From positions 173,215,209 to 173,279,208 of the forward strand of contig NC_073305.1 of the NCBI RefSeq assembly GCF_027595985.1: 64,000 nt of DNA, read 5' to 3'. The notes under the pieces were generated by a model. The model did no database searches and was not told the origin of the DNA. It saw only the letters and a list, made by a program, of their open reading frames with translations. The position numbers were made by a program, and so were the translations under genes. The stretch comes from Sorex araneus. Taxonomy: Eukaryota; Chordata; Mammalia; Eulipotyphla; Soricidae. Every line of letters starts with the position of its first letter. Within the stretch, counting starts at the first letter, position 1. Shown piece by piece: positions 1 through 64,000 of this stretch.

Positions 1-128
1 CTCTCTTTCTTTCTCTCTTTCTTTCTCTCTTTCTTTCTCCCTTCCTTCCTTCCTTCCTTCCTTCCTTCCTTCCTTCCTTCCTTCCTTCCTTCCTTCCTTC
101 CTTCCTTCCTTCCTTCCTTCCTTCCTTC

Positions 129-190
<62 letters not shown>

Positions 191-220
191 ATCTCTCTCT
201 CTTTCTCTCTCTCTCTTTCT
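1..220 (+). repeat. Pyrimidine microsatellite, (CTTT)n and (CCTT)n
   Basis: The repeat is (CTTT)n to about 40, (TTCC)n to about 128, (TTTC)n to about 190, then CT-rich to 220. It starts at the window edge and may extend left. Confidence 0.95.
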
Positions 221-755
221 GCATTATTGTTTGCAGTACAGGTACCAAGGGATCATTGTGTTGGTTCAGAACATTCAGCATTCTTATCAGGAAGGTACAT
301 CTGGAATATCTTTTTTTTTTTTTAACTGGGTGAGGGCTTTGGGGTGTGGATGTGACTACTGGGGCCTCTGGAGGTATGGGAGATGGGGGAAGGTACCCAT
401 CCTGACCTCAAGAAAACCTGGAGATTTCAGTCACAAAACCTGCAATACCTAAATTTTCAGCAGATTAATATCATGGTGAGGTCCGTACCAAGACAATGTA
501 TCTGGCCAGGGGCACAGTGGCGAAACTAGTGGCTGTCTGGAGTTCTCTTTGGGTGAGCGTCAGGCAAACCTGCCCCACTCTGATCCACCCTGTTCTGTGT
601 AGCCTTATGCAGGTCTAGAATAATTGAAGCTTTTGATATATTTTGAAATTTAGAAAATGTGAAATTTTTACACATCAAAACATTACCACCAGTTATTTTT
701 GGAAGACTGCATTAGAGAGCTTTTGTTTATCTTTACCCTCTTGTAGTTTCAACAT

Positions 756-931
756 TATTTTTTTTCTTTTTGGGTCACACCTGGCATTGCACAGGGGTTC
801 CTCCTGGCTCATGCACTCAGGAATTACTCCTGGCAGTACTCAGGGGACCATAGGGGGTGCTGGGTGCTGGGAATTGAACCCAGGTTAGCCGCGTGCAAGT
901 ACCCTACCAGCTGTACTATCTCTCCAGCCCC
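756..931 (-). mobile_element. Shrew tRNA-SINE type A
   Basis: The minus strand reads tRNA-like head, body, then GTGTGACCCAAAAAG and an A-rich tail (seen here as poly-T, then TTTTTGGGTCACACCTGG). The end at GCTGTACTATCTCTCCAGCC is the reversed head. Type A means an A-rich tail, as expected of L1-driven mobilisation. Confidence 0.92.
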
Positions 932-1011
932 AATATTTTGATAATAAAATATTTTAACTTTTCAATGTGCCACATTTTTATTAACCTATGGGCCATATGT
1001 TTTCCCACTAA

Positions 1012-1130
1012 GAGACCATACCCAATATTTCTCAGGTCTTGCCCCTGGCTCTGTGCTCAGGGGTCATTCTTGGTGATGCTCAGTAGACCATATTTGGTAT
1101 TGGGATCAAATCAGGCTCAGCTGTAGGCTT
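1012..1130 (-). mobile_element. Old type A SINE fragment
   Basis: CTGGCTCTGTGCTCAGGGGT and AGACCATATTTGGTATTGGG are degraded type A body. The tRNA head is lost. Confidence 0.65.
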
Positions 1131-1500
1131 TATGTGTGTTTCAAGACCTGCATTTAAAACTGCTATGATAATTTGATAAATATTATTTTTGTTTAAGAAT
1201 CATCTCAAATATATTTCAATAAAACTTCAGGGAAAATTATTAATATTCAAAGAAAAATGTAATTTCTAGAACTTAAGTAGTAGAGAAAGGTAGACGAAAT
1301 CAATCAGGTATGTAATATAAAGGTGTTTGAAAGGAAATATATTCGTTATCATTAACATTAGACCTTGCTGTTTTTCTTTATTATCTCATTTTGGGTCTAC
1401 TTTTAATTCTACTGTTATTGAATAACATTTTATTACATCTGTTTTGTTATATGATAGCAACATATACCTAATGATATATTTAAAAAGTGTACTTTATATT

Positions 1501-1744
1501 GGGCTTGAGCGATAGCACAGCAGTTGGGCGTTTGCCTTTCACGTGGCCGACCCGAGTTCGATTCCTCCGCCCCTCTCGGAGAGCCCGGCAAGCTACTGAG
1601 AGTATGGAGCCTGCATGGCAGAGCCTGGCAAGCTACCCGTGCATATTGGATATGCCAAAAAAAGTAACAATAAGTCTCTCAATGAGAGACGTTACTGGTG
1701 CCTGCTCAGACAAATCAATGAGCGACGGGATGACAGTGACAGTG
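1501..1744 (+). mobile_element. Shrew tRNA-SINE type B (RTE-tailed), with TSD
   Basis: The head has an A-box-like TAGCACAGCAGT and a B box AGTTCGATTCC. The body has GGCAAGCTAC twice, then ATATGCCAAAAAAAGTAAC, and the 3' end is GACAGTGACAGTGA. The flanks are ACTTTATATT and ACTTTGTATT (1,491-1,500 and 1,745-1,754). Confidence 0.93.
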
Positions 1745-1944
1745 ACTTTGTATTAGTATTTACACAATATTTATCACTATTTTCAGGTGTGCATCCTAAA
1801 TTGCAACACGTGTATAGAATACATTGAATTCATCATTTCTGTCCATCAGCATGTCACCACCCAATTTACTAGACAGTGTATAGTACCCTCCAAGTTACCC
1901 AAATAGTTTAAAGTGGCAGGACTTTATATTTTTCTTTTTCATTT

Positions 1945-2127
1945 GGAGACAGATTGGATTTGGGGCCATACCCAGTGGTGCTCAGGGCTTACTCTTGACT
2001 CTGCACTTAGAGATCACTCAAGAAGGAGCTTCAGGGGACCATATGCAGTGCCAGGGATCGAACTAAAGTTGGCCATGCCAAAATAAGTGCCTTACCCTTT
2101 GGACAGACTATTTATGTAGCTAGCCCC
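1945..2127 (-). mobile_element. Old type A SINE
   Basis: GGGGCCATACCCAGTGGTGC to CTAGCCCC, degraded. The B-box complement GGATCGAACT remains. Confidence 0.75.
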
Positions 2128-2162
2128 ATATTTTCCTTCCTTAAAGCCAAATATCTATTTTC

Positions 2163-2260
2163 CATTATATATAATATATATGCATAATATATATTACAAT
2201 GTGGATCACATATATGTGTATGTATAAACATATATATATATAAAACACATATATATCATA
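2163..2260 (+). repeat. AT-rich (TA)n-like tract
   Basis: Imperfect TATA and ATATAT runs with ACATATATAT units. Confidence 0.7.
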
Positions 2261-4316
2261 CATTTTGAATTGAACTTATCCAATCATCCAAAGATGGGAA
2301 TTTAAGTTGTTACCAGTTCGTGCTACTGTACATAATAACGTAATAAATCTAGAGAGTGTCCATAACTCTTTAAATTAGCAGAAAGTTTTTGATGTAAGGA
2401 TACTTAGTTAAAACATCCTGAAAATTAATCATATTTTACCATCTTAAAAGTTTAAATATTATTAAAAATATATTTAAATCAATAAGAAAATTCTACAATT
2501 GTGGTTTTTAGATTATTTTATCACTTTCATATGATCCTTCATTTGAGAAGATTATTTTTAAATTTGCTGTTTTAGTTCAACATTTGCGCCTCAATCAATC
2601 TTCTCAACAGTTTATAACCATTTTTTTTTCCAATGAGCAAAATGAAGTACAGAGAATCTAAATAGGTTTCCTAAAATCATCATCAGTATCTAATGGGGAT
2701 CAATTGAAGTCTGAGTACAGATGTCAATAAGTGAATGTTATGCAATATACACACAATCTTAAATTAACTTAAATGTATTTCTCAGCACACATGAGAAAAT
2801 GGGAAATTTACTGCCATTTTCTTCCATTTACTTTTTCACTTTAATTAGGCCCCTCATTATACTAGTTTGCATTCTCTAGAATTTCTTGCTACAGAAAGCT
2901 ACGTAGAACCACTCCATGACCCATATTTAATTTTCAGTCCCATGTGTCAGAGTGGGTCTGTCCTGCGCCCGAGTCCCATGGTCATAACCTCAGCTTGAAA
3001 CAAGTTTCTAGTTAAGCTTGCTGATGCTTACTTTGGACTCCTTCCTCCAACCTTCCTCATTCACATCTTTCCGTAAAATTCTTTGCATGGGTTTGGCAGT
3101 ATCAGTCCTAGTTTCTGTTTGTTTCACAAGATAGTGAGATTTTTCAAGAGTAGGAGAAAGATATCACTTATCTTGTCATAAATACTCAATATGTAAAACT
3201 TAAACTCCAGATAAACTCCATTCAATTAATATACAAAAGAAATAAATCATTGTTATTCATAGCATATGATACCAGCACCAAACAATATAAAATTATTAAC
3301 AATGTCCTGCAGCAAATAAAGAAAGGCTGGAGGAAAACATGCTATTTCATTGGGAAGAGGAAAACAAATCAACTGAAACTGGCCCAGGAAAAAAAGTAGG
3401 TGATAGTATGAATAGATATCATCATTAAAGCACTAAAGTAACTGTGTTTTTGTCACAGTTTGAAGATGGCAAATGCCAACAAACAGCTTGGTCCTTATAA
3501 TGACTATTCCCTTGCTCCTTTCACAGGCCCAAGGTTTATTTGCTGTGTTATCCTAGTATTCTGTCCTAGATTTCTACAGGTTAAAATAGAACAGCTGCAA
3601 TGCAATCCTGATCATGCAAGAAACAGCCCAACACATATGGGTGAGTCCCACAGTCTCATTTTAAGACCTCTCCTTGTGATTTTAATCAATTCGGCTATGA
3701 TATCCCTACATGTGAGTTTTGCTTAATGTTTGCAGAACTTTGAGCTTATTGATTTGTGAATTTATAAGCTTTTCAAAAGCCTGGGGAATTTTGTGGCATG
3801 AATTCCCCCTTTTGTTTTCTTGTATTCTTCTCCCTTACTATTTCCTCTCCTGTCCATTCAGAATCTCCAGTCATCCGTGTGTTAGTCCAGTGCAATTGTC
3901 GGGTTGCACCATCATCTTCTCTCTTCTTTTTTAAGCAGGGGTGGGAGGAGGGGACGGAGCTGCCTAAGCATGCTAGCCAGTGAGCCATGCCAGACACCTC
4001 AATGTGAGGGCCTGGCAATGTATATTGTTCATGCCTGAGGTGCTGGGAGCTGCCAGAGCCACACTGGTGGTCTTTGGGGGCCATGCAGTGCTGGAGGTGG
4101 AATTCGGGGCCTGGCCCAGGCAAGGTTGACATGCCAAACTCCTGAGTTACTTCCACACCCACACTTTTACAAAGGAGGATTAGCTTTATTAATCAAGCTT
4201 TTTAATTGGCATTCCTCATGGACCTTTCAGTGTGGTATTCTACCTTTGAGGAGCAGGACAGCTCCAACTAAGAATCATTTTACTTACTGTGCTAGTAGTT
4301 TTACTTTACTTTTTTT

Positions 4317-4498
4317 AATTTTTATTTATTTTTTGTTTTTTAGGTCACATCTGGCAATGCACAGGGGTTACTCCTGGCTCTGCACTCAGGAATCACCCCT
4401 GGCAGTGCTCAGAGGACCATATGGGATGTTGGGAATCGAACCTGAGTCGGTCATGTGCAAGGCAAATGCCCTACCCACTGTACTATTGCTCCAGCCCC
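4317..4498 (-). mobile_element. Type A SINE, with TSD
   Basis: A perfect 15-bp duplication, TACTTTACTTTTTTT, lies at 4,302-4,316 and 4,499-4,513. The body is full length. Confidence 0.93.
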
Positions 4499-4789
4499 TA
4501 CTTTACTTTTTTTGAAAAACTTGATAATAATAGTGCATTGCAATATGACCATCACTGAATATCAACATGAATTCAGACCTCAATAAGTTCACGAATGAAA
4601 GTCCAGTTCTGTGTTTCATCATATAATTGTCTCACCTGAGCTTCTTATTCTTTTTTTCCCCTTTCTCTTCTGATGATTCTAATGATCATTAATTTGTCTA
4701 AAAACTTATTCTATTTAGTCCATCCATATAGCACATCCAAGTGAAACCATACATTACTTGATTTTGTTAAACATTTTGGGGAGAGGATA

Positions 4790-4928
4790 AGAGGGCTGGG
4801 CCTTACCCACTGGTACTCAGGGGTTATTATTGGCTTTGTGCTGAGGAATGATGGTGACACTCAAGGGACCATTTGTTTTGTCAGGGATCAGATTGAAGTG
4901 TTTTGCATGTGAGACCTTACCTCCTGAG

Positions 4929-4930
<2 letters not shown>
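4790..4930 (-). mobile_element. Old type A SINE
   Basis: GGCCTTACCCACTGGTACTC and ACTCAAGGGACCATTTG, degraded, running into the (TC)n tract. Confidence 0.6.

Positions 4931-4994
<64 letters not shown>
4930..4994 (+). repeat. (TC)n microsatellite
   Basis: Pure TC for about 64 bases, then CT-rich to 5,018. It lies at the edge of an old SINE. Confidence 0.95.
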
Positions 4995-4996
<2 letters not shown>

Positions 4997-5166
4997 CTTC
5001 TCTCCCTCCCCCCTCCCCAATGTTCTCTTTATAAGACTTTTTTGTTGTTATTTATGCTGTTCTTAGATTGCTGTGTTTTTATCAATCTGTTCTTTTAAAG
5101 CCTGTAAGGAGCTATTTAGACCTAGGATCCCAGTCTTCTGAAAAAGACAAGGTCTCACTCATTCTA

Positions 5167-5167
<1 letters not shown>

Positions 5168-5203
<36 letters not shown>
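5168..5203 (+). repeat. Poly-A run
   Basis: 36 consecutive A, then A-rich to 5,215. It may be the tail of a decayed retroposon; no body is recognised. Confidence 0.9.
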
Positions 5204-5205
<2 letters not shown>

Positions 5206-6917
5206 AAAGAAAAAATGTTCTATTTCAGACTCAACTTGTTTCTTTTTACAGGTTAATCTTCAACTTTAACAAAGTGGTTACTTTTTTCAGAATCAATCTG
5301 GGTTTTGAAAATTGAGTAAGCTGTTTTCTCTCTCTGTCTCTTCAATGTCACCTTTATCTTCTCCCCAAGCCACAAACTAGAAGGAAAATTTCAACAGGTG
5401 ACTAAAAGAGCCCTAAGGAAAATGAGGAATTAATGTCTTTTAAAAGAGAAGTGACAAATAAAGCAAACCAGGAAAGAAAATTAACCAGATACTTTGCCAA
5501 GCACATAGACTATCCACAGAATCATCTGACTCCTTATATTCAAATCTACTTCAGAACTGTCTAATTGCAAAGAGGTGGCTGAATTGGGCCACTTGTAATC
5601 TCTTGTGGTTGTGGGACCAAGTGTCTGAAGCTGCCCAGGTCCAGCTTCTGGCACAAAAAACGCTGTCCTCTCCTGACCCACGCCACCCTCTCCTCCCAGT
5701 GACCTGGGAGTCCTAGCGGTAGGTGGAGATTGGGTTACAGAAGTAATACAGTACACTTCTCCTTTTGGGTGGATCCCTTAGTACCCCTAAGAAGGAGTGC
5801 CCCACACTTTCTGTTTCTACTGTCAAGAATGAGGAAGTGAATATTTCTAACCACTTCCCTATGGACCAAGGGTTACTTCAGCCTGAAAGTTTCTTCCCTT
5901 GTCTGCATTCCAGTTTCTTGACCTGAAAAATAATGGTTCTCTTAGCTATCTTTGAGAACTTATGCACCAAACACATTTGAAGCAGTCTTCGTGCCTTTCA
6001 TAAATTAAGAAAATGGGAGTGGGAGAGTTTAAGTAACTTGTCTAGGTCAAATCAACTAGTAGGGGTTAACGTTTAAACTTGGGTCCATCTATAATATCTA
6101 TACTCTAAGATTCTGGCACCCCTTTCTATGCTTTGCATGTAGTAGAAACCCACAAAGACAGTGCTATTATTAAGGTATTCAAAAGACATTGAGCACATTT
6201 TGTCTTAGCACACAAGAAATGCTTAAATTCACACAATTAATAGAATATGATTCTTTTCATGTTGCTGTCTGAGTAACCATCTTCCAACTTATAGTGGAAC
6301 ATACTTGCCTTGTAGAATCGTAACTTGATCAGAGTTTATCTCCAGAAAAAAACATAATTTCCATTCATGCATGTTGCATATCAAACACTAAATTTAAAAA
6401 AATGAATAAAAATTTAAGAACACTTTATATTTTTCAGAAAGATGACCTCATTCTCTCCTGATGTCAACTCTCCGTATTTTAATCATAATTTCAAAAATAA
6501 AAGCAGTCTCTGAGTAGAATATCAGTTGCATGGCTTAAGTCAATATTTTTGCCTCTAATAGCTTTCGTGAGTTTCCCCGTTAAGTGACCGTATGCCTTCT
6601 TTTACATTAAACTTTTCTTCTCTTGATCTTGGTATTTTTATTGACCCAATATACTGAACACTAGATCACTTGATTTCCAAGAGTGTTCTTCACTGATCTT
6701 TTTCTGGTCCCGCAACTATTAGCAAGAGCTTCAGGATGCTCCTGGTCCGTGATGAAACCCATCTGTCCAGGGCGCGTTGCATAAAACTGTGCTCATTTTG
6801 CTCAATACTCTGCCTATGCTTAGGATACACCTTTGATTATTCTGGTAAGATTTGCTACTAAACAATACATAATCAAACTTGGCGTTCCTCTTCTAGTAGG
6901 AGATTGGCAATCATTTT

Positions 6918-7082
6918 ATTTTTTGGGGTCAACCTGGCATGCACAGAGGTTAATCCTGGCTCATACACTCAGGAATTACTCCTGGCGGTGCTCAGGGGAC
7001 CATACGGGATGCTGGGAATCGAACCCGGGTTGGCTATGTGCAAGGCAAACGCCCTACCCGCTGTGCTATCACTCCAATCCCC
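6918..7082 (-). mobile_element. Type A SINE, with TSD
   Basis: A perfect 16-bp duplication, GATTGGCAATCATTTT, lies at 6,902-6,917 and 7,083-7,098. The B-box complement GAATCGAACCC is intact. Confidence 0.94.
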
Positions 7083-8299
7083 GATTGGCAATCATTTTTT
7101 AAAAAATACTAGAATAAGCAAGGCACATGTCTGCATTGTCTTCGAGAGATGCTTGTAGGGATCTTCTTCCACATTGTATGAATACTATGGATTTACTTAG
7201 GAATAATTCAACTGGCATTTAGAAGTACTGTGCAATTTCTGTCTGATGGCGATCTCTGTAACTTCCAACAATTGAAATGGTCTGACAAAGCAAAGGAGAA
7301 TTGGACATTCATTCATCTGAGTGGCCGACATATTTCTTTGCAGGAAGCTGCATTGCCACTGCACAGTTGGGCTTCTGAGTATACTCAGTTCCAAGAGTTG
7401 AAAGGACTTCTTTATTTCAAAATCATTATTTCCAGACTAGTAGGAAAAACTGATTCCTGGTAGGTGTCCGACACCCCACCTCCATAGTCAGATCTCTCCA
7501 AAGTGACTCTGTACTGGCCCACAAAAAGTTTGCTTCAGCTTATTTTCAACCTTGACAGGTCTAAGCATTTCTGTTTCCTTCTCTTCTATTCCCTACATGA
7601 TCTCTGGGGCCCTTTGAGGTCCCACTTCTTCCAAGAGCTGCCCATATAAGCTCTGCTTTCCCTGGGTGTGAGTGATGCATGCTGTTTTGCCTCCAAACAA
7701 AAGGTCTCTGGGTTCATTTATAATCTGTTTGATCATAAACGGACACTAAATTTTAAAAAAAGAACAAAAAATTTGCAAACACTTAATATGTTTCATAAAG
7801 ATGGTCTCATTCTACCCTGATGTCAACTCTCTGTGTTTTAATCATAATTTCAAGGCTTCCAAAGAGAGCACTGGAGATTTGAGATAGTACAGGGCTTAAG
7901 GTGCAAGCCTCAGCTCAGTCCCTCACCCCAATGATCCTGAGGGTGTGTTAATGCCTGGAGGCCTCCAAACCCATGGCCCCAGTCCCTTGAGCACTACTTT
8001 GGAGCTTCACCTGCAAAAGAACACTTCCTCCAAGGCAAGGGAACAAGGAGATTCCCGGAGGGATGGGAGACCTTTAGGTTTTACACCAAACAGTCCTTGT
8101 GTGTAGCTTCTAGAAAGGCCTTTGTCCATGGGCACATGGGGTTGTCCCAGTTCTGGTGCCTGGACCCTGCAGGATCCCCCAGCTCTTTGGCCCCGTGGGC
8201 TCGGTCACAAGGCCTGAGCAACACAGCATCTCTGGGTTGGTCCTTGCCCTGCACCCCATGAGCACTGTTTGGGAGCGCCTGCAGGATCCGCTCCTCTTG

Positions 8300-9959
8300 C
8301 AAGGGCATTGAAGAAACTGAGTCCATCCTTAAAGATACTTTTAGCTTCAATGTCATGGAGAGTTCTGCCTACATTTTCTTCTACGAACCTTATAGATTCA
8401 TGTCTGATATTGAGGTCTTTAATCCACTTTGATCAGACTGTTGTGCCTGGTGTTAGACAGAGGTCAGGGTTAATTTTTTTGCAGGTAGCCATCCAGTTTT
8501 CCCAGCACCACTTGTTGAAGAGGCTTTCCTTGTTCCACTTTGCATTTCTTGCTCCTTTGTCAAAGATTAAGTGGCCATATATTTGGGTGTCTGTGACAGG
8601 ATATTCAACTCTGTTCCATTGGTCTGCAGCACTGGTCTGCAGGACGAAACAGCACTGACCATGCATGTGGAAGCAAACATAAACAAACAGGACTACATCA
8701 AACTAAGAAGCTTCTGCACTTCAAAAGAAACAGTGACCAAAATACAGAAAGAGCCCACAGAATGGGAAAGAATATTTACCCAATACCCATCTGATAAGGG
8801 ATTAATATCTAAGATATACAAGATACTTGTAGAACTGTATAAGAAAAAAAACCTCCAACCCCATCAAAATATGGGGAGAAGAAATGAACAGAAATTTCCT
8901 CAAAAAAGAAATACAAATGGCCAAAAGGCACATGAAAAAATGCTCCACATCCCTAGTCATCAGGGAGATGCAATTATTGAATAATTCCATTATTCAAAAC
9001 AATAATGAGATATCATCTCATACCACAGAGACTGGCACACATTCAAAAGAACAAAAGCAACCAGTGCTGGTGTGGATGTGGGGAAAAAGGGATGCTCCTT
9101 CACTGTTGGTGGGAATGCTGACTGGTCCAGCCTTTCTGGAAAACAATATGGACAGTCCTTCAAAAACTAGAAATTGAGCTTCCATATGACCCCGCAATAC
9201 CACTCTTGGGAATATATCCCAAGGATGCAAAAGAGCATAGTAGAAATGACATCTGTACCTATATATTCATTGCAGCATTGTTCACAATAGCCAAAATCTG
9301 GAAACAACCAGAGTGCTCTAAAACAGATGACTGGTTAAAGAAACTTTGGCACATCTACACAATGGAATACTAGGTAGCTGTTAGGAGAGATGAAGTCATG
9401 AAATTTGCTTATAAATGGATAAACATGGAGAGTATCATGCTGAGTGAAATGAGTCAGAAAGAGAGGGACAGACATAGAGGGACTGCACTCATTTGTGGAG
9501 TGTAGGGAAGCATCACATGAGGCTGACACCCAAGGACAGTAGATACAAGGGCCAGAGGGATTGCCCCATAACTGGAAGACTGCTTCATGAGCAGAGGGGA
9601 GAAGGCAGATGGAATAGAGAAGGGATCACTAAGAAAATGATGGCTGGAAGAATCAGTCGGGATGGGAGATGCATGCCAAAAGTAGATAATGGACCAAACG
9701 TTATGACCTCTCAGTGTCTGTGTTGCAAGCCATAATGCCCCAAAGTAGAGAAAGAGTATGGGGAATATTGTCTGCCATAGAGGCAGGGGGAGGATGGGAA
9801 AGGGGGGCAGGATATACCGGGGATATTGGTGGTGGGGAATGTGCACTGGTGGAAGAATGGGTGTTTGATCACTGTGAGATTGTAACCCAAACATGAAAGC
9901 TTGTAACTATCTCACGGTGATTCAATAAAATTAAAAAAATTAAAAACAAACAAACAAAC
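8300..9959 (+). mobile_element. L1 LINE 3' end with 5' inversion (twin priming)
   Basis: From about 8,655 to 9,959 this is L1 in sense orientation: the ORF2 C-terminal region ([37 protein letters not shown]), a 3' UTR and an AATAAA plus A-rich tail. From about 8,300 to 8,650 the adjacent, more 5' part of ORF2 is inverted; its minus strand reads DTQIYGHLIFDKGARNAKWN and SLFNKWCWENW. This is the classic twin-priming structure. The reading frames are broken, so it is not active. The 3' tail ends about 420 bp before the ADGB ATG. Confidence 0.9.
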
Positions 9960-10336
9960 CCGAGTCTATCCACCATCGCCAAACCTTCCTGCTCTCAGGA
10001 GCCAAGATCTCACTCCCTGCCCTGCTTGCCGAGGCTGGCCAAATATCCATCAGCCCCTCACTGAAAGGACGGATGTCCACAACGTGTCCTTGGTTATCCC
10101 GGCAGGGCCGGTTCCGCGGCGAGAAGGCGAGGGGTGCAGGGACTTTGCCAGAACACCCCTATTGCAAAAGCTAAAAAACACCCCAAGAGCGAGGCCTGCG
10201 GGTCAGAGGGGGGCGATTCCAAGCCCGCTTTTGTCCTGCACGCTGGGCGGGATTCCAAGCCCCCCCAGGCCGCGCCACTGCCCCCGCGCTGCTTCGGGGC
10301 CGCGAGCTCCCCGCGTCCGCACCAGCCCCCTGCACC

Positions 10337-10349
10337 GTCTCCCGGCAAC
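10337..10349 (+). promoter_or_regulatory. X-box-like RFX binding site upstream of ADGB ATG
   Basis: The sequence GTCTCC-C-GGCAAC fits the X-box consensus GTNRCC(0-3)RGYAAC. The right half-site is perfect and the left half has one mismatch. It lies 34-46 bp before the start codon inside the CpG block. X-boxes bind RFX factors that act with FOXJ1 on ciliary genes, and androglobin expression is known to depend on FOXJ1. The site is seen; its use is inference. Confidence 0.5.
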
Positions 10350-10382
10350 AGCCGACGCGGCTCCGAGGCTCCCAGCCGGGCC

Positions 10383-10456
10383 ATGGCCTCCAAACAGACC
10401 CGAAAGAAGGACGTGCACGGAATCAACTCAGCGCACAGTTCCGATAAGTCCAAAGA
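10383..10456 (+). CDS. ADGB: ADGB (androglobin) coding exon 1, start codon
   Basis: This exon encodes residues 1-24 and two bases of codon 25, beginning MASKQTRKKDVHGINSAHSS, which I recognise as the mammalian androglobin N terminus. The ATG has a strong Kozak context (G at -3, G at +4). The donor is GA|GTAAGG; reading through it gives an immediate in-frame TAA, so the splice is needed. The split codon GA+T at exon 2 gives Asp, as in the human protein. Androglobin is a large chimeric protein of about 1,600 residues with a calpain-like N-terminal domain and a rearranged globin domain interrupted by a calmodulin-binding IQ motif. It is enriched in testis and ciliated cells and is needed for sperm flagellum formation (family knowledge). 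An in-frame upstream ATG at 10,134 has no stop before 10,383, but family agreement favours the start used here. Confidence 0.93.
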
Positions 10457-11003
10457 GTAAGGGGCGCCCTGCGGGCGGGCCCCCGCGCCGTCTCCCACCC
10501 GGCCACCCCTCCTTTGGGGGTGGGTGCGTCTCCCCCGCCCTAGCTTCTGCTTTCCTGGCCTCAACCCCCTTCCCAGCCAGAGACTGACTCTCTCTTGCCA
10601 TCGCAGCTCGATCCATTTTCCTGGATGCTTCCCGGGGGGCTCCTGTCACCTCTCAAGCCCACCCAGGCTCTTAACAGAACCTCCCGGTCCCCTCTGCCCA
10701 ACCCCCCAGCCCCTGAGACAAAGAGCGAGCAGAGTGCTGGGGTGGGCGCGGAGAAGCGGGAGGTGACTTTCCTAGCCCCAGGTTCTCTCCACAGGACTCC
10801 TAGGGAGGGAGGCAGAGGTGCGAGCAGGAGCGGAGCAGGGAAGGAGTCAGGATTCAGACGGTCTCCGATTCCCCCAGGACCACAGTGCACATCAGACGCC
10901 TTCAGCCGCGCGTGGCTGCAGTGCAAGGGGCTAGGGTTGGAGCCCAGACCCGCTCGCTGCACTCAGTGACAACAGTAATAGTCGTTCTGCTATTTTCATG
11001 TCG

Positions 11004-11122
11004 TACCCGTGCCTATTGGATATGCCAAAAACAGTAACAATAAGTCTCTCAATGGGAGACGTTACTGGTGCCCGCTCGAACAAATCGATGAGCAACGGGA
11101 TGACAGTGACAGTGACAGTGAC
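11004..11122 (+). mobile_element. Type B SINE, 5'-truncated, 550 bp inside intron 1
   Basis: Only the 3' half is present: TATGCCAAAAACAGTAAC, GTTACTGGTGCCCGCTCGA and TGACAGTGACAGTGACAGTG. The pol III promoter head is missing. Confidence 0.9.
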
Positions 11123-11339
11123 TGATCTCACCAAAGGCCATGAGCCTATAGGCCGGAATTTGTTTCATTCGCAGTTTAGGGCTGTTTATGAATTTCTTCA
11201 TGATTTTCCGCACTCCACACACCTAATCTCCCTCCCTCCACCCCCCTTCTCAAGAAACCTTCGGTTCATTTATCAGCGGATTCTCTCTTGTGTGTCCTCT
11301 CCTTGTGAATTTCCTTACGTTGTACTGTCCACGTAAGCA

Positions 11340-12205
11340 AAAACATTTCATGCTTTTCTCTATTGACTTATTTTGCCCTGCACATTTCTCTAGCATTTCT
11401 TCCATTTTACTGTGAGTGGCAAAATGCTAGACTTTTTTTTATAGTTGAACAGTGTTCACATGTTTGTCAATCACCCATCGACAGGCACATTGGGGCTCCC
11501 CTACATTAGTTATAGTGAAAAAGATTGCATTAAATATTGAGCTGAATATAACTTTTGGTTAATTGATGTTTCTTCCTTCTTCAGATAGATATTCAAAAGT
11601 GAAAACGCTGTATGCCAATTCATCATCTGTATATTCTCTTTGGAGAAGAGTTTACCCAGATATTTAGTCTGTTTTTTGATAAAGTTGTTGCTGTTAAGTT
11701 ATTTATATACTTTGGTTCTTAACCTTTTATGTGATGTCTGAGGTGCCAGATCCCCCCCCCAACCCCCATTCAGAAGAATGTCTGTTTATTTGTGGATTTT
11801 ATTATTCTTTGTAAAAGTTTTTGATGAGTATAGTCCCAGGAACTTATGTTTATTTCCAAGGGCAGTAGATTTTGGTTTCTCAAAGGCATCTTTAATGCAA
11901 ATGTCATGTAACATCTCACGCATGTTATTTTCTATGTGCTTAATGATTTCAAGTCTTAATGATTTCAGGTCTCCTGTTGAAGGTTTTCATTCATTTTGCT
12001 TTGATTCTTGTTTATAGGGTGACAGCAGTCCTGTTCTGTTTCTTTGTTCCAACACCTGTTCCTGAGTACACATTGTATCGTCTTAGATCCTTTGTCACAA
12101 GGTCAAGTGAACTGTTAGGTTAAACTATTTTTATTTCTTATTGTTTCTTTATGAAGACCTGTATTGGCATGAATTTTCTTTCTGAATGCCATTAAGTTTT
12201 GGGGG
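11340..12205 (-). mobile_element. Old L1 LINE fragment, antisense
   Basis: This is diverged L1 antisense. Parts resemble ORF2 reverse complement, such as the stretch around 11,450-11,690 and GTCCTGTTCTGTTTCTTTGT at 12,029. The limits are uncertain. Confidence 0.5.
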
Positions 12206-12212
12206 GAATTTA

Positions 12213-12389
12213 TTATTTTTGGTTTGGGGTGCTCAGGGCTTAGGGGTGCTTAGGGGTGCTCAGGGCTAACTCCTGGCTTGTGCTAAGGGATCACTCCTGG
12301 TGGGGCTAAGGATAACATATGGGGTGCCAGGGATCGAACCCAGGCTGGCAGCGTGCAAGGCAAGGACCCTTGTACCATCACTCCAGCCC
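12213..12389 (-). mobile_element. Type A SINE
   Basis: GTGCTCAGGGCTAACTCCTG to CATCACTCCAGCCCC. The left end has a small local triplication of GGGGTGCTCAGGGCT-like units. Confidence 0.85.
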
Positions 12390-13085
12390 CTTGCTTTTAA
12401 AACTAGAAAATATGTTGTCTAACATGAGAATTGCTGTACCACCTTTTAAAATTGTGCTTTCAACCTTTTCCTTTCAGCCTGTATTTGCTTTGAAAACTGT
12501 GTTTTCTATCAGCTGTAAAACAGTTGGATTTTTTTTTTTTAAATTTGTTCTAATACTCTTATGCCTTTTGTTAGGCAAATTTGTACCATTATACTTAAGG
12601 TGATTGTTAAAAATTTATGTATTTGTTGCCCTCTTCTTGTTTGCTTTATGTTATTTGATTTATCATAGTTCTATTCTTATATTTATTAAAGCTTTATTGT
12701 CTCATCAGCTTTATATGTTTCCTGCCATAGATTTTGTTCAACATAGACCTGTGGAGTTCAGGGCTTGTGTAATATTAGATTGGTCTTGCATTTGTTTTGG
12801 TTCATTTGCACGCATCTTTCCATGTGCTCAGACATTGTATGATTTTGGAGTCATACTACCTGGATTCCTTTTGGTTTCCTGATGGATTATTTAATATTTC
12901 TTGTGACGCCACTGTGGTGGCGATGAGCTGTTTTGATTTTTGCTTTTGTTTCTATTTCTTCCTCTTTCTTTTCTTCCGCTACCCATGTAATGTAATTTTG
13001 TTCCTCTTGATGTGGTTCCGTAGGATTCTTACACTCTTTCACATTAAAATGACAGCAACAACAAGAAAATGCAAAACACTTCTTG

Positions 13086-13250
13086 AGGCCAGAGAGGTAG
13101 TCTCCTGGGCAGGGTACTAGCCTTACACTTGGCCTTCTGGGATTCGACCCCTGGCTTCTATTTGGTCCCAGCACTGCCAGGAGTGATCTCTGAGTGTGGA
13201 ATGAGGAATAAGCCCGGAGCACCATCAGGCATGGCAAAATCAAAACAAAC
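13086..13250 (+). mobile_element. Type A SINE, older
   Basis: AGGCCAGAGAGGTAGTCTCC to AGGCATGGCAAAATCAAAAC. The B box is changed to GATTCGACCCC. Confidence 0.75.
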
Positions 13251-14339
13251 AAAAATAAAACAAAACCCACCCCCCCCAAAAAAAAGAAATCCCACTCCCC
13301 CACTTCTCTCTTTGTCACGAAATTCCACTGTTGTACTTTCCAACTCAGCTCTATCAACTGTCTTTCTTATGTTGTGTTTTTCAGTTCATCTACTATTTGT
13401 TTGATTACTTTTAGCATTTTTCTGACCTTCTTGTAAGTCTCATATTCTTTAACCACTGTTTCCTTTCTTTCATTTAACATTGTTTCAGCTCTTGTTTTAA
13501 ACATGTTTTCGAGCAAACTTCTCAGTTTTGTTATTCATAAGCTTTACCCTTATCAGGCCAGGACTTCTGTTTTGTTCAATGACTGGTGACGAATGCCTCA
13601 ACTTCCTCATTTGGTTGAATCGTGCATGTTAACAACTCTGTTGAGTGAGCAACTGGCTTTCTTTAACTGGTTGTGTAGACTTTAGGGTACTTGTAATCTG
13701 GCAGGATATAGTAGCCTTCAAGAACTGCTGTGTGGCAGGATATAATTCTAGGATATTTACCAGGGTGGTGCTGTACATGCTGAATTACAGCCCGACAGTT
13801 CTGCATCTATTTAGATAATAGGAGGCCAAGTGTCCACACTGGGTAGAAATAGAAGCAACAGAGAGATTAATGTTCAAGGGAACATTGAATTCAGCAGCAC
13901 TAGAAAAAGATCATCCAGTAACCTCTGTTCTCCAATTCTACCTTCCGTAAGGTGAAGGGTCACAGGAAGTAACCCCGAACTGTACCTCGGGCAATTCCCT
14001 CTCCCCTGGATATTTCAGAGCTCCCTGCAGGGGCAACATCTCCCATTTAAGGAAAACTTAGCATCTGAGTTGAAGGGCTAAATCCTGCACCATCCATCTC
14101 GGGCCGTTTCTGCAGTCCTGGCTTTCCCAGCCCCTTCAGTTTAGCATTTCTCCCTCCATTTGCTCCTTCCCATGAGTTACTCCCAGGAGTTCAGAAAGGA
14201 GCTGAGTGATCTAGCACTAGGCTGAGACTTTAGCTGACCCTCACTGTGAGGGTGACTCTCAAATTGGTACCTTCAGCATGAATTTACAAGCCTGACTCAC
14301 TGAATTTAATTCAGGTACTCTGGCTAGAGGTGATTTTTT

Positions 14340-14543
14340 ATTTATTTTTATAATTATTTATTTATTTATTTTTGCTTTTTTTTTTGGGTCATACCTGGCA
14401 TGCACAAGGATTACTCCTGGCTCTGCACTCAGGAATTACCCCTGGTGGTGCTCAGGGGACCATATGGGATGCTGGGAATCGAACCCGGGTCGGCCGTGTG
14501 CAAAGCAAACGCCCTACCCGCTGTGCTATCATCACTCCAGCCC
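14340..14543 (-). mobile_element. Type A SINE, with TSD
   Basis: A perfect 16-bp duplication, CTAGAGGTGATTTTTT, lies at 14,324-14,339 and 14,544-14,559. The tail is a long TTTA-rich run. Confidence 0.94.
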
Positions 14544-15342
14544 CTAGAGGTGATTTTTTTAGGATGGCACCTGTTCTATCTCCAGGTATGGCTAGAACAG
14601 GTGTTTGCAGAATCCATGATGAGATGAAGGCAAAGCTTTGGATGTGCAGATCACAGATGGCGTTGATTCAATTTCCAGCAAGCTCTGAGTTTGCAAACTC
14701 CGGGCTGGAACATCAGTTGCACTCAGGCACACCTTGGGATCAGAGGCTAAATTGCCAGTGTGAACAAGGGCTGTAGAGTCTATCTGGAGTGCTCAAGCAT
14801 TTTCAATTTTGTGTCTGAACTTCTTGGCTGTTGTTGGCTGTCTGGTCTATCAGTGCTGGTATCTAATCTAATTTCTTCCCCTGAACTTAATTTTGGGTTT
14901 CAGTTTCCAAAAGTCCCACTGTTCTCCAGAGGAAAGAATTTTTGTTTTGCACCTGGTCACTCTCTAGATTCATAGCCTGTCTTCCTCTTCCAAACCGTGG
15001 TGCCCTGGGGCACACCACATGATCTTGTTGACAGTTATTCCTCACTGTCCTATTCTCTCCTCACCTTTCCCTCACAAAGTGCAGCTTCTCCAGATACCGG
15101 TCTTTCTTCAGGGCCTATGAGTGGATTCTTCGAGTTCTGAATACCTACTTAGTCAACTCCTTCCTCACCTGAAAGATTCCATATAGAATTTCTGTTCACA
15201 GATTCCTTAGTATTTATACTTTTTATTTTCATAAACTTCAACACTCATTGCCATGTCTGTGTTTCTCCAATTCTGTCCTCTCTCACAGGCTTCCAGCTTT
15301 GTGGAAGTGCATGCGTTTGTTTTATTAAATTGAATTTCACTG

Positions 15343-15344
<2 letters not shown>

Positions 15345-15407
<63 letters not shown>
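15345..15407 (+). repeat. (TC)n microsatellite
   Basis: Pure TC for about 62 bases, followed by CGCGCGTGCGC, an unusual CG-rich patch. Confidence 0.95.
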
Positions 15408-15415
<8 letters not shown>

Positions 15416-16627
15416 CTCGCGCGCGTGCGCTCTGGAAATCTATTCCAAGACCTTGCATATACAAGCATGTGCTTTACCACCGAGCTACATACCTCCCTGA
15501 AATCTGAAATATAATATTACACTCATATGTAATATTACACATGAAGTGATAGCAATAGTATTCTGCTACCTCATAGCAAGCTAGATGAGATTGCTTCAGC
15601 ATCTTTTCATGGTTTCAGTTCTTGTAAGTTCAAGTCCTCCAAGGTCCTCCAGATGAACCCCTCTTTCACTTTTTGGAGTTTCCTCTCCTTGTTCTCTATA
15701 CTAGCACAGCTCACCACTCTGTACTTAGCTCAGTGCTTCAGGACAGTTCCTATCTCAAGGAATAACTTGGAGTGAGTTTCCTCTGCAACCTCTTTCTTTC
15801 AAGGTTTCCATGTGTGTTTTTCTCTTAACTCCTCTAGGTCTTTTTCTAAATGCATTTGTTTTCTCCCAGTATACTTTTCCTTGTTTTCTTTCTTTTTTAT
15901 TTTTCTTAGTTAACATATTTTATATCTGTGTCTTCCTAATAAATATATAGGTTCCATGAAGGAATACATTTTCATTTTTTCTATTTTATTCACTATTAAG
16001 TGAACTACCTAGAATGATTTCTGGGTTATATATAGTAGAAATTCAAATGTGTTTGCTTACCTTGGTGGACCTCAAGTTTTGAGTTGGTTCTCGCCCATGA
16101 CAGCAACATTGTGTAATGAATAGATGACAACAAGTACAATATGTTATATTCTGTCAATATTATATCAGGATCAAGTCGCAAAGGAACTTTTGACTCCACT
16201 AAACAAAATGATTCAAAGACTTAGTTAATGATCATTATAATAAATCTTTGTTAAAGGTTCCTATGAGAATCCTTGACTTTAATGGTTTCATATATTGGAA
16301 GAGAAGAGATTAATTACAATAAAGAAATTGATCAAGACACATTGCCATAAACAGTTTGTGACTCGATCCAGGGCACTGGCATCACATGCTAGAGATAAGG
16401 TCCTGCATTAACAGATAACAGTGGCACCGCTCTTATTGAGATGTCCCATTTATTTCTGAAATGAAGTTATTTTAATATATTCTTTAACATAAACTATCCG
16501 AGTTGAGACTATATTAATAAATTTTATTTAAGTTTTAAAAAATAGATGCATAAGACAAATAAATTTATAAAATCTAGGTATTGCTAGAAATAATTATCAT
16601 GTGTAAAATCACATGTTTTTTTTTAAG

Positions 16628-16829
16628 GTGTTATGTGGTGGGTGTGAAGTCTACTGCAAACCAGGCCTAGCTTCTGTGGTTTTTTGAGGGGTGAAAAGGT
16701 TATTCACTGGTTGTCTGGGAACCACTCAGGAGGTTATGCAGTGCCAGGGGTCAAACTGGGAGTTCCACACATGCCAGACATGTGTTTTAGCCAAGTAAGC
16801 TCTCTCTCCCCCTTTCTCTCTCCAGCCCC
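16628..16829 (-). mobile_element. Old SINE, probably type A
   Basis: GTTATGCAGTGCCAGGGGTC to TCTCTCCAGCCCC, strongly diverged. Confidence 0.6.
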
Positions 16830-17029
16830 ATTCCTTTCTTTAATTTTACTTGAAGACTAACTATCGATACCAGGGAAATCAGAAAGAAAAGACAAGGTAG
16901 AACCTTGGGGCTAGGGATCAAAGTCCAGAAAGGGCCCTATGTAATTGCCACTTGAGATACACTGGGCATATTTAGAGCAAGTCTGTGTACGGCATTTTAC
17001 CATACTGTATTGAATACACAGATAGGTAA

Positions 17030-17140
17030 AGCTTTAAATTTTTTTAAATTTATGATTCACTAAAACAGTGAATCACAAGGTTGCAAAGATATTTACAATA
17101 TAATTGTAATTACATGGCAATTACAAAATTACCATGCTTT
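17030..17140 (-). mobile_element. Possible old L1 3' end, antisense
   Basis: AT-rich sequence with ACAGTGAATCACAAGGTTGC and a preceding TTTAAATTT run resembles the other old L1 3' ends at 18,045 and 31,895. It is short and diverged. Confidence 0.35.
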
Positions 17141-18044
17141 GTGGTAACATACCCAATAAATAAAACCAACTCTACCATTGTTCTGGGTACAGGAATAAGA
17201 AATAAAGTTTTTCAGAGACTTGAACATGACTGTCCCATAGAATCTCATTCTTCTAGAGGTGTCACATGTAACATAGCACTGTTATTCTATTAATATATTC
17301 CATAAATTAGTTCCAACCTAGTAAGGGGAGGGGGCTAGCACATAAGCACTCAACATTTGCTTATTAAATGAGCTCAAATTCTGCTTAGCAGGCTTGGTCT
17401 TTATTCCTTCTGAATTTGGTGCACAATTCTCTTTATCTTTTTCACCTATGTTCTGTTGGCAAAATTAAAAATACTGAGGTGTCCAATTGAGAGAGCGGAA
17501 TCACTTACATCTAACCATTACCAAATCTGTAGGAAAACATAATTTTGATTCACTAAGAATCCTATCCCTATACTTTTTCAATTTTTATATTAAGTTCAAA
17601 TACTTATATTTTATCTTTTAGTTAAATTTCAGCCAGAATTTAACTTCTTTCCAGGGGTTACTTTTGGCACCAGTATTTTGGTGACATTGGCTATATAAAT
17701 TCTCATTCTTATACTTAGTTCTCAGTATGATCTGAAAGATAATTCAGGGATTAAAGCACTTTCCCAATCTCCTGGAAGATCCCTCTGAGCACTGAATCAG
17801 GAGTAAGCTTTCAGAACCATTGAGTATGACCTCAAAATAAAACAAAGCAATGACAACAAAAAAAGTGTAGTGAAAATTACTCTCTCCTTTAACTTCTGTA
17901 ACAACACTCTCCTTTCCGCTTTCACTGATTTATTTGGTTATTTTCCTCTAGCCCCAAACTTCCATGATTTTACAAGATCTTTTCTGGGTGGTGATTGGAT
18001 GGTGTTAGTGGGTTTGACATTTGTGTATGAATGCACAGGCAGAT

Positions 18045-18274
18045 AAAACTTTAAATTTTTTCAAATTTATGTTTTATTGAAACAGTAAATTACAAAGTTA
18101 CAAATATGTTTACAATTTAATTACAAATAACTTTGTAATTTAATTACAAAGTTACACAGATATTTATTTGAGATCAAATTTCAAGTTACAATATTTCAAC
18201 ACCAATCCCTTCATCAGTGACCACTAGCCAAATAAAGCCTTTATCCAGTGTTATAGTAGGGGCAGATTAAGACC

Positions 18275-18324
<50 letters not shown>

Positions 18325-18480
18325 GGGGTGGTGTTTGTTTCACTCATCTGTTGGGCATTTCCGTTGTTTCCAGATTTAGAGATTATAAATAGTGCTGCAG
18401 TGAACATAGGTATGTATATATTTTTGAATTTATGTTTCTGTTGTGTTCTTGATACCAAGGAGTGAAGCTGATTGATCATA
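18045..18480 (-). mobile_element. Old L1 LINE 3' part, antisense, containing a (TG)n run
   Basis: L1 3' UTR-like sequence (ACAGTAAATTACAAAGTTAC, CAACACCAATCCCTTCATCA) is followed after a (TG)n run by ORF2 antisense (ATAAATAGTGCTGCAGTGAA). It is old, with many indels. Confidence 0.7.
18277..18321 (+). repeat. (TG)n microsatellite
   Basis: About 22 TG units inside an old antisense L1 piece. Confidence 0.95.
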
Positions 18481-18489
18481 TGGAAGTTC

Positions 18490-18668
18490 CTTTTTGAAGG
18501 TGGGGTGGGATGTTTGAGCAACACCCAAATGGTGTTGGCTTGTAGCTAACCCAGGTTTGATCGCTGTCACTCCATATGGTCCCCTGAGCTCACCCAGAGT
18601 AACTCCTGAGCACAGAGATAGTAGTAACACCTGAGCATCACCAAGTATGGCCTAAAACTTAAAAAAAA
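18490..18668 (+). mobile_element. Old type A SINE
   Basis: CACTCCATATGGTCCCCTGA and CATCACCAAGTATGGCC, then poly-A. It sits between oppositely oriented L1 pieces. Confidence 0.75.
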
Positions 18669-18669
18669 A

Positions 18670-18902
18670 GTTCATAGTCGCTGGTTATCACAGAAATGTA
18701 AATCACAATAACACTGATATAGCCTCACATTAGTGAGAATGAACTTGATCAATGCAGTATCAAAAAGGGAAGAGAGCTGCTAGAGGAGATATAGAAATCA
18801 GGAACTCTCTCTCGCTATTGGTGGGACTGTAAACAGGGTCAGTCTCTATGGAAAAAAAAAAACATGGATACCTCTTAAAATAAGAAAAATAGAACTTTCC
18901 TA
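18670..18902 (+). mobile_element. Old L1 ORF2 fragment, sense
   Basis: CAGAAATGTAAATCACAATA and TATTGGTGGGACTGTAAAC correspond to the ORF2 C-terminal region in sense orientation. It is broken by indels and bounded on both sides by SINEs. Confidence 0.7.
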
Positions 18903-18906
18903 TAAT

Positions 18907-19070
18907 TGGGGTCATAGCAATAGTACAGCAGGTAGGGCACTTGCCATGCCTGCAGCTAAAATGGGTTTGATCTCTGGCAACCCAGATGGTCTCCTAAACA
19001 CCAAGAGTGATCCCTGAGCTCAGAGCCAGGCATAAGCCCTGAGCATTGCTCAGTGTTGCACAAATGCCCC
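18907..19070 (+). mobile_element. Old type A SINE
   Basis: GGGGTCATAGCAATAGTACA head, GGGTTTGATCTCTGGCA, and CATAAGCCCTGAGCATTGC. Confidence 0.8.
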
Positions 19071-19376
19071 TCCCCTCCCCCTCAATAGACAAAGAACCTC
19101 TAGATGATCAAGAAACTGCCCTGAGCATTCCTGGGAGATTAAGGTCTTTAAACTACGTATAAAAGGGAAACATAGCTTTTGCTAATTATCTTCAGGCTAT
19201 TTAGGCTGGATTAAGAATAATAGTAGCAAGGAATGGGATGTTGGTTTTCAATAATGGGTGCATACTTGACTCTGAATAAAATTTACAAACATTGAAAAAC
19301 ACTTAAAAGGGGCAGGTGGTAAGAGCAGATCTGTGAGGTAGTAGTAGTTAAAGTCTGCAAAAATACACATCACTAG

Positions 19377-19545
19377 AACTGGAGTGATAGTGTAGCTGGT
19401 AGGGCACTTGTCTTGGCTGACCTGGGTTTGATCTCCCCTCCCAGAATCTCATATGATCCTCTGAGCACTGCCAAAGGTGATTCCTGAATGCAGAGCCAGG
19501 AGTAAGCCCTGAGCACCATCAGAGGTGGCCTTCAAAAAACTACCA
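19377..19545 (+). mobile_element. Old type A SINE
   Basis: ACTGGAGTGATAGTGTAGCT head, CTGGGTTTGATCTCC, and GAGCCAGGAGTAAGCCCTGA. Confidence 0.82.
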
Positions 19546-19730
19546 GTTGAATGAAGATCTGAAATTTTGCCATTCTTTTCTTTATGCACATTATTTGTAA
19601 TCTAAAAATTTAAAACATTGTTGGGGATATAAACATTTAAAACATTTAAGATAGTCAAAACTAGAGCATGTTGCTTTATCTTTTTGTTTTATTAACATAT
19701 GTATTTTATTTTATTAAAATATTTATTTAG

Positions 19731-19900
19731 GGGCCAGAGAGATAGCACATCAGGTAGGGTGCTTGCCTAGCATGAGCCTGATCTGCTTTGATCTCTGGCA
19801 TCCCATATGGTTCACCTGACCCTGCCAGGAGTGATTCCTGAGTACAGAGCTAGGAGTAAGCCCTGCTCACCACCAGATGTGGCCCAGAATTAAAAAAAAA
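19731..19900 (+). mobile_element. Type A SINE
   Basis: GGGGCCAGAGAGATAGCACA head, CATCCCATATGGTTC, then GTGGCCCAGAATT and poly-A. Confidence 0.85.
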
Positions 19901-20559
19901 TTTGCCCATAAACTTTTATGGGTATTTAATTTTTTATTTGTACGCTTTATGGATCCCTTTAACTCACTGTTTTGTGAATACATGTATGAAGAAAATGAAA
20001 ATTCAACTTTTATTCTCAAACAGACAAATTTAATTAGAATGACAAAGTGAATGGGTAAAGCAAGTATTTTTATAAGTACAGAAGAAGTAGAAAATCTACT
20101 TCCTACTTAGAAAATTAATGATAACTTCATGGAACAGCAGGCCTGATATATGGACATAATTGGGGGTAGGAAAAAGAGCATGGGGAATAAAGGATGAATG
20201 GAAATAGTATATTAGTATTAGGGTGATATAATCTTCATTTTGTTCTGAATTTATTTATTATAGATTTGATATTCATTTTGTTTTCAGCTTCTTAAGGTGG
20301 AAATTGAATATTTTCTTTTGAGACTTTGTCTTTTTAGATATACATGTTTAATGTTATGAACGTTTATTATTTTACTTCTCTAGTGGTATATTATGTGATC
20401 AAGTATGTTTTAATTATTTAATTTTTTTTCTTATAATAGTTTTGCAAGTTAGGTAATGTACCTCTCAATTTCTTATTCCTTGGTGTGAATTTGGCTATGT
20501 AGGGTGTTTTATGATTCTATACAAACTTTGTTAGCGACTGTACTAGGCCCTTAAGAATG

Positions 20560-21800
20560 TCCTCTGAATGTAGATGGGGTTGTGTTGACTCTATATGATA
20601 GTTTAGCTAGAATAGTTATTTTGAAAATATTGATTTTTCCAATTCATAATGTATTTTTCTACTTCATCAGGTGACTTACAGTTTTCAAGATCTCTCACAT
20701 CTTTTGTTAAGTTGATTCTTAGGTCCTTGATGCTTTTGAACACTATTTTGAATGCAGTGGACTCTGATCTCTTTCTCTGGTTAATTATTTGTATATAGGA
20801 ATGCACAGATTTTTGTGTGTTGACTTTGCAGTCAGCTATTTTGCTGTTATGGTTTATGTTTATAAGAGTTTTCTAGTACATTCCTTAGGGTCTTCTCTGT
20901 GTATTATGTCATCTGCAAGTAGTGATAGTTTGACTTTTTCTTTTGCAAATTGGATCCCTTTGAATTCCTTTCTTTTTTTAAAAAAATTTTCCTCATGTTG
21001 TTGTTAGAACTTTTAATGCCATATTGAATAAAAGTAGAAACAGTGGACAGCCTTTTATTGTGCCTAATCTCAGAGGGAATGTTTTCAGTTTTTCACACTT
21101 AAGATGCTGTTGGAGCAAGAGTGATAGTACAGTGGGTAGGGTGTTTGGCTTGCATTTGGCTAACCTAGATTCAGTCTCTAGAATTGCATATTATCTCCTG
21201 AGCACCAACAGAAGTGATTACTGAGTGCAGAGCAGGAGTAACCCTGAGTACTGCAGGTGTGTCCCCCACTCCAACAAACAAACAAAGCAGGTTTATTGTA
21301 GATGTTCATTACTATCTTCAGGAAGGCTGTTTACAACCGTATTTTGTAGAGTTTGCTTTTTATCACCCTTGTGAGTAGATGTTGGATCTTGTTGAAATCT
21401 TTCTCTGTATCAATTGATGCAAGAGTGCCAATACACTTTTTTGTCTTTTCTTTTATTGATGTAGTATATTATTGAATAGACTTGCATGTGTCAAACTATC
21501 CTTGCATGCTCATGATGGATCTCACTTGATAGTGGTATATGATTTTTTATATGCTATTGGATTCAGTTAGCTAAGATTTTTTGAGTTTTTGTGTGTGTGG
21601 TTTTCATCAGGGAAATTGTTCTGAAATTTTTTTTTCTAGAAGTGTCTCTATCTGCTTTGGGTATTGGTATAACTTTGACTTTATAGAAGCTGATATGAAG
21701 GATTCCTCCTTCTTCAATATCTTGAAAGAGGTTAAGAAGTACAGGTAGTAAGTATTCTTGGAAGGTCTGATAGAACTCACCAGTCAACTATACTATAAAA
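20560..21800 (-). mobile_element. Old L1 reverse-transcriptase region, antisense, split by a SINE
   Basis: The sequence matches the antisense of the L1 ORF2 RT region: TCATCTGCAAGTAGTGATAG, GAATAAAAGTAGAAACAGTG and the 21,563-21,787 block. A type A SINE (21,110-21,285) interrupts it. Confidence 0.75.
21110..21285 (+). mobile_element. Type A SINE nested in an antisense L1
   Basis: GAGCAAGAGTGATAGTACAG head to CTGCAGGTGTGTCCCCCAC, with a (CAAA)n tail. Confidence 0.82.
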
Positions 21801-22067
21801 CTATGGAACTCAAAACAACATGGTACTAAAATAAGGATAGACTTTCTGAACGATGGGTTAAACGTGAAGTGCTGTAATTTACAATACTGTTAATGTTAGT
21901 TTTGTGCATCCTAACATCAACCTACCCATCATAAGAGAGCCCAAATTCTTCCATTAGTTTCCTCCCTCGATCCCCATTGCTATTCTAGACTTCATTTTTT
22001 GAGACAAATCTCCTATTACTTTGATTTTGGCCTTTTGATGCTACCTAACTATGCATATTTATATCAC

Positions 22068-22318
22068 TCTGTATCACAGTAGCACTGTTATCCCGTTGCT
22101 CATCAATTTGCCCAAGTGGGCACCAGTAATGTCTCCATTATGAGACTTGTTACTGTTTTTGGCATATTGAATACACCACAGGTAGCTTGACAGGCTCTGC
22201 AGTGCAGGCAGGATACTCTCTGTAGTTTGCCAGGCTCTCTGAGAGGGATGGAGGAATTGAACTTGGGTCGGCCACCTGCAAGGCAAACACCCTACCCTCT
22301 GTGCTATCACTCCAGCCC
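22068..22318 (-). mobile_element. Type B SINE, with TSD, nested in L1
   Basis: TTATATCAC flanks at 22,059-22,067 and 22,319-22,327. The RTE-like end reads ATCCCGTTGCTCATCAATTT on the + strand. Confidence 0.92.
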
Positions 22319-22570
22319 TTATATCACACATAATAGAAAAATGATTTTGCATGTTTCCATTTCCTTCTGACTGAATTCTAGTCCCCTCATATAATGGCAA
22401 ATTGCATGACTTCATCTTTTCTTACTTCTGAATAGTACTCATTGTGTAAATTTACCTTAATTTCTTGATCCATTAATTTTTAGTTGGGCATTTGGGTGGT
22501 TTCCATATCTTGGCTGTGGTTATAAGCATTGTAGTGAAGATAGGTGTGCACATATTCTTGATTGTATGTT

Positions 22571-22720
22571 GTGTTCCACACCCAGCTTGCTCAGGGCTTA
22601 CACTTGACTCTACTTTCAGTGATTACTTCTGGTAGGTCTCGGTGGACCATATGAGTTGCTGGGAATTGAACCTGAGTCAACTGCAAGCATCCTGCTACTA
22701 TACTACGTTTCTGGTCCTCA
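22571..22720 (-). mobile_element. Old type A SINE nested in L1
   Basis: CACACCCAGCTTGCTCAGGG to TTTCTGGTCCTCA, degraded. Confidence 0.7.
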
Positions 22721-23457
22721 TTTTGAATTAATATTTTTGTGTTTGGGGGGTAGATGCCAACAAGTGGTGCTTCTGGGTTGTATGGAGTTCTATTCTTGCC
22801 TTTTCAAGAGATCTTCATGTTGCTTTCCATAGTGGTTGAAGGAAATGATGTGACCACCGACTGTGAATGAGGTCTTTTCATTTCACCAAGTCTCTGCAAA
22901 CATGAGTTATTTTCAGACTTTTTTGATATATATACCATTCTCCCTAGTGTGAGATGATATGTTTATATTGTTTTGAGTTGTGTTTTCCTAATTGGTGATA
23001 AAGAACACTTACACACTCCTACTAGCTATCTATCTGTATGTCTTTTACAGGAAAGTGCATGTTCATTTTCTTTCCCCATATTTGGATGTATTGTTTTTTT
23101 CTGTTGACATTGTGCATGCATATGAATCTTGGATCACGAATCATGAATCATGGAAATCCCGTTAACCACTGATTTCTCTGGTAGGCTCAGTAACCTTTCA
23201 TTTCGTCCTTTCCCTGAGATCTTAGAAGTTTATCTCAACTGGGCCCTCCCAAGAATGTCACATTGGGGGCTCTTTCAGGGTCAGGGGAATGAGATTCAGC
23301 TTGTTACTGGATTTAGCATATGAATACACCATGGGAAGCTTGCAAGACTGTCCCATGTGGGCAGGAAACTCTCAGAAGATTGCCAGTTTTTCACAGAGGG
23401 AGAAACAGGCTACATGATACAAGCTTCTGAGGGCTTGCTTTTAAGTCTCTCTTTGGA

Positions 23458-23659
23458 TGTTGGCCGTTAATGGGATTATACACACCTGGGATCCTCTGCC
23501 GGTCCCTTTATGCATGAGGTCTGTCCAAACGTGTGGAGAGGTGCCTCAAGTATGGCTGTAGCTAGGTTCTGGTGGTCTTTGGCGGCCGGGAGCTCTGCTC
23601 AGGGTGGGGAGGGAAACTGGAGCCAATCCCCTCCGAGGTGCCCTGGGGAAGACAGCCAG
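23458..23659 (+). repeat. Inverted repeat, left arm
   Basis: It reads ATGTTGGCCGTTAATGGG to GACAGCCAG and is the reverse complement of 23,788-23,990 with scattered mismatches. The arms are about 200 bp with about 130 bp between. Confidence 0.85.
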
Positions 23660-23787
23660 GTGTGCGGGCAAGAGACTCTCTGCATCACTCTCTTCTGAGA
23701 GCTTGCTTTTAAGTCTCTCTCTGGATGTTGGCCGTTGATGGGATTACACACACCTAGGTTCCTCTGCTGGTACCTTCATAAGAGTCT

Positions 23788-23990
23788 CTGGCTGTCTTCC
23801 CCGGGGCCTCTTGGAGGGGATGGGCTCCAGCTTCCCTCCCCACCCCGAGCAGAGCTCCCAGCAGCCGAAGAACACTGGAACCATGCTACAACCATGCTCG
23901 GGGCACCTCTCCACACGTTCGGACAGGCCTCATGCATGAAGGTACAGGCAGAGGAACCCAGGTGTGTGTAATCCCATCAAAGGCCAACAT
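23788..23990 (-). repeat. Inverted repeat, right arm
   Basis: It reads CTGGCTGTCTTCCCC to CCCATCAAAGGCCAACAT and pairs with 23,458-23,659. Matching motifs include GGGAGCTCTGCTC and CACGTTC with their complements. Confidence 0.85.
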
Positions 23991-24351
23991 AAATCTTGGA
24001 TAATAGTCCTTTATCTGATAATGCATTGTATGAAAATATTTTCCCATTTGTAGGGTATCTCTCTTTTGGCATACAAAACCTCCTTTTTACAATTTGGTAT
24101 AGTCCAGTTTTTTAATTTTTGTTTCTCTTGTCTTCATTCTGTGATCTGCTTATTGAAGACACCTTGGAGGTCCATTCCCTGGATATTTCTTCCTGTGTTT
24201 TCATCAATATATTTTGTAGACTCGGAACTAATCTCAAGGTCTTTAACATATTTTTAGTTTTAAAGTTATTTAAAAAATTATATTTAAGATCACACCAGTG
24301 GTGCTCAGGGGCTAGTCCTCATGCATTGTTACTATTTGAAATACTTGTTTT

Positions 24352-24508
24352 GGGGTCTGAGAGATGGTACAATTTGTAAGGCACTTGCTTTTTATGCAAC
24401 TAGCTTGGTTCTAACCACAGCATCCTGAGTCTCACCAGGAGTGATACTTGGGCACAGAGCCAGAAATAAACCCTGAGCACTTCTGGGTATGGCCCAAAAA
24501 CCAAAAAT
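24352..24508 (+). mobile_element. Old type A SINE
   Basis: GGGGTCTGAGAGATGGTACA head, and GGGTATGGCCCAAAAACC at the 3' end. Confidence 0.75.
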
Positions 24509-24703
24509 ATTTTCTTTGTTTTGATTTGTCTTTGCAAAGTATATACTGTTAATTTTTAAAATATTTTTATTCATAGATAAAATTAATTTTGTACATAGCA
24601 TCAAGTTTAGACATTTCCTCAATACTCAATATAACCATCTATTTAAATTGAGTGTTTTTACCATTCACACTGAATAGTGTTAATAGGATCTTTTGGGTTA
24701 GTG

Positions 24704-24831
24704 GTTATATATTTATTGTTTCTCTTATGTATGTCACGTTTTATATAAATGTGTTATATATTTACTGTTTCTCTTATGTATGTCACATTTTATATAAAAT
24801 GTATGTCACATTTTATATAAATCATTTCTAT
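24704..24831 (+). repeat. Tandem duplication, period about 49 bp
   Basis: GTTATATATTTATTGTTTCT recurs at 24,753 with one change. A third, partial unit (ATGTATGTCACATTTTATA) follows at 24,799. It is AT-rich. Confidence 0.8.
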
Positions 24832-24874
24832 TTTTAATTTAACTCCTATGTTGGCCTTTATATATTTCTTTTCC

Positions 24875-25055
24875 TTCTTTTTTTTTTTTTTGCCTTTTGG
24901 GTCACACCCAGCGATGCACAGGGGTTACTCCTGGCTCTGCACTCAGGAATTACCCCTGGTGGTGCTCAGGGGACCATATGGGATGGTGGGAATCAAACCC
25001 GGGTCAGCATGTGCAAGGCAAACCCCCTACTCTATGTGCTATTGCTCCAGCCCCT
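24875..25055 (-). mobile_element. Type A SINE
   Basis: Long poly-T, then GGGTCACACCCAGCGATGC to CTATTGCTCCAGCCC. The flanks TGGCCTTTATAT and TGGCTTTTATCT are probably a decayed TSD. Confidence 0.92.
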
Positions 25056-25252
25056 GGCTTTTATCTACTTTTTTTTTTTTGCATTTTTTGATGATGCATT
25101 TACAGCTCATGGTATGTACCTTTTAACATGTTGTACTTAGCCTTGTCTGTTTTGAATACTGAAGTTACTCTGCATTATCTGAAATTCATATGAAACTTAT
25201 CATATTAGTTTCAACTGAGCATTGTTGAAAGTACAATGTTAACATTCATCAT

Positions 25253-25400
25253 TATAGGGAAGGTGTGTTTGCCTTGCATGAGGCAGATCCAGGTCTCGAT
25301 CCTCTGAGTACCACCAGGAGTGATCCTTGAACACACTGTCAGGAGTAAGCCTTGAGTTTGGGGGCCAGGTATGACCAAGAATTTCTCCCTCAAAGCATTA
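25253..25400 (+). mobile_element. Old type A SINE fragment
   Basis: GGTGTGTTTGCCTTGCATGA and GGTCTCGATCCTC; the first head bases are lost. Confidence 0.7.
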
Positions 25401-25721
25401 CAAATCAAAAAGTAGGAGCCCATGTCTTGCATAAGACAAGCTTTGGTTTCTGTTCCCACCACCCCAATTAGTTTTGGCAGCCCCTGAGCACTTCTAGGGA
25501 AGTCATCTCCAAATAATTAAAAGCAGCATTTGTACATACTTACTTTTGATATCATTTAATTTAATCTTATTGTAAAAAATATAATATACCCACCCCAATT
25601 CTATGCCCCAATTCTATGCCTTTTCCCCCACTTTTAACCAACTATTGCATCTTTTTAAAATCTTTTATATGTTTTGTAAGTTTTGACACAAAGAAATCTA
25701 TTTTCTTTAAATTGTGATGGT

Positions 25722-25911
25722 TGGGGCCGGAGCGATAGCACAGCGGGTAGGGCATTTGCCTTGCACGTGGCCGACCCGGGTTCGATCCCCGGCATCCCAT
25801 ATGGTCCCCCAGCACCGCCAGGAGTAATTCCTGAGTTCAGAGCCAGGAGTAACCACTGAGCATCGCTGGGTGTGACCCAAAAAACAAAAAAATAAAAAAA
25901 TAAAAATAAAT
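25722..25911 (+). mobile_element. Young type A SINE, best-preserved copy, with TSD
   Basis: Perfect AAATTGTGATGGT flanks at 25,709-25,721 and 25,912-25,924. The head keeps A box TAGCACAGCGGG and B box GGTTCGATCCC with a CCCGGCATCC end resembling a tRNA-Ala 3' arm. The tail is (AAATA)n. Confidence 0.96.
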
Positions 25912-26536
25912 AAATTGTGATGGTGATTTTCTCTGATAAATGCTTTTAGTATTTTAGGTTGAAAAAATCGAGTTTCTATCACTCACATTTTAAAAAGATG
26001 TTTTAACTAGGTGTAGATATTTAACCTGCCATTTTTCTTTAGTCCTTTAAGATGTTTTTAATTTATTGACTTCGTTTTTCATGCAACAAAGCAAATTAAA
26101 ACAAAATTTGCTACTTCACTCTTTGTTCTGCATGCCCCGTATCTTTCAGGGTGTTTCTTAATATAAACCATTTGTATTGTCCTTGACATGGTTTGTATTT
26201 GTGTGTGTTGAATCTGTGGATTAGTATCTTGACTTAGTTTTTTAAAACTTTTGAACATTACTTCTTATATTTTCCCTGTCCCCAACTTCTTTTTTGGTGA
26301 CAGAAACATTTAAAAGAATGTTTAAATGTTTGACCTGAAGTTATCCCAGAGTTGACTCTTTTCTCAAGTTCATCAATATTTATTATAGAGCTTCCTTTAA
26401 CACATTTCTAATGTATCTTATTTCTAATTTAAGGTTTTAATCATTTTTTAAAAAATAGCATGTGAGGAAAAAACTACCCTGAAATAGAAAAAGTGCCACC
26501 AGCAGGAGGAGTCAAATAGGCTCAGGAACATCCCTG

Positions 26537-26805
26537 TCATCATCATCATCATCACTGTCATCCCGTTACTCATCGATTTGCTCAAGCGGACACAAGTAAC
26601 GTCTCGATTCCTTCCACCTCTGAGACTTTAGCAGCCTCTCCTTACTCATCTTTCCCAACAATTGGGGGCTCTTTCAGGATCAGGGGAATGAGACCTATAG
26701 TTACTGTTTTTGGCATATAGAATATGCCATGAGTAGCCTGCCCGGCTCCTCTGCACATGCGGCCAGGATACTCTTGGTAGCTTGCCGGGCTCTCCAAGAG
26801 AAATA
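26537..26805 (-). mobile_element. Type B SINE variant with an internal extra module
   Basis: The + strand reads ATCCCGTTACTCATCGATTT, then an extra segment of about 100 bp with TTGGGGGCTCTTTCAGG (26,661), then the normal body TTACTGTTTTTGGCATAT and GCTTGCCGGGCTCTCCAAGA. The tRNA head is absent. The extra module is shared with the 23 kb composite element. Confidence 0.75.
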
Positions 26806-26845
26806 TATATCTGTATATATGTATATATATATTATATATATTACT
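26805..26845 (+). repeat. (TA)n-like tract
   Basis: ATATATATCTGTATATATGT and similar sequence directly follow a type B SINE variant. Confidence 0.7.
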
Positions 26846-27394
26846 TTCTATGATTTGTTGCCTACTGTCTGAACTCCATCAGATATGGTTCCATCAGATA
26901 TGGTGCTATGGTGTGGTATTTATGGAAAATGGGTTGAAAGTGTCTTATAATGTGTCAGAAAATGGCCTGGAGTGTGGCAGTGGTTGGGTAGTGGAGGTCG
27001 GCTGCCAGGGCTGGGTCTCTTGGGTGGGGAGGCTTCTCACCCGCCCCCCTCTGGGGCGCCCCGAGTGAAAACAGCCTGGCCTGGAGTCTGGCGGCATGGC
27101 TCTGGGGGCCTCATTTTATACCCCATCTGGGAGGAGCAGCAATTGAGATCAGAGGGTGGCCTATGAGGAGATTATCTGATTATCTGGTGCTGTGCCCAAA
27201 GGGTGTGGTAGGGTGTGGCTTATGGGTGTGATCCTGGGTCACCTGGAGATTGGGGGATAGTAGACAGAGGATCTCTGCTTCTGCTCCCATTGAGTCCAGA
27301 GTCCAAGGTCACAAAGTTCCTCATTATCTAGGTTCTGTGGGACTTCATTCATGTGCGAGGCTCAGCCGGAGTAAGTAGGCAAAGCAAGAGAAAT

Positions 27395-27494
27395 ACCTTG
27401 AATTTGTAAAAGAAGAAGTATGTTTCTATTTGCACTGATGCAATCTTATATGTGGAAAACCCTAAAGGTCATACCAATGAACGGACTGTGAGTT
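27395..27494 (+). mobile_element. Old L1 ORF2 fragment, sense, left half of an interrupted copy
   Basis: CTTATATGTGGAAAACCCTA is L1 ORF2 sense. The copy is interrupted at the 5-bp GAGTT (27,490-27,494) and resumes at 29,217. Confidence 0.7.
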
Positions 27495-27679
27495 CAAAAG
27501 TAAACTGTGGGCACATGAGGGACTTGAGCGTTTGGTAACTGAGAGCCATGTCTCTTGCTGGCCCTCAGAGACGGATGGACAAAGGACTGGGGAACAGATA
27601 AATGGGGCCCTAGGCAGGTCTGGAGTCAGTTTCTTTCTTTCTCCTCCCCAGTGAAGTCCGAACTCTCCCTTACAGCACA

Positions 27680-27956
27680 ATTGTCATCACTTGTCATCCT
27701 GTTGATCTTCAATTTGCTCGAGCAGGCACCAGTAACATGTCCATTTGTCGCTGTCATGTGCTAGTGTAGCCCAATGATATCTGCTCACTCCAGGAACAGG
27801 AAGAGCCTCAAATTGTTCATTCAGGGCTTTGATGAAGAAGTCTGACCATCTTGTTGGTGGGTGGCCACTCGGTCTTTTGACATCCGTGGAATCCAGTCAG
27901 TAACAGCTCTAGTCCAGCGGTCATCTCTGAATCGCATTACGTGTCCAACCCATATG
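27680..27956 (-). mobile_element. RTE-type LINE, 3' terminal fragment of the reverse transcriptase ORF
   Basis: Read on the minus strand this encodes the C-terminal signature of RTE-clade LINE proteins: GHVMRFRDDRWTRAVTDWIP, then after a one-base deletion PPTRWSDFFIKALNE, then HWATLAHDSDKW and YWCLLEQIEDQQDD followed directly by a stop. The element ends within about 10-20 bp of the stop, as expected for RTE elements with almost no 3' UTR. It is 5'-truncated at about 27,956 and frameshifted, so it is dead. Its last 45 bases match the 3' end of the type B SINEs at about 40 positions (hand count). The family is clear; the subfamily is not. Confidence 0.85.
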
Positions 27957-28385
27957 GCACTGAAAGAGCAAAATTGTAGGTGTAGTTTTGATCATAGTTC
28001 AAGTCATCAGAGTTCCATCAGCCTAGTTCTATCCTCCTTATCTTCCTAGTCCTTGTTCTCTTAGTCCTCGACTTCTTCATCATAGTCCTTTTAGTTCTAG
28101 TCCTTATGTTCTTTGTCTAGTCCCCTCCTACTCCTTACAGGATTGTTATATAGAAATCATGAAGGGTGTGCGCACACATAGGTGGGGTTGAACATTATCA
28201 TAACATCAAACAGATGTAGAGCCACTCCTTCAGTGGAAGTTCTTGGAGATTAACTCAAGGACAAAATCTTGTCTGAGTATTCATCACTCTAGGTTACTGG
28301 GAGATCCACTCAAGGGCAGGATTTCATCTAGGGTATATTGCTTTCTCCTTAATCTATTTAAACAATTATAGTAAATTTACTTCTT

Positions 28386-28612
28386 AGCGGGTAGGGAGTT
28401 TGTCTTGCATGCAGCCAACCTGGGTTCAATTCCTCCATCACTCTCTCAGAGAGTCAGGCAAGCTACCAAAGAGCATCCCACCTGCACGACAGAGCCTGGC
28501 AAGCTACCCGTGGTGTATTGGATATGCCAAAAATAGTAACAACAAGTCTCACAGTGGAGATGTTACTGGTGCCCACTCGAGCAAATGGATGAACAATGGG
28601 AGGACAGTGCTA
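28386..28612 (+). mobile_element. Type B SINE, head-truncated, inside LTR-like copy 1
   Basis: It starts at AGCGGGTAGGG inside the A box, so the 5' 15-20 bp are missing. It ends GGACAGTGCTAC. The empty site is seen in copy 3 (TTTACTTCTAATATTTC at about 58,107). Confidence 0.9.
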
Positions 28613-29216
28613 CTAATATTTCTATTCATTTTGTATGAACACAGTTAGAAATATATTAAGCTTAAAGGATGGGTCTTTCTGGGGAAATCTTGTTATATAT
28701 CCCAGACTACAGTCTTCAGGCCAGTTTAGTTTTTCATAATCCCAGCAGGGTCCTTATTCAGTTACTTCTTTTTGGTTCATGACAGAATTTGTTCCATGAC
28801 CATGTTCTTAACATATTATACTTCTTATGGCACTTATCTTGTCCCTTTCCAATGCCAGAGTAGCTTAGAGTTTGCCTTGGGTTCATCCAGTCCCTTCGTT
28901 GGGACCCTCCTTTGGGGGGTGTTCGGAAGTAAGGGCAACTGAGGCTTAAGTCAAGTAAATATGTTGGATGCCCAGGAGTAAATATTATTTGGAGTCAACT
29001 CCCATGTTACAAAAGCATTTCATGAACTGTCTTCCTGTGTCTATACAAAAAGGACATTGCTAGGCCATGCAAGGGACATAAAGGAAAGAGAAAAGCAATA
29101 TAGGATTATTAGTGCTTGATGGAATTGGGTGTGCCTCAGGGGCACTGTTGTGGGAGTAACTCAATAAACCTAAGCTCCCTGAGGGAGGAGCAAGGACAAC
29201 CCAATGCTATCTAACA

Positions 29217-29585
29217 GAGTTAACCAATTATGTTGGAATTAGTCAAAGTAACAGGAGGCAAAATCAACACACAAAATGCAGTTGCATTTTCTTATACAGG
29301 CAGTGAAATAGTATTTAAAAAGAGAAGTATGAAATAATTTCTATTTCTGATGGCCTCTGGAAATGTAAAACATTTAGTAATTAACCAAGGAAGTGAAGAA
29401 TTTGTACAACTATCAAATATTATGGAAATAAATTAAAGACATAAATAAATAAAAGCACATTTCACGCTTCTAAACTCAAAATCTTAATGAACCTTTAATG
29501 TCATTACTACCCAAAGCAATTTAGAGATTCAATGCAAACTGTTAAAATCTTAGTATTTTTTTTTACAGAAACTGGAACATGCAGT
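29217..29585 (+). mobile_element. Old L1 ORF2 fragment, sense, right half of an interrupted copy
   Basis: It resumes the L1 of 27,395-27,494 with GAGTT, then CAGGAGGCAAAATCAACACA and CAGTTGCATTTTCTTATACA. The two halves are separated by 1.7 kb of inserted repeats. Confidence 0.75.
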
Positions 29586-30182
29586 GTAACATTTATATTC
29601 AGTAGGTGACCCTCTGAAAATGTTGGGTTTTATCTCTGAAGCATTGTCCCTCAGGACTGTCTAGCAAATGCTTTCTGCCTCTCTCTCCACCAGACTCAAT
29701 CTTCTTTTAGGGATATGTGGAATCTCCTGGGATGTGCCTGAATTACACACATCTTCACTGACATATGGAAACTCTCATGGCCATAAACTGAGAAAAGGAT
29801 ACGGATCACTTGTCTATTGTCTCTTGAAAATCATGGCCTGTCTTATCTTAATGATTATGTCCTAAAAAACAATTTTCTATTCTTTGACCAGGGTGAATGG
29901 TAAATTTTATTCTTGCTATTCCAAAATGTACATCATATATGTACATTTAGTACACATGTACTATGTACATCATAGTACACAGTTTGTGACTTAAAGATTA
30001 CATTTTCTAAATATGAAGATTTGGAATTTTAAAGCAACATTTATAAGTGAATGCCCATAAATAATATACTTTGAATGTGTATAAAGTCTTTCCCTACAAA
30101 TGAAATCCAAAATTGGATATAGTTGCCAGTATATATTATCTTTATGAAATTCTTTTTGGTGTATGAAATCTGATACAAAATT

Positions 30183-30405
30183 GCACTGTATCACTGCTGT
30201 CCAGTTGTTCATCGATTTACTCGAGCGGGCACCAGTAACGTCTCCATTGTGAGACTTGTTACTGTTTTTGGCACATTGAATATGCCACAATAGCTTGCCA
30301 GGCTCTGCCATGTGGGCAGGATACTCTCGGTAGCTTGCCAGGCTCTCCGACAGGGACAGAGGAATCGACCGAGTGCAAGGCAAATGCCCTACCTGCTGTG
30401 CTATA
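30183..30405 (-). mobile_element. Type B SINE
   Basis: + strand ATCGATTTACTCGAGCGGGC to CTACCTGCTGTGCTAT. The flanks ATACAAAATTG and ATATCAAAATTG suggest a TSD. Confidence 0.92.
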
Positions 30406-31308
30406 TTTTATATCAAAATTGATCACAGCCTGGTGCAAAACATTGAATCAAAAGCATTAAACTTCCATATTGACAATTATTGTAAATCAAACCTTTGTAA
30501 TAATTATTACTGCACTTGCTTTTAAGGTGTGTTGTAACTTCATTGCTCCTGAAACTTCCTCTTTTAAATCAAAGATCCGTTATGAGTTCAAAGATACCTA
30601 TCTAAGAAAGAAATATTTGTTTCCTCTATAATGGCAAAGTTAAGACTTCCTAGAAATAAGATTCAAGCTTCTCAGCAAGATCTCAGTGGGCAGTTGCTAG
30701 CTCCCTTGTGTTTTTTCCAGCCTACTCTATCCCACACTTGTGGCTGCATCATATACTAGTATGCTCAGTCCTACTGTTCTGTGACATGTGGTTTTGATGA
30801 TGGTCCTGGATGATTTGCTTCCTACTATGATTGAGATGTAATTGGATTCATTTCTGAAAAGAACATGATAACTGTTACCAGACTGAAATATTTCTTTGGC
30901 AAGTATCTACTTTCTTGACTTCCCCAAGGAATATTCATGTCTCCATAAAATCTTTGAGGACTCCGGAAACTATCTCCAGTTTTGCTGCATCATGGTTAAT
31001 CCTCTATCCCTTTTGGACCACCTATAAATCACGGAAAATGTGCATTGTCTTTATGCTGTAAGTTATCAGGTTGTGGGGGGTGGGGGAGGGGTGACACTTG
31101 CCTTAGTTCAAAGTAAGAAGCACATGAATGACTCTTGCTTTGTTTCTTTTTAAAGCCTATTTTGGATCTCCTGAAGTTTTTAGGGTAAATTTAGATCCCT
31201 ACCACCCCTGAAATAGACTTCGAGACTTTTAACTTGCATAGCTGCTGCTTAAATTCAGTTTCCAGGACCTCTTTGTGTTCCTGTAATCTCAGTACCTACC
31301 ATACTTTC

Positions 31309-31487
31309 TTTTTGGGGGGTGGGGGAGCACCCAGCAATGCTCAGTGTGATGCATTACTCCTGGCTCTGAACTCAGGAATTACTCCTGGCGGTGTTCTAGG
31401 GACCATATGGGATGCTGGGGATTGAACCCAGGTTGGTTGTGTGCAAGGCAAACGCCCTTGCCCACTGTGCTAACACTCCGGACCCCA
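31309..31487 (-). mobile_element. Type A SINE
   Basis: TTTTTGGGGGGTGGGGGAGC to CTAACACTCCGGACCCC. The B-box complement is GGATTGAACCC. Confidence 0.88.
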
Positions 31488-31894
31488 CTACTTTCACGTC
31501 CTGATCTACCAGTAGAGTTTTAATACTGCATACTAATATTTTCAATGAGTTGTAATCTTGGTTAAGACATTTCAATTGATGTGCAGTTATAGACGCCAAT
31601 TGAAATATATATGTCATCCTAAAAGCTTTGCTTTTGTATTTGTTCCTTACTTAGTGTTCTCATGTCTAGCTCCTCTGTCGGCCTTGGCTCATTGTTCTTT
31701 AGGATTTCTCTTCCCACTGCCCCCTCCCCCCCAAAGCACTTTAATATTTCTTTGGTGAAAATCAATCTCTTGAGTACATGAAATATTTATTCCATCTAAA
31801 CATTTATGTTTATTTCCTTTGCAATTGGAATATCACTTGGCATATGACACATTTTTTACTATATATGTATATATATATGCACATATATTATGTT

Positions 31895-32110
31895 TGGAAC
31901 TTTCTTTAAACAGTGATTTACAAAGTTGTTTATAATTTAGTCACTTCAGGTATCCAGTGTTGTTACACAAATCGCATCATGAGTGTGACCTTCCCTCTAG
32001 CAATGTTCCCAGTTACTCACGCCCTTCTTAAAGCCTTACCCCTTTGCAGGCACAAAATAATTTACTCTATATTCATTTTTTATAATATGGTGTTATTAGA
32101 AGCATTGAGT
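31895..32110 (-). mobile_element. Old L1 3' UTR, antisense
   Basis: AAACAGTGATTTACAAAGTT and the following CA-containing tract resemble the L1 3' ends at 18,060 and 21,865. The next 350 bp (32,110-32,490) may belong to it but I cannot confirm this. Confidence 0.45.
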
Positions 32111-32597
32111 GTTTACTGACCTGCTGGTGCTAGTTGAGCTTTCTGTGCCTTCATTTTTGCTCATTGAGCTTAGTGGGTTCTACACAACTTTCACATCTAA
32201 TTTTCTCTGCTTGTTCTACTGGGCTGTCAGTACTGTGAAATTTGAAGATGCCCAAATACATGACCATATGCCCCAGGAGCTGTGGACTGAGATGATTCAG
32301 CTGTATGGCATCTCTGCTGGACCATTTATACTGGTGGAAGTTGGGTATGGGTGGAGCACTGGACCAAGGGGACTGGACCCAGCCTACCTGTAACCCAAAA
32401 AGGCTCCAAAGTTCTGAATCCAATGGCTTGGACTTACCTGGATCAACTCAGCTGAAGTGTTTCTACAAGCCCGATTTTACCTTATGAGCTTCCTTACCCA
32501 CTTTTATTAAGAGATATTTTAAAACATATCCCTATGTTTTGTCTATGTAGTAATGCACCATGTGGCTGAGGAATTGATTTTTCATTATTTTATTGGT

Positions 32598-32754
32598 TTT
32601 GTTTTTGGGACACAGCTAGTTGTGCTTAGGGATTATTCCTGACTCCGTTCTCACTCCCAATGAAGCTCAGGGTACCATATGGTTCTGGGGATTAAACCAG
32701 GCTTGGCCTTATATAAAGCAAGTGCTTAATTCACTGTACTATCTCTTGGTCCTG
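32598..32754 (-). mobile_element. Old type A SINE
   Basis: GGACACAGCTAGTTGTGCTT to CACTGTACTATCTCTTGGTC, degraded. Confidence 0.7.
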
Positions 32755-33742
32755 ACTGTGTACATAAGAATATATTAATCTTTGAAAAATTTTTATATCA
32801 ATTACACTTTGATGAAATATTAAGTGTTACTTGGGTTTAATAACCTTGAAAATAACATAACTGTGTATATCGCTGACCTTTCAGTGTTGCACTGAAACAT
32901 CTTAGAATGTTTGAATTTTCCAAAATTTCATAACACTTATTTCCCAACAATATCAGTTACTAAATACTTAGCAGTCATGGGTTACTTTTGTGTTTAAAGA
33001 CTATCTTATTCTCACAATTAAAGGGACCTGAATTAATAATGTTATTTGAACAGTTTCAAGGAGTTCAACTGTATTAGAAAAATTTACTATCAGTACTGCA
33101 TTCTGATAGTAAATTGCAAACACGGACTGTGTGGAGGGTTTTAAAAGCAAGATTTATGAGAGGTCATTTGTATTCTGCATCTATTTGATATGGGGCTGTG
33201 TTTGGACATTTGTTAATGTTGTGTTTTGTGCTCTAGGTGTGGTATTGGACTGGTGTAGGACAATTGTAATGAATCTTTTTAAATGGTCTTCAGTATACAT
33301 GGAGACAAATTTGACATTTTACAAGGAGAGAAGACAAATTACCAATAAAGCTTTGCAGCTTCAGGGAGGGAGCAGAGCACTTTGTTACACTTGACAGGGT
33401 GAGGTGGTAGGCAAAACAACCACAATCTCGGTAGTTCCCATGTACATATATTTTTTTCCTTAAGAAATAAGATTCCACTTTTACAAAAATATAGTTTAAG
33501 ATTCTCAGTTCCTTGCATGAAATAATTTTATTACTGTTCTGATGGTTACAAAATCAGCAATTTTATTTGGGGGCGTTGGGAGGCTTCACTTAGTGTTGTT
33601 GAGGGGTACATAATGAAAGAAATCAAACTGAGCTTTGTAGTGTACAAAACTTTGTGAGTTCTTTCTGCAGCTATCCATTTCTTTTTACCTATTTAGGATT
33701 AAACTCTACCCAATAAAATAAATACAGATAATGTATTATTTT

Positions 33743-33992
33743 GGGCTGGAGCGATAGCACAGTGGTAGGGCTTTCGCCTTTCACGCAGCCACCCCGAGTT
33801 TGAGTCCTCCGCCCCTCTCGGAGAGTCCGGCGAGCTACTGAGAGTATCGAGCTCGAGCAGCAGAGCCTGGCAAGCTACCGGTGCGTACTGGATATGCCAA
33901 AAACAGTAACTATAAGTCTCTCAATGAGAGACATTACTGGTGCCCGCTCGGACAAATCGATGAGCAATGGGATGACAGACAGACAGACAGTC
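33743..33992 (+). mobile_element. Type B SINE, full length, with TSD
   Basis: Perfect AATGTATTATTTT flanks at 33,730-33,742 and 33,993-34,005. The 3' end has a (GACA)n tail instead of poly-A. Confidence 0.95.
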
Positions 33993-34112
33993 AATGTATT
34001 ATTTTAGATCTTGAATTTTCTATGAATATTATTTCAAAAATTATCCTTCCCCTGAAAATGTCTCTTATCATCCTTCTTTCTTATATTTTCTTTTATTAAA
34101 ATTTTAAGGTTT

Positions 34113-34279
34113 TTTTTTTTTTTTGGTGAGGTTAGTGTGCTGAGGTCTTACTCCTGGGTCTGTGCACAAGGCATCACTTCTGGTGGTGCCTTGGGTAATA
34201 GTCAGGGTGTCAGAGAGCAAACCCAGATTGGCCAAATGTAAAGCAAGTGCCTCGAGAACTGTACTATCTTTCCTACCCC
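34113..34279 (-). mobile_element. Old type A SINE
   Basis: Poly-T, then GAGGTCTTACTCCTGGGTC to GAACTGTACTATCTTTCC. Confidence 0.75.
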
Positions 34280-34382
34280 TTTCTTCCATTTATTACATGC
34301 TGCTTAGAAACACTCCTTTATAATGTATGGAATTTATACCTTCTTTTCTAAGAAGATGGTGGATTAACAATTTTTTAGATGG

Positions 34383-34600
34383 TGTAGCCTACTAGGGTTC
34401 CATTCCTCTGTACCCCTCAGAGAGCCCGGCAAGCTACTGAGAGTATCCTGCCTTCCCAGCAAAGACTGGCAAGCTACCCGTGTCATATTTGATATGCCAA
34501 AAACAGTAACAACAAGTCTCACAATGGAGACGTTACTGGTGCCCGCTCGAGCAAATTGATGAACAACGGGACAACAGTGCTACAGTGCTACAGTGCTGAT
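34383..34600 (+). mobile_element. Type B SINE, head-truncated
   Basis: It begins near the B box (AGGGTTCCATTCCTC) and ends in three CAGTGCTA-type units. No A box. Confidence 0.9.
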
Positions 34601-35205
34601 ACATACTTACATTGACAATATAAAATGTCTCACAGAACAGAAACGACATATCTGAAGGTCAGGCAGAGAATTTTCACTCTAAGCTACTTCTCAGAGGAAA
34701 TTAGGAATCTTTTGTTTAATCACATATTGGTCAAAGCCTTTAACCCAATATGTGTTTACTCCTAAAATGGAAAGACTGTATACTCTAACCACAGTAAAGG
34801 CTTATTTTTTTCAGGGGTTTATTCAATTTTAAAAGGTGAATGAAACAATACACATAAGCACATAGAGATTATAAGAAAGCTTTTCTTGGTATTTGTGTTT
34901 GGGAAAAAAAGTAGCCTTTGAGAAACAAAAACATGTACTGAAATCTAAAAACATTTCAGATCTAATTTTGAAATACATATGGGCTCTTGAATGGCTTATT
35001 CATCTGGGATCTTTGATAAAAGGGAAATCAATGTTACATTGAAAGGACATTCCTTCAACACAGGATCCTCTTGGGGGTGGAAAAAGGATTGGAAAGGAAG
35101 AAAACCTTGTAAAGAATAAATTCCTGAAAACACAAAAATATATTGAAGATAACAGAATTATCAGGGCTAACTGTATGTCAACATACACAAAGTGTTAAAA
35201 GAATC

Positions 35206-35591
35206 AGGAGGATTGTCCCATAGCTGGAAGCCTGCTTCATGAGCAGAGGGGAGAAGGCAGATGGAATAGAGAAGGGATAACTAAGAAAATGATGGCTGGA
35301 GGAACCAGTTGGGATGGAAGTTGCATGTCGAAAGTAGATAATGGACCAAACATAATGATCGCTCAGTGTCTGTGTTGCAAGCTATAATGCCCCAAAGTAG
35401 AGAGAGAGTATGGGGAATATTGCCTGTCATGGAGGCAGGGGGAGGGTGGGAAAGGGGGGGTATACCGGGGATATTGGTGGTGGGGAATGTGCACTGGTGG
35501 AGGGATGGGTTTTTGATCATTGTGTGATTGTAACCCAAACATGAAAGCTTGTAACTATCTCATCGTGATTCAATAAAATTTTTTAAAAAGG
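35206..35591 (+). mobile_element. L1 LINE 3' UTR fragment
   Basis: This is sense L1 3' UTR closely matching the end of the 9,500-9,950 copy, from CCCATAGCTGGAAGCCTGC to GATTCAATAAAATT plus an A-rich end. It is severely 5'-truncated. I see no clean target duplication. Confidence 0.88.
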
Positions 35592-35928
35592 AAAACATGC
35601 AGTCATAGGCATGATGCAAATAAGCTGCAAAGAGTCAGCTTCTATTTCATGTAAATAGATTATTGAGAGAGTTTGCTGTCCTATGTTGTCCGGGCACTGA
35701 GTTTATGCTGTTCAGGCATTGAAGAGAAAGGAGAGGGAAAACCCATGTTGCTACCATTTGGAAATTTTCTACATGCATAAACATGGATGCATATAAGTAG
35801 TGAGATAATTGGTGAGTGTTATATACAGGAAGGCACATTAAAGAATGCAGAGAGGAAATAGGGGATTCAAATCATTCACTCTAATCCTTGCCACTAGGGC
35901 TTTGTGAAAGACCTTAATTTTGTTTTAT

Positions 35929-36122
35929 TCTCCTCCTCCTCTTCCTCCTCCTCCTCCTCCTCCTCCTCCTCCTTCTTCTTCTTCATCCTCCTCTTCTTCC
36001 TCTTCCTCCTCCCCTTCCTCCTCTTCCTCCTCTTCCTCCTCCCCTTCCTCCTCTTCCTCTTCTTCCTCCTCCCCCTCTTCCTCCTTCTCCTCCTTTCTTC
36101 CTCATTCTCCTTTTCCTCCTCC
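35929..36122 (+). repeat. (CCT)n/(CTT)n pyrimidine microsatellite
   Basis: About 194 bases of nearly pure pyrimidine trinucleotides on the + strand. Any long frame here is repeat-derived. Confidence 0.95.
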
Positions 36123-36127
36123 TTGTA

Positions 36128-36287
36128 CTGTTTTTGGTCCATATCCAGAGATGTTCAGGGCTTACTCCTGGCTCTTCATTCAGGGATCACTCCTGACAGT
36201 GCTGAGGGATCTTATGGGATGCTGAGGATTGAACGTGGGTTGAGGCTTAACACAGCCCTACCTGCTGTACTATCTTTCCAGTCCCCA
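36128..36287 (-). mobile_element. Type A SINE
   Basis: It directly follows the (CCT)n tract: GGTCCATATCCAGAGATGTT to ACTATCTTTCCAGTCCCC. Confidence 0.8.
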
Positions 36288-37185
36288 ATATCTTAATTTT
36301 CTTTCTACTAAGTTCAGTATTTAATTTTTTGTACTTTATCTTGTTTGATTTATTAGTAGTATACACAGCACTTGGATCTGTTTATCATTCTCATGTTTAT
36401 ATTTTTAGTCATGCCCTGTGATTTACACAATAATGTTCACATTAGTGTTTTAGGTACATGATGTTGATGTACCACACAGCCTTCTTTTATTTTCTTCGCC
36501 TATAATTTGATATTTTCTATGAAGTGATTGGGGTTCAGCCTCTGCTTGACTGCACCCTCTATATAGGTTTTTCTTGAGATTATCATGTAGTTTATCTCTG
36601 AAGTTCTGCGGCTGTGTTCCCTCTTAAGTCTGAAGCTAATGAGACTCCTGTGTGTTCGACCGGTTGTTATTCATTATGGTCTCCAAACAGGGTTTCTTTG
36701 TCTTGAAAGGAGATAGTTTATTCTCTCAGACTCTTATTTTCAAGCACCGACCCTCAGATTCTTGTCCACAAGCGGTCAAAATTGAAGGCAAGTGACCAGA
36801 GGTTGAATAGCCAAACTCAGAAAGATTTTACTTAAGACAAGGAAAAAGAAGGCAGGGGAAAGCAGAGTCCTGGGACTCTGGGAGGTTTCCTTAAGTAGAA
36901 TCCCAGTCAACTCCTTTGAAACCCTTCTAACAGGGGGATGGATGAGCATTATCTTTGCCTTTGGCAGTGGACCCATAAAATGGAGGTTAAGCTATTGAGC
37001 TTTATCTTCTGGTGTCCAGTCACAGTTATTCATATGATGAGAAACATCCTGGGCTGGTTCTTGTGACATTTCATCCCAGTAATTTCTTCCTTTAGGGCCA
37101 TATTCCTGACCTGGTCCAGCCTATTCCACTTTGTCTCTAACACATCTTGCAAAATTGGACTAATGGATTTGAATTTCTGTAGCTT

Positions 37186-37511
37186 TTTCCTTCCTTCCTT
37201 CCTTCCTTCCTTCCTTCCTTCCTTCCTTCCTTCCTTCCTTCCTTCCTTCCTTCCTTCCTTCCTTCCTTCCTTCCTTCCTTCCTTCCTTCCTTCCTTCCTT
37301 CCTTCCTTCCTTTCTCCCTCCCTCCCTCCCTCCCTCCCTCCCTCCCTCCCTCCCTCCCTCCCTCCCTCCCTCCCTCCCTCCCTTCCTCCCTTCCTTCCTT
37401 CCTTCCTTCCTTCCTTCCTTCCTTCCTTCCTTCCTTCCTTCCTTCCTTCCTTCCTTCCTTCCTTCCTTCCTTCCTTCCTTCCTTCCTCCCTCCCTTCCTT
37501 CCTTCCTCTCT
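37186..37511 (+). repeat. (CCTT)n-(CCCT)n-(CCTT)n microsatellite
   Basis: About 325 bases of tetranucleotide pyrimidine repeat with a central CCCT block (about 37,315-37,383). It is the largest simple repeat in the window. Confidence 0.97.
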
Positions 37512-38334
37512 CTTTCTCTCTCTGCTTCTGGACATTATGTTTGCAACATAGATACTAAAAGCTTACCATGCTTCCTTTAATGGAAGTATCTTCCATTGTT
37601 TTCCTCAATTTGTGAAACTTCCTCCCAAAGATAAGGATGGCCACTTTCAAGACTTCATCAGACAGGTTATAGAACTCTTAGGTGCTTGGGGGAAGTGACA
37701 GGGATTTTGTCATTGTCCATTGTGGTGGGCCCCTTTGCTATAATATTGTCTTATGTCCTCTGGGGGCTAGAGGAGGGGGATCAGGTTTTTCAGGCTTGGG
37801 TATCAACCTAGCTTCACATTTACCAATTCACATTCACTGGGGCCTGTTGGGATGGTTTGCGCAGCTTCCTGAGCTGCTGAGATTTTGCAGTGATAACTAG
37901 CATTGCCTGCCCACATTGACAGTCCTTATTGTCTCCCCTGTCCCCCCATCTTGTTCTCTGACAGCTACATTCAGCAGGGCCAGCTTTTTATAGTCCTTAG
38001 ATCGATTCTCATGTCTGAGTCAGACTGAATGCCTGCACTAAGCCAGAGGCACTGGGAGAAGTGGTGACTTTCGTTTCTATCAGGAGCAGGTGGCTGGCTG
38101 GCTGTCTGCCACCTTATTCCCAAATATTTCTGGTTGCCCACTCTGTATGAATACCCAACTGTTGGTGCCAGCCTAGGACCCTGTCAGCCCCAGGTCCAGA
38201 CTCCCACTAAGAAATTATGGAGGCAGAGATTGATTCAACTATGCGTCTCATTCTCTCATTTTGAAAATAATCATTCTACTTGGCTCCCATGGCACTGTAC
38301 TGTATTTGCCTCCTAATTAACTGGTTTTGTTTAA

Positions 38335-38500
38335 TTTATATTTTAAAGTTTTATTTTCATAAGATTATTTACATTAATTCATTACATTCAATATCTCAAC
38401 ACCAACCCTACCACCATTACACCTTCCCACCACCATTATTTCAAAAATTTCCCACCACCATTGAAGCCTGCTTGCCAGGGGCAGATGCTAGATAAGTTAT
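38335..38500 (-). mobile_element. Old L1 3' UTR, antisense
   Basis: CAATATCTCAACACCAACCC and the CCACCACCATT repeats resemble the 18,190 copy. The 38,520-38,900 sequence that follows is unrecognised. Confidence 0.45.
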
Positions 38501-39063
38501 TTTCTATTGATTATTATGAATATCATGAGTGGTCTTGGAATTCTAAAATTGTAAATGGTTGGGGTCCGGAGACATCTCTGTAGGGAGTGAATCCATTTTG
38601 AGATTCATTTGGGAGTCTCTGCATCGAGGCCATTGATGTGCTGAGTTGGTGCTGGAGGCAGTTCCTAGTCCTGACAGCCAGGACCCCAAGCAGGCAGGGA
38701 GATGGGAAGGGACAGTTCATCTCGCTGCTGCCCTGTAGCCTGAAGTCTTAATTCCTGATCCCACGTACCTGAGTTTTTCTTCTGGAAGCATGTGGCCAGT
38801 GGGAGTTCATCTGGAGTGGGCAGAGAGGGAACGCCTGCTCCACCTGGGGTGCCCAAGTGGAATTGGTTCTGACTTAGAGCCAATACTTTTACAGAAAAAT
38901 GGTGATTTAACACAGTACAACATTTATTTGTTTGTTTGATTTTTTTTTGTCATTCTTGATGCCAGATGTCCTGAAATTTATCTCACTGAGCTGACATCAA
39001 GTTCAGCAAGGCAGGCTTCCATTCTGGAGACTAGAGAACTCACTTCCTTGCCTCTTCCATTGT

Positions 39064-39245
39064 ATTTTTTTAAATTTTTTTGCTTTTTGGGTCACACCCG
39101 GCGATGCACAGGGGTTACTCCTTGCTCTGCACTCAGGAATCAGCTCTGGCGATGCTCAGGGGACTATATGGGATGCTGGGAATTGAACCTGGGTTTGCCT
39201 GCGTGCAAGGCAAACGCTCTATCCGCTGTGCTATTGCTCTAGCCC
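39064..39245 (-). mobile_element. Type A SINE
   Basis: TTTTTGGGTCACACCCGGCG to GCTATTGCTCTAGCCC. The flanks TGCCTCTTCCATT and TGCCTCTTTCATT are a near-perfect TSD. Confidence 0.94.
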
Positions 39246-39424
39246 TGCCTCTTTCATTTTAACAAATGGCCCACATTCTTTGGCTTGTGCTCTGCTTCTA
39301 CAGCCTTTACAGTCTGCAGTTTTGCATTTATTTGACTATGTCTTAGGAGTCACACCTCCCTCTGAACTTCCAGTCTCTTTCTTTCTCTTAAGGACCCAGG
39401 GAATCTTCTTAAGTACACTCTCAA

Positions 39425-39602
39425 GGGGAGTTGGAGAGATAGTTCAGTAAGTAGGGCTCTTGCCTTGCATGCAGCTGACCCAGATTCAACCTCTGGTATC
39501 CCATATGGTCCCCTAGGCACCACCAGAAGTGGTCCCTGTGTGCAGAACCAGGGGTAAGTCTTGAATTCCTCTGGGTATGGCCCAACCCTTTCCCCCAAAA
39601 AG
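39425..39602 (+). mobile_element. Type A SINE, older
   Basis: GAGTTGGAGAGATAGTTCAG head, ATCCCATATGGTCCCCTAGG, then GGTATGGCCCAACCC. Confidence 0.82.
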
Positions 39603-39699
39603 ACCTTTTCAAGGATCATGGGGATTATAGTGGACCCAGATAAATATAGACTAATCACTCTATCTCAAGATACTTAAAAATAGTTACAAATTCTCTTTT

Positions 39700-40257
39700 T
39701 TTTAATTGTTATTATTATCATTATTATTTTTTAATTAATGAGTCACCGTGAGGGTGCAGTTGCAGAGTTTCGTGCCTGTATTACAGTTATACGATACTAG
39801 AGTACCCATCACTCCACCAGTGCCCATTCTCCTCCACCGATGGCCCCAGGGTCCCTCCCCACCCCATACTGTCTCCCCCCCCCCACCCCTGTGACAGGGC
39901 ATTCCTTATTGTTCTCTCTCTCCTTTTGGGTGTTATGGTTTGCAATGAAGGTACTGGGTGGCTATCGTGTTCAATCTATAGTCTGCTTTCAACCCGCCTC
40001 TCCCATCCCAAGTGGATCCTCCACTACACTTTAGTTGGTGTTCCCTTCTCTGTCTGAGCTGCCCTCTCCCCCAGCATGTGAGGTCAGTTTCCTAGCTGTG
40101 GAGCAGGCCTCCTGGTACTTATTACTACTATTCTTGGGTGTAAGTCTCCCATTCTGTTGTTTTATATTCCGCAAATGAGTGCACTTTTTCTATGTCTGTC
40201 TCTTTCTTTCTGACTCATTTCACTTAGCATGATACTTTCCATGTTGATCCACATATA
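39700..40257 (-). mobile_element. L1 LINE 3' end, antisense, with TSD
   Basis: This is an antisense L1 3' UTR (poly-T start, then GTGCCCATTCTCC and later CTGACTCATTTCACTTAGC). It is flanked by a perfect 15-bp duplication, TACAAATTCTCTTTT, at 39,685-39,699 and 40,258-40,272. It is a relatively recent 5'-truncated insertion. Confidence 0.9.
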
Positions 40258-40870
40258 TACAAATTCTCTTTTGCCATGAAATATAATATAGTGGTTCTGA
40301 GGATTAGAATGTACATACATTTGTGGTGGCAGAGGGGAGGGGGCATTATTTTGTGTCCCACATTCACTGATCACATTTCTCAGTTTTCTTTTTGGTTATA
40401 ATATAGAGAACCAGAGTAGAGTTATGATCTTATTTGCTGTTAGAATATTTAAATATTTTCTACTGGTTATATAGACTAGCCTTACCAATGTATCGGAACC
40501 CTTGACATCTCTCCCTGGTTCCTGACCCGGTTTGAGGTCCTATCTTCCTGATTGTACTACATACGCAAGTGTGTTTTCAATAGTAGTTCTGAGGATACTG
40601 ACCTGGCTTCCATATAGCTGGGTCTAGGCTCACGGCTTACCACTGATGCATTTTGCATAGCATCCAAAAGTTACTCTTCCTCATAAGTGTCATTTCTTTT
40701 TGTGATTTCCTCTACTCTTAAGATATAATCATCTAAATGCTGCCTGCTCTTGACTTTTTATTTCACTTTAATTCTCATAAACCTTAGAATTCTAGCTATC
40801 ATAAACATCTGAGTGCAATTTATTCGAAAATGAGGTAATGCTTGATTTCCTACCCTACCATGAATCTTTT

Positions 40871-42292
40871 TTTTTCTATTTTCTTTTTTTTATATTTATT
40901 TATTTATTTATTTTTTATAGTAAATTTATTTATTTTTAATTAATGAATCACCATGAGGGTACAGTTACGGATTTATACACATTTGTGCTTATGCTTCCCT
41001 CATACAAAGTTCGGGAACCCATCCCTTCACCAGTGCCCATTCTCCACCACCAGTAAACCCAGCATCCCTCCCATCCTCCCCAATCCCATCTCCCCCCACC
41101 CCACCCTGTCACTGTGGCAGGGCATTCCCTTCTGTTCTCTCCCTCTAATTAGCTGTTGTGGTTTGCAATAAAGGTGTTGAGTGGCCACTGTGCTCAGTCT
41201 CTAGCCCTCATTCAGCCCGCAACTCCCTTCTCCCGCATGGCCTTCGACTACATTATAGTTGGTGATCCCTTCTCTGAGTTGCCCTTTCCCCAGAATGTGA
41301 GGCCAGCCTCCAAGCCATGGAGTCAACCTCCTGGTACTTGTTTCTACAATTCTTGGGTGTTAGTCTCCCACTCTGTTATTCTATATACCATAGATGAGTG
41401 CAATCTTTCTATGTCTGTCTCTCTCTTTCTGACTCATTTCACTCAGCATGAAACTTTTCATGCCCATCCACATAAATAAAAAATTCATGACCTCCTTTTT
41501 TCTAACAGCTGCATAGTATTCCATTGTATAGATAGATGTACCAAAGTTTCCTCAACCAGTCATCCGTTCAAGGGCATTCGGTTTTTTTCCAAATTCTGGC
41601 TATTGTAAACAGTGCTGCGATGAACATACATGTGCAGATGCCATTTCGATTATACTTTTTTGCCTCTTTGGGATATATTCCCAGCAGTGGTATTGCTGGG
41701 TCAAATGGGAGCTCAATTTCTAATTTTTTGAGAATCGTCCATATTGTTTTCCAGAAGAGCTGAACCAGTTGGCATTCCCACCAGCAGTGTAGAAGGGTCC
41801 CTTTCTGCCCACATCCTCTCCAACAGCGGTTGCTTTTATTCTTTTGGATGTGCGCTAGTCTCTGTGGTGTGAGGTGGTATCTCGTGGTTGTTTTGATCTG
41901 CATCTCTCTGATGATTAGTGATGTAGAGCACTTTTTCATGTGCCTTTTGGCCATTCGTATTTCTTCCTTGGTAAAGTTTCTATTCATTTCTTCGCCCCAT
42001 TTTTTGATGGGGTTGGATGTTTTCTTCTTGTAGAGTTCAACCAGTGCTTTATATACCATTGATATCAACCCCTTATCTGATGGGTATTGTGTAAATATCC
42101 TTTCCCATTCTGTGGATAGTCTTTGTATTCTGGTCACTGTATCTTTTGCGGTGCAGAAGCTTTTTAGTTTAATGTAGTCCCATATGTTGATCTCTGTTTT
42201 TACTAGATTGCTTAGTTCCGTGTTGCCTTTGAAGATACCTTTATCTTCAATATCGTGGAGGGTTTTGCCGACCTTGTCTTCAATGTACCTTA
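40871..42292 (-). mobile_element. L1 LINE with ORF2 C-terminal part, antisense, with TSD
   Basis: This is a 5'-truncated L1 with its 3' end at the left. The minus strand from 42,137 to 41,568 is open for 189 codons of the ORF2 C terminus, including [40 protein letters not shown] and [21 protein letters not shown] 17-bp duplication, CCTACCATGAATCTTTT, flanks it at 40,854-40,870 and 42,293-42,309. The long open frame implies a young copy. It lacks the endonuclease and RT domains. Confidence 0.93.
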
Positions 42293-42757
42293 CCTACCAT
42301 GAATCTTTTCCTATCTCATAGTTTTATGTCACCTAGGAAATTTCACCTCAATGTACTTTCTTTGCCTTAAAATGTTACAAAGAGGATTATTTCTAAACTT
42401 TCTCCACTGTTACCAACGTGCTCTAAACCATCATCTTTCACCAATTATGATAATATCTTCCAAAAGTCCTATATTTATAGGACATAGCAGAAAAGTGATC
42501 TTAACATTTTAATCATGTATATTTTACCTTGTTTTATTATTTTATTTTAATTTCTCATCTTTCTTGGACTAAATATTTGTACTCTTCCCATTAGCTTTAA
42601 TTACCTTAATAATTTTTGTGTCCCGTTATTTCTCTGATACCATGTTTTTATCTTCTTTTAGTTGCTCTAACCTTATTCTTCAAATAAACCAGGATGCTGT
42701 TTGCATGTAAAATATTCTTCCTTTGTTCTTGTGCATTCTTTCCAATGTATCTAGAAC

Positions 42758-43004
42758 TGTCATCATCCCATTGCTCATCGATTTGTTTGAGCAGGCACCA
42801 GTAATGTCTCTCATTGAGAGACTTATTGTTACTGTTTTTGGCATATCCAATACGCACAGGTAGCTTGCCAGGCTCTGCAGCGCGGGCTTGATACTCTCGT
42901 TAGCTTGCTGGGCTCTCCGAGAGGGGCTGAGGAATCGAACTCCGGTCGGCCATATGAAAGGAAAATGCCCAACCGCTGTGCTATCACTCCAGATACTTTC
43001 TATA
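42758..43004 (-). mobile_element. Type B SINE, with TSD
   Basis: GTATCTAGAAC flanks at 42,747-42,757 and 43,005-43,015. The + strand shows TTGCTCATCGATTTGTTTGA and, at the right, CTGTGCTATCACTCCAG. Confidence 0.94.
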
Positions 43005-43375
43005 GTATCTAGAACATTCGTTCAAAATATCCACATAAATTAATATCTTTTACTTCAACATTTGCTTAAGTATTTCTCTCTCTGGATACACTCATTAGCC
43101 ACTCTACTAACAATTGCATTTGTTAATTCTCCATTTACACTTTCTATTTTATAGTTTCCATTATCATTTTTACTTTTTAATACACAATATATTTTAATTC
43201 ATGTTGTTTATTTTGTGTCACCACCACTAGAAAATAAACTGCAAAACAGTAGAGATTTTGGTTAGATTTGTTCTCTGTTTATCTCAGGGTCTAAAAAGAC
43301 TCTAATTCCACAAGTAGTTATCATAAACTATGAAAGAAAATGTCTCTTTAACACCTTAAAAATCATAAAATGAGG

Positions 43376-43551
43376 GGCTGGAACAATAGCATAGCGGGTA
43401 GGGCTTTTGCCTTGCATGCTGCCAACCCAGGCTCAATTCTCAGCATCCCATATGGTCCTCCCAGCACCACCAGGAGTAATTCCTGAGTGCAGAGCCAGGA
43501 ATAACCCCTGAGCATCACTGGGTGTGACCCAAAAAGTAAAAAAAAAAAAAA
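43376..43551 (+). mobile_element. Type A SINE, with TSD
   Basis: Perfect AATCATAAAATGAGG at 43,361-43,375 and 43,552-43,566. The poly-A tail is clean. Confidence 0.96.
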
Positions 43552-43707
43552 AATCATAAAATGAGGATAGAGTAGAAGATTCAGATATCTCTATTTAAAG
43601 TGTAATATACTAATGGCAGGAGTATGAAACACTTTCAAATTTTCTATAGAAAATTTATCAAAATCTATTATAAACTTTTAATATGTAATATCTTGATGTT
43701 ACAAATT

Positions 43708-43884
43708 TTTTTTTTTTTTGCTTTTTGGGTCACACCCGGCGATGCACAGGAGTTACTCCTGGCTCTGCACTCAGGAATTACCTCTGGTGGTGCTCAGGGG
43801 ACCATATGGGATGCTGGGAATCGAACCTGGGTCAGCTGCATGCAAGGCAAACGCCCTACCCACTGTGGTATCACTCCAGCCCCA
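43708..43884 (-). mobile_element. Type A SINE, with TSD
   Basis: Perfect TTGATGTTACAAATT at 43,693-43,707 and 43,885-43,899. Confidence 0.96.
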
Positions 43885-43949
43885 TTGATGTTACAAATTA
43901 TTAATGAAATAATGATCATAAAATCTTTTGACCATAAAATCTTGTGGTC

Positions 43950-44265
43950 TCCTCATAGACCACAAAGTCCTCTTCTCATCCTTATCTTCATCATGGTCCT
44001 TACTCTCCCCTTATAGCATAGTTATATAGAAATCACAAAGGGTGGGGTTACACATAGGTGGGGTTGAACATTGTCATAATAACAAATAGAGGTAAAGTCA
44101 CGCCTTCAGGGGAAATTCTAGAGATTGACTCAAGGACAAAATCTCATCTGAGAGTTCAACACTCCAGATTTCTAGGACATCCGCTCCAGAGTGGGATTCC
44201 ATATAGGGTGTATTGCTTTCTCCCTTCTTCAGCTAGTAATCCATTTAAACAATCATTATATTTTT
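43950..44265 (-). mobile_element. LTR-like repeat copy 2 (partial)
   Basis: It shares ATAGTTATATAGAAATCACA, GGTGGGGTTGAACATTGTCA and GACTCAAGGACAAAATCTCA with copies 1 and 3. It stops after TTAAACAATCATTATA and lacks the part ending in CTAACA. Confidence 0.6.
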
Positions 44266-44489
44266 TTAACTTACTTATCATAGCAAAGGAAAAAAACAGT
44301 AAAGAGCAAACCTGTAAGTTTCCAAATACAGACACTTACAAACAAAAATATGTTATAGCCTTACAATTGAATAATATACAAGCCCCAAATTATTATTAAG
44401 ATAATAACTAACAGCATAGGAAATAAGAACACTAAGTGGACAGAGCCTTCTGTGAGAGAGAATACACTGAAATGAGACAGTGTTGGGGG

Positions 44490-44632
44490 TGTGGGAAATT
44501 GGGCCCCACCTGGCAGTGTGGCCAAACTGCTAGGCTTACAGCTAACTAGGCTCAGGGGACCACACGTGGTGCTGGGAATTGAATCTGGAGCAGCCTCATG
44601 CAAGGCACGTGCTAAACTCTCTCTCCAACTCC
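44490..44632 (-). mobile_element. Old type A SINE
   Basis: GGGGACCACACGTGGTGCTG and CATGCAAGGCACGTGC, degraded. Confidence 0.7.
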
Positions 44633-44995
44633 TGAAATGAGATAGTCTTTTCTAATGAAAAATGTCTACCCTTTACGTTCCCCGAGAGGGTAGATAATTG
44701 TTACAGTGCTTTATAGAATTAGGATGAGTATGTGTATTGTATTTAAAATAAGATTTGCATACTTAAATATTTATTTTAAAATAGTGATCATGTGGCATTT
44801 ATATACTGGGGTAAATACATGGTATTACTCTCGGATTGAACTTAAAAAAGCGATAATATGCAAGTGATTTTAGTGTGAATGATATATAAATATTTCATTT
44901 TATAGTATTAGTTTGTTCATGACAATACTATGTACTTAGTTTTAACATCTTGCAATAGTAAATAGAGAATACTGCTCAAAATTTGTTTATATAGG

Positions 44996-45171
44996 GCTGG
45001 AGTGATAGCACAGCAGGTAGGGCGTTTGCCTTGCATGCAGCGGACCCGGGTTTGATTCCCAGCATCCCATATGGTCCCCTGAGCACTGTCAGAGGTAATT
45101 CCTGAGTGCAGAGCCAGGAGTGACCTCTGTGCATTGCCGTGTGTGTGTGACCCAAAATGAAAAAAAAAAAT
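44996..45171 (+). mobile_element. Type A SINE, about 210 bp before exon 2
   Basis: GGGCTGGAGTGATAGCACAG head, CGGGTTTGATTCC, GTGTGTGTGTGACCC and poly-A. The flanks are a decayed AAATTNGTTATATA repeat. Confidence 0.94.
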
Positions 45172-45384
45172 TGGTTATATAACCATCTCTTTTAGATTAT
45201 TTTAATCTTTAGAATTCTAACCATGTGGAAACTCTGCTATATATATTATTTATATATTTATATATATTTTAATGTATTTAGCAAAACTGTTGATAAAATG
45301 CTTTAGTTTTATAATTCAGCTAGCCCTATATTTTGCCTCTGAGATTTATGTGAGACCTCACACACCTTCCTTCTCTCTCTCTAG

Positions 45385-45541
45385 TCAGTCCTCTTTAGGT
45401 GGTGGCGGACAAACTTCTGGTGAACAAAAGGGGAAATTCCCAATTTGGCCAGAATGGAATGAATCTGACATAAATTCAGAAAAATGGGACGCAGGCAAAT
45501 CTGGAAAAGATAAGGAAAAATCGGGGAAGAGCCCATTAGTA
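45385..45541 (+). CDS. ADGB: ADGB coding exon 2
   Basis: The exon completes codon 25 (Asp) and encodes residues 26-77. The acceptor is a pyrimidine tract ending CTCTCTCTAG|T and the donor is GTA|GTAAGT. The conserved core reads GKFPIWPEWNESDINSEKWD, close to the human GKFPLWPEWSEADINSEKWDAG. It is followed by a Lys/Ser-rich stretch ending KSGKSPLV (human ends in SPVF). The start of the exon has a four-glycine run (residues 29-32) and looks species-specific. The translation continues open upstream of the acceptor, but only the part from 45,385 matches the family and fits the phase of exon 1. The region is low-complexity and probably a flexible linker before the calpain-like domain. Confidence 0.95.
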
Positions 45542-46101
45542 GTAAGTAGACAAAATGTGACTCAATTTTATATTGGTCTGTAATTATATAATGGAGCTAG
45601 ATGTATTGCAAGAAAAATTTCTCTTTCTTCCCCACAATCTGCACTCAAGAGAGTAATCGTGTCTTTGTTCACATGGTTTCTGCCATTAAAATTAATCTCA
45701 GCTTAATTTTCCAAGCCTTAGTCTGAGCTTTGGTGAATCCGTTTGGGTAAATTGGAAGAGTTGCAACTTAACAAAAAAGAAAATTGAAAGAACAGGTAAT
45801 TTTTGGGTAAAGCTGGAAGTTACACTTCGAGAGAGGGTAGTTTGATGATGAGTCTCAATAGACCAGCCAGTTGGTATGTGAAGAGGGGTAAAACACGTGG
45901 TTTGGTCTTGGACGTGTTATAATTGTTAACTTTAATTAAGAAATCTAACATAACTTTGATATTAAAAGAACAAATTGCTCCACAACTGCTTCCTTATTAC
46001 ATATATTATTTCGTAAAAATCTCATACAAATTTTATTAGTGCTGAGCTATTTTTATTTTTATGAAAATTATACATAAAAACATGAACACATTTTTATGTA
46101 G

Positions 46102-46194
46102 CATTTCTTTGAAGACCCTGAAGGAAAGATTGAATTGCCGCCATCATTGAAAATTTATTCCTGGAAACGTCCACAAGATTTTCTAATTAATCAG
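46102..46194 (+). CDS. ADGB: ADGB coding exon 3
   Basis: The exon is 31 complete codons, residues 78-108, HFFEDPEGKIELPPSLKIYS followed by WKRPQDFLINQ. The acceptor is TTTTTATGTAG|C and the donor is CAG|GTAAGA, so both junctions are phase 0. It is nearly identical to human androglobin, with differences only in the last four residues by my recall. WKRPQD is a good family signature. In calpain-7-like proteins the equivalent segment lies just before the cysteine protease core. The preceding intron is 560 bp, the shortest in the window. Confidence 0.96.
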
Positions 46195-47866
46195 GTAAGA
46201 AATAATTTTGCTATTAAACAAGATAACATATTAACTGTAAGATATGGTATTCTACTTAAGAATATTTGTATTTTGAAGCAGCATAAGGTGATTTTTCCTG
46301 TGGCATTCAGTAAGAATTAGTAGTTCCTGATTTTGCTATTTAAGTTAGAAATAAATGTTTGTCAGTACAAGTAAATATTTCTTGAACTTGTCTTTAAGAA
46401 AATTTTGAAATTGAATATAATCTTAAGTTTTCTTCTCTGCTTGATAACAAAGTACAGACTAAAATGTTGTTAGGAGTTATCCATTAACTTTGGATAACTG
46501 CTTCTTAGCAACAATTTAGGAGATGTGATTTTTTTAAAGAGATATGCCCAAATCCATCCCAAGGCATTTGCACTTGGACTGCTCTATTTTAGGGATTTTT
46601 GAAACTATTTCCCAGGGTAACCTTCATTTCTGGACTCTGTGACCAGCCATTTGAATCATATTCATGGGCCATCACCCAGAAACCTTCCTTTAAAATCACA
46701 TTTTATATACATGAAAACTTTAGACCCATTGCTGAGTCTTCCTAATAGCTGTGTTAGCTTGAATGTTTGGTGTTTCTAATGGTTTAATTATCACTAATGC
46801 CTTTTTCCTCTTCTAAAATATCCAACTATTTTTGTTGAAGGCATAAAAACCTGTGGCTAAATTAGTTACTTAGTGCCAGTCACATAGTTGTAATGAAGCT
46901 GATTCTTCCATATAAATGAAATCCATTGAATCTCTTTTCTACACAGTGATTTTATTTCTAAAACTTTTAGCCTTGGTAAACAGTGTTACTAATGCAAGAA
47001 GATAGAATTTTCCACCATTTTTCCTAACTGCTGTTACTTGTTGAGAAAACCAAATACTCTGAAATTCTAAATATTCAGTAAAATGAGAAAATAATGTATA
47101 TCTTTGCCCATTAGAGTATCAATGAAATGACTACTGGTAAGACATTTAAATGAAAGAAATAAAATATGTGTCAACCATGCCTTAAATTTACTCATGATAG
47201 GTAATATTGGTGTAAAGAATGTACATTCTGATATTAAAATAATGCACTTAATATTAAATTAATAATATTTCATTCAGCAAAGCAAACTTATCTTTCATGT
47301 AAGTAAAGACCACAAATCCCACAAAATGGTAGTGTTATAATTTTAAGTAGGTAGAAACTTTTATATATCAATGTATCATCTTTCTCTTTAGCATTTGTAA
47401 GTTCTAATAGGCAAGCTCTTACTAAAAATAAATTTGTCATTGTTGTTCATGACATTTACACCTGCATTTTCATGATAATGCTTCATTTCATCTCGTTGCT
47501 CTACTTCCCTTCAGCACTGTCTTCTTCTTCTCTTGTGATTTAGTATGAGCCAAAATGCCAGAATTCAAAGTCTAAAGAGGAAAGTCTTATAATAGTGTTA
47601 TTTCAATTTTGATGTCTAAATTCAAAATTATAATTGCATCTTGCATTAAATATATATTTTTATATAAAATTTAGTCAACTTTACAAAAGCAATAACTTTC
47701 CTATGTAAGATTACTCCTAGTCCTCATATATGTATATATATGTGTGTCATATATATAATCCCTAACCCATTAAATGACTTTATGTCTCATTGAATGACTA
47801 CAACCTACAAGTTAAAAAACGCTATTAAACTTGAAAACATGCTCCATAATACTCTAAGAAAAATGT

Positions 47867-48111
47867 CACTGTCACTGTCACCCCGTTGCTCATCGATTTG
47901 TTCAAGCGGGCACCAGTAATGTCTCTCATTGAGAGACTTATTGTTACTGTTTTTGGCATATCCAATATGCTACGGGTAGCTTGCCAGGCTCTGCTGTGCG
48001 GGCGCGATACTCTCAGTAGCTTGCCGTGCTCTCTGAGAGGGGTGGAGGAATCGAACATGTGTCGGCCACGTGAAAGATGAACACCCTACTGGGTGCTATG
48101 GCTCCAGCCCA
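47867..48111 (-). mobile_element. Type B SINE, with TSD
   Basis: Perfect TAAGAAAAATGT at 47,855-47,866 and 48,112-48,123. The reversed tail is CACTGTCACTGTCACC. Confidence 0.95.
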
Positions 48112-48139
48112 TAAGAAAAATGTATTCAAATAAAATGAT

Positions 48140-48735
48140 TTAAATGAAAGAAGTTCAAGAAAATAGAAACAGAACTCCCGTATGACCCAATGATAACACT
48201 TCCTGGCATCTACCCCCAAACTATGATAACATTTTATTTGAAAGGATATTTTACACACCAGTGTTCATCAAAGCACTAACTACAATAACCAAGGTATGAA
48301 AAAAACTGAATTCCCAACTATAGATAGATGCACCAAGAAGTTGTTGTATATGCACATGGTGAAATATTCTGCAGTTCTAAGGAAGAACCAAATCACTCAA
48401 TTTGCTGCAACATGAATGAAACTAGAAGATATCATGCTGAGTGAAATTGACCAGAAATAAAGGAGTAGATACAGAATGATGTCTTTGTTATGTGGGGCTT
48501 AAAGATACACAGCAGGGTAATAACAAAGGACCAAAGGAAAAACAATGGGAGAACTGCTTCAGAGGACTGTCTTTGTTTAATTTTTTTTTGGGGGGTGGGG
48601 GGAGTTAAATAGAACCTTGGGGAAGAAGGAGGTGAATACACTGGTGATGGGAGTAATGTTGGAAGGATATACATGGGAAACCATTATTGACAGTATTGTA
48701 AATTCCAGTACCTCAAGCAATAATAAAAGTTAAAA
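48140..48735 (+). mobile_element. Old L1 LINE 3' end, sense, in intron 3
   Basis: This is a diverged L1 ORF2 end and 3' UTR: CTCCCGTATGACCCAATGAT, CATGAATGAAACTAGAAG, ATCATGCTGAGTGAAAT and an AATAAAAGTT-like end. It is older than the antisense copies and has no open frame. Confidence 0.8.
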
Positions 48736-49272
48736 AAACCCATAATTTAAGAAGTGAATAAAAAATGAGAGGAAAAACTTGAAAGACAAGTTTACGCTAT
48801 CAGAGTCAACATGGACATTGCAACCAAAGAAGTTAAGGTGAGAATCATAATGAGGATGATCAGATCAGTTCTATTACTGAGAACCAGGTGTTTGATGGCT
48901 CAGGACCATATACTTTGCCTATGCTGAAAAGATGTAACATATGAAGATTTATGTTCCTCCAGGTAAAGGCATAGGAAAGAGGGAGATGCTAATGTGATAC
49001 TTTAAGACCTCTGCTTTACAGCTTGGTATTCTTCTGAATCAATAGCTGACTACTACTTCTAACCCTTCTTTCTTAAATATCCAATGCTTGTCTATGAATA
49101 ATTAATGCAGTTTGGTACTCACTGAGAAGTAAAGGTATTTTACAAAATTGGCCTAACATTCAAATAAAAGTATATAGCCATAACAGCTATGAGTATAAAC
49201 TATGAACATGAGTCAAATCAGACCACTAAGATAGTAATATATAAATATTTCTCATACTTAAGAATTGTTCCA

Positions 49273-49439
49273 GGGCTGGAGTGACAGTACTGCAGCATTT
49301 GCCTTGCATGTGGCCTATCCAGGTTCTATCTCCAGCATCCCATTTGATCCCTGGAGCACTGCTAGGAGTAATTCCTGAGTGTAGAGCTATGAGTAACCCC
49401 TGAGTATCGCCAGGTGTGACCCAAAGTGCCAATAAAACA
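49273..49439 (+). mobile_element. Type A SINE, with TSD
   Basis: AATTGTTCCA at 49,263-49,272 and 49,440-49,449. The head is partly deleted. Confidence 0.92.
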
Positions 49440-49898
49440 AATTGTTCCAATAATTCTCAAGTTGGTGTCTGTACAGATGATTGAGAGTAATTGATAGCTA
49501 TATCTTTCATTTAAAACCTAATTTTTACAATCAAAAGCATTTTATTTTAATTTACATGATATATAAGCTTGAGATGAATGACAGTTTCTGAAAACTATTA
49601 TAGTTCTTCTATTTCTTACTATGTTTCTATTTGTCTATATGGATTAATATATCCACAATTAAATAATGACTATCAAGTTACTTTCTAAGATTATAGATTA
49701 AAGATGAACAGTTTTATAAAACTATTCCTATTATATTAGTATTTTCATCTGTGATAAAGATATTTTTCCAGCTGCCAGATGTTAATTTAGCTTCAGATTA
49801 AATTTGAATTTCAAATCTATTTTTCAGCTCTAATAATTTGTGTGTATGAATGCTAAGTTTACATCCTCATACTACATCTTATAACAGTATAGTTGTTT

Positions 49899-50068
49899 CC
49901 TGGGGTGGGAGTTGAGCCATACCATCAGTGTTCAGGGATTACTTCCATCTCTGGACGGAGGAATTACTCTAGGCAGTATTTAGGGGACATATGCAATGCC
50001 AGAAATCAAATTAGGATAGTCTTCTTGCAATGCAAATGCCTTCACCCCTGTACTATTTCTCTGGCCCA
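49899..50068 (-). mobile_element. Old type A SINE
   Basis: CCTGGGGTGGGAGTTGAGCC to CTATTTCTCTGGCCC, degraded. Confidence 0.7.
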
Positions 50069-50246
50069 TTTGTTTATATTTTAATATACCAAGTCTTCGT
50101 AGACATCATGAATAAATTAATGTCACCCATAGCTCTAACAAGATTATATGGAACAAAGTAGTTAAAGTTTGGTTCAGTTTTGGAAATAACACTTTTTTTC
50201 TAATGTTTGCTTCTGACATTTCAGAACTTGAAACATAATAAAATTA

Positions 50247-50455
50247 GGGGGCTGGAGTGATATAACAGCGGGGAGGGCATTTGCCTTGCATGTGGCCGAT
50301 CCAGGTTCTATTCCCAGCATCCCTATGGTCCTTCCCTGAGCACCGCCAGGGGTAATTCCTGAGTGCAGAGCCAGGAGTAACCCCTGTGCATCGCCAGTGT
50401 GACCCAAAAAGCCAAAAACAAATAAACAACAACAAAAAAAAAACTAAAAAAAAAG
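50247..50455 (+). mobile_element. Type A SINE just upstream of exon 4, with TSD
   Basis: Perfect CATAATAAAATTA at 50,234-50,246 and 50,456-50,468. The A-rich tail ends 75 bp before the exon 4 acceptor junction. Confidence 0.95.
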
Positions 50456-50530
50456 CATAATAAAATTAAGCTACTTTTTTTTCTTTTTCCCTAAAGAATA
50501 ATATAGGTTTTTCTCTTATTCTCATTTCAG

Positions 50531-50602
50531 ACTCCAGTTGTTGTGAAAAATGAAATCATGTTTGACTTGTTATCAGAAAACGAACATTTACTTTGCAGTG
50601 AG
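50531..50602 (+). CDS. ADGB: ADGB coding exon 4, contains candidate calpain-type cysteine
   Basis: The exon is 24 complete codons, residues 109-132, reading TPVVVKNEIMFDLLSENEHL then LCSE. The acceptor is TCTCATTTCAG|A and the donor is GAG|GTATGC, which is a weaker donor than the others in this gene. Cys130, in LLCSE, aligns by eye with the nucleophile of calpain-7 (SDCSF context), because the following residues and a Ser and Tyr about 8-11 positions later also line up. The His and Asn partners would be in exons beyond this window. A SINE with its target duplication ends 62 bp before the exon. Confidence 0.95.
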
Positions 50603-50852
50603 GTATGCCGGGAAGTAGGAAATGAAGTCACTGCAGGATGCCTTCCAGGATGCTTGAACAATTCCCAGTCAATTTCAGTTCTCATACATTTATATTTCTA
50701 TCCAACCGAGAATTTTATGATGCCAGACATTTGACGGGAAAGACAAGCCTCTTGGGTAGGGTTGGGGGTACATATTGGTAGAGAAATGTTCCTATTGCCA
50801 TTCATGCCTTGTGACTCTACTTTCCTTCCCCGGAGTCCCTGGAAGCTGGATT

Positions 50853-51258
50853 TTTTTTTAATTGAATCACTGTGAGATACAAAACTTTTATGTTTGAGTT
50901 TCAGTCATACGATCATCGAACACCCATCCCTCCACCGGTGCACATTCTCCACCACCAATCTCCCCAATATACCACCTCCTCCCTACCCTCCTCCCGCCTC
51001 CATGGCAGACAATTTCCCCCATACTCTCTCTCTACTTTGGGGCATTATGGTTTTCAATACAGATACTGAGAGGCTATCACGTTTGTTTCTTTATCTACTT
51101 TCAGCACACATCTTCCATCTGGAACAATCCCTCCAACCATCATTGGCTTAGCGATCCCTTCTCTATCCCAGCTGCCTTCTCCCCCAGCTCATGAGGCAGG
51201 CTTCTAACTATGGCGCAATATTCCTGGCCCTTGTGTCTACTGTCCTTGGGTGTCAGGC
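50853..51258 (-). mobile_element. L1 LINE 3' UTR fragment, antisense, in intron 4
   Basis: This is antisense L1 3' UTR, similar to the reverse complement of the 9,500-9,900 copy (ATCACTGTGAGATAC, CCACCAATCTCCCCAATAT). A 12-bp duplication with one mismatch, GGAAGCTGGATT and GGCAGCTGGATT, flanks it at 50,841-50,852 and 51,256-51,267. Confidence 0.85.
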
Positions 51259-51580
51259 AGCTGGATTCTTTCTGTGCATTTCCGCCCTCCCTTGTGCCTC
51301 ACATGGACATAAATAGCCACAGGTCTTGCAGTGCATCATGTCCAAAATTAGAGTGATGGATGTTGTCTTGTTCGTGTAGGAAATATCATTGGCTGCAGCT
51401 TTTTTTTTCTAACATCTCATCTAAACAAGTCAGATTTTTAGCACAACATTGCTTTTTTCTATAGATGCCACCTCCCCTGCTTCCTGCCACCTCCTTTTAC
51501 TATTTCTCCCTCTCACACATCCATCAGAGAGATCCTGTTCTCCCCTATGGTAGTTATGTCAGAAATAGGCTTGTCTTAAA

Positions 51581-51603
<23 letters not shown>

Positions 51604-51611
<8 letters not shown>

Positions 51612-51775
51612 GCTTTTCGGGTCACACCCAGCGATGCACAGGGCTCACTCCTGGCTCTACACTCAGGAATTACTCCTGGCGGTGCTGGGGGACCATATGG
51701 GATGCTGGGAATCGAACCCAGGTCGGCCGCATGCAGGGCAAACGCCCTACCCACTGTGCAATCGCTCCAGTCCCC
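51604..51775 (-). mobile_element. Type A SINE, with short TSD
   Basis: GCTTTTCGGGTCACACCCAG to CAATCGCTCCAGTCCCC. AAATCTCT flanks at 51,578-51,585 and 51,776-51,783, with a short (TC)n at the left. Confidence 0.93.
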
Positions 51776-51814
51776 AAATCTCTTAAATAGATTCATAGTC
51801 TTCAACTTTTAGAA

Positions 51815-51947
51815 GCCACAGAGATAGCACGGCTAGTAAAGCATTTGCCTGTGTCTGTACCCGGAGCCCTCCAGGAGAGATCAGAGTACAGAGCCAGGAC
51901 TTAGCACTGAGCACAGCTGGGTGTGGCCCAAAATCCAAGCAAAAAGC
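51815..51947 (+). mobile_element. Old type A SINE, internally deleted
   Basis: GCCACAGAGATAGCACGGCT head and GCTGGGTGTGGCCCAAAATC end; the middle is shortened. Confidence 0.75.
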
Positions 51948-52261
51948 TAGAGCAAATGCTTTCAGAGTATTTTCTCCTAAGACTTAATCAAAGCTGTTGG
52001 GTGAAATCATTATTGATTAAAACACATTATCTTTCTTTAATATTTTAAACAATAATGAAATAACTTGGGGGGCCATTTTCTTATCATGTAGTGAGTTGCT
52101 GGCTTTATTGTTAATTGAATTACATTTAATTTTTTAGTCAAACTATACTGATTTTATGAATCATACACATGCACTGACTTTAGCTTTAACTTCTGTAAAG
52201 GAAAAAAATATATAAATATCCTATAGTGATACTTCCATCTATACAAAAGGACTTCTTTTTA

Positions 52262-53772
52262 TTTTTTTAAAATTTATTTATTTTTTAATTAGTGAATCAC
52301 CATGAGGGTACAGTTACAGACTTACTCATTTTTGTGCTCATGTTTCCCTCATACAATGTTCAAAAACCCATCCCTCCACCAGTGCCCATTCTCCAATACC
52401 AATAAACCCAGTATCCCTCCCACCTCCCAATCCCATCTTCCCCCATCTTACCCTGCCTCTGTGGCAGGGTATTCCCTTTTGTTCTCTCTCTCCAATTGGG
52501 TGTTGTGATTTGCAATAGGGGTTTGAGTGGACACTGTGTTCAGTCTCCAGTCTACTTTCAGCACGCATCTCCCTTCCCTCGCGTGGTCTCCAACCACATT
52601 TTACTTGGTGGTCCCTTCTCTATCTGAGCTACCTTTCCCCCCAGAATGTGAGGCCAGCTTCCACGCCATGGAGCCAACATTCTGGTACTTATCTCTACTA
52701 TTCTTGGGTGTTAGTCTCCTACTCTGTTATTTTATATCCCACAGATCAGTGCAATCTTTCTATGTCTGTCTCTCTCTTTCTGACTCATTTCACTTAGCAT
52801 GATACTTTCCATGTTAATCCACTTATATGCAAAGTTCATGAATTCATTTTTTTTTCTAACAGCTGCATAGTATTCCATTGTATAGATGTACCAAAGTTTC
52901 TTTAACAAGTCATCTGTTAGGGCACTTGGGTTTTTTCCAGATTCTCGCTATTGTAAACAGTGCTGCGATGAACATATAAGTGCAGATGTCATTTCAACTA
53001 TACTTTTTTGCTTCTCCGGGATATATTCCCAGCAGTGATATTGCTGGGTCAAATGGGAGCTCAATTTCTAATATTCTGAGAAGTGTCCATATTGTTTTCC
53101 AAAAGAGCTGAACCAATCGGCATTCCAGCCAGCAGTGTAGAAGGGTCCCTTTCTTCCCACATCCTCTCCAACAGCGGTTGCTTTTGTTCTTTTGGATGTG
53201 TGCCAGTCTCTGTGGTGTGAGGTGGTATCTCATGGTTGTTTTGATCTGCATCTCCCTGATGATTAGTGATGAAGAGCATTTTTCATGTACCTTTTGGCCA
53301 TTTGTATATCTTCCTTGGCAAAGTTGCTGTTCATTTCTTCACCCCATTTTCTAATGGGGTTGGATGTTTTCTTTTTGTAGATTTCAACAGTGCCTTATAT
53401 ACCCTTGATATCAACCCCTTATCAGATGGGTATTGGGTGAATATCTTTTCCCATTCTGTAGGTTGTCTTTGTATTCTGGTCGCTGTATCTTTTGTGGTAC
53501 AGAAGCTTCTTAGTTTAATTTAGTCCCATTTGTTTATCTCTGTTTCCACTTGGTTGATCAGTTGCATGTCATCTTTGAAGATACCTTCAGCTTCAATATC
53601 GTGGAGGGTTTTGCCGACCTTGTCTTCAATGTACCTTATGGTTTGTGATCTGATGTTGAGGTCTTTAATCCATTTTGATCTGACTTTTGTGCATAGTGTC
53701 AGGTTGAGGTCCAAGCCCATTCTTTTGCATGTGGTTGTACAGTTGTGCCAGCACCATTTGTTAAAGATGCTC
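52262..53772 (-). mobile_element. L1 LINE with ORF2 C-terminal part, antisense, with TSD, in intron 4
   Basis: This is a 5'-truncated L1, antisense to ADGB. The minus strand encodes ORF2 pieces [60 protein letters not shown] and [11 protein letters not shown], in several broken frames. A perfect 15-bp duplication, AAGGACTTCTTTTTA, lies at 52,247-52,261 and 53,773-53,787. Confidence 0.92.
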
Positions 53773-54363
53773 AAGGACTTCTTTTTAAACTAAGTCAAAG
53801 TTTAAGAAATTTTCTAGAAAACAAATAAATTTTAAAAAGGATCTTATGGTGTTTGCATCACATATTTAATTTCCGTGTAAGCCAGGAGACTAAATATGAG
53901 CTGAATATTTCAGAAAAATGCCACATTGCTGAGATAGTTATGGCTTTATTGAACACCCAAATGTGAGAGATTTCTTATGTATTATTGCTATTGCTTACAA
54001 AAATACTGGTAATAGACACTAACATATATGCATATAGATGAAAAAATACACTCAAGAGAGGCAGAGGAAACTAAGATCTCTATAAAAAATCTTCCAGTCC
54101 AAATTCCCTTAGAGAAGTTCCACACCTAGAAATCAAGGATGCGGTACGAGGTCGAGCTTATATTTAAGTGTGTGTGCAATGTTAATTATTTCCTTCGGTA
54201 ATTTACTTGATTGACATAAATAGAATTTTCTTCTCATTTCAATATTTACACAAGAGTATAGTTTATTCATTTGTGAAAAGTCAATTCTAATAATTCCAAA
54301 ACAATATTATCATTTTAATACCATCATGAGTCCTCTCAGAAGCAGTCTCCTGTTCCTAACCTA

Positions 54364-54414
54364 CATATATATATATGTGTGTGTGTGTGTGTACACACAC
54401 ACACACACACACAC
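54364..54414 (+). repeat. (TA)n(TG)n(CA)n compound microsatellite
   Basis: ATATATATATATG then TG units then GTACACACAC units. The TG and CA halves are self-complementary around GTAC. It lies in ADGB intron 4. Confidence 0.9.
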
Positions 54415-54748
54415 TCACTTATGCACACAGGCATACACACACATCACACACTTGAAAGAATGGACAATGTCAAGTGAAGGTCAATATCAAATCACTGACA
54501 TTGCTCTCTGGAAGACAGCTCTCAGCTAAGAATATATTTGATATCCTATTATTATAGCTGATATTGTGCTTATTTTCTGAGAACAGTAGCAACACATGAT
54601 TTTTCTCCATAGGTCATCAATATAAAAGTGGGAAACATACTTTAGAATTTAATATCACTATTAGATGTAGATGTTATATCCCTCTCCCTAAATTACAGTA
54701 TCAACCAATGAAAAATAACCAATCAACACTGAGGTTTCTTGCCTTTAG

Positions 54749-54961
54749 CTAATGAGATGGATAATCAGTGAAATTTATGCGGTCTGGAAGATACGCAATG
54801 GAAATCCTTCGAGCAACACAACCAGAACTACTACTCCAGGTGACCCCCCTGCCCTCTCCTGGAAGCCCTGGGAGCACATATACTCCCTGTGCAAGGCGGT
54901 GAAGGGCCACATGCCGTTGTTCAATAGCTATGGAAAGTACATTGTGAAACTCTACTGGATG
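54749..54961 (+). CDS. ADGB: ADGB coding exon 5, start of calpain-like domain
   Basis: The exon is 71 complete codons, residues 133-203, starting [15 protein letters not shown] and ending [15 protein letters not shown]. The acceptor is TTGCCTTTAG|C and the donor is ATG|GTAAGT, both phase 0. The flanks are very close to human androglobin, including [20 protein letters not shown]. The middle (residues 148-169) is unlike it: here it reads [20 protein letters not shown], one residue longer than human and Thr-rich. In calpain-7 this position is a variable loop before the GKYMVKL strand, so divergence there is tolerable. A young SINE sits about 40 bp past the donor. Confidence 0.96.
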
Positions 54962-55002
54962 GTAAGTTTATGTTTCTGTGCGTTAAAATTCATGGGTCTT
55001 TC

Positions 55003-55181
55003 GAGGGCTGGAGCGATAGCACAGCGGGTAGGACGTTTCCCTTGCATGCGGCTGACCTGGGTTCAATTCCCAGCATCATATGGTCCCCTGAGCACCGCCA
55101 GGAGTAATTCCTGAGTATAAAGACAGGAGTAACCCCTGTGCATTGCCACGTATGACCCTCACCCCCCCAAAAAAAGCCTAC
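55003..55181 (+). mobile_element. Young type A SINE next to the exon 5 donor, with TSD
   Basis: Perfect 16-bp AATTCATGGGTCTTTC at 54,987-55,002 and 55,182-55,197. It lies 41 bp past the exon 5 end. Confidence 0.96.
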
Positions 55182-55689
55182 AATTCATGGGTCTTTCTTT
55201 CCCAAATGTAGCTTTCCTGCTAAAGTGTGTTTTTCCTTCCTAAATGGCCTACATGCTTGTTACCCTGTCTGATCCAAGAAAATGCAGTTTCATAAGATAG
55301 CAGGTGTGTGTAGGTCCAGGATTGGGAATGCGCTACCTGTATAATAATTCAGTAGGAAACACTGTGGATTCTCCTGTGATAGCCAAACACCTCTTTAAAA
55401 ACATACCACAGAGAGGTGGCCCTCTTTGTGTCAGCCTCAGGAGGTGGACACATACTTTAGAATTTAATATCATTTAATACCCTGCATGGGCTGTGGCCCC
55501 ATGGGACTCTCTTCCTCTCTCCTCTGTTTACCGCATAGGTATACTGGCCATGGGAAGGTGAGGTGACAGGGCCATGGGGAGGTGAAGGGCAATGGGTGAG
55601 GAGATAACGAGTGTCACCTCATCCTCCTCTCTCAGTGTTTGCTGATTCCATCCCAAGCTTCTCTTACAAGATTGAGGTTTTGGTTTTGC

Positions 55690-55842
55690 TTTTCTATAGG
55701 GGTGCGCTGGGGCTGTGTGGTCACATCTGGTGGGGTCCAGGGGCCATTCCTGGCTATGCTCAGGGGACCATATAATTGCAGGGAACTAATCTAGGTGCCA
55801 CATGTAAGGCAAGGTACTTCCTGTATTATCTCTCTGGCTGTG
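55690..55842 (-). mobile_element. Old type A SINE
   Basis: GGTCACATCTGGTGGGGTCC to TATTATCTCTCTGGC, degraded. Confidence 0.72.
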
Positions 55843-57532
55843 TAGAGGTTTGTTTTCAAGTGAAGAATTTTCATTCTGACAGGACAAGTTTTTATCTTTG
55901 CCTGATTTGAGCAAAAAACAACTATTCGTTAGCATGGAAGGAATAGAAATTGAGAATTGCAATTCCTTTGGTTCATGTGTTCTAAGAGATTCATGCCCTC
56001 TAGCAAGGCTAGATTGTATTAGACATCTTTGGGTTTTTAATAGTGAGATGATGTTCTCTAAAGGACCAGTGTCATGGTCAGGACCAGATATATGATTTGC
56101 AAAGCTCATTGTATTCAGAGTTTCAAGACCGTAAAAGCAGCATTTAAGACTAAACTCGGTGCCCTTCTAATCTAAATGTGCAGTCCCATGGAGCCACAGA
56201 CACCTGAGGAAAAAATGTTCTTTAACATTCAAGAAAGCTGCATAAGTGTGAAACTTTGATTACCCCATTAAAGAACATGACATTTTCCTACATAAGACCA
56301 ATCCATCTATCTTCCTCAGAGTGGAAATATAGAAAGGCCAGTGCCTAGAAATTAATGAGATCACTGCAGTGAGGAAGTAAAGGTAAGGAAGGAATATTAG
56401 CTTGTGATAATGGACTCAGGATCGGGTGGGGATTGTTGATATTCACAGCCATGCAGTAGACCTTAAAAGTCAAAACTATTAGGCAAGAAAAGCAGCTTGT
56501 GAATTACCAGAGGTCTCTCTGTGTGACAGGAACTGTTCAGAATTTCAGACCTTCATATAGTGTGTCCTATAAAAAACAAAAGTCCCCACTTTTTCCACTT
56601 TGCATTCTAAATAAATAACTTTAAGCTTCTTTGACATTGGCCAGAGACAAAGATTATCGAAGAGCATAAAAAGCAGTTATGAAACAGAGAGTTTCTGTTT
56701 CTTCTTTTCATCTTGCTGTAACAAAACGGCAGCTGGTCCACATACCATTCCATCAGGTACTTTCCAATTTCAACATTCCTCTGGCACCACTATGGGAAGC
56801 TCTTTCGCCTCACTTGAAACACAGATATTGCTCTTGGCAGGTGCTCTCGGAATAGCTCAAGGTTTGAATTGGTCTGTGAGTGAACAGAAAATGCACCCAC
56901 TCTCCACCATCCTTTGTTGTTATCGATAAGAGAAAAAGTATTCACTTTTGTTTCCGATTGACCCTGAGCCACTTCATGCATAGTAATGTAAAATGCAAAG
57001 TTTCTTCTCAGGGCATGTACAGAAAAGCATCAGAAACAATACCACTGCTGGTGATCAGCCCAGACCACCTGAGACAGCCTCCCTGGGCTGAGGCCGTAGC
57101 ATGACATTTGCAGCTAATTCTCTCGCCACTGCAGAGAACCATGTTTACAGCGTATACTACTGTGACTAGTGACTATTTTACTATAGCACAATTTCCTCTT
57201 CCCCCCAAATTAGAGCATTTTTATTCTCCTTTCATTTTTAGTGACATTATGCATGCTTTTAGTAAAACATATTCAAACTCTATTACATGCTCAAAGTTGA
57301 AAATTAAAGTTTCCAGTGACTTCATAATACATAGTAAATGATTTATGTAAATCCTTCTACATTTATTATATTCCTTCTGTATGAAGGTACTATAGAATAT
57401 ACATGTCTTCTAACAATAAGAAGAATAAATTTAATGTTCTGTAGATTATTTTTACTATTTTATTTAAAAATATAAGCATGCACGCAGAAGGGTGAGATGT
57501 GTGATGATGTGTGTTTGCAGGTTCTGGGGGGG

Positions 57533-57536
<4 letters not shown>

Positions 57537-57587
<51 letters not shown>
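57537..57587 (+). repeat. (TC)n microsatellite
   Basis: Pure TC for about 50 bases, then CT-rich DNA to about 57,840. It lies in ADGB intron 5. Confidence 0.95.
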
Positions 57588-57593
<6 letters not shown>

Positions 57594-57869
57594 GTCTTTC
57601 ACCACCTACATTTAGTGCTCCCAGAATGGGATGACTCCTCCTTTGGGCTCTGTTTCTGTGTGTGCTGCTGTGTTCTCTTCTGTCTGTCTCTCTATCTCTG
57701 ACTCTGTCACTGTAGTCTCTCCTCTGGTCTCTTACAATCTCTCTTTGTCTCTGTCATTTCTCTTCTTTGGATCTCTCTCTCCGGAGCCCTTCTGCTTCTC
57801 TCTCTGGAGCCCTTTTTCCTTTCACCTCTGACACTGACTCCTACTTCTGACTCTGACCCCCTCCACTTT

Positions 57870-58622
57870 AACAGTCTTAGTTTATATAGCAATCCCATAG
57901 GGTGGTGACACAAAGGTGGGGTGAACATTAACAAATCAACAAAGAGGGGTAAGACCACTCCTCCAGGAGATTAACTCAAGGATAAAATATCATCTAAGGA
58001 GATTACTCCAGATTACTAGGGGATCTGCTTAAGGGCGGGATTCCATTCAGGGTGTGTTGTTTTCTTCTTTCCTCAGCTAGTAATCCACTTATATAGTTAT
58101 AGTAAATTTACTTCTAATATTTCTAACAATGTCATTCTGTATGAGCACAGTAATAGCTATATCAAACCTAAAGTTTGGTTCTTTCTGAGGATATCTCACT
58201 GTATATTCCAGACCACAGTCCTCAGGCCAGGTTAGTCTTCCTAACCCCAGCAGGGTTCTAGTCTCATTGTTATTTTTGGATCATGACAGCATTTGTCTAT
58301 GATCATGATCTCAACTTGTAGTTGAGTATTGTGGTGCATTGGCCTGGCCCATTTCGATGTCAGGGTAGCTCACAGCTTGCCCTGGGTTCATTCCGTCCCT
58401 CATTGGGACCCTGCTTTTGGGGTGCTAGGAAATAAGGCCAATTGAGTCGAGAAAGCAGATGCCCAGGAGTAAATATTATTGGAGTCAATCAACTCCCAAG
58501 TTACAAAGCATAATATTAACTGTCTTCCTGTGTCCATATAGAAAGGACATTGCTTTAAGGTAAACTAAGTTCCCTGCGGCAAGGCTGAAAGGACAAACCC
58601 AATGTTATCCTACACTCTAACA
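57870..58622 (-). mobile_element. LTR-like repeat copy 3
   Basis: It matches copy 1 from TTATATAGCAATCCCATAGG through AACCCCAGCAGGGTTC and GATGCCCAGGAGTAAATATT to the CTAACA end. Unlike copy 1 it has no SINE inside, so it shows the pre-insertion state. The adjacent pyrimidine-rich 57,537-57,870 may be part of it. Confidence 0.65.
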
Positions 58623-58796
58623 GTGAACACTTAGTGCTAACCAATACAAATCTACCTTGTGGTCCATAAGATAAATGTGAAAATAGAGGTATTCTGCACA
58701 TTTCATCTCAATAGGTACTTAGGTTACACCTAGAGTTTTTACCAAGCCAAAGTTTGTGATAAAAAATTTTGTGTATATGCATTTCCCCAATTTCTT

Positions 58797-58984
58797 TCTT
58801 TCTTTCTTTTTTTTTTTTTTGCTTTTTGGGTCACACCTGGCAATGCACAGGGGTTACTCCTGGCTCTGCACTCAGGAATTACCTCTGGCCGTGCTCAGGG
58901 GACCATATGGGATGCTGGGATTTGAACCCGGGTCGGCCGCGTGCAAGGCAAACGCCCTACCCGCTGTGCTATCTCTCCAGCCCC
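58797..58984 (-). mobile_element. Young type A SINE
   Basis: TTTTTGGGTCACACCTGGCA to GTGCTATCTCTCCAGCCCC. AATTTCTT flanks at 58,789-58,796 and 58,985-58,992. Confidence 0.94.
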
Positions 58985-59214
58985 AATTTCTTCTATTTTT
59001 TGGTAGAATTTTATTCATATGGAACTATTTAATCAGCGTGATGTGAAAATTCTTAATTTCAATAAACACTTCCCAGTCCACTCTTGCTCATATTTTCTGC
59101 ATATTTGATTTAATTGGGTAGCTTTTTATTTTATCCATTCACTCTATATCTCTGGGTGTATCTGTTTGGATTTTCCCTTTTTCTGTCCTCTTTTGTGTTT
59201 CTTGACTATTCCTT

Positions 59215-59454
59215 GGGATAGCACAGTGGGTAGGGTGTTTGCCTTGCACGTGGCTGACCTGGGTTCAATTCCTCCATCCCTCTTGGAGAGCCCGGCAAGC
59301 TACCAAGAGTATCCCACCCGCATGGCACAGCCCAGCAAGCTCCCTGTGGCATATTCAATATGCCAAAAACAGTAACAAGTCTCACAATGGAGACGTTACT
59401 GGTACCCGCTCCAGCAAATTGATGAGCAATGGGACGACAGTGACAGTGATACAG
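59215..59454 (+). mobile_element. Type B SINE, with TSD
   Basis: Perfect TGACTATTCCTT at 59,203-59,214 and 59,455-59,466. The head starts at GGGATAGCACAG, so the first 10-12 bp are missing. The tail is GACAGTGACAGTGATACAG. Confidence 0.95.
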
Positions 59455-59532
59455 TGACTATTCCTTAGAATTCCATTTGGGTGTCTCATTAATGTTATTG
59501 AGTGTATCTTCATATATTGTTCTCTAGTGGTT

Positions 59533-59722
59533 GATTCCTTCGACCCTCTCGGAGAGCCTGGCAAGTTACCAAGAGTATTGCGCCTGCACAGCAGAGCCTG
59601 GCAAACTACCCGTGGCATACTGTATATGCCAAAAACAGTAACAAATAAGTCTCACAATTGAGAGACATTGCTGGTGCCCGCTTGAAAAAAATGATGAGCA
59701 ACGGGATGGCAGTGACAATGAG
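59533..59722 (+). mobile_element. Type B SINE, head-truncated
   Basis: It starts after the B box (TTCCTTCGACCCTCTCGGAG) and ends GATGGCAGTGACAATGA. It lies 67 bp from the preceding TSD. Confidence 0.88.
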
Positions 59723-60129
59723 AGTTGTTGATTCAGAGATGAAAATATTCATCTACAGCTTATCACAGCTCAGTAGTATTATTTACCACTTATAATGGAA
59801 TATGACTTGGCCAGTAAGTAGGGCCCTTCATACTTTTCCCTTTATAACATAGTTGCCATAAAGTTACCGTACATACTGCCTTGGCATAAATTGAGACCTT
59901 TGTCATATTCTACTTTTAAATGTCAAGTACAATTAATAAAAGCTTACAAAAACATTTCTCTTTGATTTCTTGCCCTATGTTTTACTTTTCCCTTTGTTAT
60001 TTTTCTTTTTTAATACCCTAAAATTTCTTGCATTCTCATATTTCTCTTCTCTCTTTGAACAAAGAGAGAAACTTTCTCTCTTTAAACAAAAAGAAAATTA
60101 ATTTCCTTTCACCATTCTTTTAAAGCCAG

Positions 60130-61440
60130 TCAACTGGCTGCCAAATATCTTCTATTTATTTGAAAATGTTTTAATTTCACTCTTATTCCTAAAGGGAATG
60201 TTTGCTCAACATAAATTTCTAGGTTGATTTCCATGGTTTTTGTGATTTCCCTGGATGGTTATTTACTTTTCTGCTGGTTATTTTTGAACTTTTTCAAAAG
60301 TTGAAAGTGATATGACTATATAAGTGGATGGGGATCATTTGGAATTATCTTGCTTGTGATATTACAGTTTTCTTGCATCTTTAGGATTATGTTTATAGAA
60401 AGCCATACAAAAATTCTGGGATATTTTTCAACTTTATTCTTTCATCTATATTTGTAGCTCTGCTTTCTTTCTTTCCTATTTTTGGGGATGTTAATGTTTT
60501 AACATTATTTACCCTAAGACATTTCCTCATAATATCTCACAGAGCCCTAGAGTTCATATCATTTTCTAATAGCTATATTTCTTTGATCTTCAATTGTCTA
60601 ATTTCTGTTTATTAATTTTATGCCACCTTATTTCAGCTATTTTTCTCATTCAGTGAGAAATGTTTTTCAGTTCAAATATTCCATTTTTACATTTTCTATT
60701 TCTTTGCCTAGATTTCCCACCATTTTTGGGTACTCACATCTGCTTTGAGAGGCCTTATTATCAGAGAATTCTTATTCTAAACTTTCAGTATTTTTCTACT
60801 GTAAAATTTGATTGTGGTTTTTCATCATAATTGGAATTTTAGCTGTATTTTGGTATGTTGCATAATTTTGGACAGTTTCCTGGACATTTTGACATTTTAT
60901 ACCTTAGGACTTTAGTTTCTAATTTCATTTTCTATTTCAGCAGATCGTCACCCTTTTAGATTCAGAATGCACATCCTTCCTCACTTTAGTGGCCTTGTTG
61001 CCCCACTAACAATCTTTACCCAACTATAATAATATTTATGATTATAATAACATTTGCTATGATATTGATGATACCCCATCTCCAAATCTCTTTAGTGCCA
61101 AGGAGGAGGAGGCAGCACTGTGCTACTTCAGTACTGAATGTGTAAAGTGTAGAAATCAAAGCTTCTACAATAGACTGCAGGGCACCTCATTTTTATTCCA
61201 GGAGAAGGATATTCTTCATTCTCCTATTGACACTCCTTGGGAGAGCTGTCCTTGGTTACTCAGGGCCACATGAACATCGTCACCTTCATTATCTTCCTGT
61301 ATAGGGGCATTTCTAATACTGCTGTGGAGGGGAGGAGTGAAGTTAGCTTCTCTGTAATTATGTCCTTACTGATAGAATTATGAAAATTCAGGTATTTGTC
61401 AAAACTCTGTCCACTGTGTTTTCTTCACCTTTTGTAATTG
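60130..61440 (-). mobile_element. Old L1M-like 3' region, antisense
   Basis: Blocks such as TTTTTCAGTTCAAATATTCC, TTTCCTGGACATTTTGACAT and CTCTTTAGTGCCAAGGAGGA resemble the antisense of the ancient mammalian L1M 3' region. It is heavily diverged and the edges are approximate. Confidence 0.5.
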
Positions 61441-62489
61441 TGATTTGTGCCATCAAGAAAAGTAATTTTATTAGCTATTGAGTATGCGGTCACAGGAGGA
61501 AGAAGATAATATGTATGTGGTATTTTGGTTGTCTTGGCTTCAAAGTCAAGGATGGGATATATCAGTGTTTGAGTATGGTTGTATTCTAACACATTCAAGT
61601 ACTATGCACATAATTTACTCAGTAATTTATAATTAATTATTATAGAAGGCATATTTCTCTGTATATATGCTAAATAAATATTTTACTTTCTTCTACATTT
61701 TTGTGGGACTATAAGAATAAAAAGTGTCCAATATCAATATTACCTACATGCACTAACCAAAGATAACAAATGATGAGGCATCAAACAAACTATATGTAAA
61801 TATATAAATAAACTATACATATATAAGCTCTATGCATATGTTTAGTACTTCATTTCTTCATAAAATTGAGCAACCAATCAATGTATTTGTATCATTGAAT
61901 AAAAATAATTAAGAAAAGAGATAGGTCTAGTGAAATGCTGTGACTGAAATATACTATTGAACATTCATCCTTGTGTAGTTTTTATCAATTTTTTAATTTT
62001 GATTATCAGCTTTTTTGAGGTAAAATTTATTTGCCTACAATTCACCTAGCAGTCCAATGTAATCATTGGTTATCTGAAAGCATATGATGCTTGATGAACT
62101 AGACTGGCATAGATTCTTATGGTTGCTTAAAATTTTTTCTTCATAGACATCTAGGTACCCTCTTCTAATATGTTTTAGAAATTCAAAATTTAGTAATGAA
62201 ACTCATGTTACTATTTTTTGCTGTCATTAACTAAAAACAACATCAATTCTAGCATTTAACCACTGTAAATGCAAAATTAAGTGGCTCTTAAGATTTTTTT
62301 ATAATAGTTTGTAACAATAGCCACTTTTTAATAGTATTCCACTATTCTGAACATACCCATGGAACAATAACTTTTTATTTTTCTTCAAGTCCCTGGTTAT
62401 TCTATTAATTTGCTTTTTCAAGGTACTCATATAAATGAAATAATACAATATTTATCCTTTTGATTCCATTATTTTACTGTGTTATCCAG

Positions 62490-62745
62490 AGACCCAATAG
62501 CACAGCAGGTAGGGCGTTTGCCTTGCATGCGGCCGACCCAGGTTCGATTCCTCCATCCCTCTCAGAGAACCCAGCAAACTACCAAAAATATCTTGCCTGC
62601 ACAGAAGAACCTGGCAAGCTACCCATGGCGTATTCTATATGCCAAAAACAGAAGCAACAAGTTTCACTTGGAGACATTACTGGTGCCCCCTTGAGCAAAT
62701 CGATGAGCAACAGGATGATAGTGATTACACTGTATCACTGTGATA
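62490..62745 (+). mobile_element. Type B SINE
   Basis: AATAGCACAGCAGGTAGGGC head, intact B box GGTTCGATTCC, end GAGCAAATCGATGAGCAACA followed by a GATACAGTGAT-like tail. Confidence 0.93.
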
Positions 62746-63122
62746 CAGAACACAGTCCTTCAATATGAACTAAAAGTATACTAAATTAATTTATATAGAT
62801 TTTTTAATATATTTTACTTTTTTATTTACTTATGGTCTAAGGTATTATTGATTATACAATACTTTGTTTATGCTATTTGAAGCTAGCCATTTCTGGCATT
62901 ATGTTGAATAATATACCCAAAAATATCTAAAAAGTGTGATACAGGTGAAGATTTAACATTTTAAATAAAAGAAAATTATCAGCTATTGTAATACTTAAAA
63001 TGAGTGTCATTCTTTAACATGTAAGAAGTTAAAAGAAAATTATAAAATAGTAACGTGAATAGTATGAAATAATGTGTAAAATGAAATAATATGAATTACT
63101 ACTATATTCCTTCTCATTTTAG

Positions 63123-63262
63123 GGTTGCTGGAGAAAGATAACTATTGATGATTCTTTCCCTTTTGATGAAGATAACTTTTTGTTACTTCCATCTTCAACC
63201 TGTGAATTTGAACTTTGGCCAATGCTTTTGTCTAAAGCTATTATTAAGCTGGCGAATGTTGA
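63123..63262 (+). CDS. ADGB: ADGB coding exon 6, calpain-like domain continues
   Basis: The exon encodes residues 204-249 plus two bases (GA) of codon 250. It begins GCWRKITIDDSFPFDEDNFL and contains FELWPMLLSKAIIKLANV. The acceptor is TCTCATTTTAG|G and the donor is GA|GTATGT; the split GA codon fits the Asp seen at this place in human. The WRK-ITIDD-PF and ELW--LL-KA patterns match the calpain-family segment that follows the nucleophile helix, as in VIIDDQLP and ELWVSLIEKA of calpain-7. This is the last exon in the window, and the gene runs off the right end in intron 6. Confidence 0.96.
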
Positions 63263-64000
63263 GTATGTAAATGAATTGTTATTTACTCTATAAAAGGGGA
63301 AAAAAGTAATATCTACTTACCATTAACAGCTTTTTAAAAGTGAATTCAAAAGACACTATCAGCTTTCTAATATCAAACTAAGAATACCAACCTTACTGAC
63401 AAAGTATTTGGTTAGAAAAAGGAGAAATGGGGCTGGAGTGATAGCCCAGCAGGTAGGGTGTTTGCATTGCATGCAGCTGACACAGGTTCAATTCCCAGCA
63501 TCCCATATGGTCCCCTGAGCACCGCCATGAATAATTCCTGAGGGCAGAGTCAGGAGTAACCCCTGTGCATCGCCAGGTGTGACCCAAAAAGCAAAAATTA
63601 ATAAATAAATAAACAAAAAGAAAAAGGAGAAATAAAACACTATTATTAAAATGTCAATAATGGAAAATAATATTTTATATTAATGTAAGAGAGATGTCTT
63701 ATGGCAAAAAACCAATTTATTAAATACTAATATATACTAGAATCTATATATTATTTTTATTCACTTTTTAAAAAGATGTATATGTAGCTATTAATTACTA
63801 GGTTTGAAAAATAAAAACTTTGGGAAATATTTGAATGCAATTTTCATGCTTTGGCAACAGGTTTTTATAGTACATTTGTGATAAACTTTCTTACATTGCT
63901 TTCTATAGTCTAATGACTTCTGCATGAAGTACAATAACATGTAGAAGACATGCTTGCAGTGTGTTGGCTCTCTGGCCTTCATTCCCTCCTGTCCCTACCA
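63263..64000 (+). other. ADGB intron 6, partial
   Basis: The intron begins with GTATGT and runs off the window. It contains one young type A SINE at 63,429. The remaining 63,634-64,000 is AT-rich and unrecognised. Confidence 0.9.
63429..63618 (+). mobile_element. Type A SINE in intron 6, with TSD
   Basis: Perfect AGAAAAAGGAGAAAT at 63,414-63,428 and 63,619-63,633. The (AAAT)n tail is intact. Confidence 0.96.

Follow-up and report, generated by a model that had tools for sequence, protein, structure and literature searches.

Evidence for a composite shrew SINE with a tRNA-like head and an RTE-derived body and tail

Where does the 3' tail of the shrew SINE here called type B come from, and how much of the remaining SINE shares that source? 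The question arises from a stretch of 64,000 nucleotides of Sorex araneus DNA (the window), in which the end of an RTE LINE open reading frame lies among copies of this SINE. The answer proposed here, with a probability of about 0.9, is that type B is a composite SINE whose body and tail are both RTE-derived, stand under a tRNA-like head and are copied by the LINE enzyme. Genome-wide searches covered the window's own 2.406-Gb genome, and copies found in it carry L numbers. The features of the window are collated in Table 1.

Table 1. Positions of the type B copies, the RTE-derived pieces and a type A copy in the window.
Feature	Position	Strand	Remarks
Type B SINE B1	1523..1738	+	
Type B SINE B11	11004..11108	+	5' truncated, 41 nt of body remaining
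Type B SINE B22	22078..22300	-	
Headless bipartite RTE deletion derivative	23132..23583	-	5' UTR fused to 3' end, tRNA-like head absent
B26	26553..26801	-	5'-truncated, extra ~80 nt between body and tail
Further RTE 5' UTR-like piece	27208..27367	-	72% over 165 nt
Target-site duplication, 3' side of RTE insertion	27674..27684	.	11 bp, 1 mismatch vs other copy
5'-truncated RTE LINE insertion	27685..27966	-	From translation, frame pieces and flanking direct repeats
Target-site duplication, 5' side of RTE insertion	27967..27977	.	11 bp direct repeat
Type B SINE B28	28386..28614	+	Head, RTE 5' UTR body, RTE 3' tail
Type B SINE B30	30188..30397	-	
Type B SINE B33	33764..33978	+	
Type B SINE B34	34383..34583	+	Head mostly missing
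Type B SINE B42	42763..42974	-	
Type B SINE B47	47873..48089	-	
Type A SINE example	58741..58989	-	Comparison family: same head, A-rich tail
Type B SINE B59a	59225..59442	+	
Type B SINE B59b	59543..59714	+	Head missing
Type B SINE B62	62504..62723	+	

The RTE fragment had been placed by the earlier note at 27680 to 27956; the location was correct, and the true extent (Table 1) runs slightly past the end given there. The fragment lies on the minus strand, which the earlier note had not stated, and contains the last RTE codons, the stop and the terminal repeat. On that strand the frame of 27680-27956 translates as ...RWSDFFIKALNEQFEALPVPGVSRYHWATLAHDSDKWTCYWCLLEQIEDQQDDK followed by the stop, and the C-terminus of the RTE-like ORF (27956-27680) closes with YWCLLEQIEDQQDDK and the stop. 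The piece matches the genomic RTE copies L074 and L079 at 86% and 90% of nucleotides, respectively, over 270 nt. The further RTE 5' UTR-like piece listed in Table 1 shares the strand of the fragment, from which it is about 300 bp distant, and lies outside the direct repeats of the fragment. Searches of viral contigs found no match to the window RTE C-terminus and no exact copy of a 30-mer taken from the SINE tail; in prokaryote genome contigs, the C-terminus matched two loci only, over 18 and 12 residues, which were judged to be chance. The same short C-terminal piece gave no match in Pfam or in the PDB.

The last codons of the window RTE piece (YWCLLEQIEDQQDD) are homologous to the type B tail: 39 of 45 bases agree (TGT...GAC), close to the hand count of about 40 given earlier. 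Over the full aligned stretch, the window RTE sequence and the type B consensus are identical in 53 of 62 columns, with one 1-base gap; the alignment scores 77, and 5000 dinucleotide-shuffled versions of the RTE sequence scored no higher than 29 (z = 28). When the RTE piece was used as a blastn query, 13 window matches besides itself were obtained, each of which is a type B tail. The window set of 13 type B copies was compiled from this search and a SINE search combined, and its majority consensus reads YWCPLEQIDEQRDD in the RTE frame.

For the genome, a protein search with the RTE C-terminus was run, in which the best 150 of 117,585 first-look candidates were scored. The RTE 3' consensus was prepared from 30 genomic loci, of which one apparent duplicate was removed to leave 29, and the type B consensus from 28 copies, with B28 of the window among them. 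These two consensuses agree in 63 of 68 aligned bases, with two 1-base gaps, a better match than that of the window RTE copy. The LINE-SINE pair with a common 3' end that had been proposed from the window thus reappears in the consensuses, and an RTE consensus ending unlike the SINE, one of two outcomes named beforehand as speaking against the pair, was not what the 29 copies gave. Their consensus ends ...HWATLAHDRDKWRCYWCPLEQIEDQRDDK, stop, and then TACAAGTGA repeats. As had been expected of an RTE element, the 3' UTR is nearly absent: the stop sits within the terminal repeats GACAAGTGATACAAGTGA, namely in GACAAGTGA, and is followed by TACAAGTGA or CAAGTGA repeats and then by the flank. The terminal repeats of the two elements correspond: the RTE has (TACAAGTGA)n, and the SINE has either (TACAGTGC)n or (CAGTGA)n.

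Among the type B copies of the window and of two genomic sets (L004-L030 and L111-L130), at least two subfamilies can be told apart, one with CAATGGAGAC and (CAGTGCTA)n tails and the other with CTCTCAATGAGAGAC and (CAGTGA)n tails.

The shared tail was also examined for a conserved RNA fold, and none was found (z = -0.28 for the SINE consensus, -1.55 with more repeat and +1.24 for the window RTE). A conserved stem-loop is not supported, the folds being not clearly better than those of shuffles. A change from CCC/GGG to CCT/AGG between the SINE and the window RTE might be taken as compensatory; CpG decay yields both sides of it, and no weight was given to it.

Homology alone does not give the direction of transfer, and the tail could have entered the LINE by insertion of a type B SINE at its 3' end. 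SINE copies do lie near RTE sequence in places, as in L076, where a type B copy begins about 40 nt past the tail. Twenty longer genomic RTE copies were inspected, and all 20 bear the tail in register at their own end; in none (0/20) do the 200 nt upstream of the tail contain a SINE head or body, so that a match brought about by a SINE within the LINE, the second outcome named beforehand, was not encountered. In one copy (L061), a single frame of 398 amino acids with a reverse-transcriptase domain continues through the tail to the stop, and in the 29-copy consensus the 86 codons upstream of the stop form one open frame. Since all 20 long copies and the L061 frame agree in this, the tail (the last 18 codons) is LINE coding sequence. 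The window RTE piece, with 11-bp direct repeats flanking the whole unit, is an insertion in its own right and no case of a SINE within a LINE. An origin of the tail from an inserted SINE was accordingly rejected as very improbable.

The observed layout of type B consists of a head (positions 1-67 of the consensus), a piece of 111 nt (66-176), a few junction bases, and the tail (184-251), which comprises the last 18 LINE codons and short terminal repeats. The 111-nt body was compared with a consensus of the RTE 5' UTR, which was derived from eight RTE 5' ends (L131-L138) taken from matches to a 735-nt query spanning the 5' UTR and the ORF start. The two agree in 103 of 111 bases, with a score of 182; none of 2000 mononucleotide shuffles scored above 35. 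Of 10,198 candidates for the 735-nt query, the best 40 were scored; all 40, among them the copy from which the query was taken, aligned over 716 nt or more with an identity of 90% or higher. Alignments of single copies extend from the 5' UTR into the start of the RTE ORF. All 13 type B copies of the window match the RTE 5' UTR, the truncated B11 over 41 nt only. Within the RTE 5' UTR one segment is nearly duplicated (GAGAGCCCGGCAAGCTACC and GCAGAGCCTAGCAAGCTACC), a feature that the SINE has inherited.

SINE bodies without head or tail were found near RTE copies. In L102, L103 and L109 such a body lies within the RTE 5' UTR, upstream of the start of the endonuclease ORF, in inverted 5' parts. 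The same 5' UTR is present in L063, where a type A SINE separates the body from the ORF start by its insertion; L065 has it too, the sequence examined stopping short of the ORF. The 5' parts of L102, L103 and L109 are inverted relative to the remainder of the element. Inversions of this kind are known from L1, where they arise by twin priming, and those seen here are what twin priming would give.

These results bear on the view that the tail alone was captured and that the SINE body is unrelated or from another source. This was the picture drawn by the earlier note, and it suits the window, in which a single RTE piece bearing a 3' end was found outside SINE-like elements. Given that 103 of 111 bases match a 5' UTR which in genomic copies leads directly into the start of the RTE ORF, capture of the tail alone was rejected and is given hardly any probability. 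The derivation of the tail from the RTE stands; as a full account of the RTE contribution it fell short, the body being RTE 5' UTR as well.

The head has a different relationship. It agrees in 64 of 67 bases, consensus against consensus, with the head of the second SINE family of the window, type A. The type A consensus gave no match to either RTE end, the best scores being 19 and 14. Because head, body and tail each have their match, and the type A consensus has no RTE match, type B can be described as a type A-like head joined to an RTE 5' UTR piece and an RTE 3' end. The tRNA-like character of the head is suggested by a type A copy at 31408-31479, which scored 31.1 with the Rfam tRNA model (gathering score 29); no window copy of type B attained the gathering score. 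The primers of a shrew-specific (Soricidae) SINE assay, which derive from SINEBase and are given in Table 1 of PMC8608897, were searched in the window with up to 3 mismatches and gave 14 forward matches and 23 reverse matches (as complement), with chance expectations from shuffles of 0.01 and 0.06, respectively, as befits shrew DNA. Type A, the target of that assay (PMC8608897), has the head in common with type B (64 of the first 67 bases). It differs from type B in its other body, its A-rich tail, its longer duplications more often starting with AA, and the lack of an RTE match.

The best 40 type A matches, found with a single-copy query, are 98-100% identical; the other copies matched by two type B queries are 84-92% identical, and RTE matches 90-93%. 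These identities, which come from a biased sample, suggest that type A may have been active more recently than type B and the RTE.

How the three parts came together can be considered with the help of elements that lack the head. RTE 5' UTR joined directly to the RTE 3' end was found in L046, L071, L072, L075 and L104 and once in the window (Table 1), with pairwise identities of about 69% to 84%; the window element matches L071 at 83% over 476 nt. The L075 element carries a (GAT)n tail. Between its body and tail, B26 retains about 80 nt that are absent from the other type B copies of the window, and a comparable stretch is kept in four of the headless elements measured (the window's, L046, L071 and L104). 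B26 is thus a possible intermediate, and B26 and the headless forms fit a stepwise origin of type B. The most likely course would be that a bipartite, non-autonomous form of the LINE with an internal deletion gained the head just past the B box and that a further stretch between body and tail was lost. We infer this order of steps, the headless forms themselves being observed.

Alternatively, a single template switch could have joined type A RNA to RTE-derived RNA, with no separately mobile headless intermediate. The head/body junction just past the B box motif would suit such an event. Template switching is also named as a route to chimeric SINEs in PMC7245038. Against it stand the headless bipartite elements (five genomic loci and one in the window) and the roughly 80 nt kept by B26 and lost in type B, as a stepwise path predicts, although both might be side branches. 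A one-step origin is therefore a serious but less favoured possibility.

Once formed, type B would have been transcribed by pol III from the tRNA-like head. The end of its RNA would resemble that of the LINE RNA; because of this likeness the LINE reverse transcriptase would accept type B RNA as a template, and the LINE endonuclease would choose the insertion site. Target sites were compared on this point. To be counted, a duplication had to be exact, 9 bp or longer and next to the head; the samples consisted of 60 type B copies (13 from the window and, from the genome, 27 in L004-L030 and 20 in L111-L130) and 33 type A copies (20 genomic, 13 from the window), all being best matches to single queries and hence a non-random sample. 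Exact duplications were found for 30 of 60 type B and 27 of 33 type A copies, so that half of the type B copies had none of 9 bp beside the head. As a control, flanks were swapped between different genomic copies, and duplications then appeared in 24 of 2162 type B pairs and 4 of 380 type A pairs, as against 25 of 47 and 18 of 20, respectively, with the copies' own genomic flanks. RTE copies showed a duplication in 20 of 49 cases. The median length was 11 bp for type B, 15 bp for type A and 11 bp for the RTE.

A run of T at positions -14 to -8 precedes 16 of the 30 type B duplications (background 0.134, p = 2e-7) and 5 of the 27 type A duplications (p = 0.29); the difference between the two types has p = 0.007 (Fisher). 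The same run was observed at 8 of the 20 RTE duplications (p = 0.003), and T at -1 at 16 of the 20. When four doubtful RTE duplications (L038, L048, L073 and L079, which consist of simple repeat or do not adjoin the tail) were left out, the values were 8 of 16 and 13 of 16. T at -1 occurs in 20 of 30 type B and 15 of 27 type A cases and, being enriched in both, does not discriminate between them. A count confined to the window had found a T ahead of the duplication in all 9 cases (8 type B and the RTE), as against 20 of 30 in the larger type B set; B11, whose match lies inside its own tail repeats, had been left out of that count, and B28, B34, B62 and B26 gave no duplication. The first base of the duplication is A in 17 of 30 type B and 22 of 27 type A copies, so that only starts with AA differ clearly (3 of 30 versus 17 of 27). 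In duplication length and in the upstream T-run, type B is like the RTE copies and not like type A.

L1 mobilises many mammalian SINEs, and the SINEs that it serves end A-rich, as type A does. Type B might likewise be moved by L1, its RTE sequences being passengers; this general role of L1 would favour such a reading, as would the T before the duplication that is enriched in type A too. Type B ends in short repeats and has no A-rich tail, and its target-site features are those of the RTE copies rather than of type A, which makes mobilisation by L1 improbable. The 3' end and the target sites together indicate that type B is probably mobilised by the RTE enzyme. A Tn-TA insertion pattern is reported for Bov-B, the Sauria SINE, plant RTEs and other elements of the RTE clade in PMC13295347, and the pattern found here for type B and its LINE resembles it.

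The partner LINE appears to be RTE-type, an assignment drawn from the call made in the earlier note, from RTE-like C-terminal motifs, from the reverse-transcriptase domain and from the short 3' UTR. The 398-amino-acid frame of L061 matches Pfam RVT_1 with E = 4.7e-21. A piece of 121 amino acids from L102 matches Exo_endo_phos_2 with E = 6e-4 and 20.1 bits, which is under the curated cut-off of 27.4, and the next piece of 117 amino acids (L109) gave no LINE-type match in the Pfam domain search. The PDB matches of the L061 reverse transcriptase are R2 and L1 proteins; a search of viral contigs with it returned no match.

According to the main text of PMC6542046, an RTE of Sorex araneus, RTE1_Sar, is highly abundant in this species and was horizontally transferred between strongylid nematodes and the shrew; the word SINE is absent from that text. 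RTE1_Sar and the RTE described here are both abundant in the shrew genome, and this likeness of host and abundance, rather than of sequence, indicates that they are probably the same element. We lean towards the joint reading that a LINE which entered the shrew lineage from parasitic nematodes supplied the body, the tail and the copying machinery alike, that the head of a resident A-tailed SINE was afterwards fused to a deletion derivative of this foreign LINE, and that one genome thus holds two SINE families with one promoter and two different LINE helpers. A helper of nematode origin, if true, would be unusual. Should the RTE be RTE1_Sar, type B would have to be younger than the reported transfer between nematode and shrew, unless the SINE was transferred too; the age of the oldest type B copies would then give a minimum age for the transfer. 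Independently of the identity of the LINE, types A and B have a common promoter head and different tails, and their insertion sites differ as those of L1-type and RTE-type elements would; the contrast provides a natural test, within one genome, of whether the 3' end of a SINE chooses its LINE helper.

In the literature searched, no description of the shrew SINE-RTE pair was recognised; the pair may be catalogued in Repbase, Dfam or subscription papers. The design of a head on a bipartite RTE is already known in other animals. Table 1 of PMC3747384 assigns an RTE or Bov-B tail to several mammalian SINEs or SINE-like elements (Bov-tA, the Afro SINEs, SINE2-1_EC, RTESINE1 and MAR4), and its promoter column gives an RTE 5' end for RTESINE1 and MAR4; the words shrew and Sorex have no occurrence in the text of that article. 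According to this table, these SINEs are RTE-tailed like type B, with other hosts and other RTE families. A similar design is that of hagfish SINE1-1_EBu and its relatives, which are described in PMC7245038 as a small-RNA head on a bipartite RTE. As in type B, a piece of the RTE 5' UTR is followed there by the RTE 3' end; their head is derived from 7SL RNA and their partners are hagfish RTE families, whereas type B combines a tRNA-like head with a shrew RTE.
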